Assembly: GCF_016406125.1 (NCBI RefSeq)
Contig: NZ_CP066339.1
Span: 806,001 to 870,000 of the forward strand
Length of the DNA stretch: 64,000 nucleotides
Reading direction: 5' to 3'
Source: Alicyclobacillus sp. SO9
GTDB taxonomy: Bacteria; Bacillota; Bacilli; Alicyclobacillales; Alicyclobacillaceae
The notes under the pieces were generated by a model that saw nothing but the letters and a program-made list of their open reading frames with translations, was not told where the DNA came from and did no database searches. Within the stretch, counting starts at the first letter, position 1; every line of letters begins with the position of its first letter. The translations under genes and the position numbers were made by a program. Below, one piece after another: positions 1-64,000 of the stretch.

Positions 1-1
1 A

Positions 2-1695
2 CCCGTCACCGGAATGACAACTTCTTGGCAGCAGGTAGTCTATGACGAGAATGATCAGATTCAGCAACGGGCCTATACGTTCTGGGTACTCATTCGCATC
101 CATGAAGCTCTGCGCCACCACGACATCTTCGTTACTCCGAGTGAGCGATACAATGACCCAAGGGCACAACTTCTCCAGGGACAGGCTTGGGAAGCAGTGC
201 GTCCACAAGTTTTACGCACGTTGGATCGAACTATAGATGCTGAGCAGGAAGTCCGAGAACTCGGGGAGAAGTTGAACACCGCGTATCAACAAACCGCCGA
301 ACGTTGGCCTGAGAATACAGATGTCCGTATGGAGAACATTCAGGGAAGAGCCGGGTTGTTTTGACCGCTTTGGACAAATTGGAGGAACCTCCTTCTCTGC
401 AAACACTTCGGTCACAAATTCAATCCCTACTACCCCGGATTGACTTGCCGGAATTGTTGCTTGAAGTCAATACCTGGACCGGATTTGCAGATGCTTTTAC
501 CCACTTTAGTGAAGGTGGGTCGAGGGTACAGGACCTGACGACTAGCGTTTGTGCGGTGCTGATTGCCGAGGCATGTAACATCGGACTGGAACCGGTCGTC
601 CAATTGGGTGTCCCCGCTTTGACTCGGGATCGATTGACTTGGGTTGAGCAAAACTATTTTCGAGCTGAAACGCTCACACAAGCGAACAATAAACTCGTGG
701 AATATCAAAGCGGCCTGCAGTTGGCGACGACATGGGGTACCGGCGAAGTTGCATCTGCCGATGGGCTTCGATTTGTAACACCGGTTCGGACGATTCACGC
801 GGGTCCCAATCCCAAATACTTTGGTGCCGGGCGTGGCGTGACATATTACAACTTCGCTAGCGACCAGTTTACAGGGTTGAATGGCATCGTCATTCCTGGA
901 ACAATTCGGGATTCGCTGTATCTGCTAGATCTATTATTAGGACAACAAACGGTCCTACAGCCCCAAGAAATCATGACGGATACCGCTGGGTACAGTGACA
1001 TTATCTTTGGACTGTTTGGCCTTTTGGGGTATCAATTTAGTCCGCGCTTAGCTGACATTGGAGAATCAAGATTTTGGCGGCTTGATCCCGCTGCCAACTA
1101 TGGGCCACTCAATGATTTGGCTCGCCACCGTTTACACCCGGAGCGCATTGTTCAGAACTGGAACGATATGCTACGTGTCGCCGGTTCCTTGAAACTTGGA
1201 ACTGTCACCGCCTCTCGATTGATTCGAACTCTTCAACGTGACGGCCGACCGACAACTTTAGGGAAAGCGATTGGGGAATACGGGCGGATTTACAAGACAA
1301 TTTACCTGCTCAATTACTTGAATGATCCCGGATATCGGCGACGGATATTGACGCAGCTCAATCGCGGAGAAAGTCGTCACAGCCTAGCTCGGGCTGTTTG
1401 CTATGGCAAGCGTGGAGAGCTTCATCAGCGATACAAGGAAGGCCAGGAGGATCAACTCGGCGCACTCGGATTCGTCGTGAATGCGATTGTTCTTTGGAAT
1501 ACCCGGTATATGAGTGCGGCCTTGCAAAATTTGCGAGTACAAGGTCAAATGATGGACCTTACTGATATAAAACGGCTTTCTCCCGTGGGACACGACCACA
1601 TTAACATGGTGGGCCGATACTCGTTTACCTTACCAGAAGAAATTGCACATGGTGATTTACGACCGTTAAATCGAGGGAGTGCAGATTCTTTCTGA
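2..1695 (+). pseudogene. tnpA: Tn3-family transposase TnpA, 5' end outside window, frameshifted
   Basis: This is the C-terminal half of a Tn3-type DDE transposase. The frame is open from the window edge to a TGA at 362-364. The homologous protein then continues in another frame from TTG 361 to 1695. The two parts align end to end with the intact TnpA at 8969-11941. The catalytic residues can be recognised: D in SADGLRF, D in TDTAGY and E in GEYGRIYKT. The break lies in a run of four T at 359-362, so one extra base would explain it. It could be a real inactivation or a sequencing error. A 38-bp terminal repeat follows 22 bp after the stop. Confidence 0.9.
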
Positions 1696-1717
1696 TGGCG
1701 TTACATAAACTGGATCG

Positions 1718-1755
1718 CTTATTCCGGTTTTCTGTTCCATTGCTACACAGACCCC
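1718..1755 (+). repeat. Right terminal inverted repeat of the first Tn3 element
   Basis: This is a 38-bp sequence that begins CTTA and ends CAGACCCC. Its internal GTTTTC, GTTCCA and TG blocks sit where they do in the Tn3 terminal repeat read outwards. It lies just after tnpA, as expected for the outer end of a Tn3 element. The partner repeat must be left of the window. The 5 bp after it, TGGTT, are the predicted target duplication. Confidence 0.8.
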
Positions 1756-1838
1756 TGGTTTGCACGATAAGTATGTCGGTACGGTGTATACAAAATGGAA
1801 ATGTTCCGCATGGGAGTAGAGATTCTGGGGTGACGAAA

Positions 1839-1931
1839 ATGAGAATAATACGGATAGTAATGGAGACCATGATGATTCACAATGAGAGGCGTCATTATGA
1901 GTTCGTCAGACAAGTGGGTGTTCATGGATGA
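1839..1931 (+). CDS. Small ORF, 30 aa, unknown
   Basis: A short reading frame begins MRIIRIVMETMM. A GGGGTGA ribosome site sits 6 bases before its ATG. Its stop overlaps the start of the next small gene as ATGA, which suggests translational coupling. I recognise no family. The good ribosome site and the coupling are the only support. Confidence 0.35.
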   Translation: MRIIRIVMETMMIHNERRHYEFVRQVGVHG

Positions 1932-2119
1932 CTCGGACACAACGCTTGATTTTTCTTGGTGTACATTTCGGATGGATAACCCTTTGGATAACTGCGATTG
2001 ACCTTAGGGGAAAAATCTCAGAACGTACTTTTGACATCCTGCTTGGCGCTTCCGCTGGGGTCGCTGTTTTATCCACCATTTTTATGCTGGTAGTGATGTT
2101 CGGAAACCGAAAAAGGTAA
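1928..2119 (+). CDS. Small two-helix membrane protein, 63 aa, unknown
   Basis: The protein has a hydrophobic stretch at about residues 8-25 and another at about 38-58. It ends in the basic tail GNRKR, so a small double-spanning membrane protein is likely. It has no strong ribosome site of its own, but its ATG overlaps the stop of the 30-aa frame upstream. It lies between the Tn3 end and the convergent NRAMP-type gene. No function can be assigned. Confidence 0.4.
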   Translation: MTRTQRLIFLGVHFGWITLWITAIDLRGKISERTFDILLGASAGVAVLSTIFMLVVMFGNRKR

Positions 2120-2161
2120 GTTGACGATACGCAAACCCTTGCGCCTCATAACATTACAAAC

Positions 2162-2195
2162 GGGCTCACACCCAGCAAGGACCAGGTGTGAGCCC
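2162..2195 (-). terminator. Terminator of the NRAMP-related transporter gene
   Basis: A perfect 11-bp inverted repeat (GGGCTCACACC / GGTGTGAGCCC, 12-base loop) lies 40 bp past the stop of the minus-strand transporter gene. On that strand it is followed by TTTGTAATGTT, a weak U-rich tract. Confidence 0.65.
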
Positions 2196-2235
2196 ACATC
2201 GTATATTGCATTCGGTTGTGCCGCTCACGCACTGG

Positions 2236-3855
2236 TTAACCTCCAATGGATAGTTGAACAATCTTTACGACAAGCATAATGACTGCTATCACCAGATAAC
2301 CACGAAGGGTCGCCATGGCGAGCTTTTGTGTCGGAGACCATATTACCTTCGGCAGTTTGCCAAGCGGAGGCATTCGCCAAGTGTGCCGGTCTTCTTCTCC
2401 GTACATCGGTTTGACTGGTGAACGCCTCCGATACCATACTAGGCCAGCTGCCACAAGCCCAACGAATAGTACGCCAGCTGAAACAAGGCTTAATACCTGG
2501 ACGTTGACACTCGGAAAGAACGTTGCAATGGCTAAAATCAACGAAAGTACAACCAACACACCGACAATTACACTACCGATGATATTCAACCACGGACGAT
2601 TAACCCAAGGTCCTAAAACAGCTTTGTCATTGCACAGAAGTAACAAAAACACGGTCGCGCTTGGGAGCAGAATGCCTGCCAAAGCTTGTACTCCAGTTGT
2701 GATAAGCCCAAGCGGAGCATGTGGGATGACGACGATGCCAGCGGAAACCAAAATGATGATGCCGTACACCACGTAAAAGCTCCAGCCTTCCTTGATGTTC
2801 CGGTGCAATGAATGTTTTGTACCAAACACATCACCAAACGCATACGAAGTCGATAGGGTAACTGCCGCAGCGCCAATCAAGGATGCATTCAGCAAAATGA
2901 TTGCAAACAAATCACCGGCCACCACTCCAACATGCAGCGACAATCCAGCAATCACAGTGCCGGCATTCACAAATTGTCCAGCCAGGGTGGTTCCCTGGAA
3001 TGCAAATGCAGTCGTTACGATGAGTGCAGTTGCTGCAACCACCACAACAACAGAACCAATTACTGTATCGAACCGCTCATAAGACAACCACCGGGGTGTC
3101 AGCCTCTTGTCGATCACGTTTGATTGCTGAAAAAACAACTGCCACGGTGCCACTGTCGTCCCCACCATACCAATGATGAGAAGCAGTGCGTCCGAGGTGA
3201 ACCCACCATGCACTCCCGGTTGCAAAAAACCTGTAACTACTGGGCGAGCAGTTGGATGGGTCATGAGTACAAGAGGTATGACCAGAAAATTGGCGATAAC
3301 CATCACATACATAAATCGCTCCCAGCGGCGAAAACTACCGGTAGCCGTCATGCCAATGAGTAAAATGGATGCAAGTGCAACTGAAACCCAAGGCTTAACG
3401 CCGAAATGGGACATCGCCATTCGGATACCGATAAATTCTGTAACAATGGTGAGGACGTTCAGGATGAACAAGTCACCAACTGAGAAGGCTCCCCAGAACT
3501 TCCCGAACCGCTCAAAAATCAACCTGGCATGGCCAACTCCAGTTACTAGACCAAGACGAACCACCATTTCTTGATTCACAATCAGCACCGGTACCAGAAG
3601 CAGTAACACCCAGAGAAGGCTTGTGCCAAAGTTTTGCCCTGCTTGAGCGTAGGTCGCCACGCCGCCTGCGTCATTGTCACCAACCATCACGATGAGTCCA
3701 GGACCCATGATGGCGAGCAGGGTCAGTATACGGGACCGCCAGCTCTTACGAGTTACATTATCGTCAACACGCACTGTACCAAGTGCGCCTTTGATGTCAC
3801 CAATATGCTGGCTGTCCAGTATAGCCGTGTCTTGAATTGCCAAATTTGTGCGCAT
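2236..3855 (-). CDS. NRAMP-related transporter, probable Mg2+ type (NRMT-like), 539 aa
   Basis: This is a multi-spanning NRAMP-fold transporter in the cytoplasmic membrane. Canonical Mn/Fe members carry DPGN in helix 1 and a metal-binding Met (MPH) in helix 6. Here the aligned sites read DAGG (in VGDNDAGGVAT) and APW (in GTTVAPWQL). The Asn is thus Gly and the Met is Ala. Loss of that soft ligand is the signature reported for the NRAMP-related magnesium transporters. An M-box Mg2+ riboswitch precedes the gene, which independently points to Mg2+. I chose ATG 3855 because AGGAGG lies 9 bases upstream and the family-like sequence starts after it; an upstream in-frame start at 3927 has no such support. 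Mg2+ as substrate is inferred from the two signals together. Confidence 0.88.
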   Translation of the reverse strand: MRTNLAIQDTAILDSQHIGDIKGALGTVRVDDNVTRKSWRSRILTLLAIMGPGLIVMVGDNDAGGVATYAQAGQNFGTSLLWVLLLLVPVLIVNQEMVVRLGLVTGVGHARLIFERFGKFWGAFSVGDLFILNVLTIVTEFIGIRMAMSHFGVKPWVSVALASILLIGMTATGSFRRWERFMYVMVIANFLVIPLVLMTHPTARPVVTGFLQPGVHGGFTSDALLLIIGMVGTTVAPWQLFFQQSNVIDKRLTPRWLSYERFDTVIGSVVVVVAATALIVTTAFAFQGTTLAGQFVNAGTVIAGLSLHVGVVAGDLFAIILLNASLIGAAAVTLSTSYAFGDVFGTKHSLHRNIKEGWSFYVVYGIIILVSAGIVVIPHAPLGLITTGVQALAGILLPSATVFLLLLCNDKAVLGPWVNRPWLNIIGSVIVGVLVVLSLILAIATFFPSVNVQVLSLVSAGVLFVGLVAAGLVWYRRRSPVKPMYGEEDRHTWRMPPLGKLPKVIWSPTQKLAMATLRGYLVIAVIMLVVKIVQLSIGG

Positions 3856-3990
3856 TGTTTTTAACCTCCTTGAGGGTGTGGTAGGAGGGACAGAAGCCCC
3901 TATAATTGATGACCAAAGCAAACACATTGAATTGTCGCTGATGACTAGGACCTGAATCTACACCTACCACCTCCTTCAAAGAGCAAATGT

Positions 3991-4019
3991 AAAATCCCCT
4001 GGCAATTGCTCAGGGGATT
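3991..4019 (-). terminator. Riboswitch-controlled terminator hairpin
   Basis: On the minus strand AATCCCCTG and CAGGGGATT form a hairpin with a short loop, followed directly by TTTTACATTT. It lies between the M-box aptamer and the transporter start. This is the expected expression platform: high Mg2+ would favour termination. Confidence 0.8.
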
Positions 4020-4057
4020 GGATCTGCACATGCAAAATAAGCAGATGCTCTACATCC

Positions 4058-4206
4058 CCTAGTTGAGCTTTAGCACTATGCAACGTAGAGTTTTCACTCA
4101 GCCACATTAGGTAAAGCCTTAATCCGGCAGTACCTGGTGACCCATTGGCGTCTTTCGACGTTTCCGGGCAGCGGCTTATGTTCACATAGACGCCTCGCCT
4201 AACGAG
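4058..4206 (-). ncRNA. M-box (ykoK) Mg2+ riboswitch aptamer
   Basis: Read on the minus strand, the region contains the conserved M-box blocks in order: GTTAGGCGAGGC at the 5' end, then GCTGCCCGGAAACGTCGAA and AGACGCCAATGGGTCA, and finally AGTGCTAAAGCTC at the 3' side. These match the B. subtilis mgtE leader pattern closely. A terminator follows, then the NRMT-like gene about 200 bases downstream. Mg2+ binding should compact the aptamer and stop transcription. A 69-aa frame across this RNA is a shadow and was not called. Confidence 0.93.
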
Positions 4207-4588
4207 GACCGGTTGTATTCAGTTCATGGTATGTACTTTGGCATACCCTTGTTCTCGGCAAACGCCTGAATGTCCTTGACGTACCGTCGATGATTTTACT
4301 GGCACATTGTACCTCATGTACAGTCGAGATATCAACATAAAAATGCTATTTTGGCGGTTCAATATGGACTTCTAAACGGAACCCTTATTGGTCTGCTCGA
4401 GAGCAACAACCGATGAAATTCAGCGCCTGTATGTGTATGCATAACTTGCATCGAGGGGTCGTCTGACTTACGCCCGCGTAATCCGAATCAGAATTCGGAC
4501 CGATTTCCTTCGCTGCGCATAGTATGACAGTGCTGAAATGTAAGGGAATCATTGTGGTCGTGCGTCCATTATGCAAGGAGGCAATTTA
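4207..4588. other. Divergent intergenic region
   Basis: This stretch separates the M-box leader (leftward) from the ytaF-like gene (rightward) and must hold both promoters. I found no convincing -35/-10 pair on either strand and no ORF with a ribosome site. Confidence 0.5.
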
Positions 4589-5206
4589 ATGTTAATGCTT
4601 CTTTTGTCAGCATTATTGTTCAGTATATCCTCCAATCTTGACAATGTAGTTGTCGGTACTGCTTATGGAATAAAGAAAATCAGGATAGGAATCATTGCAA
4701 ACTTTATCATTGCGGTTGTAACAACAACCGGGACCTTTTTATCGATGTCAGCCGGTTCGTATATTGCAAAATTCATGCCACAATCAGTATCAAATGTTTT
4801 AGGTGCTGCAATTATTGTGGTTGTGGGTATTTATTTTGTCATACAAAGCCTTATAAAACTAATACATAACACCAATGCAAGAGAACTAGCATTAAAAGAT
4901 CTTTCTCATATGGTTGAGTACGCAGAACGCTCAGATGTCGATAAATCGGGTCATATTGATGCGAAAGAAGCGTTTATGTTGGCGTTAGGATTAACATTTA
5001 ACAATTTAGGGACTGGAATCGCTGCAAGTATCACAGGAGTCAATATTTTTCTCACCGTAATCTCAACATTTCTCATAAGTATATTGACAATTATCCTCGG
5101 ATACTCCATTGGTAAAAATGTGTTAGGAAGGTTCTTCGGTAAATATGCCCCATTAATTGCAGGTGTTTTGTTAATTGTACTTGGCTTTATCGAAATGTTT
5201 AATTGA
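4589..5206 (+). CDS. ytaF: YtaF/MntP-family membrane protein, 205 aa
   Basis: The protein has about six hydrophobic helices in two halves. Each half carries the family motif: SSNLDNVVVG near residue 20 and LTFNNLGTG in the second half. The loop between the halves holds SDVDKSGHIDAKEAF, an EF-hand-like segment typical of the sporulation membrane protein YtaF. MntP relatives export Mn2+. The substrate here is not known. ATG 4589 is preceded by AAGGAGG with 7 bases of spacing, which is better than the ATG at 4571 inside the ribosome site. The gene is divergent from the Mg2+-controlled transporter, so metal homeostasis is a plausible shared theme. Confidence 0.75.
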   Translation: MLMLLLSALLFSISSNLDNVVVGTAYGIKKIRIGIIANFIIAVVTTTGTFLSMSAGSYIAKFMPQSVSNVLGAAIIVVVGIYFVIQSLIKLIHNTNARELALKDLSHMVEYAERSDVDKSGHIDAKEAFMLALGLTFNNLGTGIAASITGVNIFLTVISTFLISILTIILGYSIGKNVLGRFFGKYAPLIAGVLLIVLGFIEMFN

Positions 5207-5275
5207 TCAGATATCCCGCCCATTCGCAAAAAAGGCTGCCATTCCTGCAGGCTTTCGTTGTGTCATCTCCTGATT

Positions 5276-5725
5276 TCAAACTATGCTGTTGCGGTTAACC
5301 ATTGTGATGCTAATTAGACGCAGTCCTTGCGGCGCTAACCAGTTCTGCAACAGTCCCTTTGCTTCGAACGGCGTATAACCATACAGTAGCACGTCTCTCT
5401 TCGAGATGCGCCCCCTCAAGAAGGGAGCATGCCTCATTTTTGAATCCTTCCGCAACCGTCGGCATTGGCGAATAACCTCAACATTGTCGTCGGTAATCTT
5501 ATGCTGCAAATGGGCACATTCCTTAATGATCTGACTGATGCGTTTCTGTGTTTCTATGGTCGCACGCACATAATGCGGTGCCAGTGCTGCCACTACAGCT
5601 GTATATGTACCACCATTCTCAATAAAATCAGCATCTGCTATGCCACCCAATCCGAATCGACCGTACCAACCGAGTGCCCGCCTGACTTGGAGCTCCAATT
5701 CCACACAAGCATTATGATCTTTCAC
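5276..5725 (-). CDS. Hypothetical protein, 149 aa
   Basis: I do not recognise the family. The product is soluble and basic, with a likely helical middle (ATIETQKRISQIIKECAHLQ) and the C-terminal segment LLYGYTPFEAKGLLQNWLAP. GTG 5725 is chosen because GAGGTGAT lies a few bases upstream; GTG 5734 is an alternative. The gene is convergent with the ytaF-like gene and 70 bp from it. Confidence 0.5.
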   Translation of the reverse strand: MKDHNACVELELQVRRALGWYGRFGLGGIADADFIENGGTYTAVVAALAPHYVRATIETQKRISQIIKECAHLQHKITDDNVEVIRQCRRLRKDSKMRHAPFLRGRISKRDVLLYGYTPFEAKGLLQNWLAPQGLRLISITMVNRNSIV

Positions 5726-5982
5726 ACATATCACCTCACGATGACATCTTATGGAACGGTGACCTAATGCATCAACAGTGGACTACATTGAACTCATGTG
5801 AACAAACAGTGATTGTTGACGATTTACATTAAACAAGGGGATTTAAAGAGATTCCGCAAGGGATTTATTGAATAGTTTTTAAAAACCTTAGAAAACCATG
5901 CATGAAAGCGGATTTACCAACGCGTGTAGTCATTGATGTTTTGTCTAGCGAGATTTAAATTGTGTCCATGACATGTTATATA

Positions 5983-6100
5983 CACGCCTAATCCTGTGTG
6001 GAGCGGAGGAACCATTTTATCGGGGTGAATCCAATTTGGACGGGTGATGATTCTTGCCACCCGAACCCGTCAGCTAACTTCGTCGGCGTTGCAGGAGCGG
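5983..6100 (+). ncRNA. ydaO/yuaA (c-di-AMP) riboswitch
   Basis: Conserved blocks appear in order: CCTAATCCTG, GGAGCGGAGGAACCA, CGGGGTGAATCC, CCGAACCCGTCAGCTAACTTCG and GTTGCAGGAGCGG. The CCGAACCCGTCAGCTAAC block is highly diagnostic. A terminator and the potassium transporter gene follow, the same order as upstream of kimA (ydaO) in B. subtilis. Binding of c-di-AMP, which is high when K+ is plentiful, should turn the gene off. Confidence 0.93.
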
Positions 6101-6106
6101 TTTTTT

Positions 6107-6134
6107 GACCCCTCTGGGGTCGTTTTGTGTTTTT
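6107..6134 (+). terminator. Terminator of the c-di-AMP riboswitch
   Basis: The hairpin GACCCC-TCT-GGGGTC is followed by GTTTTGTGTTTTT. It lies 7 bases after the aptamer and 64 bases before the transporter start, as expected for the expression platform. Confidence 0.85.
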
Positions 6135-6197
6135 AGTTTAAAATGCATCCACAGACCAATAATACCCAAGAAGGAAATGGAGGGAGACATTTTCATC

Positions 6198-8105
6198 ATG
6201 TACAAGCAAGCTCTCTGGATTCATCCAGTTGTCATCTCAATTGCAACTATTGCGCTGGCATTTGCCTTATTCAATTTTGGAAACGTAAAGCGCATACTCG
6301 TCGGTCGTCCGATGAGGACACGGGAACTGTATCAATCCCATACCAAGCTGAACTGGCTCATTGCACTCCCAATTCTCGCTGCCGATTTATACTCATCTGT
6401 GGCGTATGGACCCGAGGCCGGCATCACCGAATTGGAGCCATTGGGCCCAAATGTAAAGTGGATGATTATCCCGATCACAGCATCAACCGTGATCCTGCTC
6501 GCAATTCTAATTACATCGTACATAATGGGTGTCATTGCCTATCCAAATGGTGGTGGTGCCTATGCCATAGGCAAGGACAATTTTAAGAAACCTTTGATAT
6601 CCCTGATTGCGGCAAGTGCATTGCTTGTTGACTATGTACTGACCGTCGCCGTTTCGGTGTCATCCGGCATCCAGACGATGGCTTCTTCGTATCCAATCCT
6701 ATCTGGGCACGAAACTCTGTTGTCGGTGGTTTGTGTGTTCATCATCTTGTTGGTCAACTTACGTGGGGTCTCGGAGTCCTCAAAGGTTTTTGCTTACCCG
6801 ACGATGATCTTCGCAGGATGTATGCTCTTCCTAATTGGGGCTGGATTTGTAGATGAAACTCATCATGGATTTGTCCAACCTGTTACACCACCCTTCGGGA
6901 CGATTCCGCTCGGACTTAGCCTGATGCTTTTGCTTCGAGCATTTAGTTCTGCGTGTTCGGCACTGACTGGTATTGAGACAATATCGAACGGAGTTCCGGT
7001 TTTCAGGGAGGGCAAAACGGGAGCAATTAAAGCTTATGTGGTTCTCGGATTGGTTACAGCATTCACGTTACTTGGATTTGCCTATCAATTGTACGTAAAA
7101 GGAATTTCAGTCAACCCCAACAATACAATGCTCTCTCAGTTAGCTGGGTTGTACTTCGGGCATGGATTGATTTATCAAATCATCATTGTCTTTACTTTTG
7201 TGGTTCTTATTTTGGCCGCCAATTCGACATTTACAGGATTTCCACAGCTTGCAGCTCTAGTAGCGATGGACCGATTTTTGCCACGATCACTCACCATCCG
7301 CGGCGATAAATTGGGATACTCAAACGGTATGGTTGTCCTGGCAGCACTAGCAGCCTTATTGATCGAGCTGTTTCATGCGCAGACGAATGCTCTGATCCCG
7401 CTTTATGCAATCGGTGTATTTGTCGCGTTTACAGTCGCTCAGTCTGGCTTGACCATCAGATGGCTTCGTGTGAAAGGGAATTTATGGTACATCAAAGCAA
7501 CCATTAACGCCTTTGGCGCCGCGGTTACAACTGTGGTCGCCATTATTTTTGCCGTAACCAAGTTCACGACTGGGGCTTGGATTGTGCTGGTTGTACTACC
7601 GGTCTTGATATTTTTGGCGTCCAAGATTCGACGGCATTACGACGAAGTTGCAAATGAACTTCGAATCGATCTTAATCAGGTTCATCCTCAAAAACATCAT
7701 GTTCTGTCAGTTGTTCTTGTTTCAGGAGTCCATCGTGTGGTCGTTGATACCATTTCGTTTGCTCAAAGTACAACTCAAGACGTTATTGCGCTATACATTG
7801 GGTTTGATGATGAATCCATTGAAAAGATGGAGAAGAAATGGAAGGAATGGGGAGAACCCTGCAGACTTGTCACTGTCAAAAGTGAATACCGCTCTCTGCT
7901 CTATCCTTTGTCAAAGTTTATTCGGCGGTTGGAAAATTATGAGGGAGGGAAACCCGACCATGTACAGTTGCTCATCGGTCAGTTTGTCCCCAAAAGATGG
8001 TGGCATTATGCATTACATTCGCAGACTTCGCTTCTTCTCCGTGCCTGGATGTTGCGTCACAAGGAGGTTGTTGTTACGACTTTACCGTATCATTTACACC
8101 GCTAG
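6198..8105 (+). CDS. kimA: KimA-type high-affinity K+ importer, 635 aa
   Basis: This is an APC-superfamily permease with about 12 transmembrane helices, followed by a cytoplasmic domain of about 150 residues from near residue 490. Helix 1 carries LAADLYSSVAYGPE and helix 3 YPNGGGAYAIG, as in KimA. The family imports K+ with protons and is inhibited by c-di-AMP. The riboswitch upstream supports this at RNA level. ATG 6198 follows GGAGGGAG; earlier in-frame starts lie inside the terminator or too close to a ribosome site. Length is close to B. subtilis KimA. Confidence 0.92.
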   Translation: MYKQALWIHPVVISIATIALAFALFNFGNVKRILVGRPMRTRELYQSHTKLNWLIALPILAADLYSSVAYGPEAGITELEPLGPNVKWMIIPITASTVILLAILITSYIMGVIAYPNGGGAYAIGKDNFKKPLISLIAASALLVDYVLTVAVSVSSGIQTMASSYPILSGHETLLSVVCVFIILLVNLRGVSESSKVFAYPTMIFAGCMLFLIGAGFVDETHHGFVQPVTPPFGTIPLGLSLMLLLRAFSSACSALTGIETISNGVPVFREGKTGAIKAYVVLGLVTAFTLLGFAYQLYVKGISVNPNNTMLSQLAGLYFGHGLIYQIIIVFTFVVLILAANSTFTGFPQLAALVAMDRFLPRSLTIRGDKLGYSNGMVVLAALAALLIELFHAQTNALIPLYAIGVFVAFTVAQSGLTIRWLRVKGNLWYIKATINAFGAAVTTVVAIIFAVTKFTTGAWIVLVVLPVLIFLASKIRRHYDEVANELRIDLNQVHPQKHHVLSVVLVSGVHRVVVDTISFAQSTTQDVIALYIGFDDESIEKMEKKWKEWGEPCRLVTVKSEYRSLLYPLSKFIRRLENYEGGKPDHVQLLIGQFVPKRWWHYALHSQTSLLLRAWMLRHKEVVVTTLPYHLHR

Positions 8106-8195
8106 TTTCATTTGTGGCGAACACACTGGCTTCTTGACCATAGCTGCCCGTTTGTCCCAGAAGGAAAGCGGCGGGCAAGCCGCATAAATATACGG

Positions 8196-8762
8196 CTAAA
8201 GATTCAGATTCAGGTACACGTCATCCAGTTCATCCTGGGTGATGCCGATGTATGACAGGGTGACACTTGGAGCGGAATGATTGAATAGCTTCTGAAGCAC
8301 AGCTAAGCTGACGCCTGTTTGATACGCATGGTACCCAAAAGTCTTCCGAAGCGTATGTGTGCCAATGTTTTCTTTAATGCCTACTGCTCTGGCTGCATCG
8401 TTAATGATCTTGTAGGCTTGCTGCCTCTTTAGAGCTTGGCCGCCTTTCCTGGACAAAAACAGGGGATCATCTAAAGTATAAGCCCGAGTACCCAAATATT
8501 CGACGATGGCTTTACGTGCTGTATCTCCAACCGGAAAGTCTTTGGTTTTACCTGTTTTAGTTTCCCGAATAGAAATTCGGTCTCTTACTCGACCTCGCTC
8601 GTCCATCACGTCACGAATGTTCAGTTTAAGTAAGTCGCTAATTCGAAGACCAGAGTTAATCCCTAATATGAACAAGCAATAATCCCTCAAGTTTGTAGCC
8701 TTGAGAATTTTCTTTATAGAATCGATTTGTTTTTTCTCGCGAATCGGTTGAACAAATTCCAA
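8196..8762 (-). CDS. Tyrosine recombinase (TnpI-like), 188 aa
   Basis: This is a short site-specific recombinase of the phage-integrase family. The catalytic set is visible: R in GLRISDLL, K in ETKTGK, H-x-x-R in THTLRKTFGYH, H in FNHSAP and Y in LSYIGI. Only the catalytic domain is present and the core-binding domain is reduced. It diverges from the Tn3 transposase at 8969, with a palindromic site between, so resolving cointegrates (a TnpI role) is the likely job. The TTG start at 8762 is preceded by GGAGGG. Confidence 0.85.
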   Translation of the reverse strand: MEFVQPIREKKQIDSIKKILKATNLRDYCLFILGINSGLRISDLLKLNIRDVMDERGRVRDRISIRETKTGKTKDFPVGDTARKAIVEYLGTRAYTLDDPLFLSRKGGQALKRQQAYKIINDAARAVGIKENIGTHTLRKTFGYHAYQTGVSLAVLQKLFNHSAPSVTLSYIGITQDELDDVYLNLNL

Positions 8763-8896
8763 AAGTGGCCCTCCATCGAAAAGTACTTACTGTATACTAT
8801 TATATGATAAGTTTGATTGGTGTAGATGGTACAGAAATTGAGACATCAAAAATCGGTTATAAACCCAGTCGTAGCAAGGGATTTCACGACTTCTTC

Positions 8897-8927
8897 GAAT
8901 CATACAAAACTACGTTGTGTATGATTC
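8897..8927. promoter_or_regulatory. Putative recombination core site of the TnpI-like recombinase
   Basis: A perfect 10-bp inverted repeat (GAATCATACA / TGTATGATTC) separated by 11 bp lies between the divergent recombinase and transposase genes. This is the size and layout of a tyrosine-recombinase core in an internal resolution site. It could also serve as an operator for the two promoters. Confidence 0.6.
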
Positions 8928-8968
8928 ACTAGGTATTACTTTTACCAATTTTCATAGGGGCGTTCCAG

Positions 8969-11941
8969 ATGTATACCCGTGTCAGAGAGCTGCTAACCCC
9001 AGAAGAACGATTGAAATACATGGAGATTCCGAACGACATTGATGAATGGACGTTAGGGACACGCTTCACATTTACGTCGCATGATATCGAAGTGATTCAA
9101 CGTCACCGCAGAGACTACAACCGTCTCGGGTTTGCCGTACAGTTGTGTGTACTGCGGTATCTGGGTTGGACACTTTCCGATGTGCGGAACATACCTGAAC
9201 GAGCCCTCAGCTATGTCGCCAAGCAGATTCGCGTAAATGCGTCCGAATTCCAAACTTACTTTCAAAGAGAGGCAACGAGATATGAACATTTAGAAGAAAT
9301 TCGTCGGGAGTATGGATTCTCCACCTTCACACCCAGCGAATATCGTTGGCTCTCGAAACTGTTGACGGAACATGCGATGGTCAACGGCAGCCCGTTGCAT
9401 CTCATTCAAATTGGTTTAGATGAGCTGCGTAAGCGCAAAGTGATCTTGCCTGCGATGGCAACCATCGAAAGGGCCGTATGGGAAGCACGGAAACGAACAG
9501 AGGATAGGATTTTCAAGGTACTCAGCGCTTCATTGACAGACAGTCAAATGCTTAGTTTGGATGGCTTACTATCCCTGGTGCCTGGTACCAATAAAACGTA
9601 TTTGGCTTGGTTACAGGAGGTCCCTGGCCAGTCCTCTCCGGATACGTTTCTAAAGGTTGTCGACAAACTTGAGTATGTCCGAGCACTGAAGCTCCAAGTA
9701 GATACCCAGGGGATCCATCCAAACCGGCTACGACAATTATCTAAAATTGGCTCGCGGTACGAGCCGCGATCATTCCGTCGATTCAATGACCCCAAGAAAT
9801 ACGCTATACTCGCGGCTTACCTACTTGATTTGATTCAAGACCTGACCGATCAAGCATTTGAAATACACGACAGGCAGATTATGTCTCTGTTATCAAAGGG
9901 AAGAAAGGCACAGGAGGAAGTTCAGAAACATAACGGAAAGTCCATCAACGAAAAGGTCGTTCATTTTGCCAGTTTAGGGGATGCACTGATAAAGGCTCGT
10001 AACGAAGGAGTCGACCCGTTTGTCGCGCTAGAAGCCGTTATGCCGTGGGACAAGCTGGTTGCTTCCGTGGAGGAGGCAAAAAGCCTTGCACGACCGGTTG
10101 ATTACGATTACTTAGACTTGCTGGAGAAGAAGTTCTACTCACTTCGGAAGTACACACCAACGTTGCTGAAGTCCCTAGAATTCCGCTCAACCAGGTCTGC
10201 GGAATCCCTGATGAGAGCGGTTGACATCATCCGCGACATGAACGAATCCGGAAAACGCAAAGTACCGGAAGACGCACCCCTTGAATTTGTGTCGAATCGC
10301 TGGCAAAAGCATGTCTATGACGATGATGGAACCATTAACCGTCATTATTATGAGATGGCGGTTCTTACCGAACTGCGAAACTATGTCCGTTCCGGGGATG
10401 TATCCATTGTTGGGAGCCGACAACACAAGGACTTCGATGAGTATCTGGTCTCTACGGAAGATTGGGCAAGGCTTGAGCCAACTCAGGCTCGGTTTGCGGT
10501 GAGTATATCCGCCAATGAGTATCTGGAAGAGCGTATGGAATCATTGTCAAAACGCTTAGAATGGGTATCGTCTAACATCGAGGGGCTGGAAGGTGTAGAC
10601 CTGGAGCACGGAACACTGCACATAGATCGGTTGGAAAAGGACGTACCTGATGAAGCAAGAGAGTTTAGCTTATCACTCTACGAATTGCTACCTCGCGTCA
10701 AACTAACGGATTTACTGATTGAAGTAGCTCAATGGACCGGATTTCACGAACAGTTTGTTCATGCTTCCACCAACCGTATGCCGAACGAAGAGGAAACCAC
10801 TGTAGTGATGGCCACCCTTATGGCGATGGGAACAAACGTAGGCCTTACAAAGATGGCTGAATCTACACCAGGTATTTCGTATCGGCAGATGGCAAATGTA
10901 GCACAATGGCGGCTCTACGAGGATGCGATGAATAAAGCTCAAGCTGTACTGGTGAATTTTCATCACCGCTTAGCCCTACCGTCCTATTGGGGCGATGGAA
11001 CCACGTCGTCATCAGATGGCATGCGCGTACCGATAGGAGTATCTGCACTACACGCAGATGCCAACCCTCATTACGGCCATGGTAAGGGAGCGACCATTTA
11101 CCGCTTTGTCAGCGACCAGTTTTCAAGTTTTTACACCAAGGTGATTAACACAAACGCAAGGGACGCGGTGCATGTCATTGATGGGCTGTTACACCATGAA
11201 ACGGATTTGGCTATTGAAGAACACTACACGGATACAGCCGGTTACACGGACCAGGTTTTTGGTTTGACGCACCTGCTTGGATTTCATTTTGCACCTCGCT
11301 TACGTGATTTATCGGATTCCAAGCTCTTCTCCTTTGGTAAAGCAGCTGATTTCCCCAAACTTGAGAAGCTGCTGCGTGGTCAAATCAATACAAAAGTCAT
11401 TCGGGAGAATTACGACGATGTATTGAGATTAGCGTATTCGATTCGGGAGGGCACCGTCTCTGCTTCGCTCATCATGGGGAAGCTCGGATCCTACGCACGG
11501 CAGAATCGCTTGGCCACGGCGCTTCGGGAAATGGGTCGGATAGAAAAGACGATCTTCATTTTGGACTACATTTCGAGCGAAGCCCTACGAAGGAAAATCA
11601 ATCGTGGATTGAATAAAGGCGAGGCGATGAACGCTATAGCCAGAGCGATATTCTTTGGCAAGCGTGGAGAACTGCGCGAACGTGCACTCCAAGACCAACT
11701 CCAACGGGCTAGTGCGCTCAATATTCTAATCAATGCGATCAGCGTGTGGAATACGGTTTACTTGACCAAAGCAATGGAATTCAAAAAGGCACAAGGTGGT
11801 CTCCGGGAGGAACTATTGCATCATATTTCCCCACTAGGCTGGGAACACATTAATTTCTTAGGCGAATACACATTCAACGTAAGTCAACCAAGAGATCTGG
11901 ACTCACTGCGTCCGCTTCGTGTTCAAGCAGCAGCACCTTAG
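8969..11941 (+). CDS. tnpA: Tn3-family transposase TnpA, 990 aa, intact
   Basis: This is a full-length Tn3-type transposase that pastes the element by replicative transposition. An N-terminal DUF4158-type region (about 1-170) precedes long helical segments. The C-terminal DDE domain runs from about 560, with D in SSDGMRV, D in TDTAGYTDQ and E in REMGRIEKT. ATG 8969 follows AGGGGCG. The gene reads towards the 38-bp right terminal repeat, 37 bp after the stop. Nothing suggests inactivation. Confidence 0.97.
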   Translation: MYTRVRELLTPEERLKYMEIPNDIDEWTLGTRFTFTSHDIEVIQRHRRDYNRLGFAVQLCVLRYLGWTLSDVRNIPERALSYVAKQIRVNASEFQTYFQREATRYEHLEEIRREYGFSTFTPSEYRWLSKLLTEHAMVNGSPLHLIQIGLDELRKRKVILPAMATIERAVWEARKRTEDRIFKVLSASLTDSQMLSLDGLLSLVPGTNKTYLAWLQEVPGQSSPDTFLKVVDKLEYVRALKLQVDTQGIHPNRLRQLSKIGSRYEPRSFRRFNDPKKYAILAAYLLDLIQDLTDQAFEIHDRQIMSLLSKGRKAQEEVQKHNGKSINEKVVHFASLGDALIKARNEGVDPFVALEAVMPWDKLVASVEEAKSLARPVDYDYLDLLEKKFYSLRKYTPTLLKSLEFRSTRSAESLMRAVDIIRDMNESGKRKVPEDAPLEFVSNRWQKHVYDDDGTINRHYYEMAVLTELRNYVRSGDVSIVGSRQHKDFDEYLVSTEDWARLEPTQARFAVSISANEYLEERMESLSKRLEWVSSNIEGLEGVDLEHGTLHIDRLEKDVPDEAREFSLSLYELLPRVKLTDLLIEVAQWTGFHEQFVHASTNRMPNEEETTVVMATLMAMGTNVGLTKMAESTPGISYRQMANVAQWRLYEDAMNKAQAVLVNFHHRLALPSYWGDGTTSSSDGMRVPIGVSALHADANPHYGHGKGATIYRFVSDQFSSFYTKVINTNARDAVHVIDGLLHHETDLAIEEHYTDTAGYTDQVFGLTHLLGFHFAPRLRDLSDSKLFSFGKAADFPKLEKLLRGQINTKVIRENYDDVLRLAYSIREGTVSASLIMGKLGSYARQNRLATALREMGRIEKTIFILDYISSEALRRKINRGLNKGEAMNAIARAIFFGKRGELRERALQDQLQRASALNILINAISVWNTVYLTKAMEFKKAQGGLREELLHHISPLGWEHINFLGEYTFNVSQPRDLDSLRPLRVQAAAP

Positions 11942-11977
11942 AGTAAAGAAAAGCGATATTTTTGTTCCAATAAATGT

Positions 11978-12015
11978 CTTAGCGTATATTTTCGTTAAAA
12001 TGTCGGCGGTACCCC
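11978..12015 (+). repeat. Right terminal inverted repeat of the second Tn3 transposon
   Basis: This 38-bp sequence starts CTTAGCGTATATTTTCG and ends GGCGGTACCCC. Its complement begins GGGGTACCGCC, the outer sequence of Tn4430-type repeats. The next 5 bp, TAACA, would be the target duplication. The repeat lies inside the 3' end of a hicB gene. Confidence 0.92.
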
Positions 12016-12258
12016 TAACATGACAAATTCGCCTTTTTCTAGTTCTATACTTTGAGGTTCGGAGGGAACTGGCATATCTTCCCTATGCTGCTCTGCGTCC
12101 CATAACCACAGTTCCATAGCCTCACGCGCATTTGCAAGTGCTGCATCGGTTGTATCACCTTCAGTGATACAACCCGGCAGGTCAGGGAAGGTCACGGTGT
12201 ACCCAACCTCGTCACCCTCTGCTGGGTCAAATACGGAAGGGAATATATATTTTTCCAT
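11995..12258 (-). pseudogene. hicB: HicB antitoxin, 3' end replaced by transposon repeat
   Basis: The N-terminal HicB fold is intact (EKYIFPSVFDPAEGDEVGYTVTFPDLPGC, quoted in parts: PSVFDP, VTFPDLPGC). After VML the frame enters the Tn3 terminal repeat, which supplies the last residues GVPPTF and the stop. The complete HicB at 14634 shows what is lost: about 45 residues with the DNA-binding ribbon-helix-helix tail (KKTLSIPKWLDDL type). The antitoxin may still bind HicA but probably cannot autorepress. Confidence 0.85.
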
Positions 12259-12473
12259 ATTTTAAATCCTCCTTTGGGCCTCATTTGAGATTTTAGGATT
12301 GAATTGGTTGTCTTAGGTTTCAGAGTTACATTTCCGTAGTCTGGAACCTGTATCTTTCCACTCTTCTTGGGATGTCGGAATTGTTTGTGGCTATCCTTCT
12401 GAGCTACTAAGTACCATCCGTCCTTTTCAAGTAGCTTGACCATCTCCTTAGCAGTGTAGTTCTTGGCTGTCAT
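12192..12473 (-). CDS. hicA: HicA mRNA interferase toxin, 93 aa
   Basis: HicA toxins are small RNA-binding ribonucleases of the dsRBD-like fold with a catalytic His. KLLEKDGWYLVAQKDSHKQF followed by RHP matches the family, with the active His in DSHKQF. ATG 12473 has GGGAGGGG upstream. The protein is longer than usual: after NSILK it lacks the usual short ending and runs 67 bp into hicB. This may be a worn 3' end or a frameshift. The toxin-antitoxin pair sits beside the transposon insertion. Confidence 0.8.
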   Translation of the reverse strand: MTAKNYTAKEMVKLLEKDGWYLVAQKDSHKQFRHPKKSGKIQVPDYGNVTLKPKTTNSILKSQMRPKGGFKIWKNIYSLPYLTQQRVTRLGTP

Positions 12474-12778
12474 GCCATCCCCTCCCGACAACAATATTAT
12501 AACACGTGTCTTTGACACGTGTAGATGAAAAGCTGAAGAGTTACGTGTTTTGTTATTCGCTATGGTAATTCCAGACCATGATCAATTAGATGGTTCTTCT
12601 AAGAAGGTAATATGACTTCTTAGAGAGAACCCCGGTCCTTGCTCTATGTATGGGCTGCCTCGGTTCGACGATAAAATACAGTCGTAGTGGATATGTGTAA
12701 ATGGGTTTGGGAATAGATGCTATTGTAGGTCCTCTAACAACATTGTACTCTGTATGTAAAAGGAAACTGGAGGTACTG
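12474..12778. other. Intergenic region with a long hairpin
   Basis: No gene was found here. An inverted repeat at 12592-12631 (GGTTCTTCTAAGAAG paired with CTTCTTAGAGAGAACC) could fold into a stable stem upstream of the serine recombinase. The divergent hicA and recombinase promoters must lie here, but I could not place them. Confidence 0.45.
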
Positions 12779-14338
12779 ATGAGGAAGGCCGTTATCTATA
12801 CAAGAGTATCAACAGACGAACAAACAAGAGGATTCAGTTTGGAGTCTCAACGAGAACGAGGTATAAACAAGGCAGATGAATTAGGTGTCACAGATACTAT
12901 AGTGTTTGAAGAAGCCGGCGTCTCTGGTGAAGTGATAAACCGACCTGCACTTATGGATGCTATAGCAGCGTCTCAGCGTGATGAGAGCGTGAAATATTTC
13001 ATCTGCAGCGATCCAGACCGACTTTCTCGTGATTTGACATACCTCCTTTTGTTCACAGAGCAAATCGAAAAAGGTAAACGAGTCGAATTAGTCTTTACGG
13101 ATTTCAATCGTGAAGATACGGCAGAAGGCAAGTTGTTTTATTCCATTCGTGGTGCTATAGCGGAGTTTGAAAAGGCAATGATTCGTCGACGTACCATTGG
13201 TGGTAAAATCAAGAAGGCCCAACAACATAAATGGACCCATTGGCCAGATATCTATGGCTACAATTACAACGAGGGCGTTGTCACGGAGAATGAGGAAGAA
13301 GCCCGCACGGTTCGCATGATTTATGAATGGGGTTCAAACATGGGCACTGCCTCTATTTGTGGCCGGCTTCATGCTCTGGGAATATCTTCTCCAAGGGGGT
13401 CCAGAACGTGGTCACGTACGACAGTAAAGAGAATCTTAGAGAATAAATCATATCACACGGGAAAGACGTTCATCCGTAAGTATGACACCGGTGGAACTCA
13501 TCTAAACAAGTATAGGGCGGATGAAGACAAGTTGGAAAGGAAACTTCGGCCAAGAGATGAGTGGGTGGAAATGGAGATCCCGCCATTGGTCACTGAGGAA
13601 GCTTTTCAGGCAGTACAACGCCGGTCATTAGTCGCTCGCAGACGTGCAACTAGCAACATAAATGGACGTTTCTTGCTCAGTGGACTTTTGAGGTGTGGAC
13701 ATTGTGGGAAGACTTGGCACGGTCACTCTGGGTGGAATCATAATAAGACTAAGAGACGTATCTATTATGTCTGCACATACAAATCACCAGGGCCGCCCAA
13801 AGGACAGGGATTAGAAAGATGCCCTACATCTTTCGAGCCTGCGCCGTTGATTGAAGAAGCCGTCTGGAATACGGTGAAGGGATGGATTCTGGACGATGAA
13901 CAGATATCTGCTTTTCACAACGCACAACTGACGCGACATAAGCCGAGTAGCCATAGTGCTGAACGCGAAAAGCTTGTTGAGCGGTTCAACCAGATAAATC
14001 GAGAAGAAGATGCGTTAATCGAACGCTTAGCCAGAGAGTCCAATCCCCGAGTGCGCGGTAAGTTGAATGAACGTCTTGATAAAATTTCGGCAGAATTAGA
14101 TCAGATTCAGACATTGCTTGATGAGTTAGACTCTGCTGAATCAGAGACAGCAGCAAGCGAAATAGATTCCGAAGCAATAAGTTGGATTCGTGAAAACCTT
14201 CCGGATCCTGAACAAATGTCCTTTGAGCAAAAGTACGAGGTAATTCACCGCTTGATTACGGAGATCGTCATTCAGCAACAAGGTGACGAGTTACAGTTAG
14301 ACATTAGAACTCTCAGACCAATGCCTCCCAAGGGTTGA
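12779..14338 (+). CDS. Large serine recombinase, SpoIVCA-like, 519 aa
   Basis: The N-terminal resolvase domain has catalytic Ser11 in YTRVSTDEQ. SDPDRLSRDL and AEGKLFYSIRGAIAEFEKA closely resemble SpoIVCA, the enzyme that excises skin from sigK in B. subtilis. A recombinase domain follows (from about 165), then a zinc ribbon (CGHCGKTWHGH ... C ... C) and a coiled coil near 390-460. ATG 12779 follows GGAGG. Downstream are hicAB and then the 3' part of a gerAA gene, so it may excise an element from gerAA, but the other end is not in view. Confidence 0.93.
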   Translation: MRKAVIYTRVSTDEQTRGFSLESQRERGINKADELGVTDTIVFEEAGVSGEVINRPALMDAIAASQRDESVKYFICSDPDRLSRDLTYLLLFTEQIEKGKRVELVFTDFNREDTAEGKLFYSIRGAIAEFEKAMIRRRTIGGKIKKAQQHKWTHWPDIYGYNYNEGVVTENEEEARTVRMIYEWGSNMGTASICGRLHALGISSPRGSRTWSRTTVKRILENKSYHTGKTFIRKYDTGGTHLNKYRADEDKLERKLRPRDEWVEMEIPPLVTEEAFQAVQRRSLVARRRATSNINGRFLLSGLLRCGHCGKTWHGHSGWNHNKTKRRIYYVCTYKSPGPPKGQGLERCPTSFEPAPLIEEAVWNTVKGWILDDEQISAFHNAQLTRHKPSSHSAEREKLVERFNQINREEDALIERLARESNPRVRGKLNERLDKISAELDQIQTLLDELDSAESETAASEIDSEAISWIRENLPDPEQMSFEQKYEVIHRLITEIVIQQQGDELQLDIRTLRPMPPKG

Positions 14339-14386
14339 CACGTATAATCATACGTATTACAATGGTGTTAGGAGGCGATGGGAACG

Positions 14387-14587
14387 ATGAAAAGCTATTC
14401 GTCCAGAGAAATCATACAAATCATCACAGCGGACGGATGGTATTTTGTCCGAGCCATCGGCGACCATCATCAGTACAAACACCCAACAAAATTAGGTAGG
14501 GTGACAGTGACGCACCCTGTCAAAGATATCCCAGTTGGTACGGCTCGAAGCATATTCCAGCAGGCAGGTCTTCCAATACCTCGATGA
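14387..14587 (+). CDS. hicA: HicA-family toxin, 66 aa
   Basis: A compact HicA: SREIIQIITADGWYFVRAIGDHHQYKHP contains the family core (DGWYFVR) and the catalytic His in GDHHQYKHP. It ends with the usual ARSIFQQAGL. ATG 14387 is preferred over 14378, because TTAGGAGG lies only 2 bases from the latter. The hicB gene follows 46 bp downstream in the usual toxin-antitoxin order. Confidence 0.88.
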   Translation: MKSYSSREIIQIITADGWYFVRAIGDHHQYKHPTKLGRVTVTHPVKDIPVGTARSIFQQAGLPIPR

Positions 14588-14633
14588 TACGATAATCGCT
14601 GGCCCAGCGGTAAGGGCATGGGAGTGATCGCAC

Positions 14634-15044
14634 ATGGCAAAAGATAGGTATGTATATCCGGCAATCTTCGATTATGCCGACGACGGTATCTCCATAGAAT
14701 TTCCGGATCTACCTGGATGTCTACCATGCGCAGAGACCACGGAAGAGGGAGTAAAAAACGCTCGTGAGGCCATGGCCCTTCACTTGTATGGCATGGAACA
14801 AGACCGAGACTTTATTCCGAATCCAACAGACATTACGGAATTACGGGTTGGACAAAATCAAGCCATCGTTTTGGTAGAGGTCTGGATGCCTCCGTTTAGG
14901 GATGAAATGGAACTTCGAGCAGTGAAGAAGACACTTAGTATCCCTAAATGGCTCGACGACTTGGCGCAAGACCAGCATGTAAATTTCTCGCATCTTTTGC
15001 AAGATGCGCTGAAGCAGCACTTAGGTGTAAAGGATAGAGTATGA
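14634..15044 (+). CDS. hicB: HicB-family antitoxin, 136 aa
   Basis: The N-terminal HicB domain (YVYPAIFDYADDGISIEFPD, then LPGC) would bind and block HicA. The C-terminal tail KKTLSIPKWLDDLAQDQHVNF has the pattern of a ribbon-helix-helix DNA-binding domain for autoregulation. GGGAGTGATC precedes the ATG. The gene is complete, unlike the copy at 11995. Confidence 0.9.
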   Translation: MAKDRYVYPAIFDYADDGISIEFPDLPGCLPCAETTEEGVKNAREAMALHLYGMEQDRDFIPNPTDITELRVGQNQAIVLVEVWMPPFRDEMELRAVKKTLSIPKWLDDLAQDQHVNFSHLLQDALKQHLGVKDRV

Positions 15045-15049
15045 CATAG

Positions 15050-15083
15050 AAAACTCGCTGCTCGCCAGCGAGTTTTATTTTAG
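15050..15083 (+). terminator. Terminator after hicAB
   Basis: The 11-bp stem AAAACTCGCTG / CAGCGAGTTTT is followed by ATTTTA, just after the hicB stop. The A/T ends make it potentially bidirectional. Confidence 0.85.
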
Positions 15084-15177
15084 AGTTCATGCGCTTCTTT
15101 CCTAGCGATACACGGAAGCATTCTCCCTTCTCAGTATACCTACCTGTGCTGAAAACCGCTCATATTTCCCCCGCTGA

Positions 15178-15651
15178 TTGTTAATGCTTGTATCGACAAT
15201 TGGCATTGTGGGGGCGTTGATTATTGGGCAATCTGCGGTACAGGCCGGCATTGTCAGTCCCTTGCTTGTGATTATTGTCGCCGTAACGGCCCTGGCGTCC
15301 TTCACTATACCCAACTACAACTTGACGCTGGCTGTACGCGTGCTGCGCTTTGTTTTCATGTTCAGTGCAGCATTTTTCGGGTTTTACGGTATTGCACTTC
15401 TGTGGACGTTTATGACAGTGAAACTGGCGACACAAAAGTCGTTTGGCGTTCCTTTCCTTTCCCCAGTTGCGCCCGCTTCAGATGCATCAATGGATGTGTT
15501 TCTGCGGGGACCGGCCTACGCTATGAACCAGCGGCCTAAGTTCCTGTTTACACAAAAACGCGATCGTCAGCAGCCCGTAACCAGGCCGTGGAGTCCGCAG
15601 ACCAGTCAAACGGCACGACAGAAATCAAAGAAGGGAAAGGGGAAACAGTAA
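15178..15651 (+). pseudogene. GerA-family spore germination receptor A subunit, 3' part only
   Basis: The segment STIGIVGALIIGQSAVQAG followed by IVSPLLVIIV is the last third of a GerAA-type protein: membrane helices, FMFSAAFFGFYG, then the loop SFGVPFLSPVAP and a basic tail. GerAA proteins have about 480 residues, so some 330 N-terminal residues are missing. The frame is closed by TGA at 15175-15177. Homology begins abruptly at about 15184, behind the hicAB terminator. The stop overlaps the gerAB start (TAATG). Either the gene is dead, or its 5' part lies left of the window and is joined by the SpoIVCA-like recombinase. Confidence 0.85.
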
Positions 15652-16769
15652 TGTCACAGAGAGAAAAGACGACTTTAGTGCCGCCAAGTGAACTGGGTGC
15701 ATTGCAGATAGCGTTTGTCGGAACCGAAGCATTTCTGACTTATCCCCGGTATACGGCACAGTTGGCGCTAGAGGCTTCATGGATGATACCGCTTATTTCC
15801 GGCATGATTGCGCTACTGGTGTTTTTGTTTATCAACCGGCTGATAGAATCCAACTTTCCGGGTATGGACATCGTTGATATTACCGAAACCACGATGGGGT
15901 CTTTTGTTGCCAGTGTTGTATCCATCGTACTGTCCCTGTATTTCTTGTTTTCCACTGCTGCAGTCATGCGGTTGTTTATGGAGCACGTTGTAGCCACGGT
16001 GTTGCCGGACACACCACTGCTCGTCGTTGGCCTCTTGTTTAGCGTCGTTGTTGCCTACATCGCTTACCTTGGTATTGAGGCTATCTGCAGAACGGCATAC
16101 CTGCTTTTGCCTGTCCTCTTTATTGGCATCGTCGTCTTGTGTTTGCTTACCTTGAACTGGTGGCATCCCCCGTTTTTGCTACCCTTATGGGGGAGGGGGA
16201 TTCCATCTATTATCCGCAGTTCGTTCTTGTATAGTTCCATTTATATCAATGTCTTGCTGTTGTTAATCATATATCCCCATGCGACCGATGAATCCAAACT
16301 CGGTAGAATCGGCGTAGTCAGTATTGTATCTGCTGACCTGTTGCTCACAGGTTTCCTGCTTGCCTACAATATGGTCTTTCCAGCCTTTGAAGGGCAGTCC
16401 ATATCGTTTCCTCTGTATCAGATGGCCCGTGTTATCTACATCGGACGCTTTTTTCAACGGATGGAGAGCCTGTTCATTTTCCTGTGGGTGATGATCGCGG
16501 TTGTCCGCATGTCCCTGACACTGTGGGCGTTTGTCCACTTAATGGCAAGAGGTCTCAGATGGCCCACCTATAAACCTGGAATTGCTGCAGGTGCGCTGCT
16601 TGCGTTTATGTTGAGTTTAGTTCCCACGAGTGCACTCCAGGCAGTCACTATCGCCAAGACGTATTTGTTGGAATGGGGAGATGTCATTGTTTTTGGGATC
16701 CCAATCACAGTTACAGTGTTGGCGTCATTGCTGAAAACCAAATCGAAAAGGGGAGTGCAAGGTGTCTAG
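15651..16769 (+). CDS. GerAB-type spore germination protein, 372 aa
   Basis: This is an APC-superfamily membrane protein with about 10 helices, the B subunit of a germinant receptor in the inner spore membrane. B subunits are thought to sense the germinant. The N-terminus LGALQIAFVGTEAFLTYPR and RMESLFIFLWV in the second half are typical. ATG 15651 overlaps the gerAA stop. If gerAA is broken the receptor cannot assemble, so its intact state suggests gerAA may be restored. No gerAC gene follows. Confidence 0.9.
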   Translation: MSQREKTTLVPPSELGALQIAFVGTEAFLTYPRYTAQLALEASWMIPLISGMIALLVFLFINRLIESNFPGMDIVDITETTMGSFVASVVSIVLSLYFLFSTAAVMRLFMEHVVATVLPDTPLLVVGLLFSVVVAYIAYLGIEAICRTAYLLLPVLFIGIVVLCLLTLNWWHPPFLLPLWGRGIPSIIRSSFLYSSIYINVLLLLIIYPHATDESKLGRIGVVSIVSADLLLTGFLLAYNMVFPAFEGQSISFPLYQMARVIYIGRFFQRMESLFIFLWVMIAVVRMSLTLWAFVHLMARGLRWPTYKPGIAAGALLAFMLSLVPTSALQAVTIAKTYLLEWGDVIVFGIPITVTVLASLLKTKSKRGVQGV

Positions 16770-16950
16770 TACAATTGTCACCATGATTGGGTTAATGATT
16801 ATCCCTGCAGGTATCTTTATCTACACCATCAATGCAGCCAGGTGGATGCAAAAGAAGAAAAACATGACTGCCGCCGTCTCAGCGTACATGCTGGCAGTTA
16901 TTTCCCTTGCCGCCAGCGGGGTAGTCCTCTACCGCTTAATTGCTGCCTAG
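16762..16950 (+). CDS. Small two-helix membrane protein of the ger operon, 62 aa
   Basis: The GTG start at 16762 overlaps the end of gerAB by 8 bases, with GGGGAG upstream. Residues 4-24 and 38-58 are hydrophobic helices, separated by the basic segment RWMQKKKN. Small two-helix D subunits are known in some germinant receptor operons, and this could be one. That is inferred from position and size only. Confidence 0.65.
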   Translation: MSSTIVTMIGLMIIPAGIFIYTINAARWMQKKKNMTAAVSAYMLAVISLAASGVVLYRLIAA

Positions 16951-17285
16951 TTGGCTGATGAGTGGCATGGAGCGTGAGGGAAACTGGTGAACGGCAGGGA
17001 GCCTGGGGAAGAGCCTGAGAGAAGGTCAGAGAGAAGGTCAGAGAGAGCGGCGACGTTGAAGGAAGAGGCCGGAAAGGGCCTTTTTTACGTTGTGTTTCTT
17101 TTGTTTTCGAAAGTGAACGCACGCATCCGGTCGTCCTTGTATAATAGACGCAAGGTGATTGGCTGAAGGTGGCGGAGTTGAGGAAACTGCAAGTTGTGTT
17201 AATGATAGACCACGCGTGCATTGCACTAAGTAGAGTGCCCCGTAACACCAGTGCGCAACACAGGGTACAGAAAGGACGGGATAGT
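16951..17285. other. Intergenic region with a short tandem repeat
   Basis: It holds two direct 12-bp copies of GAGAGAAGGTCA (17017-17040) plus a partial third, then the ger terminator. In-frame starts for rnhA upstream of 17286 have no ribosome site and were not used. Confidence 0.5.
17066..17086 (+). terminator. Terminator of the ger operon
   Basis: The stem AGGCC / GGCCT with loop GGAAAG is followed by a run of T (TTTTTT from 17081). It is the first such signal after the small membrane protein gene. Confidence 0.7.
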
Positions 17286-17738
17286 TTGGCGAAAGAAAAG
17301 TCCCCGATGAAACAAATTGAAATTTGGACAGACGGAGCTTGTTCGGGGAATCCAGGACCCGGAGGCTGGGCTGCGGTCCTCACATATGAAGGACATACAA
17401 AAGAAATCTCAGGCGGAGAAGAAAACACCACGAATCAGCGCATGGAAATTGCAGCGGTGATGAACGCCCTTGAATCGCTCAAGGAACCCTGTGATGTGAC
17501 CATATACAGTGACTCGGCCTATGTTATCAACTGCTTCAAACAAAAGTGGTACGTATCGTGGCAGAAGAATGGATGGAAGAACAGCAAAGGACAGCCGGTT
17601 CAAAATCGCGATTTGTGGGAACGTCTCCTAGATGCGCGGAATTCACACCATATTCAATTTGAAAAGGTGAAAGGACATGCTGGAGTAGACCTTAATGAAC
17701 GCTGCGATGAACTGGCCCGTGAGGCAATCCCGAGATGA
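17286..17738 (+). CDS. rnhA: Ribonuclease HI, 150 aa
   Basis: This enzyme cuts the RNA strand of RNA-DNA hybrids. The acidic active-site set is present: D in WTDGACSGNPGPGGW, E in QRMEIAAV, D in YSDSAYV and D in VDLNERCDELA, with the His of VKGHAG. TTG 17286 follows AAAGGACGGG and gives the usual family length. An ATG at 17307 is the alternative. It overlaps queG by ATGA, so the two are translated together. Confidence 0.96.
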   Translation: MAKEKSPMKQIEIWTDGACSGNPGPGGWAAVLTYEGHTKEISGGEENTTNQRMEIAAVMNALESLKEPCDVTIYSDSAYVINCFKQKWYVSWQKNGWKNSKGQPVQNRDLWERLLDARNSHHIQFEKVKGHAGVDLNERCDELAREAIPR

Positions 17739-18871
17739 CATTTGCTGTGTCCCTCGAGGATTTGAAGCAACTGGGCCGGAAGGCAGGGTTTGATGATATT
17801 GGGGCCACGAGTGCGGATGACTTCCCTGAACTCATTCCCCGACTTCAGGCTTATGAAAACCGGGGGAGAACGGGCTTTGAAACAGGAGACATTGCTTTGC
17901 GAAGTTCCCCGCGACAGTGGATGCCTGAAGCCAAGTCCTTGATTGCTGTCAGTATGGCCTATTTGACAGAAGCGGGCAAGAACCACGCTCGGAGACATCC
18001 TGTGGACTCACTGAGGGGCCGTGTCACAGTCTATTCTTATGGACAAGACTATCATCAGGTAATGAAAGAGCGCATGGCTGATCTGCACGAGCTGCTAAGC
18101 AATCACGTTGGGCACACCATTACCGCGAATTACGCAATTGACACTTCTCCACTAGTCGACAGACGCATTGCGGAGCGCGCTGGTATTGGTTGGATGGGAA
18201 AGAACGCGCTGTTGTACAGTTCTCAATATGGTTCGTACGTTTTTCTTGGTGCTCTCCTTGTAGACATTGAGGTGGAACTTTCTCAGAACGAAATGCCATC
18301 TCGCTGTGGCAGTTGCACTCGCTGTATGATTGCATGTCCAACCAATGCCATTGTTGGGCCGGGTGTCATTGACGCAAAGCGTTGTCTGTCCTTTGTCACA
18401 CAAATGAAAGGTATCATTCCCAGGGAATTTCGAAAGCCAATGGGCAAGCGGATATGGGGGTGCGATACTTGCCAAACGGTGTGTCCGGAGAATGAAGGTA
18501 TAGAATCCGCACCGCACGAAGAGTATCTGCCCCAAGGAGAGCTGGAATACCCGCAGTTGCTTGAGGTTCTGACTTGGAGCAACCGTGAATTTGCTTGGCG
18601 GTACGGCCGCACAGCTGCGGCTTGGCGGGGGGTTCGGACATGGCAGAGAAACGCACTCATTGCTTTGGGCAATTGTAAGAACCGTGATGCAGTCTCGCAT
18701 ATTGTGCCGTTTCTTTCTCATAGCCGGGCAGAACTAAGGGCCAGTGCTGCATGGGCTTTGCAGCAATTAGAAACAAAAGCAGGGCAAGAAGCTGTTGCAC
18801 AGGCGTACTTTAAAGAGGATGAAGATGTGGTCCGGGAGGAAATGAAATGGGCTGTTGACGCAACTTCCTAG
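17735..18871 (+). CDS. queG: Epoxyqueuosine reductase QueG, 378 aa
   Basis: QueG reduces epoxyqueuosine to queuosine in tRNA, the last step of queuosine synthesis, using cobalamin and two [4Fe-4S] clusters. An N-terminal domain contains AGIGWMGKNALLYS. The ferredoxin-like part has CGSCTRCMIACPTNAI and CDTCQTVCPEN, both clusters complete. A C-terminal HEAT-like repeat region (from about 290) is usual in Bacillota. The start overlaps the rnhA stop. Confidence 0.96.
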   Translation: MTFAVSLEDLKQLGRKAGFDDIGATSADDFPELIPRLQAYENRGRTGFETGDIALRSSPRQWMPEAKSLIAVSMAYLTEAGKNHARRHPVDSLRGRVTVYSYGQDYHQVMKERMADLHELLSNHVGHTITANYAIDTSPLVDRRIAERAGIGWMGKNALLYSSQYGSYVFLGALLVDIEVELSQNEMPSRCGSCTRCMIACPTNAIVGPGVIDAKRCLSFVTQMKGIIPREFRKPMGKRIWGCDTCQTVCPENEGIESAPHEEYLPQGELEYPQLLEVLTWSNREFAWRYGRTAAAWRGVRTWQRNALIALGNCKNRDAVSHIVPFLSHSRAELRASAAWALQQLETKAGQEAVAQAYFKEDEDVVREEMKWAVDATS

Positions 18872-18911
18872 TCCCGTTGGCATAAGAGGGACAACAGGTG
18901 CGACAGAGACA

Positions 18912-18953
18912 ACCCAAACAACCCAGACAGCACCGAGAACCGGGAGAACCGGG
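18912..18953 (+). repeat. Short degenerate tandem repeats after queG
   Basis: Two ACAACCCA-type units are followed by two copies of GAGAACCGG. It is one of several minisatellite-like tracts just behind backbone genes in this window. Confidence 0.5.
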
Positions 18954-19082
18954 ACGACAGATTGAGACAAATTGCTCTGTGATTAGCCTCTGCACACAAC
19001 CTGTAAGCATCCAGTTTGAGCCGTCAATTCTGCAGACTAAGTGCCAGCTTGGCTTTCTACTATCTGATTGGAGATGAAAAAC

Positions 19083-19715
19083 ATGCTGCAGTTCAGAACG
19101 AGTGCTGAGAGTAATCAGAGGTACTGTGAGTTTTGGCAAAGTCCGCTTGGCTTAATTCTGGTTTGTGCCAGCGAAGTCGGGGTGACCAATTTGAATTGGT
19201 ACGATTTATCTGAGGAGTCCGACGAGGAATCTGTAAATCCTGCTTATGACAATCGGGATTCTTTGCTGCAGAACTTGCAGTTGGACGGAAGTTCGAGTTC
19301 TGATTTGGGAGAGAGTACTGCAGTGGAAGCAAAGCAGTGGACGGAAGCAGCAATTCAGCAACTGCGAGAATACTTTGGACGACAACGTACTGAATTTGAA
19401 TTGACCATTCATGTCCACGGGACTGCATTTCAAGAGGCGGTCTGGGAGGCGTTGGCAAAGATTCCGTATGGTGAGACGCGATCGTATAAGCAGATTGCGC
19501 AATCCATTGGAAAAGCTGCTGCTGTACGAGCTATTGGCCAAGCAAACCGCAGCAATCCGGTTGCTGTGATTGTTCCCTGTCACCGCGTGATTGGTGCCAA
19601 TGGAAAACTAGTTGGCTACGCAGGCTCCCATACGGAGTTAAAGGCGGATTTGCTCGATATAGAACGCGCGAGTTTGTTGCACGCGGATGACTGCCAAACG
19701 ACAACCATGTCCTAA
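19083..19715 (+). CDS. ogt: Methylated-DNA-[protein]-cysteine S-methyltransferase, 210 aa
   Basis: This suicide enzyme moves the methyl group from O6-methylguanine to its own Cys. The active-site PCHRVIG and the helix-turn-helix before it (YGETRSYKQIA, VRAIGQANRSNP) are complete. An acidic, Ser-rich insert at about 45-90 makes it longer than usual. ATG 19083 lies 9 bases after GGAG; ATG 19074 is also possible. Confidence 0.95.
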   Translation: MLQFRTSAESNQRYCEFWQSPLGLILVCASEVGVTNLNWYDLSEESDEESVNPAYDNRDSLLQNLQLDGSSSSDLGESTAVEAKQWTEAAIQQLREYFGRQRTEFELTIHVHGTAFQEAVWEALAKIPYGETRSYKQIAQSIGKAAAVRAIGQANRSNPVAVIVPCHRVIGANGKLVGYAGSHTELKADLLDIERASLLHADDCQTTTMS

Positions 19716-19838
19716 GAGCCGTCGCGAAGACAGGCTCTGGGGAGACTGGTTCGGCAACGGGAGCATGTAATCATGGCATTCCAGGGAACAGTACACACGA
19801 AGGTTTGATTTGGTCAGTGCTGTGGAGTTTATAGATTA

Positions 19839-21371
19839 TCACTTTGAGATCTGGCTGCTAAGCGCCTCAAGAAATTGATGTCTCTTCTCTTCCTGACGAA
19901 TATATCTCTTTAATTCATCAACTTGAGCAGCTTCTGGAAATATGCGAAAACGCGTATGAGCAAGCCTCCAGACCTTGTATGGAAACGTTAGCAGTGCTTG
20001 GATCAGCAGATACTCTTCATGGGTGATGGCTGCAACCTTGTCGAAGTTGAGAAAACTCACGTAGGCGACTTCGTTATCCCATTCCTGCATCTGTAAAGAC
20101 CTCCGCAGCAGGTGAGCGATATCGAGTACGCGAGGGGCGAATGTGCACAAGTCTAAATCAAGTAAGCGGACTGCGTCAGCTTTATCGTAGATGAAGTTAC
20201 CTGGTATCACATCCAAGTGACAGAGCCCGGCCCGGTATTCATCGTGCAGCAAAAAATCTTGGACATCAGAGTCATTTAGCAATTCAAGACTTTCTTCTGC
20301 GTCCTTTCGCAGTTGGTTTTCAATGCTCAACAAAAGCTTGTCAAAGGTTCCTTGATTCGTTTTCCCGTCCGCTTCCGCGAGCATCATTTTCAGGTCTTCA
20401 TAACGCCTCTTTGTCATTTGCTTCAAATCAAACTCCATGGGCGGATTGTAACTTGCGGCTTCAAATCCCCTGGTAGCCTCGTGAAACTCAGCTAAAGCTG
20501 CAGCCACTTTGCCCACGTCCGTGTTGCTTGTAAAACGCACAGTCCGGCCGTCAATCCATCTGGTGGCATAATAGGTTTGGTCGTCTTGAATCACATAAGG
20601 GCGCTTTTGTTTTGATAGAGCAAACCGTGGACCTCGAATAAATCCCTGTTGTCTGGCATAGCGAATGGCGGAATGAAGAAACTGGATGCGCCTCCCATCG
20701 ATTGACGATTCCTTCAGTGCATAGTTGTTACTGCTCGTTTGCACTCGGACTGCTGTACCAGAGTATTTTGCTTGTGTAACCTTCCAGCCATATTGCTTCA
20801 CCACAGTTAGCGGAATACCAGCGTTTTGGAGGATTTGTCTCCAGGGAGTTGTGCCAGGGTTTTTTACCGATGATTGCTGGTGTGCCAAGGAAGCTTGAAT
20901 GACATCTCGCTCATTCCTGTTCCGCGGCTGTTTGTCAGCTTTACTGTTTTTCGACGAAGTTGCAGATGACCCTTTGCCAACCGCACTTCTTCTTGCGTGA
21001 TAGGCCTGTTCAGGAGAAGGCTGGTCGTTGTATTTAGCTTCTGTCACAGACTCGTCGCTGAGATACGGGCCATAGTCTTGTGGTCGACTGTATGGGGAAG
21101 AAGCCTGCGACCAAGTTGTCTGTGAATCCGGCCACTGGTTGTTTTGTGGCTGTCGCTGTCCTGAGTCGCCGCTGCTCTCGCGAAATGTCTCTGAGTGATG
21201 ATATGAATGCTGTCGTTGCGAAGTCTGTTCTTCGGCTGTTGTTTGGCTGTGTGAGTGGTTCTGCGATTTGTTCTTCTGGTCTTCTATAATCCCTGCGAGA
21301 AATTGCGGAGGTTTTGTGAGTTCCTGAAGCAGTATTTTTGCCCATTCGGGCGTGTTGGATCTCTTCATCAT
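19839..21371 (-). CDS. CotS-family spore coat protein (kinase-like fold), 510 aa
   Basis: The C-terminal 330 residues match the CotS/YsxE/CotI family with an aminoglycoside-phosphotransferase-like fold: YALKESS (ATP-lysine region), HLDVIPGNFIYD (catalytic loop; the usual HGD is HLD) and LLDLDLC (metal-binding Asp). The N-terminal 180 residues are Gln/Ser-rich and low in complexity, an unusual extension. These proteins lie in the spore coat. ATG 21371 follows GGAGGG with 8 bases of spacing. Kinase activity is unproven for most of the family. Confidence 0.88.
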   Translation of the reverse strand: MMKRSNTPEWAKILLQELTKPPQFLAGIIEDQKNKSQNHSHSQTTAEEQTSQRQHSYHHSETFRESSGDSGQRQPQNNQWPDSQTTWSQASSPYSRPQDYGPYLSDESVTEAKYNDQPSPEQAYHARRSAVGKGSSATSSKNSKADKQPRNRNERDVIQASLAHQQSSVKNPGTTPWRQILQNAGIPLTVVKQYGWKVTQAKYSGTAVRVQTSSNNYALKESSIDGRRIQFLHSAIRYARQQGFIRGPRFALSKQKRPYVIQDDQTYYATRWIDGRTVRFTSNTDVGKVAAALAEFHEATRGFEAASYNPPMEFDLKQMTKRRYEDLKMMLAEADGKTNQGTFDKLLLSIENQLRKDAEESLELLNDSDVQDFLLHDEYRAGLCHLDVIPGNFIYDKADAVRLLDLDLCTFAPRVLDIAHLLRRSLQMQEWDNEVAYVSFLNFDKVAAITHEEYLLIQALLTFPYKVWRLAHTRFRIFPEAAQVDELKRYIRQEEKRHQFLEALSSQISK

Positions 21372-21432
21372 GTCGGCATCCCTCCAGACAGATCGACAGT
21401 CTGTGGGATCAGCCTATGTCTCTGGTGAACGA

Positions 21433-21458
21433 AGCGGATGGGCCCGTGCCCATCCGCT
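21433..21458 (-). terminator. Hairpin between idh-like and cotS-like genes
   Basis: An 11-bp perfect stem (AGCGGATGGGC / GCCCATCCGCT) with a 4-base loop lies behind the minus-strand dehydrogenase gene. It has no clear U tract, so termination is likely but not certain. Confidence 0.5.
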
Positions 21459-21546
21459 GAGAATATTTTAGTACGATTTGTGCTTTAGGATTGTACCTTT
21501 CTTAATTACATAGCTGGCTGTAATGTTTTTTCAAATTCTTCGAGTC

Positions 21547-22635
21547 TTAGTGTCCAAGGGTACTTTGAATTTCCATTTTGTTCTTAACGCGTTGAATGAC
21601 ATCGTCCGTAAACTCAGTCGTATTACTTCCACCGCCCAAATCAGTGGTACGAACACCGTAGACAACCGCTTCTAACGTGGCCTCATAAATAATACGAGAG
21701 GCTCTTTGGGCTTGTTCGTCGTTATGGTGTGCCAGAAGAGATGCACCAGCTAGAATCATGGCCATTGGATTGGCAAGATTTTTACCAAAGAGACTTGGTG
21801 CTGTACCGTGAGGTGCTTCTGCCATAACCACTTTTGGCATCCAGTCTTCGTCCAGTGAGAGGAGAATGGACTCGGAGCCTGCGATGGAGCCAAACATTTG
21901 AAGAACGAGATCGGATAGGCAATCTCCATCTCTGTTCAAAGCAGGAATGACCAGAGGTTCCCCGGCTTTGACAAGCAACAGGGCATATGTGGCATCTATA
22001 AGTTGGGGCTCGTAGGCGACGTCGGTATGGCGTTTGGATGCAGCATCGAGTTCTTCTTTGAACATTCCTTCGTAAACGGGGCTCACAGTAAATTTAGGGC
22101 CTCCAAAGACTTTTGCACTCAACCGCTTTGCATGTTGGAAGGCGTATTCGGCAACTCCGTGGCAGACCGTCCGCGAAATTCTTTCCGTACGATACGCTAC
22201 TTCATCACTACTGCCGCGTTCAGAGGTCTCACGCCACTCTTCTGCACCGTAGGCACCGTCAACAGCCATGCGCACAACAGAAATCGGGGAGAAGACACCT
22301 ACCGGCGGCGCAATGCCAGGAATGCGCCGACCTGTTCTCACGATGACAGTTCCGTTGATTTCCTTACGCAAAATGGCGTTTGGACTGCCTACATCTCCCG
22401 ACTGTTCCGGGGTGATGGTTGCAGCTTTTAGTCCGTAGCGGTGATCCCGCATTGCCGCAGCAGCATCATATACAACCTGGTTTTCAGTCTTACGTCGATT
22501 GTCCAGACTCAAATCAAACCGTTTAAATTCGATTGGAAGTCCCAGGGCGTCTGACGAAAGTACTCGCAGCGACTCTTCCAATAGTTCTTGACCTGTTTGG
22601 TCACCTTCCATAACAACAATGGTCATTTTCTCCAT
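21547..22635 (-). CDS. Isocitrate/isopropylmalate dehydrogenase family protein, 362 aa
   Basis: This is a beta-decarboxylating NAD(P)-dependent dehydrogenase. The start MTIVVMEGDQTGQELLEES is the family's GDGIGPE-type strand with Gln for Gly-Ile. Near the end APHGTAPSLFGKNLANPMAMI is the standard AEPVHGSAPDIAG block. The usual substrate motif (R-x-x-R-x-x-x-x-R) in the middle is poorly kept, so the substrate cannot be named. ATG 22635 follows AGAGGTG. Confidence 0.88.
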   Translation of the reverse strand: MEKMTIVVMEGDQTGQELLEESLRVLSSDALGLPIEFKRFDLSLDNRRKTENQVVYDAAAAMRDHRYGLKAATITPEQSGDVGSPNAILRKEINGTVIVRTGRRIPGIAPPVGVFSPISVVRMAVDGAYGAEEWRETSERGSSDEVAYRTERISRTVCHGVAEYAFQHAKRLSAKVFGGPKFTVSPVYEGMFKEELDAASKRHTDVAYEPQLIDATYALLLVKAGEPLVIPALNRDGDCLSDLVLQMFGSIAGSESILLSLDEDWMPKVVMAEAPHGTAPSLFGKNLANPMAMILAGASLLAHHNDEQAQRASRIIYEATLEAVVYGVRTTDLGGGSNTTEFTDDVIQRVKNKMEIQSTLGH

Positions 22636-23001
22636 GGTTTCACCTCTTCATCTGTCTCTGGCGAAGATCTCCACTCGTTCGTTGGGGATTATGTTGCCCG
22701 TGTTTCTTAACAGATATCATTTTATAAATATCATTTTGCTACAACGGTAAAGTGTATCACAGTTAGCAGGACATGACGATATATTGTTAAACTGTCTGAT
22801 TTCTTTCGCTTGAAAATGGAAACCATCAACCGCGTTACGAGTGAAGCAGAAGCAGCGGAGTACCATTTGAGTCATTTGTTACATACGTTGTAGCAAAGCC
22901 CGGTACAGATGTCACGATCGTTGTGCTTTTCATAGCAAATACCTGAGCAGTTGTGAGCAGATACACCCGCTTTTATTGCAGCGAATTGAGGAGGGAAAAG
23001 A
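22636..23001. other. Divergent intergenic region
   Basis: It separates the dehydrogenase (leftward) from the amidase (rightward) and must hold both promoters. A 25-codon frame starting at the ATG near 22818 has no ribosome site. I saw no clear repeat or RNA structure. Confidence 0.5.
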
Positions 23002-23985
23002 TTGGCCAAGGTAGTGGATGCTATTCGTAAGTACTTTGATGAGCGTAATCGCGCCTGGGTGACAGGAAGTTGTAATGAACTGAGAGACAAATCTCGCACA
23101 AGCGTGTCCACAGCATGGCTGAGGGATTTGCAGCACCGAATTCGACGCAAGCAGCAGGAAATGAGGTACAGGAAAAGTCAACTCCTAAGGGCTCATTCTA
23201 AGGTTGGTGTGAAAAGTCTGCAACAGGATGGAGACCTAACAACAGCAGAAATTATTGAAATCATTAATTGGATTTACAGGGACGGCCTAAAATACTCAGC
23301 AGAATCCAGAATCGTAGCACACGTGCAGAAATGGAAATTGCACAACGGGGAATGGTTGTTGGCAGAGGCTGTGGAATCCAGTGAACTGAAGCAGCGTAGC
23401 AAGGAACTTCCCATCCAGAAGAGTGAGACAGGCAGAGGCGATGCACCTCTATATCCATATCCGAGATACTTGCAGTGTCAAACCTACGACAGAGTTCGGG
23501 CTCAACGCTACGCAGACCTGTGGTGGAATTCTTATAATCCGGCATATGTGAAGTTTCTTGAAGATGATTGCACCAACTTTATTTCTCAATGTCTTTACGC
23601 CGCAGGAATGCCAATGCACAAGGAAGGTAATAACAGAGCCAAAGGATGGTGGTACTATCCCGGCAGTGGTCAAAAAGGTGTAAACTGGAGTTACAGTTGG
23701 TCTACGTCAAACGCTCTGCATCAATATCTGGTACATGTTGTGGGAGCAACCATGATTGAAGACCCGAATAAGTTGAATGTTGGCGATCTGGTGTTTTACG
23801 ATTGGAACGGACAGGGGACGTTCCATCATACGACCATTGTTACAGACTTCGACAGCAATGGAGATCCACTGGTGAATGCCCACACAGAGCCAAGTTACCA
23901 TCGCCACTACAGGTATTTGGACAGTCCTGCATGGACACCGCAAACACGTTACTCTTATGTACATTTACCTTCAGATATCTGTTAG
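23002..23985 (+). CDS. Amidase-domain protein (Amidase_6 type), 327 aa
   Basis: The C-terminal 165 residues match the putative amidase domain found in spore formers: YDRVRAQRYADLWWNSYNP, then DDCTNFISQCLYAAG with the probable catalytic Cys, and FHHTTIVTDF with the His. The N-terminal part is basic and helical. No signal peptide was seen, so it may act inside the cell or the developing spore. TTG 23002 follows GAGGAGGG. The substrate is unknown. Confidence 0.88.
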   Translation: MAKVVDAIRKYFDERNRAWVTGSCNELRDKSRTSVSTAWLRDLQHRIRRKQQEMRYRKSQLLRAHSKVGVKSLQQDGDLTTAEIIEIINWIYRDGLKYSAESRIVAHVQKWKLHNGEWLLAEAVESSELKQRSKELPIQKSETGRGDAPLYPYPRYLQCQTYDRVRAQRYADLWWNSYNPAYVKFLEDDCTNFISQCLYAAGMPMHKEGNNRAKGWWYYPGSGQKGVNWSYSWSTSNALHQYLVHVVGATMIEDPNKLNVGDLVFYDWNGQGTFHHTTIVTDFDSNGDPLVNAHTEPSYHRHYRYLDSPAWTPQTRYSYVHLPSDIC

Positions 23986-24033
23986 TCATTTGTTAGTCAA
24001 ACAAGACTGTTCTACTTGAAAGGAGGCACATGA

Positions 24034-24492
24034 GTGCACATCGTTTTAGTTGAACCAGAAATTCCAGCAAACACGGGGAACATTGCCAGAACCTGCTCGG
24101 TTACAGGAAGTGTGCTTCATTTAGTCCGCCCTCTTGGATTTTCAACGGATGACAGGCAGTTGAAGAGGGCGGGATTGGACTATTGGCACCAGCTCGACAT
24201 CCGCTACCACGATTCCCTTCAAGAAGTTTGGGACAAGCACCCCGACGGGCGCTTTTTCTATGCGTCCACAAAAGGTGGGAACTGGTATTCCGAAATGACG
24301 TACACGGCAGATGATTTTCTCGTATTTGGAAAGGAGACAAAGGGGCTGCCGGCAGATGTTCTTGAGGCCCATCGTGATCGGGCGATTCGGATTCCTCAGG
24401 TGCCTGAAGCCAGGTCTTTAAATCTCTCAAATGCTGTCGCAATTGTTGCCTTTGAGGTACTTCGGCAGGTCGGATTTCCAGGGATGGTCTAA
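24034..24492 (+). CDS. trmL: tRNA (cytidine/uridine-34-2'-O)-methyltransferase TrmL, 152 aa
   Basis: This SPOUT enzyme methylates the ribose of the wobble base of tRNA-Leu. MHIVLVEPEIPANTGNIART is the classic N-terminus. The trefoil-knot motifs are FGKETKGLP, IRIPQVPEARSLNLSNAVAIV. Length is standard. GTG 24034 lies 7 bases after AAAGGAGG. Confidence 0.96.
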   Translation: MHIVLVEPEIPANTGNIARTCSVTGSVLHLVRPLGFSTDDRQLKRAGLDYWHQLDIRYHDSLQEVWDKHPDGRFFYASTKGGNWYSEMTYTADDFLVFGKETKGLPADVLEAHRDRAIRIPQVPEARSLNLSNAVAIVAFEVLRQVGFPGMV

Positions 24493-24510
24493 CGCCGACT
24501 AGGGGAACGG

Positions 24511-24560
24511 GCTGAATGAGCTGAATGAGCGGATGAGCTGAATGAGCTGAATGAGCTGAT
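24511..24560 (+). repeat. 9-bp tandem repeat after trmL
   Basis: The unit GCTGAATGA occurs four times with two variant units (GCGGATGA, GCTGATGGG). It lies between trmL and the HAD gene. Confidence 0.75.
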
Positions 24561-24628
24561 GGGTGTCTCGAAGAAGGATCGCGCAGGTATTACATATATA
24601 ACTGAATGGGAAAGGAAAGTGGAACCGG

Positions 24629-25360
24629 ATGTTGCGAACCCTTTTATTTGACTTGGATGGAACCTTGCTCCCATTAGATTTGGACGTGTTTATGAAGGCT
24701 TACTTTGGCAAACTGGTTCATCATGTTCACGGTGTGATAGATGAGCAACAGATTGTCTCAGAAGTGTGGAAAGCGACCAAGGCGATGATCTCCAGTGAAG
24801 ATGCAAGTCGCTCCAACGAACAGGTCTTCAAGGACGTATTTTTTGATTCAACAGGCTTCAAGGAAGAGGAATTCTGGCCCCTCTTTGATTCGTTTTACAG
24901 GGACAGGTTTGCAGAGTTGAAGGAGTACACGGAGCCGAGTCCGATTGCTCGAAAAATCTGCGACACCGCGGTTGGAAAGGGTTATGAGTTGGTAGTTGCC
25001 ACCAATCCCTTGTTTCCGAGATTGGCTATTGATCACAGAATGGAGTGGGCCGGTATTGGAGACGTCCCCTTTCGACTCGTGACGAGCATGGAGAACATGC
25101 ATCACTGTAAACCGAATCCGAAGTACTATATGGAGATTTTGGACATATTGGGTCGGGAACCGCAAGAAGCCATGATGTTTGGAAATGATGTGAAGGAAGA
25201 CGGTGCTGCGAGCAGGACCGGCATGGAGACTTACTTGGTAACGGATTACTTGGTCCGGCACGAACAAGAACACTTCAACTTCACCCACGAAGGCTCGTTA
25301 GCAGACGTCTTAAAGTTCGTTCAAGAACTTCCCAGTGTCAATGCTGCAGTACGAGACTAG
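24629..25360 (+). CDS. HAD-superfamily hydrolase, 243 aa
   Basis: This is a haloacid-dehalogenase-type phosphatase. Motif I is DLDGTLLPLD, motif II the T of VVATNPLF, motif III the K of HHCKPNPKYY and motif IV GNDVKEDG. The cap region (about 20-110) is helical. The substrate is unknown. The gene runs alone after a short repeat tract and is convergent with pdhD. Confidence 0.93.
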   Translation: MLRTLLFDLDGTLLPLDLDVFMKAYFGKLVHHVHGVIDEQQIVSEVWKATKAMISSEDASRSNEQVFKDVFFDSTGFKEEEFWPLFDSFYRDRFAELKEYTEPSPIARKICDTAVGKGYELVVATNPLFPRLAIDHRMEWAGIGDVPFRLVTSMENMHHCKPNPKYYMEILDILGREPQEAMMFGNDVKEDGAASRTGMETYLVTDYLVRHEQEHFNFTHEGSLADVLKFVQELPSVNAAVRD

Positions 25361-25395
25361 TCATAGAATCGGAGTGTAATGACCAGAGTAGGTGC

Positions 25396-25420
25396 TGGCG
25401 GACTGGCGGACTGGCGGACT
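25396..25420 (+). repeat. Short 8-bp tandem repeat (GGCGGACT)
   Basis: Three copies of GGCGGACT stand directly in front of the larger GAGGAATA repeat. Confidence 0.8.
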
Positions 25421-25425
25421 GTGTA

Positions 25426-25513
25426 GAGGAACAGAGGAACAGAGGAATAGAGGAATAGAGGAATAGAGGAATAGAGGAATAGAGGAATAGAGGAATAGAG
25501 GAATAGAGGAATA
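25426..25513 (+). repeat. 8-bp minisatellite, 11 units
   Basis: Two GAGGAACA units are followed by nine perfect GAGGAATA units. On the minus strand the repeat stays open in all frames and gives false proteins of repeating PLFLYSSI. It is non-coding and lies 66 bp after the HAD gene. Copy number should vary between strains. Confidence 0.95.
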
Positions 25514-25527
25514 GAGGCCCCGGCGGC

Positions 25528-25820
25528 AATAAGCACTTGCCAAGTGCTTATTGCTCCGAAGCGGCGGGCCAGTACCGTTTTAAGCTCCTGCGGAGTGCTT
25601 ATTTGTCCATATTGATACCCGGCAGGGGTATGTATGCGGAACTTAAGCACTTGCCAAGGCCTTATTTTTAAATCATCCGTAATTCTCTCATCATTAAGCT
25701 CTTCTGGAATGCTTATTTTTTGGAGATCATACCCCTAATGGGTATAAATTGATGGTTTATATACCCCTGAAGGGTATATAAACTCCACGTATGAACCTAA
25801 ATTATACCCCTGATGGGTAT
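25528..25820. repeat. Array of two hairpin families
   Basis: Four AAGC...GCTTATT hairpins start at 25528, 25580, 25641 and 25692 (the first a perfect AAGCACTT-GCC-AAGTGCTT). Four 17-bp palindromes lie at 25615, 25729, 25761 and 25804: ATACCCGGCAGGGGTAT, ATACCCCTAATGGGTAT, ATACCCCTGAAGGGTAT, ATACCCCTGATGGGTAT. The second family resembles operators of CsoR/CstR-type repressors. The region lies between two convergent genes. Confidence 0.8.
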
Positions 25821-25902
25821 ATTAGCGTGGGTACTTGGGGTATATGCAGTGGAGACACGGCGGGCAGAGGTGAATGCAACTGAGATATGAGCGAGAGAAG
25901 AA

Positions 25903-25932
25903 GGAAAGCGCCGGGTTTCCCCGGCGCTTCCA
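25903..25932 (-). terminator. Probable terminator of the pdh operon
   Basis: A G/C-rich stem (AAGCGCCGGG / CCCGGCGCTT with loop) is followed on the minus strand by TTCCTTCTTCTCTC. It is the strongest hairpin downstream of pdhD, some 220 bp past its stop. Confidence 0.6.
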
Positions 25933-26157
25933 TTTAGAATTCAAATTTGAAGGCTTGCAAATCCAACTGCGGTGTGCGGGAATCCAGCCAGCCGCCAGCC
26001 AGCCGCAGCCAGCACCTGCGGTGCCTTCCTTGCCTCCTGCCGCTGCATGCCACAGCCGCGGGCGGAACCGCGACTGGGCAAGCAAGACGCACACCGCGGC
26101 AGCACCGCCCAACACCTTCCAAGCACAATCAAGTCACTCACCCTACTACCTTACTTG

Positions 26158-27567
26158 CTACTTGCCGACAATGTGGATGGGGGAGCCCAGTCCGACCTCG
26201 GCGGCTTCCATGACCATCTCGCCCAAGGTTGGGTGAGCGTGGATGGTGAGTGCGACATCTTCGAGAGTGGAGCTCATCTCAATGGCCAGCCCGAGTTCGG
26301 CAATCAAGTTGGAGGCTTCGTGGCCGACCACTTGTGCGCCCACCAAAAGGCCGCTTTGCTTATCTGCAATCAGCTTGACGTAGCCTGAGTCTGCACCTAA
26401 GGCTACGGCACGGCCGTTGGCTGCGTAGGGGAAGCGTCCGACGCTGATTTCCTGGTACTGGTCTTTGGCTTCCTGTTCGGTTAGGCCGACGGTGGCGATT
26501 TCGGGATCGGAGAAGACCACAGCCGGGATACACCGATAGTCCACTGCGCTGGCTTTGCCTGCAATGGCTTCTGCAGCGACTTTACCTTCGTAGGAGGCTT
26601 TGTGGGCTAAGGCGGGTCCGGCAACGATATCGCCGATTGCATAGACGTGACTCAAGTTGGTTCTGCCCTGCGCATCTACTTCAATCAGACCCTTGTCTGT
26701 CATCTTAATGCCCACATCTTCCAGACCCATTTCATCCGTGTTGGGTCTGCGTCCGACAGTGACCAGGACGTAGTCTGCTGTGACAGACTTTTCTTCGTCC
26801 TTCTGTTTGAACGTCAATGTCACGCTGTCTTCCTTCTCCTCGACAGACTGTGCGAAGGCATTGGTGTACACATCGACGCCGCTCTTTTTGAGGCTCTGTG
26901 ACACCAGACGAACAGGCTGTTTGTCGAAGGTGGGCAGAATGGAGTCCGTTCCCTCGATAATTGTGACCTTTGTGCCAAACTTGGCGTAAGCTTGACTCAA
27001 TTCGATGCCGATGTAGCCGCCGCCGACGACCGCGATGCTTTTCGGCAGTTTGTCCAGGGCCAAGGCCCCAGTGGAGGAGATGACCCGCTTGCCGTAGGGC
27101 AGGGATTTTAGTTCTATGGGACGCGATCCCGTCGCAATAATGCACTCATTAAACTTCACACGCTCAGATTCATGCTCCATCATGACCCGGACTTCATCCT
27201 CTTTGGAGAAGTAGGCCTCACCTTGCATGACCCGAATTTTGTTTCCCTTCAGGAGTGTCTTGACACCGCCCGTCATCTTGTCGACAACAGACTGTTTCCA
27301 TTCCTGAACCTTGGCGAAGTCCACCTTGGCGGTCGTTTCAATGCCAGGGAAGGGGGAGTTTGCCGAATTTTCGTAGTGGTGCGCTGCACTGATTAAAGCT
27401 TTGGAGGGAATACAGCCGACGTTGAGACACACGCCGCCGACCGCTCCCTTGTCTACAACCACTACGTCTTTCCCCAGTTGTGCTGCCCGAATGGCGGCCA
27501 CATAGCCGCCGGGACCTGCTCCAATGACAAGTACGTCTACTTCTTCTGTAAATTCACCGACTACCAC
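26158..27567 (-). CDS. pdhD: Dihydrolipoyl dehydrogenase (E3), 469 aa
   Basis: E3 reoxidises the lipoyl groups of the pyruvate dehydrogenase complex, passing electrons through FAD and a disulphide to NAD+. The FAD motif is VIGAGPGGYVAAI, the redox pair CLNVGC, the NAD motif VVGGGYIGIEL and the C-terminal active-site block HAHPTLGE. Last gene of pdhABCD. GTG 27567 has GGAGGTG upstream and lies 3 bases past the pdhC stop. Confidence 0.97.
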   Translation of the reverse strand: MVVGEFTEEVDVLVIGAGPGGYVAAIRAAQLGKDVVVVDKGAVGGVCLNVGCIPSKALISAAHHYENSANSPFPGIETTAKVDFAKVQEWKQSVVDKMTGGVKTLLKGNKIRVMQGEAYFSKEDEVRVMMEHESERVKFNECIIATGSRPIELKSLPYGKRVISSTGALALDKLPKSIAVVGGGYIGIELSQAYAKFGTKVTIIEGTDSILPTFDKQPVRLVSQSLKKSGVDVYTNAFAQSVEEKEDSVTLTFKQKDEEKSVTADYVLVTVGRRPNTDEMGLEDVGIKMTDKGLIEVDAQGRTNLSHVYAIGDIVAGPALAHKASYEGKVAAEAIAGKASAVDYRCIPAVVFSDPEIATVGLTEQEAKDQYQEISVGRFPYAANGRAVALGADSGYVKLIADKQSGLLVGAQVVGHEASNLIAELGLAIEMSSTLEDVALTIHAHPTLGEMVMEAAEVGLGSPIHIVGK

Positions 27568-27570
27568 AAC

Positions 27571-28944
27571 TTACACCTCCATCATGAGCAAACGCGGATT
27601 CTCGAGCATGCGTTTGATGTCGTTGATAAACCGTTGTGCCAATGCGCCGTCGACAATGCGGTGATCGAAGCTGAGAGACAGTGCCATCATTTGTCCAGGC
27701 ACAATTTCTCCGTCTTTCATAATTGGCTTTTCAGTGATTCGGCCTACACCAAGGATAGCTACCTCAGGGTAGTTGATGATGGGCGTGAAGAACATACCGC
27801 CAACCGATCCGATATTCGTGATTGAGATGGTACTTCCCTTCATTTCGGCAGGGCCAAGTTTGTTGTCCCTGGCTCGCGTACTCAAATCGTTGATCTCGGA
27901 GGCGATGGTAAACATGCTCTTTTGGTCCGCATGTTTGACGACAGGCACTAACAAACCTCTGTCTGTATCTGTCGCAATACCAATGTTGTAGTAGTGTTTT
28001 ACTACTAATTCCTGAGTCTGTTCATCGTAGGACGAGTTGAGCGTCGGATGCTGACGGACAGCACCAATCAGGGCTTTTACGATAAACGGTAAGTAGGTGA
28101 CTTTAATGTTTCGTTCTGCGGCAAGCGGTTTGATTTCCTTGCGGAATTTCACCAACTCCGTTACGTCCACTTCATCCATCACGGCAACATGAGGGGCCGT
28201 GTGTTTAGACTGGACCATCGCATCTGCAATAATTTTGCGGATGGATGTAAACGGGATACGCTCTTCTGGTTCTGCACCTGTTGCGGCAGCCTGTGACGGC
28301 TTCCCTGCACCTTGTGCGTCTGCGGTTTGACCCCCTGCAACGGGGACACCTGTACCTTGCGCGGCCGTTTGTGACTGATCCTGACCTTGTGCAGGAGCAG
28401 CCTGTGCACCGCTTTTGAAGCTGTCCACGTCTTCACGGGTCACTTTGCCGTTATTGCCGCTGCCCGTTACTTGAGTAATATCTACGCCTTGCTCTCTTGC
28501 ATACTTTCTCACACCAGGCGTGGCCAAGACCTCTTTCGCTGCACTCTGCACAGATGTGCTTTGGGTGCTGTTCTCTTGGCCGCCGGCTGCGGTTGCAGCA
28601 GGTTGCTGGTTTTTCACATTGTCCGTCACATTTTCAACACCGGATTGTTCGACGGCAGCATCCTTAACGTCTGTAGCAGGCGCGTCTGACATGTTGCCTT
28701 CGCCCTCGACCTCAAAGATGATAATGACGTCTCCGACGACGGCTGTACTGCCGGCTTCCAACTTGATGTCCTTGACTTTGCCGTCAACAGGACTTGTGAG
28801 TTCCACCATTGCTTTATCGTTTTCCACTTCAGCGAGAACGTCGTCTTCTTTTACGTCATCCCCGGGATTTACGACCCATTTTTCAATCTTCCCTTCGTGC
28901 AGACCTTCACCTAACTCAGGGAATTTAAATTCGTACAAACCCAC
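27571..28944 (-). CDS. pdhC: Dihydrolipoyllysine acetyltransferase (E2), 457 aa
   Basis: E2 is the core of the complex and forms acetyl-CoA. One lipoyl domain (residues 1-80, lipoyl Lys in ENDKAMVE), an Ala/Gln-rich linker, an E3/E1-binding domain (about 145-180, [15 protein letters not shown]) and the catalytic domain ending [10 protein letters not shown] with the active-site His. GTG 28944 follows GGAGGTGA with 6 bases of spacing, giving [14 protein letters not shown]. Confidence 0.97.
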
Positions 28945-28972
28945 TTCGTTCACCTCCAATGATTACGACGCA

Positions 28973-29953
28973 TTACAAGCTCATAACTTTCTCTAATCCA
29001 GAGACAACCTGTTTCGGGCTCGGCAGCCACTCATCTTCAATTTGTCCAAACGGATAGACGGTATCCGGCGGTGTTACGCGAAGCACAGGACCTTCCAGAT
29101 GGAAAATGGCATTTTCGTTGATTTGCGCAACAATTTCTGCCGCTGCACCTGCTGACCGCTGTGCTTCCTGAACGACCACAGCACGGTGTGTTTTCTTCAC
29201 AGATTGCACGATTGTCTCGATATCAAGCGGGCTCAATGTTCTTAAGTCAATGACTTCTGCATTGAGACCTTTTTCCTTCTGCCATTGTTCTGCCGCTTTG
29301 AGTGCCGTTTGCACCATGTAGCCGTACGCAATGACGGTTACGTCAGTACCTTCGCGAACCACATTGGCTTTTCCGATGGGCACCGTGTACGAGCCCTCAG
29401 GTACCTCCTGTTTAATGGAGCGGTAGAGGCGCATGTGTTCCAGGTAGACGACGGGGTCGTTGTCAGCGATTGCGGATAAAAGCAGTCCTTTTGCATCGTA
29501 CGGGTTGGACGGAATGACAACTTTCAGGCCGGGACTCTGGACAAACAGCCCCTCCAGACTGTCAGAGTGAAGTTCCGGCGTTTTGACGCCGCCGCCGAAG
29601 GGAGAGCGAATAACTAAAGGCGCGGTGATCCGACCGTTCGTTCGATAGCGCACGCGTGCAGCTTGGCCCACGATTTGATCCATGGCTTCGAAGACAAAAC
29701 CAAAGAACTGAATTTCGGGAACAGGCCTGAAACCCTGAAATGCCAAGCCGTTAGCCAGACCGATAATGCCTGATTCAGCCAAAGGGGTATCAAAGACACG
29801 GTTTTCACCGTGTTTATCCTGTAAACCTTGAGTAGCCCGGAAGACACCGCCGTTTTTTCCTACGTCTTCACCGAACACGAGGACTTTGTCGTCAGCGCCC
29901 AGGGCTACGTCCAAGGCGTCAGTAATCGCAGCAATCATTGTCATTTGTGCCAT
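28973..29953 (-). CDS. pdhB: Pyruvate dehydrogenase E1 beta subunit, 326 aa
   Basis: The protein has the transketolase-like pyrimidine-binding fold: [18 protein letters not shown] near residue 27, then the [14 protein letters not shown] block, and the C-terminal half [15 protein letters not shown]. With PdhA it makes the thiamine-diphosphate-dependent decarboxylase. AGGAGAGG precedes the ATG. It sits 3 bp after pdhA. Confidence 0.97.
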
Positions 29954-29955
29954 GC

Positions 29956-31390
<1,435 letters not shown>

Positions 31391-32140
31391 ATGAGCAATC
31401 CCAACACACAGCGCGTCATAAAGGGTCACGAACTGTTCAGCAATTACCTCGACGAGGAGAGAACGATTAAAGTTCTGCTGCCGCCGGGCTATGCATCTGA
31501 CACAAATCATTCACGCCGATATCCCGTTTTGTATTGCCACGATGGCAATGAATTCTTTACCCATGGACGGATTGCAACCTTGGCCACCCAACTGATGGAG
31601 ACAGGTGAATTGTCACCTCTTTTCATTGTTGCCCTCGCCGTAAATATGAAGCAACGGACCGCGGATTATGCAACCTTCGGCGAAAGACACCAGAAGTATG
31701 TTCAATTTGTCATGCAAGAAGCAGTGCCGTTCATTGAATCCACCTACCGCATCGCCCCTGAGCCGGAACACCAATTCATGGCCGGCATTTCGCTCGGCGC
31801 CATGACGACGCTGTCCCTGCACTTGCAGTATCCAGAAAAGTTTAAAAGGCTGCTGTTATTCTCGGGTGCCTACTATGAAGAGCAGCAGAACCATGTGCAG
31901 CAGATCCAACGACTGAATGATTTAAAGACATACATGGTCGTGGGACGTCAGGAGACTGCTGTGGATACTCACAATGGGAAGTCCGACTTTTATGACTTGA
32001 ACCTGAAGATGAGAGACTTGCTTCGTTTGCGCGGGGCAGAAGTGGATTATCATGAGGCCGATGGAACACACATTTGGGGATTTTGGCAGTCACTGATTCC
32101 GTCTTCACTGCGCTGGCTGGAAGGGCATTTGTCACAATAA
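31391..32140 (+). CDS. Esterase-family alpha/beta hydrolase, 249 aa
   Basis: This belongs to the esterase-D/enterochelin-esterase-like group. It has LPPGY, YPVLYCHDGNEFF (oxyanion region), the nucleophile elbow GISLGA and a late His in DGTHIWGFW. It has no signal peptide, so it acts in the cytoplasm. GGGAGGAG precedes the ATG. The substrate is unknown. Confidence 0.85.
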   Translation: MSNPNTQRVIKGHELFSNYLDEERTIKVLLPPGYASDTNHSRRYPVLYCHDGNEFFTHGRIATLATQLMETGELSPLFIVALAVNMKQRTADYATFGERHQKYVQFVMQEAVPFIESTYRIAPEPEHQFMAGISLGAMTTLSLHLQYPEKFKRLLLFSGAYYEEQQNHVQQIQRLNDLKTYMVVGRQETAVDTHNGKSDFYDLNLKMRDLLRLRGAEVDYHEADGTHIWGFWQSLIPSSLRWLEGHLSQ

Positions 32141-32161
32141 GCCCCATTTAGCCGGACATTT

Positions 32162-32195
32162 ACGGGTGCATTGCATATCATAAAAGTACACCCGT
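32162..32195 (+). terminator. Possible terminator after the esterase gene
   Basis: ACGGGTG and CACCCGT form a short stem with a 20-base loop, 22 bp past the stop. No strong T tract follows. Confidence 0.35.
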
Positions 32196-32430
32196 GCAAC
32201 TTGGGCTGCCAATGCAGGTTCTGAATATTTCGATATGGAGAGCCGGAACGGCATTGGGCCAAGTTCCACGGGAATAGGATGGATTAATAAAGCCGTGTTG
32301 TGCGCTGCAGAACTAATCTGTTGAGGGAGAACAGAATTTGGTCGTGAGACGCAATCGCCTGAATCATACTGCAAGCCTTTGCCGTGTGCAAAACAGGGTC
32401 AAAGGCCCGAAATGAAAAGGGGGACTTGAC

Positions 32431-33306
32431 ATGAGCTTTTTGGATCGTCTCAACGCTTATCGGGCCGAACAGGACGGACTACGGTGGAACGGGACGTTTT
32501 CAGAGTATCTGGACATTGTGCATCAATATCCAGCGGTGGCAAAAACGGCCCACAATCGAATTTACGATATGATTGAACATGCAGGTGTTCAGACGGATGA
32601 CGAGGGGAATCGCCACTATCATTTTTTTGATAAAGAGCTTTACGGGTTGGAATCAACACTGGAGAGGCTGGTTGAAGAGTACTTCCATGCGGCGGCTCGA
32701 CGTTTGGATGTCCGCAAGCGGATTCTGTTGTTAATGGGTCCGGTCAGCGGGGGTAAATCTACAATTGTGACACTCTTGAAACAAGGTTTAGAACGATATA
32801 CAAGAACAGACGAAGGCGCACTTTATGGAATTCAGGGGTGTCCGATGCACGAGGAACCCTTGCATCTCATACCCAAAGAGCTGCGCGAAGACTTTGAACA
32901 GGAATCGGGCGTTCATATTGAGGGCAATTTGTGCCCGGTCTGCAGGCATAAGCTTGACAATGAACTGAACGGAGACATCAGTCAGATGCCTGTTGAACGG
33001 ATTGTGTTTTCAGAAGCCAACCGTGTGGGCATCGGTACATTCAGTCCTTCTGATCCCAAGTCGCAGGATATTGCAGACTTGACAGGGAGTATTGACTTCT
33101 CAACCATTACCGAGTACGGTTCAGAATCGGATCCGCGGGCATACCGGTTTGACGGAGAGTTAAACAAAGCCAACCGCGGGCTCATGGAATTTCAGGAAAT
33201 GCTGAAATCCGACGAAAAGTTTTTGTGGCATCTCCTCAGTTTAACCCAGGAAGGGAACTTCAAGGCAGGCCGTTTTGCACTTATCTCTGCGGATGAAACG
33301 GTTGTG
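32431..33306 (+). CDS. prkA: PrkA, 5' part (residues 1-292), interrupted by an element
   Basis: PrkA is an AAA+ protein with a kinase-like C-terminal domain, made in the mother cell during sporulation in Bacillus. The N-terminal AAA+ half is here, with Walker A GPVSGGKST near residue 103-111, the zinc-type CPVCRHK and LMEFQEMLKSDEKFLWHLL. Homology stops in ISADETVV and the frame then runs into foreign sequence (TREYQSPS) and a stop at 33354. The rest follows from 37934. Joined, the two parts give about 632 residues, the normal PrkA length. AAAAGGGGG precedes the ATG. Confidence 0.95.
33293..33306 (+). promoter_or_regulatory. Left attachment site of element 1
   Basis: GATGAAACGGTTGTG at the left junction matches GTTGAAATGGTTGTG at the right one. 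The shared core is GGTTGTG (33300-33306), preceded by TGAAA in both. Crossing over anywhere in the core joins prkA in frame. Confidence 0.88.
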
Positions 33307-33346
33307 ACACGTGAATACCAATCCCCGAGTTATGGCACCACGAGAA

Positions 33347-35110
33347 TCACTTGATGTCTTCTTGTGTGCACATGAAGTCCGGTTTGACACGAACGTATAG
33401 GTTGAAAGACCCCGGGTGGTTCCGTCCGCGGCCGCGTTCCACTCGCTCCAGGTCAATGGTTCTAAATACGAGACGAAGAAGGCGGTTTTTGAACTCCGTT
33501 TCCGACAGTCTGTTGTAAATTTGCGCCAGGCTATGCACCTTCCCAGGAAACTGCTGCAGTTGTTGACTCGTTGCATTCAATCCGTCCTTGGAGGGCATGT
33601 CGGCATGCTTGACGTGTTTTAAAAACCCGTCGTCACGAGGCGCCATCGCGCTGAGTTGCGCATCAAGTTGATTTACCTCTGCGTCTATTTGCTTTTTCAC
33701 CTGCTGGAAGTCTTGTTTTGAAAACGTTCCGTCCAGTACCAGTTCCCGCGCCCGAACCAATCGTCGCTCAAGAGCTTGCCGCCGCTCTGTCAGTTCTCGC
33801 CGAAGACTGTGATACGGCCCCTCAGTTTCATCTTGCCTATCTGCTTTGCCTTGCCTGTGTACACTTTTTTGCTCATCGATACTGTCCGAGGCTGTCGGTT
33901 CAGCAGTATCCTCCGTCAGTATCTGATGAATCGTCTTCGTCCAGAGGCTGTGATGAAAGGGGAGTTTATCAAGAACTTCAAGAAGCTGCGCTTCACAACT
34001 GCGGTATTTTACAGCGTAACTGCACCGGTTACAGTAGAGAAACTCCTTTTCATAGTGTGAGAGTGTGCCAGTTTTCTGCTTGTACTGCTGAACGCCATGC
34101 TGTCGTACCAACGCATGGTGGCAGCGACGGCATCTAATCAGGCCTGACAATTCGGATATTCTCACACCTTGTACCTTGTCTTGACTGCTGTACCAGTTCC
34201 GTTTCGCAGCCTCTGTCCCTGCAGTCTGTGTTCCTGCAGTCTGTGTCTTTGTTTTCTCCTGCACCGAGTCCCACACTGCTTTGGACACTAAGCCGGAAAA
34301 CGCACCCGCCACGACAATGTGTTCTGACTTGGGCCGGGCTGTTACACGTCCGTCCAGCTTATTGCGCTTGGTTTTCCTGAACACAAGCGTTCCACTATAC
34401 GCAGGGTTTCTAAGGAGTCGACGAATCACCTCCGGCTGCCACGTTTGTCTTCCTCGGGGACTTCTGATGCCGAGGGTCGACAGTTGTTTTGAGACAGCCC
34501 GGTAGCCGTACCCTTGAAGGTACAGGTTAAAAATGAGCCGTACTACCGGAGCCTCCGTGTCATTGGGTTCGAGATTCTGTGTTTGCGAATTGTAACGAAA
34601 TCCATAGGGGACACTTCCAGCAACCCATTTGCCTTTTGCGGCGCCGTCGTATTTGCCCTCTGTTAAGCGCCAAAGTGTCATTTCGTATTCTTCGCGGTTA
34701 AAAAACAAGGAGAAGCGAATCATGCGCAGGTCGCTGAAGTTACCAGGATTGTAGACGGCATCTTTGGTGATGACAAAGATGTGTCTGTCGCGGATAATGT
34801 CGTACACGATGCCCATATCTGCGTAGCTTCCGCGCCCAAGTCTGGACAGGTCCTTACAGGCAATGGCCTGATACTTTGTTCCCAAATCCGGCAACAGGGA
34901 CTGAAAGACAGGACGGGCGCGGATGCTGTCGCCGGAAGCAACTTCTTCCGCGAGATCGTAGGGAAGGCTGTAGCGGCGCAAAACATCCTGCTCCATCAGT
35001 ACCCGCTGTTTCGCCAACGTGTCTTCACCCCGGCGTTCAGCTTCTTCGTCTTCTCGAGATTTTCGCAGATAGCAGATGACGTGCTGCACAGAGGGAGGCA
35101 GTTGGCTCAT
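33347..35110 (-). CDS. Large serine recombinase 1, 587 aa
   Basis: The resolvase domain has Ser18 in CYLRKSRED. CKDLSRLGRG and EYEMTLWRLTEGK follow. The recombinase domain (about 165-270, VPYGFRYN, RGRQTWQPEVIRRLLRNPAY) precedes a zinc ribbon (CRRCHHALV ... CNRCSYA) and a coiled coil from about 430. The stop lies 41 bp inside the left junction. This is the expected excisionase-integrase of element 1. ATG 35110 follows AAAGGGGA with 12 bases of spacing. Confidence 0.95.
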   Translation of the reverse strand: MSQLPPSVQHVICYLRKSREDEEAERRGEDTLAKQRVLMEQDVLRRYSLPYDLAEEVASGDSIRARPVFQSLLPDLGTKYQAIACKDLSRLGRGSYADMGIVYDIIRDRHIFVITKDAVYNPGNFSDLRMIRFSLFFNREEYEMTLWRLTEGKYDGAAKGKWVAGSVPYGFRYNSQTQNLEPNDTEAPVVRLIFNLYLQGYGYRAVSKQLSTLGIRSPRGRQTWQPEVIRRLLRNPAYSGTLVFRKTKRNKLDGRVTARPKSEHIVVAGAFSGLVSKAVWDSVQEKTKTQTAGTQTAGTEAAKRNWYSSQDKVQGVRISELSGLIRCRRCHHALVRQHGVQQYKQKTGTLSHYEKEFLYCNRCSYAVKYRSCEAQLLEVLDKLPFHHSLWTKTIHQILTEDTAEPTASDSIDEQKSVHRQGKADRQDETEGPYHSLRRELTERRQALERRLVRARELVLDGTFSKQDFQQVKKQIDAEVNQLDAQLSAMAPRDDGFLKHVKHADMPSKDGLNATSQQLQQFPGKVHSLAQIYNRLSETEFKNRLLRLVFRTIDLERVERGRGRNHPGSFNLYVRVKPDFMCTQEDIK

Positions 35111-35170
35111 CGCGTGCTCTCATCCCCTTTTACAGGTCTTGCACAGATTGTATGAGTCCTGGCTGTGCCG

Positions 35171-35953
35171 TTATGTCATAAGCACGTCTGTCCACACTTT
35201 AATGCAGGTGAGCAGTATCAGTACCGCCAGAATCACGCGCAGCACCTTGGTGTCGACTTTTTTGCTGAAACGCGCCCCCAGCGGGGCTCCGAGTACGCTG
35301 GCCCAAATCATGACCAAGGCAGGACCAAGCAGAACATCACCGGAGAGCACTTTTCCGGTGGTAGATCCAATAGAGGACAGGACAGTGATGGCAAGGGAAG
35401 AGGCAATCGTGACACGGGTTGGCACCTTTAGGACTAGAAGCAGGACAGGGACCAGAATAAAGGCACCTGCAGCTCCTACAATGCCGGAAAAGAGTCCCGT
35501 TAACATTGCCGCGGTGACAGCGACAAACCGGTTGAACTCACCGTCATAACGAGTGATGTCAGCCAGTTCTTTGGGGGTGACAAACATCATGATGGTGGCA
35601 ATGGTGGCAAGCAGTGCATAGACCATGTTAATGGATGAGGAGGGAAGGAACTGCGCACCGTATGCTCCAATGAAGCTGCCAATGAGAATAGAGACGCCCA
35701 TGTACAGGATTAGTCGATAGTTTAGGAGTCTGTCTTTGCGGTAGACCCAGACACCTGACAGGCTTGCAAAGAGCACCTGAACGGCGCTGATACCGGACAC
35801 TTCATGAGCCGTAAATGTGGCCAGTCCGAAGACGGCGGGTACATACAGCAGTAAAGGGTACTTGACAATGGAGCCGCCAATGCCGAGCATGCCGGAGATA
35901 AATGATCCCGTAAAACCAATGGACAACAGCACAACAAACATCGCCATAGTCAC
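35171..35953 (-). CDS. TauE/SafE-family sulphite/organosulphur permease, 260 aa
   Basis: The protein has about eight hydrophobic helices with the duplicated family motif: SGMLGIGGSIVKYPLL in the first half and SGIVGAAGAFILVPVLL in the second. Such proteins export sulphite or sulphoacetate, or take up sulphur compounds. GTG 35953 lies 11 bases after AAGGAG; ATG 35947 is an alternative. It is cargo of element 1 and a divergent paralogue of the next gene. Confidence 0.9.
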   Translation of the reverse strand: MTMAMFVVLLSIGFTGSFISGMLGIGGSIVKYPLLLYVPAVFGLATFTAHEVSGISAVQVLFASLSGVWVYRKDRLLNYRLILYMGVSILIGSFIGAYGAQFLPSSSINMVYALLATIATIMMFVTPKELADITRYDGEFNRFVAVTAAMLTGLFSGIVGAAGAFILVPVLLLVLKVPTRVTIASSLAITVLSSIGSTTGKVLSGDVLLGPALVMIWASVLGAPLGARFSKKVDTKVLRVILAVLILLTCIKVWTDVLMT

Positions 35954-36251
35954 TTTGCAAGCAGCTCCTTTTCGCAGAATTCGGACCTGGACGGGCACTT
36001 GAGAAGATGGACACGCTTCACTATATGAGGCCTGTACGCCGCATATACGGGCGGAGGTATATTAGGCGGGACAAACTGGTGTGAAATGGACACATCCTGA
36101 CCTTGACACAGCAGTCTCCACCATGACCTGTATCGAGTCGGTGAATAGGCTGCCAGTCAGAAGCAAAAGCTGGATTTATGTCACAGTTCACATGAGTTTG
36201 CAATGAATGATTTGTGCGTGGTATGGAGCTGTCATGGAGGAGGAGAAGGTT

Positions 36252-37031
36252 GTGTCGCTGGGCTTATTGGGGACGCTGGTCGCCATTGGCATGATTGGAG
36301 CACTGTTGTCTGGAATGCTGGGTATTGGCGGTGCCATCGTGAACTACCCCATGCTGCTGTACGTTCCTGCATTGTTTGGGGTTGCTCATTTTTCGCCTCA
36401 TCAGGTTGCAGGCATTGTTGCGTTTCAAGTACTGTTTGCCACCCTGTCCGGGGTCATAGCCCTTCGGAAAAACAAGGTGATCCACCCAAAACTTGTTTTA
36501 TATATGGGCGTCAGTATACTGCTTGGGAGTTTCGTTGGGGGATATGGGGCTCGCTTTGTTTCGGGTGGAATTATCAATATAGTATACGGCGTACTGGCTA
36601 TTATCGCCGCTGTCATGATGTTCATTCCAAACCGCGGTGTCGAAGCGAAACCGCTTGAACAAATTGAGTTTCAAAAAGCTGTCGCCGTCATTTCGGCTCT
36701 CGTGGTCGGCATCGCTGCCGGGGTAGTTGGAGCCGGAGGAGCCTTTATTCTCGTACCTATTATGCTTCAGCTATTAAAGATTCCGACCCGGGTTACCATC
36801 GCTTCGTCTCTTGCTATTACCTTCATCTCTTCGATTGGCGCTAGTGCCGGTAAAGTCCTGGCCGGGAATGTCCCATTCTTGGCCGCGGCTGTGGTTGTGA
36901 TTGCCAGTGTAGCATTCGCACCCGTCGGGGTAAGACTCGGAGCACGCATTCACGCAAAAGTGCTGCGCATTGTGCTGGCTTTGCTGATCGTTGCAACAAC
37001 CGTGAAAATTTGGACGGATATTCTGCTTTAA
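36252..37031 (+). CDS. TauE/SafE-family permease, second copy, 259 aa
   Basis: The same fold and repeats as its neighbour: SGMLGIGGAIVNYPML and AGVVGAGGAFILVPIML. Both share PTRVTIASSLAIT and end KIWTD, so they are paralogues, about half identical by eye. GTG 36252 follows GGAGGAGGAGAA. The divergent pair suggests an expanded function for sulphur-compound export within the element. Confidence 0.9.
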   Translation: MSLGLLGTLVAIGMIGALLSGMLGIGGAIVNYPMLLYVPALFGVAHFSPHQVAGIVAFQVLFATLSGVIALRKNKVIHPKLVLYMGVSILLGSFVGGYGARFVSGGIINIVYGVLAIIAAVMMFIPNRGVEAKPLEQIEFQKAVAVISALVVGIAAGVVGAGGAFILVPIMLQLLKIPTRVTIASSLAITFISSIGASAGKVLAGNVPFLAAAVVVIASVAFAPVGVRLGARIHAKVLRIVLALLIVATTVKIWTDILL

Positions 37032-37128
37032 GAGCCTTATTTTTGAAGTCGGTAGCAGTCTGTCCACGCTCAAATCGATAGTTCGGCATTTGCTAGAGTA
37101 TCACCAGCAGAAGGAGTGAGTTGACACT

Positions 37129-37359
37129 ATGGCAAATCTCGACCGAACACGGGATAGAGCAAGGGACAGAGCTTTGGACCTGGCTTCGCGCATTTTGCTT
37201 CGTACGGCGCAGCGTCTGCGGGATTTGGAGCATGTTACAGATAGAACACCGGACAGGACCCGAGACAGAATTTACGATCGTACCAGTGCTACACCTGCAG
37301 CACCTGCAGCAGCGAAGACCAAAACATATGACCGTACCAGGCTTCGTATTCACAGGTAA
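37129..37359 (+). CDS. Arg/Asp-rich repeat protein, 76 aa, unknown
   Basis: The sequence is built of DRTRDR-type units (NLDRTRDRARDRAL, DRTPDRTRDRIYDRT), with an Ala/Pro linker near 55. AAGGAGTGAG stands 8 bases before the ATG, so translation is likely. No family is recognised. Low complexity and high charge suggest a disordered or nucleic-acid-binding protein. Confidence 0.5.
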   Translation: MANLDRTRDRARDRALDLASRILLRTAQRLRDLEHVTDRTPDRTRDRIYDRTSATPAAPAAAKTKTYDRTRLRIHR

Positions 37360-37465
37360 CGGGGAGTCAAGAAACGAAACGGGATCTCGAGAGATGAAGC
37401 GCACTCAAGCAACGCACAGGGTAGGAAAGGAACTAGGTATAACCATGAGAGGGGCAGAAGGCTGG

Positions 37466-37690
37466 CTAGTCATCTGCCTCCTGTCTATTTGTGTTGAAGT
37501 CTTTCAAAAGCAGTTCTGCTAGTTTGCGGTAGGCCGTGCCAACGGCAGACTCTCTCTGGGCAGTCTGGGTTCCCTCCGACATGTTCCCGCGGCCCTCTCC
37601 GCATCCTTCCATTGTTTCTTCCATTGCGTCTTCCATTGTGTCTTCCAGGAACACTTTTCCTGTCTTGGTTTGAACTATCTCTTTGCACAA
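37466..37690 (-). CDS. Small acidic protein of element 1, 74 aa
   Basis: TTG 37690 follows GGGAGTGAAT with good spacing. The N-terminal part is Met/Glu-rich (EDTMEDAMEETMEGCGEG), and the C-terminal part TAYRKLAELLLKDF looks helical. It starts 240 bp from the right junction of element 1. Recombination directionality factors are often small genes near an element end, and this is a candidate by position alone. Confidence 0.5.
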   Translation of the reverse strand: MCKEIVQTKTGKVFLEDTMEDAMEETMEGCGEGRGNMSEGTQTAQRESAVGTAYRKLAELLLKDFNTNRQEADD

Positions 37691-37920
37691 ACCGATTCAC
37701 TCCCGCCTGTGATGAGAGGTTTACAGGACTTCCCTGCAGCGCGTGAAATGAGAAGAGCAGCGTGCTGTCAGTCAATCTCTTCGTCGTTCTGTTATCTATG
37801 GTTGTCATCTATGCTTGATATCCATGGTTGCTATCCATCTTTGATATCCATGCTATTCCTGAACAGCTTGTCCTAATGTCAGTTGCTTCGTGTCCATTGG
37901 TCTAACAGGTTCACCAGCGT

Positions 37921-37933
37921 TGAAATGGTTGTG
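37921..37933 (+). promoter_or_regulatory. Right attachment site of element 1
   Basis: TGAAATGGTTGTG shares the core GGTTGTG (37927-37933) and the preceding TGAAA with the left site. The C-terminal PrkA frame begins here with VVAHTNE. Confidence 0.88.
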
Positions 37934-38956
37934 GCTCATACCAATGAGGCGGAGTATAAGTCATTTATCAGCAACCGAAAAAATGAGGCATTACAGTCGA
38001 GAATTATTGTCATGCCTGTGCCGTACAACTTGCGTGTCGACCAAGAAATCAAGATTTACAACAAACTCGTGAAACAGAGTGATTTGAAAGACGTACACAT
38101 CGCACCTCATGCACTTCGCACAGCCGCCATTTTTTCTGTCCTGACAAGGCTGCGCGAGTCGAAGAAGCAGGGTGTGGATTTGCTCAAAAAACTGTACGTG
38201 TACAACGGTCAATCTGTGGAAGGACTGAAAGACAGTGACATCAAGGAACTGCAGCAGGAGTTTCCGGACGAAGGGATGTTTGGGCTTGACCCGCGCTACG
38301 TCATTAACAGAATTTCTACCGCTTTGATTCGCCGCGATACCACATGTATTAACGCACTGGATGTTTTGCGGGCACTCAAGGACGGTCTCAGTCAACATGC
38401 GTCTATCACCAAAGAAGAAAAAGAGGTTTTGCTTAACTACATTTCCGCGGCACGCAGGGAGTACGACGAAATGGCCAAGACAGAAGTCCAAAAAGCCTTC
38501 GTTTACTCATTTGAAGAATCAGCCAAAACCTTGCTGGATAACTATCTGGATAATGTGGAGGCGTACTGCAATTGGCAAAAAATCAAGGACCCGTTGACGG
38601 GCGAGGAAATGGATCCCGATGAGAAGCTCATGCGGTCCATCGAGGAGCAAATTGGCATCTCGGAGAACGCCAAGCGGACCTTCCGTGAAGAAATTCTGAT
38701 TCGAATCTCTACTTACGCCAGACGCGACAAGAAATTTGATTACCATTCCCACGAGCGTCTGCGCGAAGCTATCGAGAAGAAGCTGTTTGCAGACCTGAAA
38801 GATGTAGTGAAGATAACCACCTCCTCCAAGACACCGGATGAATCACAGTTGAAGAAGATTAACGATGTCACCGCAAGACTCATGGATGAGCACGGCTACT
38901 GCGCTGTCTGTGCCAATGAACTGCTTCGCTACACAGGCAGCTTGTTGAATCGGTAA
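37934..38956 (+). CDS. prkA: PrkA, 3' part (340 residues)
   Basis: The frame AHTNEAEYKSFISNRKNEA runs to the normal end ELLRYTGSLLNR, the kinase-like C-terminal domain with MPVPYNLRVDQE and LFADLKDVVKIT. An in-frame start upstream at 37883 (TTG/ATG region) reads element sequence (MLRVHWSNRF) and has no ribosome site, so this part is probably not translated alone. It needs joining to 32431-33306. The yhbH gene follows 34 bp downstream. Confidence 0.94.
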   Translation, partial: AHTNEAEYKSFISNRKNEALQSRIIVMPVPYNLRVDQEIKIYNKLVKQSDLKDVHIAPHALRTAAIFSVLTRLRESKKQGVDLLKKLYVYNGQSVEGLKDSDIKELQQEFPDEGMFGLDPRYVINRISTALIRRDTTCINALDVLRALKDGLSQHASITKEEKEVLLNYISAARREYDEMAKTEVQKAFVYSFEESAKTLLDNYLDNVEAYCNWQKIKDPLTGEEMDPDEKLMRSIEEQIGISENAKRTFREEILIRISTYARRDKKFDYHSHERLREAIEKKLFADLKDVVKITTSSKTPDESQLKKINDVTARLMDEHGYCAVCANELLRYTGSLLNR

Positions 38957-38990
38957 CAGGCCCAGACTTGGACACCAGGAGGGGTGCACC

Positions 38991-39648
38991 ATGGCAGGAG
39001 TACAGTTTACGCTGGATAAACAGGACTGGTCCCTGCATCGTAAAGGGCACCAGGACCAGGAACGGCATAAGGAAAAAGTCAAAGAAGCCATTAAGGAAAA
39101 CCTGCCGGACCTCATCAGCGACGAAGGCATTATTATGAGTGACGGCAGGAAAGTCGTTAAAATCCCTATTCGCTCCTTGGAAGAATACAGGTTTCGCTAC
39201 AACTTCAATAAAAGCAAACAGTCGGGTGCAGGCAATGGAAAGTCGAAAGTTGGAGATGTGGTGGCCAAGGACCCGTCAGGCAAGCCAGCGCCGGGGAAGG
39301 GTCAGGGGGCAGGGGATCAACCGGGATCGGACTACGTGGAAACAGATGTTGCCTTGGAGCAAATTGAGCAGGCCCTCTTCGAAAACTTGGAGCTGCCGGA
39401 TTTAGTGCCGAAATCTGACGACAATCTCGTCACACACGATGTCGATTTCCGCGATGTCCGCAAAAAAGGTTTAATGGGCAACGTGGACAAAAAGAAGACG
39501 CTGCTCGAGTCCATTCTACGCAGTCAGCGACAGAACAAAGAGCACAGAATTCTGCCGGACGATTTGCGGTTCAAGACCTGGGAAGATGTTGAAGAACCGG
39601 ACACCAACGCGGTTGTCATCGCGATGATGGATACGTCCGGAAGTATGG
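38991..39648 (+). CDS. yhbH: YhbH, 5' part (residues 1-219), interrupted
   Basis: YhbH is a sporulation protein of the YeaH/YhbH family, encoded beside prkA in Bacillus and many other bacteria. It has a von Willebrand A-like domain whose metal site is DTSGSM. The frame is normal from MAGVQFTLDKQDWSLHRKGH to MMDTSGSM, then reads DVSSLRKDK and ends at 39779. The true next residues, GLFEKYCAR, stand at 46522. AGGAGGGGTG precedes the ATG. Pairing with PrkA suggests a shared process in the mother cell. Confidence 0.95.
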
Positions 39649-39668
39649 ATGTATCGTCATTGAGAAAG
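39640..39668 (+). promoter_or_regulatory. Left attachment site of element 2
   Basis: The core GAAGTATGG (39640-39648) is repeated at 46514-46522. The element-side arm CGTCATTGAGAAAG (39655-39668) is the reverse complement, 12 of 14 positions, of CTTTCCCAATAACG at 46491-46504. In the circular form these arms flank the core as a 52-bp palindromic attP. Confidence 0.9.
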
Positions 39669-39835
39669 GACAAGCTGTCACACTCGCCGAACGATATCGA
39701 GGGCAGCTTGTGTTCGGTGGAATTTTCAACACTAGTCCGGATGAACGATACCGGGATGGTTCACACGGAGATAAAATAAGAGATAAAGGGAAAATATGCA
39801 ACAGTTCCTATGATGCATGAGAGGTGCTGTCAACA

Positions 39836-41455
39836 ATGCCAGAATACGTGATTCAAATCGATTTTACTGACCGAAAAGGCTTGGGTTACGAGATTTTTCA
39901 AGCATTTGAGGACCACGGCTGTGACAAGGTGTTTATGGAAGTGGCGCCAGGGCAGGGCATGTTGATTAAGGCACGCAGCACTTCTGCGGAAACAGTAGAA
40001 ACCCTTATGCACGATATTCGCCGGCTTGAAGGCGTAAACTCAGTTGGCATACGCAGTCAAATGGCCTACGAAGACCGCGAAAATGAACTGCGAACCATTC
40101 TCAATTCCGTGAATGAAGGCATTATCGCCATAGACCAAAATGGGATCGTCACACACTTGAATGAGAGTGCGTGCCTTATCTTGGATTACGAACCGTCGGA
40201 CATTGTTGGCAGACGGGCAGCGGAAATCCTGGGTGCTGACACACCTCTATCTAAAGTGTTCATCACAGGCCAAACCTTTCCTTTTCACGAGGGTCTGATT
40301 CACCGCAACCATCGAGCAATTCGATTTCTGGCCAGCTACGTGCCTATCATCAATGACTCCAATAAGGTTATCGGTGTTGTTGTAACGGTCAAGGCTGAAA
40401 GCCAGATTAAAGAAATGATTTCTAAGTTCGATTCTTCTCAGCACATGATTTCCTTTACTGATATCGTCTATCGCAGTGAAAAAATGAAACGGCTTGTCGA
40501 TACCGCAAAAGTGGTTGCACGAGGCAACGCTACGGTACTGTTACGAGGAGAAAGCGGAACGGGAAAGGAGTTACTGGCCAAATCCGTACACAACGAGAGT
40601 GCTCGAAAAAGCGGCCCCTTTGTCGCCGTTAACTGCTCATCACTGCCTGCCTCTTTGCTTGAAAGTGAACTGTTTGGGTATGATGCAGGTGCCTTCACGG
40701 GTGCGTTGAAGACTGGCAAGACAGGGTTGTTTGAACAGGCGCACAAAGGCACTTTGTTTTTGGATGAAGTCGGAGAACTGTCTCTGCCAATGCAGGCCCA
40801 GTTGCTTCGTGTACTGCAGGAGGGAACCATCAGGCGGGTCGGAGGAACACGGGAAATTGCAGTCGATGTCCGCATTGTTGCCGCTACGCATCGAAACCTT
40901 GAGTCTATGATTGCGAAGGGAATGTTTCGTGAAGACCTCTATTATCGATTGAACGTTATTCCTCTGCGCATTCCGCCGCTGCGTGAGCGACCTGAAGATA
41001 TTTCCGTCATCGTTGAGTTTCTGCTGAGTAAGATTTCCCGCAAGATGCGTCGAAATCGGTGCCATATTACAAGAGAGAGCATGAGTGTGCTGGAACTGCA
41101 AGAATGGCCAGGCAACGTCAGGCAACTGGAAAACCTGCTCGAACGGATTCTGAACGTATTACCAGATAATCAGGAGATAACCCCGGAACACTTATATGAG
41201 TGGACTGACGTGGTCGCAGTGTCTCCCGAGCTGAACGGGACAGACAACAAGATTGAAGTCGCGTATTCGGTAGATGAGGGATGGCCTGCGCTGCGTGATA
41301 TTGTTGCAACCGTGGAAAAACAAATTCTTACTCGAGTCCTCCGTGAATATCCGTCCTCAAGAAAAGCTGGTACAGTTCTTGGCGTCTCAAATACCACAAT
41401 TCTCAACAAAATCAAAGCTTACAACATTCCCGTTCCCCATGCCTCTGATAAGTAG
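39836..41455 (+). CDS. Sigma-54-dependent activator with ACT and PAS domains (TyrR-like), 539 aa
   Basis: Domains in order: ACT (1-78, IQIDFTDRKGLGYEIFQAF), PAS (82-195, NSVNEGIIAIDQNGIV), AAA+ (210-450) with Walker A GESGTGKE at 238-245 and the sigma-54 contact loop GAFTGA at 285-290, then a TyrR-type helix-turn-helix at the end (KAGTVLGVSNTTILNKI). ACT domains bind amino acids, here probably an aromatic one. It lies just before a permease and tryptophanase that have a sigma-54 promoter, so it is their likely activator. ATG 39836 follows GAGAGG. Confidence 0.93.
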   Translation: MPEYVIQIDFTDRKGLGYEIFQAFEDHGCDKVFMEVAPGQGMLIKARSTSAETVETLMHDIRRLEGVNSVGIRSQMAYEDRENELRTILNSVNEGIIAIDQNGIVTHLNESACLILDYEPSDIVGRRAAEILGADTPLSKVFITGQTFPFHEGLIHRNHRAIRFLASYVPIINDSNKVIGVVVTVKAESQIKEMISKFDSSQHMISFTDIVYRSEKMKRLVDTAKVVARGNATVLLRGESGTGKELLAKSVHNESARKSGPFVAVNCSSLPASLLESELFGYDAGAFTGALKTGKTGLFEQAHKGTLFLDEVGELSLPMQAQLLRVLQEGTIRRVGGTREIAVDVRIVAATHRNLESMIAKGMFREDLYYRLNVIPLRIPPLRERPEDISVIVEFLLSKISRKMRRNRCHITRESMSVLELQEWPGNVRQLENLLERILNVLPDNQEITPEHLYEWTDVVAVSPELNGTDNKIEVAYSVDEGWPALRDIVATVEKQILTRVLREYPSSRKAGTVLGVSNTTILNKIKAYNIPVPHASDK

Positions 41456-41587
41456 GGTTCTCACTGCCCATTTTACTTGGCAACTTTTCTTATCACCCCT
41501 CTCGTGCCAGCGCATGTAATCCCCTGATTTGTTTACCCAATCTCATTCTGATTGAATTGTCCTTATTCTTAGAAAAGTAGAACACTA

Positions 41588-41603
41588 TGGCACGTTCCTT
41601 GCT
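41588..41603 (+). promoter_or_regulatory. Sigma-54 (-24/-12) promoter of the permease-tnaA operon
   Basis: TGGCACGTTCCTTGCT matches the consensus TGGCAC-N5-TTGCA/T at every fixed base. It lies 44 bp before the permease start and downstream of the activator gene. Confidence 0.9.
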
Positions 41604-41646
41604 TTTAGAGTGGTGTGCGCAAAACATTTGAAGGAGGCTCAAGTTT

Positions 41647-43038
41647 ATGCGTAATGACAGCACAGGTGAAGTACATGTAAAACAACTTCGAAGAGACCTC
41701 AAAAACCGGCATATTCAGCTCATTGCCCTTGGCGGTGCCATCGGAACCGGACTGTTTTACGGCTCCGCAACCACCATTAAAATGGTTGGGCCAGGTATTA
41801 CCGTCTCCTATCTGCTTGGCGGCCTCATCATCTTTTTCATCATGCGGGCATTAGGTGAGATGTCCGTAGACGAACCTGTCTCAGGGTCTTTTAGTCATTA
41901 TGCTTATCGCCATTGGGGTGGGTTTCCCGGATTTCTCGCAGGTTGGAACTATTGGTTGAATTACATCATTGTTGCCATGGCTGAGTTAACTGCAGTCGGC
42001 GCGTACGTGCAGTTTTGGTGGCATTCCGCCCCTGCATGGCTGTCAGCTCTTATCTTTTGGGTCTTCATTACCCTTGTCAATTTGGCCAACGTGAAGGCGT
42101 ATGGTGAATTTGAGTTCTGGTTTGCTCTAATTAAGGTCGTGGCAATCATTGCGATGATTCTGCTGGGGCTCGTCCTTGTGTTTATGAGAACGTCTCACGG
42201 CGGAACGGTTGCGGGAGTGAACAACTTATGGATACACGGCGGCTTTTTCCCTCATGGTAGCAAAGGTTTTTTGCAGTCTCTGGTTGTCGTGATGTTTTCA
42301 TTTGGCGGAATTGAGTTGATTGGTATTACAGCGGGTGAGGCTCATCAGCCGGAAAAGTCCATCCCGCGGGCTATTAATCAAGTCATCTGGCGAATCCTGA
42401 TTTTCTATGTAGGTGCCCTGGCTGTCATTCTCATGATATACCCATGGAATGCCGTTGGCTCAAGCGGGAGTCCGTTTGTGGAGATTTTCAAAAATATTGG
42501 CATACCTGCTGCTGCATTTATCCTCAATATTGTCGTCTTGACAGCAGCGCTGTCTACATTTAACAGTGGACTATACAGTAACGGCCGGATGCTGCACGGT
42601 CTTGCAGTTCAAGGAAATGCACCAAAAACCTTTCTGCGTTTATGTCCAAACGGATCGCCTGTGACAGGAATCCTAGTTTCCGCAGGTTGCATTGCGCTGA
42701 CAGTACTTTTGAATTATCTCTTTCCAGGCAAGGCATTCATGTATTTGATTTCAGCTGCTACCATTGCCGCCATCATCAACTGGACAATGATTTTGTTGAC
42801 TCAACTGTTTTTCCGCAAGGGCAAAGGAGAAGCAACTCGTGATTTATTGTTCAAAATGCCTTTCTACCCGGCGTCCTCGTACGTCAGTTTGGCATTCCTC
42901 GCCCTCGTAGTGGTGGTCATGGCCTTCATGTCAGATATGCGAATGGCCCTTTACATTGCTCCCATCTGGATTGTATTCCTTTTTATCGCTTACAGAATTA
43001 AGACCAGCGTAAACACGAACAAGCAGTCCACAATGTGA
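41647..43038 (+). CDS. Amino-acid permease, AroP/GabP type, 463 aa
   Basis: An APC-family transporter with 12 hydrophobic helices. The N-terminus KQLRRDLKNRHIQLIALGGA followed by IGTGLFYG is the family signature, and FGGIELIGITAGEA is the helix-6 motif. It probably imports tryptophan or another aromatic amino acid for the enzyme encoded next. AAGGAGG precedes the ATG. A sigma-54 promoter lies upstream. Confidence 0.92.
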   Translation: MRNDSTGEVHVKQLRRDLKNRHIQLIALGGAIGTGLFYGSATTIKMVGPGITVSYLLGGLIIFFIMRALGEMSVDEPVSGSFSHYAYRHWGGFPGFLAGWNYWLNYIIVAMAELTAVGAYVQFWWHSAPAWLSALIFWVFITLVNLANVKAYGEFEFWFALIKVVAIIAMILLGLVLVFMRTSHGGTVAGVNNLWIHGGFFPHGSKGFLQSLVVVMFSFGGIELIGITAGEAHQPEKSIPRAINQVIWRILIFYVGALAVILMIYPWNAVGSSGSPFVEIFKNIGIPAAAFILNIVVLTAALSTFNSGLYSNGRMLHGLAVQGNAPKTFLRLCPNGSPVTGILVSAGCIALTVLLNYLFPGKAFMYLISAATIAAIINWTMILLTQLFFRKGKGEATRDLLFKMPFYPASSYVSLAFLALVVVVMAFMSDMRMALYIAPIWIVFLFIAYRIKTSVNTNKQSTM

Positions 43039-43049
43039 AATGAGTGTAT

Positions 43050-43127
43050 ATGACGGTTCTGGCATCACAGCTTTGGCATGAAGATTGCTTGTATAAGAGC
43101 AGAACGTATCTTTTTGCAACTGGGTAA
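43050..43127 (+). CDS. Possible TnaC-like leader peptide, 25 aa
   Basis: A 25-codon frame ([20 protein letters not shown], then LFATG) lies between permease and tnaA. It has one Trp at position 9, and its TAA stop touches the AAAGGAGG of tnaA. E. coli TnaC is a 24-residue leader with one key Trp. The ribosome site here is weak and there is no sequence similarity, so the call is speculative. Confidence 0.3.
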
Positions 43128-43140
43128 AGGAGGACTTCAT

Positions 43141-44553
43141 GTGCAATCGAATTCGAATCAACTCCAAGCTGACAATGGCAGGCAGGCAGAACCCTACAAA
43201 ATAAAAATGGTGGAGCCTATCCGTCTCATTTCCAGAGCTGAACGAGAACGAGCTCTTACCGAAGCTGGATACAATCCGTTTTCATTAAAATCAGAGGATG
43301 TTTACATTGACTTGCTCACAGACAGCGGTACCGGTGCAATGAGTGACAAGCAATGGGCAGCCCTTATGATGGGTGATGAGGCGTACGCTGGCAGTAGGTC
43401 ATTCTATAAGGTCAAAAGCGCAGTTCAGGACATTTTTGGATATGAATATGCGATTCCCACCCACCAAGGGCGGGGGGCGGAACAGGTTCTGTTCCCTCAT
43501 CTCATTAAGTACAAAGGTCAATATGTCCTCGGTAACATGCACTTTGATACCACTATGGCCCACATTGAATTGAACGGCGGGGTACCGCTGAACTTCGTGG
43601 TGGAAGAGGCTTTCGATACAAACCTGGATGTTCCTTTTAAAGGGAATTTTGATTTGGAAAAGATGGACGCGTTCATCGAAACGCACGGCCGCGAATCCAT
43701 CGCTTTCATTCTTGTGACCATCACCTGTAACTCAGCCGGGGGTCAGCCGGTGTCGATGGCAAACATGAGAGGCGCGAAGGAAATCGCCGACAAGTACGGT
43801 ATTCCGCTCTTGTTTGATGCAGCCCGTTATGCGGAGAACGCCTATTTCATTCAGCAACGTGAGCCCGGATATGCGGACAAATCAATTCCTGAGATTGTGC
43901 GTGAGACCTTCAATCTTGGTGCAGCCTTCACCATGAGCGCCAAGAAGGATGCCATCGTGAATATGGGCGGTTTGATTGGCATTAAGCATGATATCGAACT
44001 CTACCAGGCTGCGAGCGCAACCTGTGTGCCGCAGGAGGGGTATGTTACCTACGGCGGTCTGTCCGGTCGTGACATGGAGGCGTTGGCAGCGGGTCTTTAT
44101 GAAGGTCTGGATGCGGATTATCTGGCTAGCCGTATTGGACAAGTGGAATACCTTGGAAATCAGTTGCGTGAATGGGGGATCCCGATACAGTGGCCCGTCG
44201 GCGGTCATGCCGTGTTTGTGGATGCCAAGAAGTTTCTTCCCCACATTCCGGCAGAACAGTTCCCCGCGCAAGCTCTGTGCAACGAGTTGTATCTGGAGGC
44301 AGGAGTCAGAGCGGTTGAGGTAGGATCCTTGTTGCTCGGACGCGATCCTGAAACGGGGCAACAACGGGCTGCAGGCGCTGAGTTTACACGCCTGACAATT
44401 CCGCGGCGCGTCTATACGAACCGCCATATGGACGTAGTCGTTCAGGCTTTGGTACGAATTTGGGAGCGTCGGGACACCGTTCGCGGCCTTGAGTTTACCT
44501 ATGAACCTGAAGTGTTGCGCCACTTTCTGTGCCGAATGCAACCTGTTGAATGA
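43141..44553 (+). CDS. tnaA: Tryptophanase, 470 aa
   Basis: This is a PLP-dependent lyase that cleaves tryptophan to indole, pyruvate and ammonia. THQGRGAEQ binds the cofactor phosphate, [13 protein letters not shown] holds the PLP lysine and SGTGAMSD is close to the N-terminus. Tryptophanase and tyrosine phenol-lyase are close relatives: the Asp of FDTTMAH and [16 protein letters not shown] follow the tryptophanase pattern (phenol-lyase has Thr and ME-R-G), so indole production is preferred. GTG 43141 follows AAAGGAGG and gives the normal length. Confidence 0.9.
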
Positions 44554-44624
44554 GGAACGGAACAGGTTCGCAGGACCGGAATTGAAAACTGGTTGAAAAT
44601 AGTAGGCTTTGCTGTATAGAAGAC

Positions 44625-44663
44625 CGGGACGAACTGATGTCAAATGTTCGTCCCGTTTTTTTA
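44625..44663 (+). terminator. Terminator after tnaA
   Basis: CGGGACGAAC and GTTCGTCCCG form a 10-bp stem with an 11-base loop, followed by TTTTTTTATT. A classic intrinsic terminator. Confidence 0.95.
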
Positions 44664-44682
44664 TTCTGCTTTGTGCCTAACG

Positions 44683-44724
44683 ATTTGTACTTCTAAATTT
44701 GCACTTCTAGATTTGTATTTCTAG
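44683..44724 (+). repeat. Three tandem 14-bp repeats
   Basis: ATTTGTACTTCTAA, ATTTGCACTTCTAG and ATTTGTATTTCTAG stand head to tail, 250 bp upstream of recombinase 2. The last one ends in the palindrome TTTCTAGAAA. It may bind a regulator of the recombinase. Confidence 0.75.
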
Positions 44725-44768
44725 AAATCGGACAATCTCCTTCGTGCATATGCCTCTACGAGGGGGCG

Positions 44769-44945
44769 ATGCTGTTGAATCGCGACGTCGATTTTACCCA
44801 AGTGCACGTTCATTCCCAGGTAGACGCTCCGCCATTTACTCAGTGGTTTGCGCAAGAAATTGAGCATTGGATTCGACAAACAGAGAAGCTGGAAACAGAC
44901 GTCAGGATTGGGTCTGAAGGGCTCGCAACGAAAAATGAGGGATGA
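44769..44945 (+). CDS. Small ORF before recombinase 2, 58 aa
   Basis: The frame MLLNRDVDFTQVHVHSQVDA runs to TGA 44943-44945, 24 bp before recombinase 2. AGGGGG lies only 2-3 bases before the ATG, so the start is uncertain. The WFAQEIEHWIRQTEKLE segment looks helical. It could be an accessory or directionality factor, by position only. Confidence 0.45.
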   Translation: MLLNRDVDFTQVHVHSQVDAPPFTQWFAQEIEHWIRQTEKLETDVRIGSEGLATKNEG

Positions 44946-44969
44946 AATGAAAGGAGGAACCATGATGTC

Positions 44970-46502
44970 ATGAGAAGATGCGCCGTCTACGCTCGTGTTA
45001 GCACCGATATGCAGGGGGAAAGCCTGGATAACCAAGTTGACTATGCACGCGAATACATTCGACGGCTTGGCGCTGACTATCATCTTGAAGAGGATTGCGT
45101 TTATTCAGACTCTGACCAAAGCGGGTACTATACTCGGTTCTTACAACGCCCCGCAATTCAACGAGCCATGCAGGAAGCCAAGGCACAACGCTTCGATGTC
45201 ATCGTTTTTAAAGAAATTAGTCGCATTAGTCGCGATCAGGCAGAGCATGTTGAAATTGTCAGTCGGTTCACACAGTACGGGATTCGGGTCATTGCCATTA
45301 ATGATAATCTGGATAGTAATCGTCCGGAAACACTTGATTTGTTGGGAATTCACTCTGTTATGTCAGAGATGGAAAGCAAACGTATTTCGTCACGCGTATC
45401 ATCTGGGAAGAAATCACTGGCCAGGCGTGGATTCTGGACCGGCGAAGCTCCCATAGGCTATGCGGTCAATCCTGAAACCAAGCGTCTTATCATTGATGAT
45501 TCATTCGCAAGCATTCCAAAACTCATTTTTCAACTCTTTACGAAAGAGCGATACGGTACATTCCGAATCGCCGAGTACCTTAATGACAGAGGTCTCCTAA
45601 CAAAAAATGGCCGGTTTTGGTCTCGTGTTACAGTCAATCGTGTTCTCAAAAATCCAGCATATAGAGGGGACATGGTGTACGGTCGCACCAGGAATACGCT
45701 GAAACGTGTGTTTGACGATAACGGTTATACGAAGATTCAGAGTCGGCAACAGTTGCCGGAAGAAGACTGGGTGGTCATTCAGGATGCTCATCCAGCGATT
45801 GTCGACGTTGAGACTTTTTCCTTAGCACAAAGCATCATGGCAGGCCGATCACGTCAAAATCCCCGACGGGCAAAACACCCCCTGACTGGCATTCTCAAAT
45901 GCGGCAAATGTGGCGCTGGAATGGTATGTCAGGTTCAGCGAAACAAGGGAGCCACCTACCGGTACTACTCTTGTTCACGTGCGTTCCGCTTTGGTCGAAG
46001 TTCTTGCAGTCAACCAAACGTGAATGCCGACAAACTGGAGGAAGGACTGCGGACACACCTGATTGAAGAGCTTCGTTGCTATGCACAGACACAGGTCTTT
46101 GTTACACCCAAAAAGTACGAATCGGACACGCAAAACCGAATGAGGCAACTGAATCGCCATCTTGCTAAGACACTACTCGGACTTGAACGGCTCTTGGCAG
46201 ACCCGGAGATTCCGACACACACTATGAATCGAGTAAAGAGAAGCTACATTGACGCAATACAGAAATTTGAATTGGAACAGCAAGAATTGCGGAGACAGTT
46301 CAGTACACACGAAGAGCACAGAGCACGGACAATGAAAATCCAGGACTACCTGGAATACCTCATGCATCTGGATTGGACGGATTTAACCGTATCAAGACGA
46401 TTCTTCCACACATTAATCCAGGAAATTGTCATCAATGACCTCACTGTCACAGACATAGAACTAAAATACAGTTCGCATAAAATCCAGCTTCTTTCCCAAT
46501 AA
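44970..46502 (+). CDS. Large serine recombinase 2, 510 aa
   Basis: The resolvase domain has Ser11 in [13 protein letters not shown], with [11 protein letters not shown] as the arginine-rich active loop. A recombinase domain follows ([31 protein letters not shown]), then a zinc ribbon ([10 protein letters not shown] ... C ... C) and a C-terminal coiled coil. Its stop is 11 bp from the core GAAGTATGG of the right junction. It should integrate and excise element 2. AAAGGAGG is 12 bases upstream of ATG 44970. Confidence 0.96.
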
Positions 46503-46522
46503 CGTAACACCCAGAAGTATGG
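46491..46522 (+). promoter_or_regulatory. Right attachment site of element 2
   Basis: The arm CTTTCCCAATAACG (46491-46504), overlapping the recombinase stop, is followed after 9 bp by the core GAAGTATGG (46514-46522). Together with the left arm it defines a palindromic attP centred inside the core. Confidence 0.9.
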
Positions 46523-46872
46523 GGCTGTTCGAGAAATACTGCGCCAGGACTTTCTTTTTCTGGACTACCCGCTTCTTGCGCACCAAGTATGACAATGTTC
46601 AGATTCGCTATATCGCACATCATACCCAGGCCAGAGAAGTCAGCGAAGACTACTTTTTCAATCGTGGAGAGAGCGGGGGAACCATTTGCTCTTCCGCCTA
46701 TGAACTGGCACTCAACATCATTGAAAAGGAGTATTCGCCGCAGCGCTACAACCTGTATCCCATTCACTTTTCAGACGGTGACAATCTCACGTCGGATAAT
46801 GAAAAGTCCGTGAAGCTGGTGCAGCAGTTGTGCGACGTATCACAAATGTTTGGATATGCGGAAGTCAATCAG
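46522..46872 (+). CDS. yhbH: YhbH, middle part (117 residues)
   Basis: The frame [20 protein letters not shown] continues with the family blocks [32 protein letters not shown] and [18 protein letters not shown]. It ends in [11 protein letters not shown] followed at once by TAG. Normal YhbH goes on for some 50 residues after this point, so the gene is cut a second time here. It joins to 38991-39648 on the left. The last part is not in the window. Confidence 0.93.
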
Positions 46873-46895
46873 TAGACCTCTATATGACGTACACA

Positions 46896-48440
46896 TTAGG
46901 TGCGCAGAAATAGTTCAAGTTCAAACTGGTCTGACTTCTTCCATTCTGGCTTTCTTCGATAGGTCATCTTACTCAGGATGGAACGCAACATAGCATTCTT
47001 CTTCTCAATATCTGCGCTCTCGTATCCTTCCAACACTTCTCCGATTCTGGGCATTAGCTCTTGGACTTTATGTTGTTCGTGCAACATACCTTCAATTTTC
47101 TCTTCTATGGTGGTCAGTTCATTCTTAGATGTCGAAATTCGCTCTCCAAGTGCTCTATTTCGCGCGATGTATGTTGCGTCGTCATAGACTCCGCGTTCGA
47201 GTAAATCATGAAGCCGATTGAGTTGAGTATCTAACTCCGCCAACTCGGATTCAACAGCCTTCTTCTTGTTTTCAAGCACAGCTACCCTTGAGTATTCTCC
47301 GCGGCTTGACTTATGCTTCATTCGTTCGTCAATCGTCATCCCGTCGAAAGTTTCCCGGAGCGCAGCCAGCATTCGATTGTGCACATCTTCCCATGCCGCA
47401 CTCTTGGTATGACAGCCCACAGTTGTGCAAAGGAGTCTATTCTTGCGCCCTCCGTATGCCGGTCTGAAACGCATGGCGTGATTGCATTCGGCACAATAGA
47501 GGAGTGCAGCCATGGGGTTTGCCAATTCAGTTTTGACAGGGATTCTCGGTTTTGATTGTACTGAATCTAAATATTTTTGATAGGTCTCATCTGACACAAG
47601 GGCCTCATGCGCATTTTCGTGCACAACCCAGTTCGACTCCGGTTGCTTGACTTTCGTACGGCCGCTCGGGTTTTTGGTTGTCTTGTAATTTTTGTACATG
47701 CCCCACACTATATGACCGCGATAGACGGGATTTGTGAGCATGCTATAAAGAGTGGATTCTTCCCAATAGGGTAATCGTCCTGTTGGTGTAGGGACGCCGT
47801 CCTCGGTCAATCGACGACATATAGATGTCATGCCCATACCTTGCGCAGCCAGTTCAAAAATCAGCTGAACAACCGGTGCTTTATCTGGGTCTGGATAGAG
47901 CTTCAAATTTTCATCGCGCAGATATCCATAAGGTGGATTGCGACCTACGTGCTTTCCTTCTGCTGAGCTGTCGCGTCGCCCGCGCTGCATACGTCTGGTG
48001 ATGATTTTTAGTTCGCGTCGAGCCATAAATGCCTCAAACTCGGACCATTCTTCATCCATTTCATCGAGCAGATTGTAGACCTTACGTGGTGTGATAATGA
48101 GTGTCTCCGTCTGCTTGAATGTTTCCTGTATGACGCCTTGGTCAATCATGTTACCACGACCTAGCCGGTCTATGTCCATGCAGAGAACCGCATCCGTCTC
48201 TCCATCTTCAAGGTCCTGCAGTAGGCGCTGCATTTGTGGGCGATCCAGTATTCGCTCTCCGCTTACTACTTCTTCATAGATGTCGAGAACAGTCCATCGA
48301 TGCTGACGTACGAGTGCCATGAGTGCTCTCTTATGCTTGGAGAGCGTGTCACCTTCACCACGTGCTTCGGCCTCGAGGTCTGCACGAGATTTTCGTAAAT
48401 ATGGACGTACACGAATATCTGTTGGGAACCGGGAGGACAT
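46896..48440 (-). CDS. Large serine recombinase 3, 514 aa
   Basis: The resolvase domain has Ser18 in PYLRKSRADLE, then CMDIDRLGRGNM and ARRELKIITRRMQRG. The recombinase domain (VGRNPPYGYL, LPYWEESTLYSMLTNPVYRGH) is followed by a zinc ribbon (CAECNHAMR ... C ... C) and a long coiled coil (VLENKKKAVESELAELDTQL). ATG 48440 follows GAGGTGA with 5 bases; an ATG at 48464 lacks a ribosome site. It shares the RKSR active-site style with recombinase 1, unlike recombinase 2. Confidence 0.95.
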   Translation of the reverse strand: MSSRFPTDIRVRPYLRKSRADLEAEARGEGDTLSKHKRALMALVRQHRWTVLDIYEEVVSGERILDRPQMQRLLQDLEDGETDAVLCMDIDRLGRGNMIDQGVIQETFKQTETLIITPRKVYNLLDEMDEEWSEFEAFMARRELKIITRRMQRGRRDSSAEGKHVGRNPPYGYLRDENLKLYPDPDKAPVVQLIFELAAQGMGMTSICRRLTEDGVPTPTGRLPYWEESTLYSMLTNPVYRGHIVWGMYKNYKTTKNPSGRTKVKQPESNWVVHENAHEALVSDETYQKYLDSVQSKPRIPVKTELANPMAALLYCAECNHAMRFRPAYGGRKNRLLCTTVGCHTKSAAWEDVHNRMLAALRETFDGMTIDERMKHKSSRGEYSRVAVLENKKKAVESELAELDTQLNRLHDLLERGVYDDATYIARNRALGERISTSKNELTTIEEKIEGMLHEQHKVQELMPRIGEVLEGYESADIEKKNAMLRSILSKMTYRRKPEWKKSDQFELELFLRT

Positions 48441-48602
48441 GTCGTTCACCTCAAATAATCTCACTTTTAAGACATCTAGATTGGTGCTGTATTGATTTTA
48501 CTAAAAACATATGAAAAAGGACTACAGCACAATACATTTGCTGACAAAGCACCTGACGGCAGTCTCCTTTCATGCAAATTAGTACATTTTCCAATCAGCA
48601 TA

Positions 48603-49037
48603 CTATAGTTCCCAGTCCAATATCGGCTCAGGATAGGATAGTTGTGCGAACTCGGCTTTGATGACACCGTCCAGCACACCTAGAATGATGAAATCATTTC
48701 TGTGGTGACGTTCCTCAGGAATTCGCTCACCAGAGACGCGCAATATCGGTTCTGTTTCATTGGTTCCTTCGAAGAGGCGCAGTGTTCCTTCCTCCCCAAA
48801 GGCAACCAACACAATCTGACACTCCATGTTTGGCCACCGTTGTTCACGAAAGATTGCCCAGTCTCCTGGGAACAATCCAAACGTGTCAAGTCCCATATCG
48901 TCCACCTGGACGCCGAAGCGTTTGTATGGTGCGTAGTCCCTCACTACCAAATCAGGAGCATTCTCCGGTGTGTCCAGGACTGCTGCAGACAGTGAAGGAA
49001 TAGAGCCAAAGGTTGGAATGTGAAATGTGTCTGACAT
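48603..49037 (-). CDS. S24/LexA-fold protein without catalytic Ser, 144 aa
   Basis: The C-terminal part FGVQVDDMGLDTFGLFPGDWA resembles the LexA/CI peptidase fold, where the motif is GDSM...GD. Here Ser is Asp (VDDM), and the catalytic Lys position reads TLRLF with Arg. No helix-turn-helix is present. The protein is probably a non-cleaving relative that binds a partner. It follows the immA gene by 12 bp, in one operon behind a LexA box. Confidence 0.7.
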   Translation of the reverse strand: MSDTFHIPTFGSIPSLSAAVLDTPENAPDLVVRDYAPYKRFGVQVDDMGLDTFGLFPGDWAIFREQRWPNMECQIVLVAFGEEGTLRLFEGTNETEPILRVSGERIPEERHHRNDFIILGVLDGVIKAEFAQLSYPEPILDWEL

Positions 49038-49049
49038 GAATCTCCCTCC

Positions 49050-49682
49050 TTAATAGCTGGCGCGACGTCGGCGTCCGACAATGGCGCCGTCACGGACCAG
49101 GTATTCAATTTTGTCATTGAGCGGATGACGATAGGTGTAGTCGGAGGAGGCGGTCTGTTCCTTGACGGCTTCTTCCATCTGACGTTGCATCGCAATGTCT
49201 CGCAGTCTCTGTTCCAACAAATCAATACGTGCATCCATAAATGTTTCAGGTACGTCAAATGAGTATGCGAGCTGTGAGACCAATTGCTGTCGATTGAATG
49301 CTTGGGTGATGCTGTTTGCCAGCAAGAAAGTAGGGGCGAGAGCGAACATGGCGAATCGATCAGCCTGGAACTCTTGGAAGGCTCGGAAGTCCATGGTCAT
49401 GATGTCCTGGCGCCCGGCGTGCATCAGTACGTGCCCCAACTCATGCGCCAATTCGACTCTCTGGTGTCCTAAGGGAATCCGGGAGTCTAATACAATAAAA
49501 TATTTGTTTTTGAGTGAAAATGAAGTAGAGTCTCTAGGCAGTTCACGGACAATGATTCCCGCTTCGTCAGTAATCCAGTCCAAATCAATGTCTTGAGAGG
49601 TCATGATGCCATGTTTTCGGTAAAAATCGACAACAGAGGATTCGAGCGGTGTTGGAATGTAATGCTCGAGGATGTCTAACAT
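49050..49682 (-). CDS. ImmA/IrrE-family metallopeptidase, 210 aa
   Basis: The zinc motif HELGH is at residues 80-84, with a downstream acidic residue in EFQADRFAMFAL. ImmA proteases cut phage-type repressors after DNA damage and allow induction of mobile elements (ICEBs1 is the model). The start MLDILEHYIP follows AGGAGG. The likely target is the repressor at 51585. Confidence 0.9.
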   Translation of the reverse strand: MLDILEHYIPTPLESSVVDFYRKHGIMTSQDIDLDWITDEAGIIVRELPRDSTSFSLKNKYFIVLDSRIPLGHQRVELAHELGHVLMHAGRQDIMTMDFRAFQEFQADRFAMFALAPTFLLANSITQAFNRQQLVSQLAYSFDVPETFMDARIDLLEQRLRDIAMQRQMEEAVKEQTASSDYTYRHPLNDKIEYLVRDGAIVGRRRRASY

Positions 49683-49714
49683 AGAAACCTCCTGTAGAAA
49701 AATAGTTCAAAAAG

Positions 49715-49728
49715 GGAACGTGTGTTCG
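49715..49728 (-). promoter_or_regulatory. LexA (SOS) box
   Basis: GGAACGTGTGTTCG matches the Bacillus LexA consensus CGAAC-N4-GTTCG at 9 of 10 fixed bases. It lies 34 bp upstream of the immA start, so the immA/S24 operon should be SOS-induced. Confidence 0.65.
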
Positions 49729-49832
49729 TATATAGGGGTGATTATATACCGTGATCGAGTAAATTGGAAGACAAATCTAATTGTGGTGCTAGTCGAAAGG
49801 ATGAGTGGAATGTGTAATGAATGAGAAGGGCA

Positions 49833-51308
49833 TCAAATTACCCCGTCAAGTTGTTCTAGGGAATAGAATGTCACATCCCCGAAAGCATCGTACAATTTTC
49901 GTTCATGCAACGAAATGGTATCCTCAGCATTCTTTCTAAGAGCTTTACGAACACGTCGCTGCATATCATAGATTGCATAAAGGTCTATATCGTCACTGAT
50001 GGTGGCGACAACGTCATCGCTTATTGTTCGTATGTATTCTATACGACCATCGAGAACCGTATAGTCACGAAAGTCAGCAGAATTGACTTCAAGTTCAATA
50101 TCGCACTGACATTCAATATCAAACAAAACAGACTTAATCGCGATGTCATTACCCTGAAGTTTACCATCGACTAAGACACTTATGACAAATCTTCCAGAAA
50201 CCTCAACCTTATTTGCATCGATTGAAAAATGGATGCTGTCCTCATCGAAGGCAATATTTTCAAATTCCACAGAGTAGTCTGCTGCGCGATGTTCAAAGAA
50301 AGTATCCAAGTCGCGAACTATGTAATTGAGATCAATTTCGTCCGAATACCGGAGTTCGTCCATGACATAGTGATCCAAGACATTCGTCTTATTTAACTGG
50401 AAGTGAAGTTTCATGTCATCCATGAAACCGTGAAGTTTCGAGAGATTCTCAATGAATTCATTAAGTGTTAACATATAGAACCCTGTACGACTGTATTCAT
50501 GAAATTCCTTAACTAGTTCATCATGAGGTCCAACGAGTTTCTTATGTTCGCGTTTCGTCTTATCATGTGTAACAGTCTCATGTGTCCACCAATCAGACTT
50601 GACGTCATCGATAATCAACAGAATGTCTTGCTCTGTTTCGCATGCAAGTTTAATAATCTCTTTCCATATTATTAGATCGCCAAATGCTTTTCTCTTTTCT
50701 GCATAGTCATCAGTCTTGACTTCAGTCATTTTGTGAGCATCTCGAAAACCTGGGGGAATTCCAAGCCGATAGCGAGTGTCGCCTTCAACATATATTTTAA
50801 TTAATTCACTATGTCCGAAGGGAGTCCCAAACTGTCCGTTAGTTCTCAACTTCTCTACAAAATCAGAGACTGTGTCGTCTTTTACGTATTGCTTGTTTTG
50901 TTGTTTTTCATGAGCGATTTCCTCATTAGCGCCCCCTAAATCAGTTCTTGCTTCCTGAAGACTGCCAATAACATTGTCTAATAAGTCCTCAAACGTTGGA
51001 TATTGGAATCTATCGCATTTTCCTAAGATAGCGTAGAGCTTTACAATTGTGTCGTCCAAAACGCTATCAACATCTTGTTGTATTTGTTCATATTTCTTGA
51101 AAGATTTTCTGATTACTCTGCCCTTGTTGTTTTGAAACTCCGTATACACCTGATATGGTAACCAGACCCTATCCCTAATTGAACTGAATTTCTCGAGGAT
51201 TTCCTGTGTTGTATCGTGAGGGAAGTTATACAGGTTCAAATAAGCACTGCTATCAAAGATCACAGTTCCCTTATTGGTCCAGAACACCCTGAAATCCTCA
51301 AACTCCAT
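49833..51308 (-). CDS. PIN-like domain protein (DUF4935/PIN_8 type), 491 aa
   Basis: The N-terminal half looks like a PIN nuclease: first Asp in VIFDSSAYLNLYNFP, E in YTEFQNNKG, later Asp in KAFGDLIIWKEI and DILLIIDDVKSDWW, with a helical insert between. The C-terminal 200 residues are unknown. Such proteins may cut RNA. In a mobile element a role against phage or rival elements is possible but not shown. ATG 51308 follows AGGGA; ATG 51320 is too close. Confidence 0.75.
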   Translation of the reverse strand: MEFEDFRVFWTNKGTVIFDSSAYLNLYNFPHDTTQEILEKFSSIRDRVWLPYQVYTEFQNNKGRVIRKSFKKYEQIQQDVDSVLDDTIVKLYAILGKCDRFQYPTFEDLLDNVIGSLQEARTDLGGANEEIAHEKQQNKQYVKDDTVSDFVEKLRTNGQFGTPFGHSELIKIYVEGDTRYRLGIPPGFRDAHKMTEVKTDDYAEKRKAFGDLIIWKEIIKLACETEQDILLIIDDVKSDWWTHETVTHDKTKREHKKLVGPHDELVKEFHEYSRTGFYMLTLNEFIENLSKLHGFMDDMKLHFQLNKTNVLDHYVMDELRYSDEIDLNYIVRDLDTFFEHRAADYSVEFENIAFDEDSIHFSIDANKVEVSGRFVISVLVDGKLQGNDIAIKSVLFDIECQCDIELEVNSADFRDYTVLDGRIEYIRTISDDVVATISDDIDLYAIYDMQRRVRKALRKNAEDTISLHERKLYDAFGDVTFYSLEQLDGVI

Positions 51309-51584
51309 TGTGAGAATCATTCCCTATCTTGTGATTATTCTACCGTCATCGGATTATTTTACTACAAAATTCGGTAGGCTGGGAATTCACATACTGACGT
51401 TTTTTCTACGATACGCTCTCTATTAAGTTTGCAGTCACACGATGAATCGAGCTGGTTAGGACTGTCTAAGTAACCAAGATTGACAATGACATGGCTAAGG
51501 GAACCGAAAGAAAAACGAGAGGTTACAGATGAAGCGGACTCAATGAACCAGAGGAGAATGATAGCGAAAAATGATCGAGTCACG

Positions 51585-51968
51585 CTACTCACTGCGCTTT
51601 TGGTTACGCTTTTGTTCCCGCTGCCATAGAAGACGTAGGGTTTCCATCATGTACTCCTTTTGTTCGTCAGAAGAGCGCTTGAAGTCATAAAAGAATGCTT
51701 CTTCGAGGTTCTCTTCGACCCAGCGAAGAAACTCGGCTTGTTCTGGATCGATTTCAGCGGGATCCAAAGTTTTTCCTGTCACGAGGTAGTCAATAGAAAC
51801 GTCGTAGTGATTCGCCAGCTTTGCCAGAACATCAGTGTCGGGTTTCCTATAATCCCGTTCATATCCGGACAATGTACCAATGGAAATACCAAGGGCTTTG
51901 CAAACCTCGTTCTGAGTGTGTTTACTGCGTTCTCTGGCGCGTTTCAATCTATCGCCCAAAGTCTCCAT
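51585..51968 (-). CDS. CI-like HTH repressor, 127 aa
   Basis: An XRE helix-turn-helix fills residues 3-62 (LGDRLKRARERSKHTQNEVC, LGISIGTLSGYERDYRKPD). The C-terminal part (about 70-127) is acidic and helical, with no peptidase fold. It diverges from the Cro-like gene, with operators in between. It is the probable maintenance repressor of element 3. ATG 51968 lies 8 bases after GAGGTGAT. Confidence 0.88.
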   Translation of the reverse strand: METLGDRLKRARERSKHTQNEVCKALGISIGTLSGYERDYRKPDTDVLAKLANHYDVSIDYLVTGKTLDPAEIDPEQAEFLRWVEENLEEAFFYDFKRSSDEQKEYMMETLRLLWQREQKRNQKRSE

Positions 51969-52003
51969 TTTGTCCAATCACCTCACATCAACTATAACGA
52001 GAA

Positions 52004-52103
52004 TAAGCGTTTTGCGAAATAAACATAGGCGAAACGCTTATTTATTTGTTTACATACGCGAAATGCGTATTTATACTAGGGCTGAAAATAAGCGTTTCAC
52101 GTA
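52004..52103. promoter_or_regulatory. Four operators of the CI/Cro-like switch
   Basis: Four related palindromes lie between the divergent regulator genes: TAAGCGTTTTGCGAAA (52004), AGGCGAAACGCTTA (52027), ATACGCGAAATGCGTAT (52054) and TAAGCGTTTCACGTA (52089). The consensus is TAAGCGTTTCGCGTAA. They cover the promoters in both directions. Confidence 0.88.
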
Positions 52104-52119
52104 TAAAGGAGGAAGCTAC

Positions 52120-52320
52120 ATGACACCCGTCTACATCAAGGTCGAAAAAGTGAGACAAAAGAAGAGTGTAACGAAAGCTCATATTGCTCGATATTGTAGT
52201 AAGAGTGCAGCCTGGTATCAGGATATTTCTAATGGTCGACGAACTCTCAAGGTTGAAGCATTGCAGAAAATCGCTGAGGCATTGGACGTTCCAGTGGGCC
52301 TTTTTTTGAAGATGAAGTAA
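52120..52320 (+). CDS. Cro-like HTH regulator, 66 aa
   Basis: A small XRE-family protein: KSVTKAHIARYCSKSAAWYQ with DISNGRRTLKVEALQKIAEA form the helix-turn-helix. ATG 52120 follows AAAGGAGG. It is divergent from the repressor and starts the rightward operon. A further operator overlaps its stop. Confidence 0.85.
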   Translation: MTPVYIKVEKVRQKKSVTKAHIARYCSKSAAWYQDISNGRRTLKVEALQKIAEALDVPVGLFLKMK

Positions 52321-52333
52321 GCGTTTCGCGTAA
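52318..52333. promoter_or_regulatory. Fifth operator, perfect palindrome
   Basis: TAAGCGTTTCGCGTAA overlaps the stop codon of the Cro-like gene and is nearly a perfect palindrome, the best of the five copies. It may tune transcription of the genes behind cro. Confidence 0.8.
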
Positions 52334-52352
52334 CAACAGTTCGGCTTAGGCG

Positions 52353-52490
52353 GTGGCAAATGTGGCTGAGCAACGTGTACGACATCAGATTGTAATGGAA
52401 GAACTGGCGAAGGCCCGAGAAGCGAGAGAGCACCTTCACCGAGGCCCTCCTAGAGTGGTAGAAATTAGGGCCACGTCGTTCGATGTCTAG
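52353..52490 (+). CDS. Small ORF, 45 aa, unknown
   Basis: The frame VANVAEQRVRHQIVMEELAK is charged and helical. The ribosome site is weak (TTAGGCGG, better placed for the GTG at 52362). It lies between the Cro-like gene and the next small gene of the element. Confidence 0.35.
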   Translation: MANVAEQRVRHQIVMEELAKAREAREHLHRGPPRVVEIRATSFDV

Positions 52491-52644
52491 TCATCGTTGG
52501 ATGATGGACCGTGTGTCGTTTCAATGCCACCTTCCGTTGTTTGATGTGTAGCATCAAATAACTTCTGCGGAAGAAGAAGGAATCCTGCGGCAGTGGAAAG
52601 CAGACAAGCGGTGAGTTCATAGATTAAACGGGGAGGGGATCTAT

Positions 52645-52845
52645 TTGGAAACTGTGGTCAAGAAAATCGGAAACACAAAGATCACTGTGCATTCCCCGTC
52701 TGGCATTATCAGCAAGTCTCCAGTGCAACGCCAAAAGTGGTTCCGCGAGGAATGGGCAGCGGGGAATCCAGTGGTACGAAGCATAGTTGATGCGGCATTC
52801 AAGCTTCAAGTGTCGGAGGCAGCAAGGAATGAAGCACAAGGCTAG
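52645..52845 (+). CDS. Small phage-type protein, 66 aa
   Basis: The protein starts METVVKKIGNTKITVHSPSG at a TTG that follows GGGGAGGGG. It contains SKSPVQRQKWFREEW. Proteins of this type are common in early phage operons. The function is unknown. Confidence 0.6.
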   Translation: METVVKKIGNTKITVHSPSGIISKSPVQRQKWFREEWAAGNPVVRSIVDAAFKLQVSEAARNEAQG

Positions 52846-52930
52846 CGCGAAGGCGCTGGCTGCGGACAAGCCTATTCGGGAAGTTGGAAAAACACGCAGG
52901 CAGCCTGAGTGGTCAGAGGGCATTAAGTAG
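52829..52930 (+). CDS. Small basic ORF, 33 aa
   Basis: The frame MKHKASAKALAADKPIREVG has GGAGG 9 bases before its ATG and overlaps the end of the gene before by 17 bases in another frame. Unknown. Confidence 0.35.
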   Translation: MKHKASAKALAADKPIREVGKTRRQPEWSEGIK

Positions 52931-53128
52931 AGGCAGTTCTGGACTCAATAACTGATGAAAGGAAGATAAACAGGGTTCAGTACTCAGAATTTACAAAGGG
53001 TATGAAATCAGGCGTCACGATGACTTCGGCTTGCATGATCGTCAATTTCCATTTTGATGTGAAATCAATACCGCTTTGAGCGGTTTGAAAGAGAAGCGCA
53101 ATTTAGCGAATGAGGAAGTGCTACGAGA

Positions 53129-53353
53129 ATGTCCATAAAATGCAAAAGGCCAACCAGCGGCGAACTGGTCAGCCAACATCAAAAAGTATCCGTACCTATA
53201 GTATATCGCGGCGTCACTGTGCGAATCAAGCATCGCTTGTTGCCGGGTATATATCAGCCGAGGTACTACAGCGGTTCGGACCCTCCGTTTGGAGATGGTC
53301 CTATTTTTGATGCATTCGTTGTGACGAGTGTTTTTGTGGAGGTGATGGGATGA
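53129..53353 (+). CDS. Small phage-type protein, 74 aa
   Basis: The frame MSIKCKRPTSGELVSQHQKV leads to VPIVYRGVTVRIKHRLLPG. GAGGAAG lies about 10 bases upstream. Its stop overlaps the start of the sigma-like gene (ATGA). No family is recognised. Confidence 0.5.
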   Translation: MSIKCKRPTSGELVSQHQKVSVPIVYRGVTVRIKHRLLPGIYQPRYYSGSDPPFGDGPIFDAFVVTSVFVEVMG

Positions 53354-53997
53354 ATGAGGAACTTTGGGCGATTCGGAGGATACAGGAGTATCAGCAGTCT
53401 ATGGAGCAGGTTCGAGAACAGAGAAAGGATCACGAAAGACGGGTGAAACGGGCCGAGGAGCAACGAGATTTTGAGACGCTGATGGCCGAAGAGGAACACG
53501 TGAAGTACTGCAAATGGATGGAGGACAACTGCCGCTATGCAATGCAGCAACTAGCCAAGTATGCCACTGCCTACGAGGTTGACCGTACGAAACAGAAGGA
53601 ATCCACGAAATGGGTTTATACGGTGACTCGATTTGACCCTGTGATTTTGGACAACATCGGTGGAACTTTTGATGACTATGATTTTTTGAGAGATGAAGTG
53701 CAGGCGAAAAGCACGGAGTACCACTTGGACCTTAGGGTGTTATCTTACCGCGAAAGGGAGGCTCTCCTCTTATACGTGCTAGACGGATGCACGTGGAGTG
53801 AAATCGCTCAGCAGTTGGATGTGACGCGAAGTAGTGTGCAAACGTACATCCGGCGTGCAAGGCAGAAACTTCAGCGTTTGAGAGCGGAGGGGGTACAGCT
53901 TACGCTTATCAATTCCCCGACCTGTACTGAGTCCGAGACCACATATGTTCACGGGTTGACTCGTGACAAGCCGTTACCGTTGGTTGCGGCACCATAG
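53350..53997 (+). CDS. Sigma-70 region 4-like regulator, 215 aa
   Basis: The N-terminal 100 residues form a coiled coil. The C-terminal segment LSYREREALLLYVLDGCTWS followed by EIAQQLDVTRSSVQTYIRRA is a region-4 helix-turn-helix, as in phage late regulators (ArpU/sigma-like). It probably controls transcription of later element genes. Confidence 0.85.
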   Translation: MNEELWAIRRIQEYQQSMEQVREQRKDHERRVKRAEEQRDFETLMAEEEHVKYCKWMEDNCRYAMQQLAKYATAYEVDRTKQKESTKWVYTVTRFDPVILDNIGGTFDDYDFLRDEVQAKSTEYHLDLRVLSYREREALLLYVLDGCTWSEIAQQLDVTRSSVQTYIRRARQKLQRLRAEGVQLTLINSPTCTESETTYVHGLTRDKPLPLVAAP

Positions 53998-54041
53998 AAG
54001 AAATTAGGAACCCACTATATTCTCTGGAACGGAGGATTGTG

Positions 54042-54200
54042 ATGACGAACAACCAAGCGGAAGCTTATGCCAAGCTGGCGATGGAAGCGGAAGGCTTAAG
54101 CAGAAAGCAAGTGGAGCAAATTTTACAGAACATGCGGATCCTCTTTGATACGTACTCGGAGCCAGAAATCTGTCGTAAAGCATTTGAGGTCAACTGTTAG
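54042..54200 (+). CDS. Small ORF, 52 aa
   Basis: MTNNQAEAYAKLAMEAEGLS, then RKQVEQILQNMRILFDTYSE; GGAGG lies 8 bases before the ATG. It is helical and charged and similar in style to small proteins of phage early regions. Unknown. Confidence 0.55.
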   Translation: MTNNQAEAYAKLAMEAEGLSRKQVEQILQNMRILFDTYSEPEICRKAFEVNC

Positions 54201-54298
54201 AGAGCAGGTGAACGAGGTAGCAATACGTTGATGCGGGTAACAGTAAACATAGATAGGTAACACAGAAGATGGGAATTGCAGGCGGAAGGTGAGTAATC

Positions 54299-54511
54299 GT
54301 GGGGAAGCTTTCAGAGATCAACAAGCAGTACCAGAAAATTGTGGCATTGAACCAGTCCGAAGAGGAGCGGGATGAAGCGCTGGCAGGGCTCATGAAGGAG
54401 ATGGAGCGACAGTATCATATTCCCGTCATCTTGAATCCCGACTGGGAGTGGCGAAATAAAGCGGTGAGTGTGATGTACCGTGTCATTTCCCAAAGCAGAA
54501 CTGTTTTGTGA
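54299..54511 (+). CDS. Small ORF, 70 aa
   Basis: The GTG start follows GGAAGGTGAG. The N-terminal part KLSEINKQYQKIVALNQSEE is helical. The C-terminal part YHIPVILNPDWEWRNKAV is conserved-looking in phage proteins. Unknown function. Confidence 0.6.
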   Translation: MGKLSEINKQYQKIVALNQSEEERDEALAGLMKEMERQYHIPVILNPDWEWRNKAVSVMYRVISQSRTVL

Positions 54512-54526
54512 ATTTGAAAGGCGGGC

Positions 54527-54700
54527 ATGTGTGTGGCAGATAAATTGAAAGCTGGAGACCTTGTGGTGATGGAAGATTGCTGCGAGGCTCCCCGGTATAA
54601 GAATCGCGTATGGCGAGTTGCGTCTGACGCTTTTGATGTAGGCGGTCCGAGCGTAGGAGCAGAGGTCGTTATTCTGGATGGCAGGGTCTCTGCAAAGTGA
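54527..54700 (+). CDS. Small ORF, 57 aa
   Basis: The frame VADKLKAGDLVVMEDCCEAP has the look of a small SH3-like beta fold (GDLVVM, VWRVASDAF, EVVILDG). GAAAGGCGGG lies before the start. Its stop overlaps the next start (GTGA). Unknown. Confidence 0.5.
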   Translation: MCVADKLKAGDLVVMEDCCEAPRYKNRVWRVASDAFDVGGPSVGAEVVILDGRVSAK

Positions 54701-54873
54701 GCAGAGACCAGGTTGAGGAACGTGGAATGTTCTTTTGTTCTAACTGCGGACATACGCCGTTGGTTCACGTTCCTGATACGGACAGACCTCATGAAGGCTG
54801 TGCCACCTGCGGCTTCAATGAATGGATTTTTGAACCGCCAGAAACTGTGTTGGCAGCGAAAAACAAGGCTTGA
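54697..54873 (+). CDS. Zinc-ribbon protein, 58 aa
   Basis: Two Cys pairs, CSNCGH and CATCGF, 22 residues apart, form a zinc ribbon. GTG 54697 overlaps the gene before by 4 bases. Such small proteins are common in phage operons, often with nucleic-acid partners. Confidence 0.6.
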   Translation: MSRDQVEERGMFFCSNCGHTPLVHVPDTDRPHEGCATCGFNEWIFEPPETVLAAKNKA

Positions 54874-54934
54874 GAAAAGAGAAGCCTGATCAATCTAGGT
54901 ATCAATCTAAACGGTAAGGATGGAGTGTGAAGGT

Positions 54935-55168
54935 ATGGAGACTATGCCAAATGTGCAAGAACTCATGAACGATGCGGTGTTGGCACTGAACGAGAACGGC
55001 ATTTTGCCTCAAATTGTGCAGAAGCAGATTGAAAAGACACTACAGCACATCATCAATGATGTTTTCGGCAGCTTTAGTGAATTTTCCAAGACCGTTGAAA
55101 AAGCTGTCCATTCTGCCCTGGAGATAAATATAGACAGTCTTGACCTGCCTGGATACAACACTTGGTGA
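54935..55168 (+). CDS. Small phage-type protein, 77 aa
   Basis: The frame METMPNVQELMNDAVLALNE leads to VFGSFSEFSKTVEKAVHSAL and LDLPGYN, a pattern I associate with conserved hypothetical phage proteins. ATG 54920 in frame is possible. Probably an operon with the next gene. Unknown. Confidence 0.6.
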   Translation: METMPNVQELMNDAVLALNENGILPQIVQKQIEKTLQHIINDVFGSFSEFSKTVEKAVHSALEINIDSLDLPGYNTW

Positions 55169-55206
55169 TTGAAACTGTTCGGGAAAAAGTAGACTAGTTA
55201 ATCCAT

Positions 55207-55626
55207 GTGCAGGGGATCGAGCGGTTGCAGCAACAATTGGACGAGGTTCTAAACGGTGCAAAGAAAGAGTACTCACTGCAAGAAATTGTCGATGCAATCA
55301 AGGGGGATGCAACGGATTATTCGGATACGCCTGGAGAGCACATGTCGCTACATATCGAATATAGACCAAGGACCTTGACCTTCATCTACATGGACAGTGA
55401 ACCGGATGTAGAAAAGTATCGCTGCAATTATGGACTGGTCATCAATCAAGATGGAACGGTTCACTCCGTGAAAATCGACGGAACCGAACTCAATAAAAAT
55501 CAAATTATGAATGGTTTTCATGGATCCGAGAAACTGCTCTTTCAAGCATATGCCACGAAAGCAACTCTCGTTGGTTATCAAGACGAGGACGAGATCGATA
55601 CAAGTTATGACAATGAAGAGGATTAA
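55207..55626 (+). CDS. Hypothetical protein, 139 aa
   Basis: A mixed fold with an acidic end (DEDEIDTSYDNEED). The middle SLHIEYRPRTLTFIYMDSEP looks like beta strands. The GTG start has no good ribosome site. No family is recognised; it follows the previous gene by 38 bp. Confidence 0.55.
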   Translation: MQGIERLQQQLDEVLNGAKKEYSLQEIVDAIKGDATDYSDTPGEHMSLHIEYRPRTLTFIYMDSEPDVEKYRCNYGLVINQDGTVHSVKIDGTELNKNQIMNGFHGSEKLLFQAYATKATLVGYQDEDEIDTSYDNEED

Positions 55627-55800
55627 GTTGGCCTGACGGGAACTTCGGGTGCAATTTTCGTACGGCGGATCCGATTGGTTCACACCAACAAAAGGGTTTG
55701 TTGTGGACGGCAAATCTGCATAAACAACACGGCCGTATGGAGGGGTCAGCAGTACAGCCTATGCGGCCTATCAATCATCATAGAGAGATGGGGTGTTTGG

Positions 55801-56394
55801 ATGGACTACGAAAAGAACATCAAAGAATGGTTCAAGAACCATCAAGCTCATCTTACGAGCTACAGTGACCGCCTGGCAATTTTGGATTGGTCACAACCAG
55901 GGACAAATACCTATCGCTGTCGGTATGTATTTGACGGCAACATGATGTACATCTCGGGGGATATTGGAACGGCGGTGTTTTGGTTGACGTGGAAGGGTAA
56001 CGTTCATTCCTTTGATGATATAAACATTGGATATTTTCATGAAAAGATGGACGCTTTTTCGAATGATAGATGGTCATTTAACGAGCGTTCTGTTGTCTCC
56101 AGTTTGCGCAACTGGTTAAAGGATATGAAGGAGGACGGGACGGAATATGACCATGAAGAAATGAGGGCGCTGTTTCAAGAAGCAAGGTCGTGTTCACAAC
56201 AGTGGGAATGGCGAGAAGTGATACAGTCTCCCCAAGCATTCATCAGTGAGTTGAATCCGGATTACTGGGAGTGGATGTACGACTGCGGGAACGATTACCC
56301 ACTGCGCGTAAGGGGCTACCTCATTGGCCTCCAAATGGCAAGCGAACAGATCCGTGAGCAGACGGACAGAGAACGACGACAGCCTGGGGCGTAG
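55801..56394 (+). CDS. Hypothetical protein, 197 aa
   Basis: The frame MDYEKNIKEWFKNHQAHLTS is rich in Trp and Asp. The N-terminal half could be a beta domain (YRCRYVFDGNMMYISGDIG). ATG 55801 follows ATGGGGTG. Unknown function. Confidence 0.6.
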   Translation: MDYEKNIKEWFKNHQAHLTSYSDRLAILDWSQPGTNTYRCRYVFDGNMMYISGDIGTAVFWLTWKGNVHSFDDINIGYFHEKMDAFSNDRWSFNERSVVSSLRNWLKDMKEDGTEYDHEEMRALFQEARSCSQQWEWREVIQSPQAFISELNPDYWEWMYDCGNDYPLRVRGYLIGLQMASEQIREQTDRERRQPGA

Positions 56395-56430
56395 GTTCGA
56401 AGTGTGGAGCCCCGTGTAGAAGGTGATCAC

Positions 56431-56598
56431 ATGCGTTACACCTATGTCTGGGTACGGGACTATGTCCGGTTTCAACAGATTGTACAAGCATTGAGAGACC
56501 ACGGGTATATCCTTCGTACGGGTACAACGAGTAACGGAACTTATGCTGTCGAACTGCTGGGGCAACGTGGGCCAGAACAGCTGAGTTTAGGGATATAA
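56431..56598 (+). CDS. Small ORF, 55 aa
   Basis: The frame MRYTYVWVRDYVRFQQIVQA has a possible amphipathic helix and the strand TYAVELLG. AAGGTGA lies upstream of the ATG. Unknown. Confidence 0.5.
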   Translation: MRYTYVWVRDYVRFQQIVQALRDHGYILRTGTTSNGTYAVELLGQRGPEQLSLGI

Positions 56599-56612
56599 GG
56601 GAGGGGATTGAA

Positions 56613-56906
56613 GTGGCACAGGAACGTGAATTGTACCTGTACGAATGTAGTCAGTGTGAAATTACTTTCGGTGTGGAGACAAGTTTCGAGGACCAGGCTT
56701 TCATCGTCTGTCCTGTTTGCAAGGGAGTAAGTCATATCCATGATGCCGGATGCTACACGGCGACTATGAACCGGCCTCCTGACGCGGAAGTAGAACAGTC
56801 GGAACCCGCTTGCAGAGTCTGTGGTTGTACAGAGTCCAACGCGTGCCCAGGCGGTTGTTGTTGGGTGGAACCTGATTTGTGTAGCAGCTGTGTTGGAACG
56901 TCGTGA
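56613..56906 (+). CDS. Cys-rich zinc protein, 97 aa
   Basis: Two metal modules: the N-terminal CSQC...CPVC ribbon, and the C-terminal CRVCGCTESNACPGGCCWVE with LCSSC. The second is a motif found in many phage-encoded proteins. The GTG start follows GGGAGGGG. The role is unknown. Confidence 0.7.
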   Translation: MAQERELYLYECSQCEITFGVETSFEDQAFIVCPVCKGVSHIHDAGCYTATMNRPPDAEVEQSEPACRVCGCTESNACPGGCCWVEPDLCSSCVGTS

Positions 56907-56963
56907 CTTGTGGGCATCGCAGGAACTATACTCAGAAACCAGGACTGAATTGAGGTGCATTTC

Positions 56964-57815
56964 GTGAATTACATCGAAGAGGTAAACGCATTTTATAACC
57001 GGTTGGAGGTGACTCCATTGTCCTCATCCGCCATTGCATTATGGTTTGCGCTGCTACACATATGCAACAAAACCGGATGGACGAAGGAGTTCTCCGCAGC
57101 GGTTGGAATGCTATCTCTCAAGAGTGGATTGGGTGCAAGAACAATCGTTAACGCACGGAATGAGCTCAAGACGAAAGGGTACATAGATTGGAAATCGAGA
57201 GGTGGAAGGAAGGCAGCTGTCTATCACCTCGAATTGTTGTGCGCAAATATTGCGCACAATGTTTCCGGCAACAGTTCCGACAATGTTTCCTACAATCCTT
57301 CGCACAATGTTTCCGACAACAGCTCGAAGGACAATTTGTACGCAAATATTGCGCACAACGTTTCCGGAAATGCTTCCACATTAAAAGATCTTAAAGATCT
57401 TTCTTCTTCTTCTGATTCTTCTACTACTCCTACTTCTACTGCTGCGTACGAACCAATAGTCGAAATATGGAAAATATACGAAGAGGAAGACTTTGGGAAG
57501 CTGACACCGCTGATCCGTGATAAATTGCACTGCCTTGTGGAGGAATATTCTGTCGAATGGGTGCGAGAAGCGCTAGTCGAGGCGGTGATGTACAATGCGC
57601 GTTCCTTCGTCTACGTGGATTCCATGTTGAAAAGTTGGCTCAAGGAAGGCGGACCGGAAGCCGCCAGAGCAAAGCGGGAGGCAGCGGCTGCGGCTCCTCA
57701 GAAGCCTGCTGCTGTTGTTGTGCAGGGTCAGCGACGTCCACGTCCGAGCGATACGAAGGCTCCAGAACCGGACGGGCGCTACAGCAATTTTTATAAACTC
57801 TTTCCGGATTCGTAG
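56964..57815 (+). CDS. DnaD-domain replication protein, 283 aa
   Basis: The N-terminal winged-helix (1-90, LSSSAIALWFALLHICNKTG) and the C-terminal DnaD-type domain (about 165-220, YSVEWVREALVEAVMYNARS, then FVYVDSMLKSWLKEG) are separated by an Asn/Ser-rich linker with repeats. Such proteins start replication of phages and skin-like elements by loading the helicase. GTG 56964 follows GAGGTG with 6 bases. No helicase-loader gene is next to it. Confidence 0.88.
   Translation: MNYIEEVNAFYNRLEVTPLSSSAIALWFALLHICNKTGWTKEFSAAVGMLSLKSGLGARTIVNARNELKTKGYIDWKSRGGRKAAVYHLELLCANIAHNVSGNSSDNVSYNPSHNVSDNSSKDNLYANIAHNVSGNASTLKDLKDLSSSSDSSTTPTSTAAYEPIVEIWKIYEEEDFGKLTPLIRDKLHCLVEEYSVEWVREALVEAVMYNARSFVYVDSMLKSWLKEGGPEAARAKREAAAAAPQKPAAVVVQGQRRPRPSDTKAPEPDGRYSNFYKLFPDS
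57240..57378 (+). repeat. Iteron-like repeats inside the replication gene
   Basis: ACAATGTTTCC occurs three times (near 57257, 57280 and 57304) with a fourth, ACAACGTTTCC, at about 57354. The longer unit CAAATATTGCGCACAA occurs twice (57242 and 57341). Phage origins often lie within the initiator gene, so this may be the element's origin. Confidence 0.6.
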
Positions 57816-57873
57816 GTGGTTATGGAACGGGTGAGCCAGTGCCGAACAACTCAGGCACAAGGGGAAGAGTTTG

Positions 57874-58047
57874 GTGAGTCAAATCGACGTGGTCAACAGC
57901 TTGAAGTTTTGCCTTTGGCTTCAAACAAGCCCTGAAGGAGTATCTGCAACGCGATGGAATTTAGCGAAAGCGACTGGATCAGCAACTGATGTTGAATCTA
58001 TGAATGGACGAGAGGACGGTAAGAGGGATGAAAAATACACTTGGTGA
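57874..58047 (+). CDS. Small ORF, 57 aa
   Basis: A GTG-started frame (MSQIDVVNSLKFCLWLQTSP) with AAGGGGAAG upstream. It overlaps the next gene by 20 bases in another frame. Unknown. Confidence 0.4.
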   Translation: MSQIDVVNSLKFCLWLQTSPEGVSATRWNLAKATGSATDVESMNGREDGKRDEKYTW

Positions 58048-58258
58048 TTTAAATAATCATTTGTTTGCGCAGCTTGAAAGGCTGTCGGATGAAGAATTAA
58101 CCGGCGAGAGACTCACCGAGGAAATCAACAGGGCGAAGTCTGTGACGAGTGTTGCAGCGCAAATTATTGCAAACGGGTCACTCGTCCTTGAAGCCAAGAA
58201 ACTTGTTGATGACAGAATGGATGCAAATACAGTTGTTCCCAAAATGTTGGAGGGATGA
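58028..58258 (+). CDS. Small phage-type protein, 76 aa
   Basis: The frame MKNTLGDLNNHLFAQLERLS continues SDEELTGERLTEEINRAKS and is helical; it matches a common type of phage protein of unknown role found before HNH genes. GAGAGG and AAGAGGG precede the ATG. Confidence 0.65.
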   Translation: MKNTLGDLNNHLFAQLERLSDEELTGERLTEEINRAKSVTSVAAQIIANGSLVLEAKKLVDDRMDANTVVPKMLEG

Positions 58259-58261
58259 CCT

Positions 58262-59028
58262 ATGTCCCGATACACGCAGGAGCAAACAGAGTTTATTCGT
58301 GAGGTCGCTCAGGGAAGGTACAACACGGAAATTGCGGCTCTATTCAATGCAAGGTTCGGTACGAATGTGACGGATGGCCAAATGAAAAGCTTTAAGGCGA
58401 ACCACCAAATAAAAAGCAACGTGCTCAAAAGGCGCAGAACGGAGCCTGCCGGACTTTTCACAAACGAGCAAAAGGCTTTCATAAAGGACAATGTGAAAGG
58501 ACTGTCTAATCAAAAACTGGCAGACCTCGTCAACAAGAGATTTGGTTTATCAATCACCGCGAGGCAGATGAATACATGGAAGAAGAATCATGGACTGACC
58601 AGTGGATTAAAAGGCTCAGAGGGGATGGCACACCAAACAAGGGGACCAGAGGTGTATATAACGTTGGTGGGAATAAGACGTCATTCAAGAGGGGGGCAAG
58701 GTCTCATAATTACATGCCTGTAGGCTCTGAAAGAGTCAATGCAGATGACTATGTGGATATCAAGATTGCAGACCCGAATCGTTGGCGAGGAAAGCATTTG
58801 ATTGTGTGGGAGGAGTACCATGGGCGGCATGTTCCAAAGGGACATGTCGTGATTTTTGGAGACCGTAACCGTCGTAATTTCGACCCAGACAACTTGATAT
58901 TGGTTTCACGAGCCCAACTCGCAGTCATGAACAAGCAAGGTCTAATTCAAGACCACGCAGAACTCACTCGGTCGGGCGTGATTGTGGCTGACCTCTATCA
59001 GAAAATCAGCCAGAGGAAGAGAGGCTGA
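58262..59028 (+). pseudogene. HNH endonuclease, frameshifted
   Basis: The N-terminal part in one frame (58262-58610, MSRYTQEQTEFIREVAQGRY, two helix-turn-helix-like repeats) continues in another frame to 59028 with KGTRGVYNVGGNKTSFKRGA, WEEYHGRHVPKGHVVIFGDR and NFDPDNLILVSR, the HNH core. The switch is at about 58607-58614 in GGATTAAAAGG. A -1 slip at AAAA would give a continuous protein, SGLKRLRGDG. Such enzymes nick phage or host DNA. It is either damaged or a programmed frameshift. Confidence 0.75.
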
Positions 59029-59029
59029 C

Positions 59030-59134
59030 ATGAAAGATGATTCGCATTGGGATGAGACCCGCTTATCTACGCATACCATCAATGCGACGTCGGATTTAGC
59101 GTGGATGAAGGTTTCGGAGCACAGTCGGTCGTGA
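59030..59134 (+). CDS. Small ORF after the HNH gene, 34 aa
   Basis: The frame MKDDSHWDETRLSTHTINAT starts 2 bases past the HNH stop, with AGAGGCTGAC as a poor ribosome site. It may be a truncated gene. Weak support. Confidence 0.25.
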   Translation: MKDDSHWDETRLSTHTINATSDLAWMKVSEHSRS

Positions 59135-59574
59135 AGTGTCCCGGGGGACGTTGGCCGGTGTGGTCGAGGACGTTGAGGCGGAATACGAGCGTTGATGCAG
59201 GAAAGCTTTTGAGAGGCGATTGTGCGTCAAATGGGGAACTAGGTGCGCATGTTGGTGACGGGATCGTGGAAAGTTGGAATATTGTATATATACATGAAAT
59301 TAAATATTTATCTGCTTTTCGATGTGCCTCTTACTGCGCTAACGCCCCCTTCGTATTATGAGGTCAACCAGTTATTTCTGGTTGACCTCATAGTGCTTTG
59401 TGAGGTTTGCTACACGGGTAGCCGGGTCGGACGTACGCCCCCGTGGGTCTGCGAACCCGTGCGCTAAACTGTCTGCCCCCTACTTGTGGAAGCATGTTTG
59501 AGGCTGGTTGAGACATCGATCTCGTATCACAAGCGAAGCTATGGTACTGCAAGAAGGATAGGGGTTACCTCCAC
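59135..59574. other. Region without a supported gene
   Basis: Frames here lack ribosome sites and family features. The only structure is the perfect hairpin at 59358. The 5' part of the IS110 transposase is missing, so this may be the scar of its loss. Confidence 0.5.
59358..59391. terminator. Perfect 14-bp hairpin
   Basis: ATGAGGTCAACCAG and CTGGTTGACCTCAT with loop TTATTT. No U tract follows on either strand, so it is a candidate terminator or structured RNA only. Confidence 0.45.
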
Positions 59575-60015
59575 GTGGTCAACTTTTATATTAGCGAACA
59601 CAATGCCCTTACTGAGCAAATCGAAGACTGCAAAATTGTCCAATCTATCCCTGGTATCGGAAAGAAAATCGCGGCAACGATTGTATCCGAAATTGGTGAG
59701 ATAGAGCGGTTTAACCATGCAAAGAAGCTCGTGGCGTTTGCTGGAGTAGACCCGAGTGTCAACTCTTCTGGAACGTTTACAGCCTCGATAAACCGCATAA
59801 CCAAGCGTGGTTCAAGTAGACTGAGGCATGCCTTGTATCTTGCTGTGATCGGCAGCCTGAGAAAGTCCGGCAGTAAAAAGCTTCAAGCATTTTACTGGCT
59901 TAAGCGGCAACAGGGAAAGGCTCACAAGGTAGCACTTATTGCCTGTGTGAACAAAATTCTTCATTGGATATACGTAGTGCTTAAGCGCCAAGAAGCGTTC
60001 GTAGACATGGTCTGA
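59575..60015 (+). pseudogene. IS110-family transposase, 3' remnant
   Basis: About 145 C-terminal residues remain: SIPGIGKKIAATIVSEIGEI is the Transposase_20 domain, followed by KLVAFAGVDPSVNSSGTF and TKRGSSRLRHALYLA. The N-terminal RuvC-like DEDD part is missing, so the copy is dead. A hairpin follows. Confidence 0.9.
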
Positions 60016-60041
60016 TACCCATGATTATGTCTACCAAGAAA

Positions 60042-60065
60042 AACCTTCCATGTTCTCATGGACGG
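60042..60065 (+). terminator. Hairpin after the IS110 remnant
   Basis: CCTTCCATG and CATGGACGG form a stem with one mismatch and loop TTCT, followed by a moderately T-rich stretch. Confidence 0.4.
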
Positions 60066-60200
60066 TTCTTTGAGCTGTCTCTTTTAAGGCTAACACAATA
60101 TTCCAACATTTTCACTGGCAATCTTGACAAACTATTAGCTGGTTTAGTTCAAATGCCCTTCTTATTACATCATGATGCTTACCGGCTGTGAAAATGGAGC

Positions 60201-60218
60201 GGCGACCATGTGGTCGCC
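60201..60218. repeat. 8-bp perfect inverted repeat
   Basis: GGCGACCA-TG-TGGTCGCC lies 46 bp past the stop of the minus-strand anti-sigma gene. It may act as its terminator, although the loop is only 2 bases. Confidence 0.4.
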
Positions 60219-60263
60219 ACTATACAAGAGCCGTGTTTCGTCTGCGACGAGATGACCCTGGTC

Positions 60264-61400
60264 TTAATCTTTCGGAATAGTCCATCCACTTAAAATTTGC
60301 ATGATATCATTCTTCGCTTGACTAGGATTTCCGCTCACCAACGCATTAAGCACATAAGCGTACTGCTTCCTAAAAAAGATGACATCGTATTCGTCTCGCA
60401 CAGTATTGGACTGTGCCTCCGCTGGTGGGGTTCGCTGAAAATGGACAAGGGTCGCTTGCCCAGCAGGTGTTGACACAGACTCGTGGCTAATAATATTAGC
60501 ATGGTTACCAATGACGGCAGCATAGGATTTTGTACCAGCGTTAGCAGATGGATATCCCGTGACAAGAAGGCTTAGTGTTAAGCCCTTCCAACGTGTGGAG
60601 TGACTATTCGGTTTCACAACTTGCCCAGTTTGCAACGTCAATGTTGTGTTAAACAACGGGTTCAATTGTTGCGTTGTTTGTGTCGTTCTATTCTCTCGTG
60701 ATGACGTTTTAAAGTGACTGATAACCCATGGTACCTTACTTTGTAACTGTTTATATTGTGCGTAGTGCTTGCTCTTAGGGTATGGGTATCGATTATCTAT
60801 ATAAAACGCAAACGAATACCTGTCGTTGCTAAAAGCTTTCACTACTTTAGGGTCTTGTTCTAAGTGCCCCAAATAGCTCTTTGGATAAACAACAAGCTCC
60901 ACTATAAAGGGCTGTGGGGATTTCTCCGCGATATAATTAAAATAGAACATCTGTAAAGCCTGCACGCCTGGTAGAGTCCGTGATTTTAAGGTATACAATT
61001 TATTCCATGATGTTGGAATAGAGACTGTGAAACCAAACTTTGTATTCCTATATTGGTTATTATTCACCGTGATCCGACTGACGTTGGGTGTAGTTGAATT
61101 CATTGAGGTCATTGAATTGTTGTCAGTCTCAGCAGTTGTTGACTTCAATACTCCCTGATGGTGAACTCCATAGGTGATTCCGCTTGCAACAACGATAAGT
61201 GCTACAATCACTGCCCCGAGTTGTCCCAAGTTGAACCCATTTCGTTTCTTTGTAACGATAGCTCTCGGAGCGTCACTTTGTTGAGTGTCCACATCCATTC
61301 GCTGCTCAATGGCATTCCACAATTCATGTCGCTTACCTAGCTCTAGCGCAATCTTGGACAATGTCCTTGACGCATCCTCAGTTTTGCGTGTCGAACTCAT
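60264..61400 (-). CDS. Probable membrane anti-sigma factor, 378 aa
   Basis: The N-terminal cytoplasmic part (about 1-55) is followed by one membrane helix (LGQLGAVIVALIVVASGITY) and a large outer domain of about 300 residues rich in Ser/Thr/Asn. The start overlaps the sigma gene by 23 bases, and GAAAGGGGG precedes it, so both are made together. The protein most likely holds the ECF sigma factor at the membrane until a signal arrives. No zinc motif is present. Confidence 0.75.
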   Translation of the reverse strand: MSSTRKTEDASRTLSKIALELGKRHELWNAIEQRMDVDTQQSDAPRAIVTKKRNGFNLGQLGAVIVALIVVASGITYGVHHQGVLKSTTAETDNNSMTSMNSTTPNVSRITVNNNQYRNTKFGFTVSIPTSWNKLYTLKSRTLPGVQALQMFYFNYIAEKSPQPFIVELVVYPKSYLGHLEQDPKVVKAFSNDRYSFAFYIDNRYPYPKSKHYAQYKQLQSKVPWVISHFKTSSRENRTTQTTQQLNPLFNTTLTLQTGQVVKPNSHSTRWKGLTLSLLVTGYPSANAGTKSYAAVIGNHANIISHESVSTPAGQATLVHFQRTPPAEAQSNTVRDEYDVIFFRKQYAYVLNALVSGNPSQAKNDIMQILSGWTIPKD

Positions 61401-61905
61401 TGTAATCTTGTACCCCCTTTCCCTCAGACAACCTCTCTCTCAGTTTGGTAAGTGCCCGCATATCGGTAATTCGAACTCTTCCTTCTGTCCATCCGAGAGT
61501 TTCTGCGGTCTGTGCGACTGTCAATTCCTCCACGTGCCGTAAGATAAAAACCTGACGGTAAGATTCTTTAAGATGTGTAACTGCATCTTCAACGATTAGC
61601 ACCTCAGTGATGTTTGTTTGTTCATCGGACAGATAAGGCGGCATATAAGTGGACAAAAACTGTTTTGTTTTTTTCTTTTTCTTAAGCAGATCAAACATAT
61701 AATTGCGAGCAATACTGGCTAACCAAGTCTTCTCTGAAGACTCCTTCCGAAAATTATGCCACGCCTTGAAGGCTCGAAAAAACACTTCCTGAACCACATC
61801 ATTCGCCTCATTGTCATCGTTCAACGTCAGCCTTGCGTAGCGGTAAATGTCATCCGCATACAACTCAGATAGTCGGTGAATCTGCTCTTTCAACTCTGAA
61901 TCCAC
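61378..61905 (-). CDS. ECF-type RNA polymerase sigma factor, 175 aa
   Basis: Region 2 (ADDIYRYARLTLNDDNEAND, VVQEVFFRAFKAWHNFR) and region 4 (LKESYRQVFILRHVEELTVA, AETLGWTEGRVRITDMRA) are complete. GTG 61905 follows GGGGGAGTTGG and gives the usual ECF length; the longer frame begins with unlikely sequence. It belongs to the SigW/SigM-like group by style. The target promoters are unknown. Confidence 0.9.
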   Translation of the reverse strand: MDSELKEQIHRLSELYADDIYRYARLTLNDDNEANDVVQEVFFRAFKAWHNFRKESSEKTWLASIARNYMFDLLKKKKKTKQFLSTYMPPYLSDEQTNITEVLIVEDAVTHLKESYRQVFILRHVEELTVAQTAETLGWTEGRVRITDMRALTKLRERLSEGKGVQDYNEFDTQN

Positions 61906-62266
61906 GAACCCCAACTCCCCCCTTTCCAAAAAACTAAAAACGTATGATTGGCAATCGCTCACCAAGATATTTTGTTTAAATAACCAATTCTCTTCTAGCA
62001 ATTCTAACGGCAATTCACATTAATGGACTCTCGAATGGATACTCCTGTTACATTTATTTCTGAAACTTTAAGTGTGCTACCAACAAGAAGAAGAGATACT
62101 CAGAGAAGCTTAGGATAAGTTCCTAAGCCTTTGCCTGCATTCTCAATTCACGAAAGACATTTCTAATCCGACAATCCAAATTTAAGGATATTACCGTGTT
62201 ATACTCCTTTTCCATTAACGACAGGGCGTTATGTCACTCTTGCCCCCCGTTACTTGAAGAACGAAT

Positions 62267-63238
62267 CTATGATGATTGATGAACACGGAGTATCAGGTCA
62301 TCTGCGACTCTGCAGAGCTTACGTATTGAAGATGAATCCAAGCTCACGAAGCCAGCTCTCTCTAAATCTATTGCCAACGGCTTCGGCAGTTTCTCGATAT
62401 ATTCGTCAAGTGGCAAGCCGTTAGCAGTCTCAAGATAAAGCCAGAATGCCTCTCCTGAAAACTGCCACGCTAAACTTGCTAATTGCCCCGTTTTTACCAA
62501 GCGTTGAGCCTTCTTTGCATTCAAAGCATCTTGAATCGGTGAAAGGACAAAATCATGTGCCCTATCTGGATACTGCTTCCGTAAAAACTCTCTAAACCGT
62601 TCTATAGCTCGTACAATCCGTCTTACGTCTGCTTCGGATACGTTGAGCCATTTGCATAGATCCTCAATGATTTGGAAATCAAAATTGGTCTTCATCCAAG
62701 GAATTAGCATGCCTGTGGAACAAGAACCAGTATCAAAGAACATCGCCATGAAGGCAGCATCCGTCCAAGCGGCTTCACCAGCGACGGTAGCCGAATACAG
62801 GGTATTCTGCTCCATACTGTTTACCGCCCAATGCTTTCTTTGCTCAACAACATTAGTCCATTTAGCGAACGTCTGGGTCTGTCCAATAGTCGAAGCAAAG
62901 TATTGGCGTGCTTCGCCTTGAACGGCTTCGAAATTGCCAAGAGGATCGTACAATGCCTTAGATTCAAGCAGATGTCTGTAGTCCAATGGGTTCTCCATAA
63001 TCGCATCCAGAGTGATGGGAGAAATGAAGTCCACCTGGACGAATTCGCCTTCATAAATGAGGTTTTGCGTTTCGAACGATGCCGACTCTTCTACACAAAT
63101 TGTGATGTCAACATCACTGAATTCGTCAGCATCCCCACGTCCCACTGAACCGCCTAAAAAGGCGTACTTCATGTTGGGCAGGTTTAATTCCTTGAGGCAC
63201 CTTCGTCCCAAGTCCATGAGAACATCATTACGTGTCAT
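62267..63238 (-). CDS. Nucleotidyltransferase-domain protein, 323 aa
   Basis: The N-terminal polymerase-beta-type fold has AFLGGSVGRGDADEFSDVDI (G-S...D-x-D) and a third Asp in FVQVDFISP. The C-terminal 200 residues are helical, as in antibiotic-modifying nucleotidyltransferases. The substrate cannot be named. AAGGAG precedes ATG 63238. Confidence 0.82.
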   Translation of the reverse strand: MTRNDVLMDLGRRCLKELNLPNMKYAFLGGSVGRGDADEFSDVDITICVEESASFETQNLIYEGEFVQVDFISPITLDAIMENPLDYRHLLESKALYDPLGNFEAVQGEARQYFASTIGQTQTFAKWTNVVEQRKHWAVNSMEQNTLYSATVAGEAAWTDAAFMAMFFDTGSCSTGMLIPWMKTNFDFQIIEDLCKWLNVSEADVRRIVRAIERFREFLRKQYPDRAHDFVLSPIQDALNAKKAQRLVKTGQLASLAWQFSGEAFWLYLETANGLPLDEYIEKLPKPLAIDLERAGFVSLDSSSIRKLCRVADDLILRVHQSS

Positions 63239-63338
63239 GACATCACTCCTTTGTCGAATTTCTTGTGGGGCTAAACTGCCCGCTAATTCAGCAAATGTAG
63301 TGTAGACAACAGTGTATATTCATTCAATTCTTTAGAAC

Positions 63339-63812
63339 TTAAAAGTATTGTACGGGTCTACTATGCACAACAGTCTCACTGTATTTCCCGCCAGTAACCT
63401 CGTGGATAACTTTGCGCCAGAATACTTGAGAAGGAAGGTTTTCGGGAAGTTCGGAGACCTCCCAGCCTCCTGAGAAGGTCTTGAATATCTTTTGCGCTGC
63501 CTGGTTCCCAACGCCTAACTTCCGATACTTCTTCATCACAAAGAACTCAGAAATTACGTTGCGGTTTTCTTCAAGTAAATCATATTTATGGACAAGAACG
63601 AATCCAGCGGTACTTTTGTTCACTACGATGAAAAACGGATGGCAAGAGTCGTCATACCAATACTGGTCCAGCCTCCGATATTCAAAGAACCCATGTGCAT
63701 TCACGTCAGTACCCTTAAATTCGCTCAAATCATATAGATAAAGATTCAAGAGATTCCTTAGAACTAGCTTGTCGTTCTCCGATACCGGCGACACATCAAC
63801 ATCTAAATCCAC
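63339..63812 (-). CDS. GNAT-family N-acetyltransferase, 157 aa
   Basis: The acetyl-CoA site is FFVMKKYRKLGVGNQAAQKI. The N-terminal strands (LLNLYLYDLSEF, PFFIVVNKSTAGFVLV) and the end LPSQVFWRKVIHE are typical for predicted acetyltransferases. GTG 63812 follows GGAGG. The substrate is unknown. Confidence 0.88.
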   Translation of the reverse strand: MDLDVDVSPVSENDKLVLRNLLNLYLYDLSEFKGTDVNAHGFFEYRRLDQYWYDDSCHPFFIVVNKSTAGFVLVHKYDLLEENRNVISEFFVMKKYRKLGVGNQAAQKIFKTFSGGWEVSELPENLPSQVFWRKVIHEVTGGKYSETVVHSRPVQYF

Positions 63813-63881
63813 AAGTCATCCTCCAGACGCTACCCATAGCGTAACCACGCTCACCTGGTTTGGCTTTCGTTCCATCATCCA

Positions 63882-64000
63882 TTATTGAAAATATGTCCGT
63901 TCTGACGAAGAGGGAAAGAAAATCTCCTCTGGGTACGGAATAGCCAAGGGTGGCATAGAAGACACAGGGAAATACTTCAATTCAGCCGATTCTCCGTCCA
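63882..64000 (-). CDS. NUDIX hydrolase-like protein, C-terminal fragment at window edge
   Basis: On the minus strand the frame is open from the window edge: DGESAELKYFPVSSMPPLAI, then PYPEEIFFP and a stop at 63882. The block GESAELKYFPVSSMPPL is typical of the last part of NUDIX hydrolases. The start and the NUDIX box lie outside the window. The GNAT gene follows in the same direction 70 bp on. Confidence 0.6.
   Translation of the reverse strand, partial: DGESAELKYFPVSSMPPLAIPYPEEIFFPSSSERTYFQ

Follow-up and report, generated by a model that had tools for sequence, protein, structure and literature searches.

A conserved leader reading frame behind the M-box riboswitch of a putative NRAMP-related magnesium importer in Alicyclobacillus sp. 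SO9

The nrmT locus and its surroundings

The window, that is the whole stretch of DNA analysed, comprises 64,000 nucleotides of the Alicyclobacillus sp. SO9 genome. Close to its beginning a gene for an NRAMP-related transporter, nrmT, lies on the minus strand. Read along that strand, the order is M-box riboswitch (4213-4050), terminator (4019-3993), leader open reading frame (ORF, 3961-3797) and nrmT (3855-2236). The individual features are listed here with the evidence for each.

4306..4335, minus strand: candidate sigma-A promoter, TTGATA - 18 - TACAAT (consensus match alone, 10/12)
4050..4213, minus strand: M-box (Mg2+) riboswitch aptamer (RF00380 match, 144 bits, E 1.4e-32)
4053..4062, minus strand: P1 3′ strand CTAGGGGATG, doubling as the predicted antiterminator strand (sequence complementarity)
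3993..4019, minus strand: intrinsic terminator hairpin, then TTTT (MFE -17.4 kcal/mol, z -4.8)
3970..3976, minus strand: leader-ORF Shine-Dalgarno sequence AAGGAGG, SD1 (conserved in all Alicyclobacillaceae leaders)
3797..3961, minus strand: leader ORF frame, 54 codons, (V)DSGPSHQRQF... (leader comparison; overlaps the nrmT start out of frame)
3865..3871, minus strand: nrmT Shine-Dalgarno sequence AAGGAGG, SD2 (sequence)
2236..3855, minus strand: nrmT, long-form (539 residues) NRAMP-related Mg2+ transporter (Pfam, structure, tree)

Matches to the promoter consensus are about equally frequent in shuffled sequences, and the promoter is listed as a candidate only. An earlier note on this DNA had placed the locus at 2236-4206; the position holds, with the M-box now reaching 4213 and the gene most likely starting at 3855 instead of 3927. 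The conserved leader ORF (3961-3797) was missing from that note. The start of nrmT is most likely the ATG at 3855. A longer reading frame from 3927 was considered and ruled out: ATG 3855 sits behind a perfect Shine-Dalgarno sequence and the relatives align from there.

No gene for an MgtE N-terminal-like protein adjoins nrmT, whose neighbours are ytaF and a kimA-like gene; in the NrmT neighbourhoods of Shin et al. 2014 such a gene is frequent without being a fixed feature. In three relatives (L089, L091, L099) an ORF lies between the M-box and a short NRMT gene. The ytaF/MntP-like gene (4571-5206) sits between nrmT and a c-di-AMP riboswitch (5975-6104, plus strand, 92.8 bits), which precedes the gene for the KimA-like K+ transporter (6105-8105, plus strand). 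Together the nrmT, ytaF/MntP-like and KimA-like genes form an ion-transport cluster between Tn3 transposases. The flanking Tn3-family transposase genes are at 14-1695 and 8969-11941, the first being broken into several ORFs. Genes for a tyrosine recombinase and of spore-germination type are found upstream of the window, in the area of the repeat (L011) described below.

The genome (5.29 Mb, two contigs) contains two M-boxes, both on nrmT, and two CorA genes; no MgtE was found in the whole genome. Of the two M-box-nrmT copies, the one carried by the 90-kb contig C2 is frameshifted, and C2 (L012) holds two broken nrmT copies. A 1.6-kb piece of nrmT is also directly repeated on the chromosome, 10.5 kb away (C1:797264-798861, L011). 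This repeat lies near a Tn3 transposase and germination-type genes. C2 shares about 22.5 kb with the chromosome, and a shared stretch of 20.8 kb shows 41 gaps and only 2 mismatches. Such differences, mostly single gaps, suggest long-read indel sequencing errors; because they have this character, the second copy on C2 is no proof of a plasmid copy. A 99.4% identical M-box-nrmT unit is found twice in A. curvatus, in the plasmid record CP071185 (L085) and in the chromosome (L086), which show a similar overlap, 100% identical over 9,551 bp. Our genome set places A. curvatus in a different genus, and on this sequence comparison the M-box-nrmT unit therefore looks mobile. The A. curvatus plasmid additionally bears cation-transporter genes.

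The transporter

NrmT matches the Pfam Nramp family (E 3e-73 for the 539-residue protein) and falls far under the NCBIfam cut-offs, scoring 108.8 bits against 430 for MntH and 49.9 against 272.5 for Nramp. By sequence the best solved relative is EleNRMT (7qia, E 3e-56), to which NrmT is 33% identical in one alignment. The other close NRAMP matches are weaker (1e-13 to 1e-8, and 8e-20 for BfraNramp). The AlphaFold2 model of NrmT has a pLDDT of 87; its first fold match is again EleNRMT (TM 0.86 by target length, E 7e-18), followed by Mn NRAMPs. A maximum-likelihood tree places NrmT with EleNRMT and other NRMTs at a fork supported 100/100, and the two MntH proteins of the genome itself stand apart from the NRMT clade.

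The metal site of NrmT reads DNDAGG in helix 1 and GTTVAPW in helix 6, which corresponds to the DxxG ... TxxA signature given, with an NRMT structure, by Ramanadane et al. 2022 (PMC8806188). Trp and Gln occupy the positions of the two helix-6 His residues that serve as proton acceptors, and Glu140 of helix 3 is retained. The site motifs are invariant across 80 relatives, save for Gly/Ala at the last motif position. The DAGG and APW on which the earlier note had remarked are thus both present and are diagnostic residues; the motif is properly DxxG ... TxxA, with the Thr (first T of GTTVAPW) also diagnostic. The note had further pointed to the Eggerthella NRMT for alignment; all of the residues that define the site are present in NrmT.

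In the AlphaFold2 model NrmT consists of the NRAMP core and two extra C-terminal helices, residues 452-477 and 508-538. This long form also occurs in Actinomycetota, Chloroflexota, Dormibacterota and Pseudomonadota at 52-64% identity. Among 20 long-form loci scanned, an M-box was found at only three Alicyclobacillus loci and in one MAG (L125).

We note two variants of the metal site. An NRMT-like paralogue (L006, C1:4241959-4242972) has a hybrid site, DTDAGS / AVIMPW, in which Met is kept, Trp replaces His, and Ser is found where Gly/Asn stood. A third NRMT-like subgroup, type C (L064, G032), has DNDAGG but GNAIAPW, with Asn for the metal-site Thr. The type C genes adjoin type B genes, and the M-box leader is ahead of the type B gene only.

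The M-box and its expression platform

The M-box was originally discovered upstream of B. subtilis mgtE. In the window the match to the RF00380 covariance model is full length (positions 1-169) and its 144 bits compare with a gathering score of 44. When 41 nucleotides comprising the terminator were folded, none of 200 shuffled sequences equalled the energy of -17.4 kcal/mol. The sequence AGGGGAT in the P1 3′ strand is an exact 7-nucleotide complement of ATCCCCT, the 5′ arm of the terminator; a 7-bp antiterminator would therefore compete with both P1 and the terminator. Judged by this complementarity, terminator and antiterminator are mutually exclusive, the usual M-box arrangement. The earlier claim of an M-box with terminator on the transporter gene is thus borne out.

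Established knowledge of the M-box is the basis for the switching that we propose at the terminator. At high cytosolic Mg2+ the aptamer would fold, P1 would sequester the antiterminator strand and transcription would end at 3993. At low Mg2+ the AGGGGAT strand would open the terminator and nrmT would be made.

The substrate

The metal-site motif alone is no proof of Mg2+ transport, because EleNRMT also carries Mn2+ (PMC8806188) and the NrmT of A. capsulatum, which has no M-box, behaved as a Mn2+ transporter: it rescued a Mn2+-transport mutant, and its rescue of a Mg2+ mutant was confined to low millimolar concentrations of Mg2+ (PMC4072509). These two proteins lend weight to the view that NrmT is an importer of Mn2+, or of divalent ions in general, which the M-box merely restricts at high Mg2+. 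The M-box-controlled Nramp-related proteins of C. acetobutylicum behaved otherwise. Their genes, named NrmT by Shin et al. 2014, rescued a B. subtilis Mg2+-transport mutant and failed to rescue a Mn2+-transport mutant (PMC4072509). Alicyclobacillus sp. SO9, which lacks MgtE, also encodes MntH separately, in two proteins whose sites read MPH. We therefore consider a Mn2+ or general divalent importer very unlikely.

The M-box is stronger evidence for Mg2+ than the metal-site motif. Taken with EleNRMT as the best match by sequence and by predicted fold and with the position of NrmT in the NRMT clade, it agrees with the NRAMP-fold Mg2+ importer that had been predicted from the sequence, and we hold it very probable that the locus encodes an NRMT Mg2+ importer under M-box control. 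From its site residues and its clade, NrmT would be expected to resemble EleNRMT in taking up Mg2+ that keeps part of its hydration shell, and in doing so without coupling to protons. The combination of M-box and NRMT has already been published (NrmT in 2014, the structure in 2022), so that this reading of transporter and riboswitch is an ordinary one.

A conserved leader reading frame

Between terminator and gene the leaders share a block comprising a Shine-Dalgarno sequence, a start codon and GAY NNN GGY CCT AGT, which encodes (M/V)-D-x-G-P-S. Every one of the 15 checkable M-box leaders of long NRMT genes in the order has the leader ORF. It also occurs ahead of the long-NRMT gene L098, at a locus that has lost, or never had, an M-box. 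The pattern RTRGAYNNNGGYCCTAGT matches 16 of 121 genomes, all matches but one (G022 C15) being at NRMT leaders. The spacing from leader ORF to nrmT takes seven values between 76 and 130, every one of them 1 mod 3, and the frame crosses the nrmT start. The leaders of type B NRMT genes, whose proteins are about 40% identical, contain the same type of ORF; it starts with ATG, GTG or TTG, and its second codon specifies Asp or Glu. M-box leaders of genes that we take to be DUF1003-like (L093, L094, L095), present in some Alicyclobacillaceae, encode the leader peptide MDPEPN; on this sequence evidence the DUF1003-like gene is a candidate new Mg2+-linked gene.

Two other explanations of the block were rejected. 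It is out of frame with nrmT in every case, which rules out an N-terminal extension of the transporter. Pairing of CCTAGT with the ACTAGG strand of the M-box fits the window and fails in relatives with ACCAGG; we take it as chance.

The window copy differs from its relatives at the start codon. At 3961-3959 the window and the C2 copy have GTA, where A. curvatus has GTG and the relatives GTG, ATG or TTG. By sequence, the window copy is probably a natural knockout in which the second gate proposed below has been lost; with GTG changed to GTA, the M-box is probably its only control. As neither of the genome's copies has a start codon for the leader ORF, nrmT is evidently usable without it.

In the long-NRMT leaders a single hairpin is predicted to run from SD1 to SD2 (-37 to -61 kcal/mol, z -0.7 to -6.2), in which the first bases of SD2 pair with CTTT upstream of SD1. 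Pairs were counted from the Shine-Dalgarno anchors and not from a whole-leader MAFFT alignment, as MAFFT misaligns the 3′ arm of divergent members. Counted in this way, 439 of 528 cells are paired in the long-NRMT hairpin, with some compensatory changes; the hairpin signal is weak in other leaders. Some of what is conserved in the leader is nucleotide sequence as such (CCTAGT, GTCGA), and some bases around SD1 and the start codon pair with bases around SD2; RNA structure may therefore account for a share of the conservation.

The same recurrence of CCTAGT and GTCGA, and the pairing of the start region within the hairpin, would be expected were the block an RNA element, in sequence or structure, whose open frame is incidental. 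Several features speak for translation instead. Start codons vary between ATG, GTG and TTG behind a spaced Shine-Dalgarno sequence, and wobble bases vary; Ser is drawn from both codon families and Pro from all four codons. GTCGA shifts by whole codons, and the spacing to nrmT keeps its phase throughout. An RNA element with an incidental frame is in our view very unlikely, and we are highly confident that the leader ORF is genuine, conserved and translated.

A blind survey of Bacillota M-box leaders

M-box leaders were also compared without regard to the encoded peptide: in each leader the ORF start with the strongest Shine-Dalgarno sequence between aptamer and gene was taken, ignoring the encoded residues. 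Leaders were clustered at 75% identity. A strong-Shine-Dalgarno leader ORF was lacking in 26 of 75 M-box clusters, about a third. Asp or Glu stands at codon 2 in 27 of 34 clusters of the class Bacilli and, with further Bacillota classes added, in a weighted 40.7 (about 41) of 49 clusters phylum-wide. Among the remaining candidate starts of these leaders the proportion is 7% (binomial p 2e-37), and of the clusters of control riboswitches 0/8 have Asp or Glu at codon 2 (c-di-AMP 0/6, Mn 0/2; Fisher p 1.5e-5). Being related by descent, the clusters are not entirely independent of one another, and these p values overstate their independence.

Pro accounts for 15.8% of residues 3-8 within the 41 positive clusters and for 1.7% of residues 13-22 (p 2e-6). 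Further acidic residues are weakly enriched at 3-8 (12.0% vs 7.1%, p 0.047). Pro is encoded by each of its four codons and Ser by codons of both families, the starts include ATG, GTG and TTG, and a T-run separates the aptamer from the leader ORF in 41/41. Examples of the peptides are MESDDDYLKK, MESEEGDYY, MDSDGDSSKR, MDADPEPQMD, MDSSPEPNK and MDHPDSRH. The positive clusters include two Bacillus-type MgtE leaders (L230, L239), whose MgtE we presume to be close to that of B. subtilis 168. The signature spans the leaders of mgtE, mgtA, corA, DUF1003-like and nrmT genes, with unrelated sequence downstream, and outside the long-NRMT leaders many leader ORFs end well ahead of the gene.

The existence of the leader ORF and its conservation as a coding frame are demonstrated in the Alicyclobacillaceae lineage and in most sampled Bacillota M-box leaders. 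By its sequence signature, the leader ORF follows most of the magnesium riboswitches sampled in Bacillota.

Two further leaders are recorded. A P-type-ATPase-like gene (L101, G058) has an M-box leader ORF, MAMIMREDADDADGW..., with its acidic run away from codon 2. At L240 (G211:C3:349678-350100) a tandem pair of M-boxes lies upstream of a single gene.

A proposed second reading of Mg2+

By analogy with MgtL (EPDP) and MgtQ (Asp2, Glu5), the leader ORF may act as a translational gate. At low Mg2+ ribosomes would leave the leader ORF, or be delayed, at its acidic and Pro-containing beginning, and this would leave open, or open, the Shine-Dalgarno sequence of the transporter. At adequate Mg2+ the ribosome would continue, in the long-NRMT leaders across the nrmT start, and translation of nrmT would stay low. 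Mg2+ would thus be read twice, by RNA in the M-box for transcription and by the ribosome on the leader ORF for translation.

The long-NRMT leaders also suit a simpler scheme, translational coupling alone, in which the initiating ribosome melts the hairpin over the nrmT Shine-Dalgarno sequence and the encoded residues are irrelevant. There the hairpin connects SD1 with SD2 and shows some compensatory changes, and the overlap of the leader ORF with the nrmT start has a fixed phase. Coupling alone gives no reason, however, to expect an acidic codon 2 (Asp/Glu) and a Pro near residue 5 in mgtE, mgtA, corA, DUF1003-like and nrmT leaders whose downstream sequences are unrelated. Beyond the long-NRMT leaders, moreover, there is only a weak hairpin signal, and many of the ORFs stop well short of the gene. 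We regard coupling alone as rather unlikely. A Mg2+-dependent gate is our tentative preference, held at slightly less than an even chance. Its extension to Bacillota at large, Bacillus-type mgtE included, as a two-stage sensor made up of an M-box and a Met-(Asp/Glu)-x-x-Pro ORF, and as a convergent counterpart of MgtL and MgtQ, is possible and a shade more tentative again. The explanation of the locus as a whole, an M-box-controlled NRMT importer with the leader ORF as a second element and a gate proposed for it, we judge probable.

What is new here is the leader ORF, which apparently puts two known kinds of Mg2+ sensor in series, and widely so. Should the majority of Bacillota M-box leaders contain an acidic/Pro ORF, M-box reporters that include the full 5′-UTR may have read two sensors. 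An M-box reporter of free Mg2+ has been used to probe ribosome variants, with the leader ORF unmentioned (PMC11567004); it would be among those concerned. Ribosome destabilisation as a gauge of Mg2+ would then have arisen independently in distant bacteria.

Comparison with known systems

The closest published arrangement is that of the C. acetobutylicum NrmT genes (Ca_c0685, Ca_c3329), where an M-box and an intrinsic terminator likewise lie directly upstream of an Nramp-related gene. The locus described here differs in the 539-residue long form with its two extra C-terminal helices, in the conserved leader ORF and in having no adjacent MgtE-N gene. M-box-controlled NrmTs were found mostly in Clostridia and Deltaproteobacteria (PMC4072509), and a text search of that paper returned no mention of a leader peptide. 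EleNRMT (7qia) shares with NrmT the DxxG and TxxA motifs, the helix-3 Glu and the Trp that replaces the first helix-6 His; at the second His position it has Asn where NrmT has Gln, and it is without the C-terminal extension.

In the M. tuberculosis pe20 leader an M-box is likewise followed by conserved short upstream ORFs (PMC12810186). The expression platform there is translational and involves Rho, the peptide is described as mycobacteria-specific with its role unknown, and a ribosome-destabilising signature is not discussed in the passages concerned. For Bacillota we found no report of an M-box leader peptide in the open-access literature, the mycobacterial case standing alone; subscription papers and preprints lay mostly outside the search.

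Like the leader ORF, Salmonella mgtQ is a short reading frame ahead of a gene for a Mg2+ transporter; its second residue is Asp, and Pro and Glu are close by (Asp2, Pro4, Glu5). Its acidic codons reduce its own translation and raise that of mgtB, whose ribosome-binding site is freed from a stem (PMC8092293). The alternative stems that hide or free that site (PMC8092293) have a possible parallel in the predicted SD1-SD2 hairpin of the long-NRMT leaders. The operon of mgtQ is driven by PhoP, has the order mgtC-mgtQ-mgtB and contains no M-box, whereas the ORF here comes after the M-box terminator and often crosses the gene start. In MgtL, the leader peptide of E. coli and Salmonella mgtA, the N-terminus is likewise acidic and Pro-containing, and MDPEPN is very close to MEPDP. 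Ribosomes fall off at the EPDP of E. coli MgtL at low Mg2+, and the process on which MgtL acts is Rho-dependent transcription termination (PMC11282234); here a riboswitch with an intrinsic terminator acts first. The signature of the MgtL/MgtQ type, a Shine-Dalgarno sequence, an acidic codon 2 and a nearby Pro, is found in full in the relatives and, except for the start codon, in the window frame.
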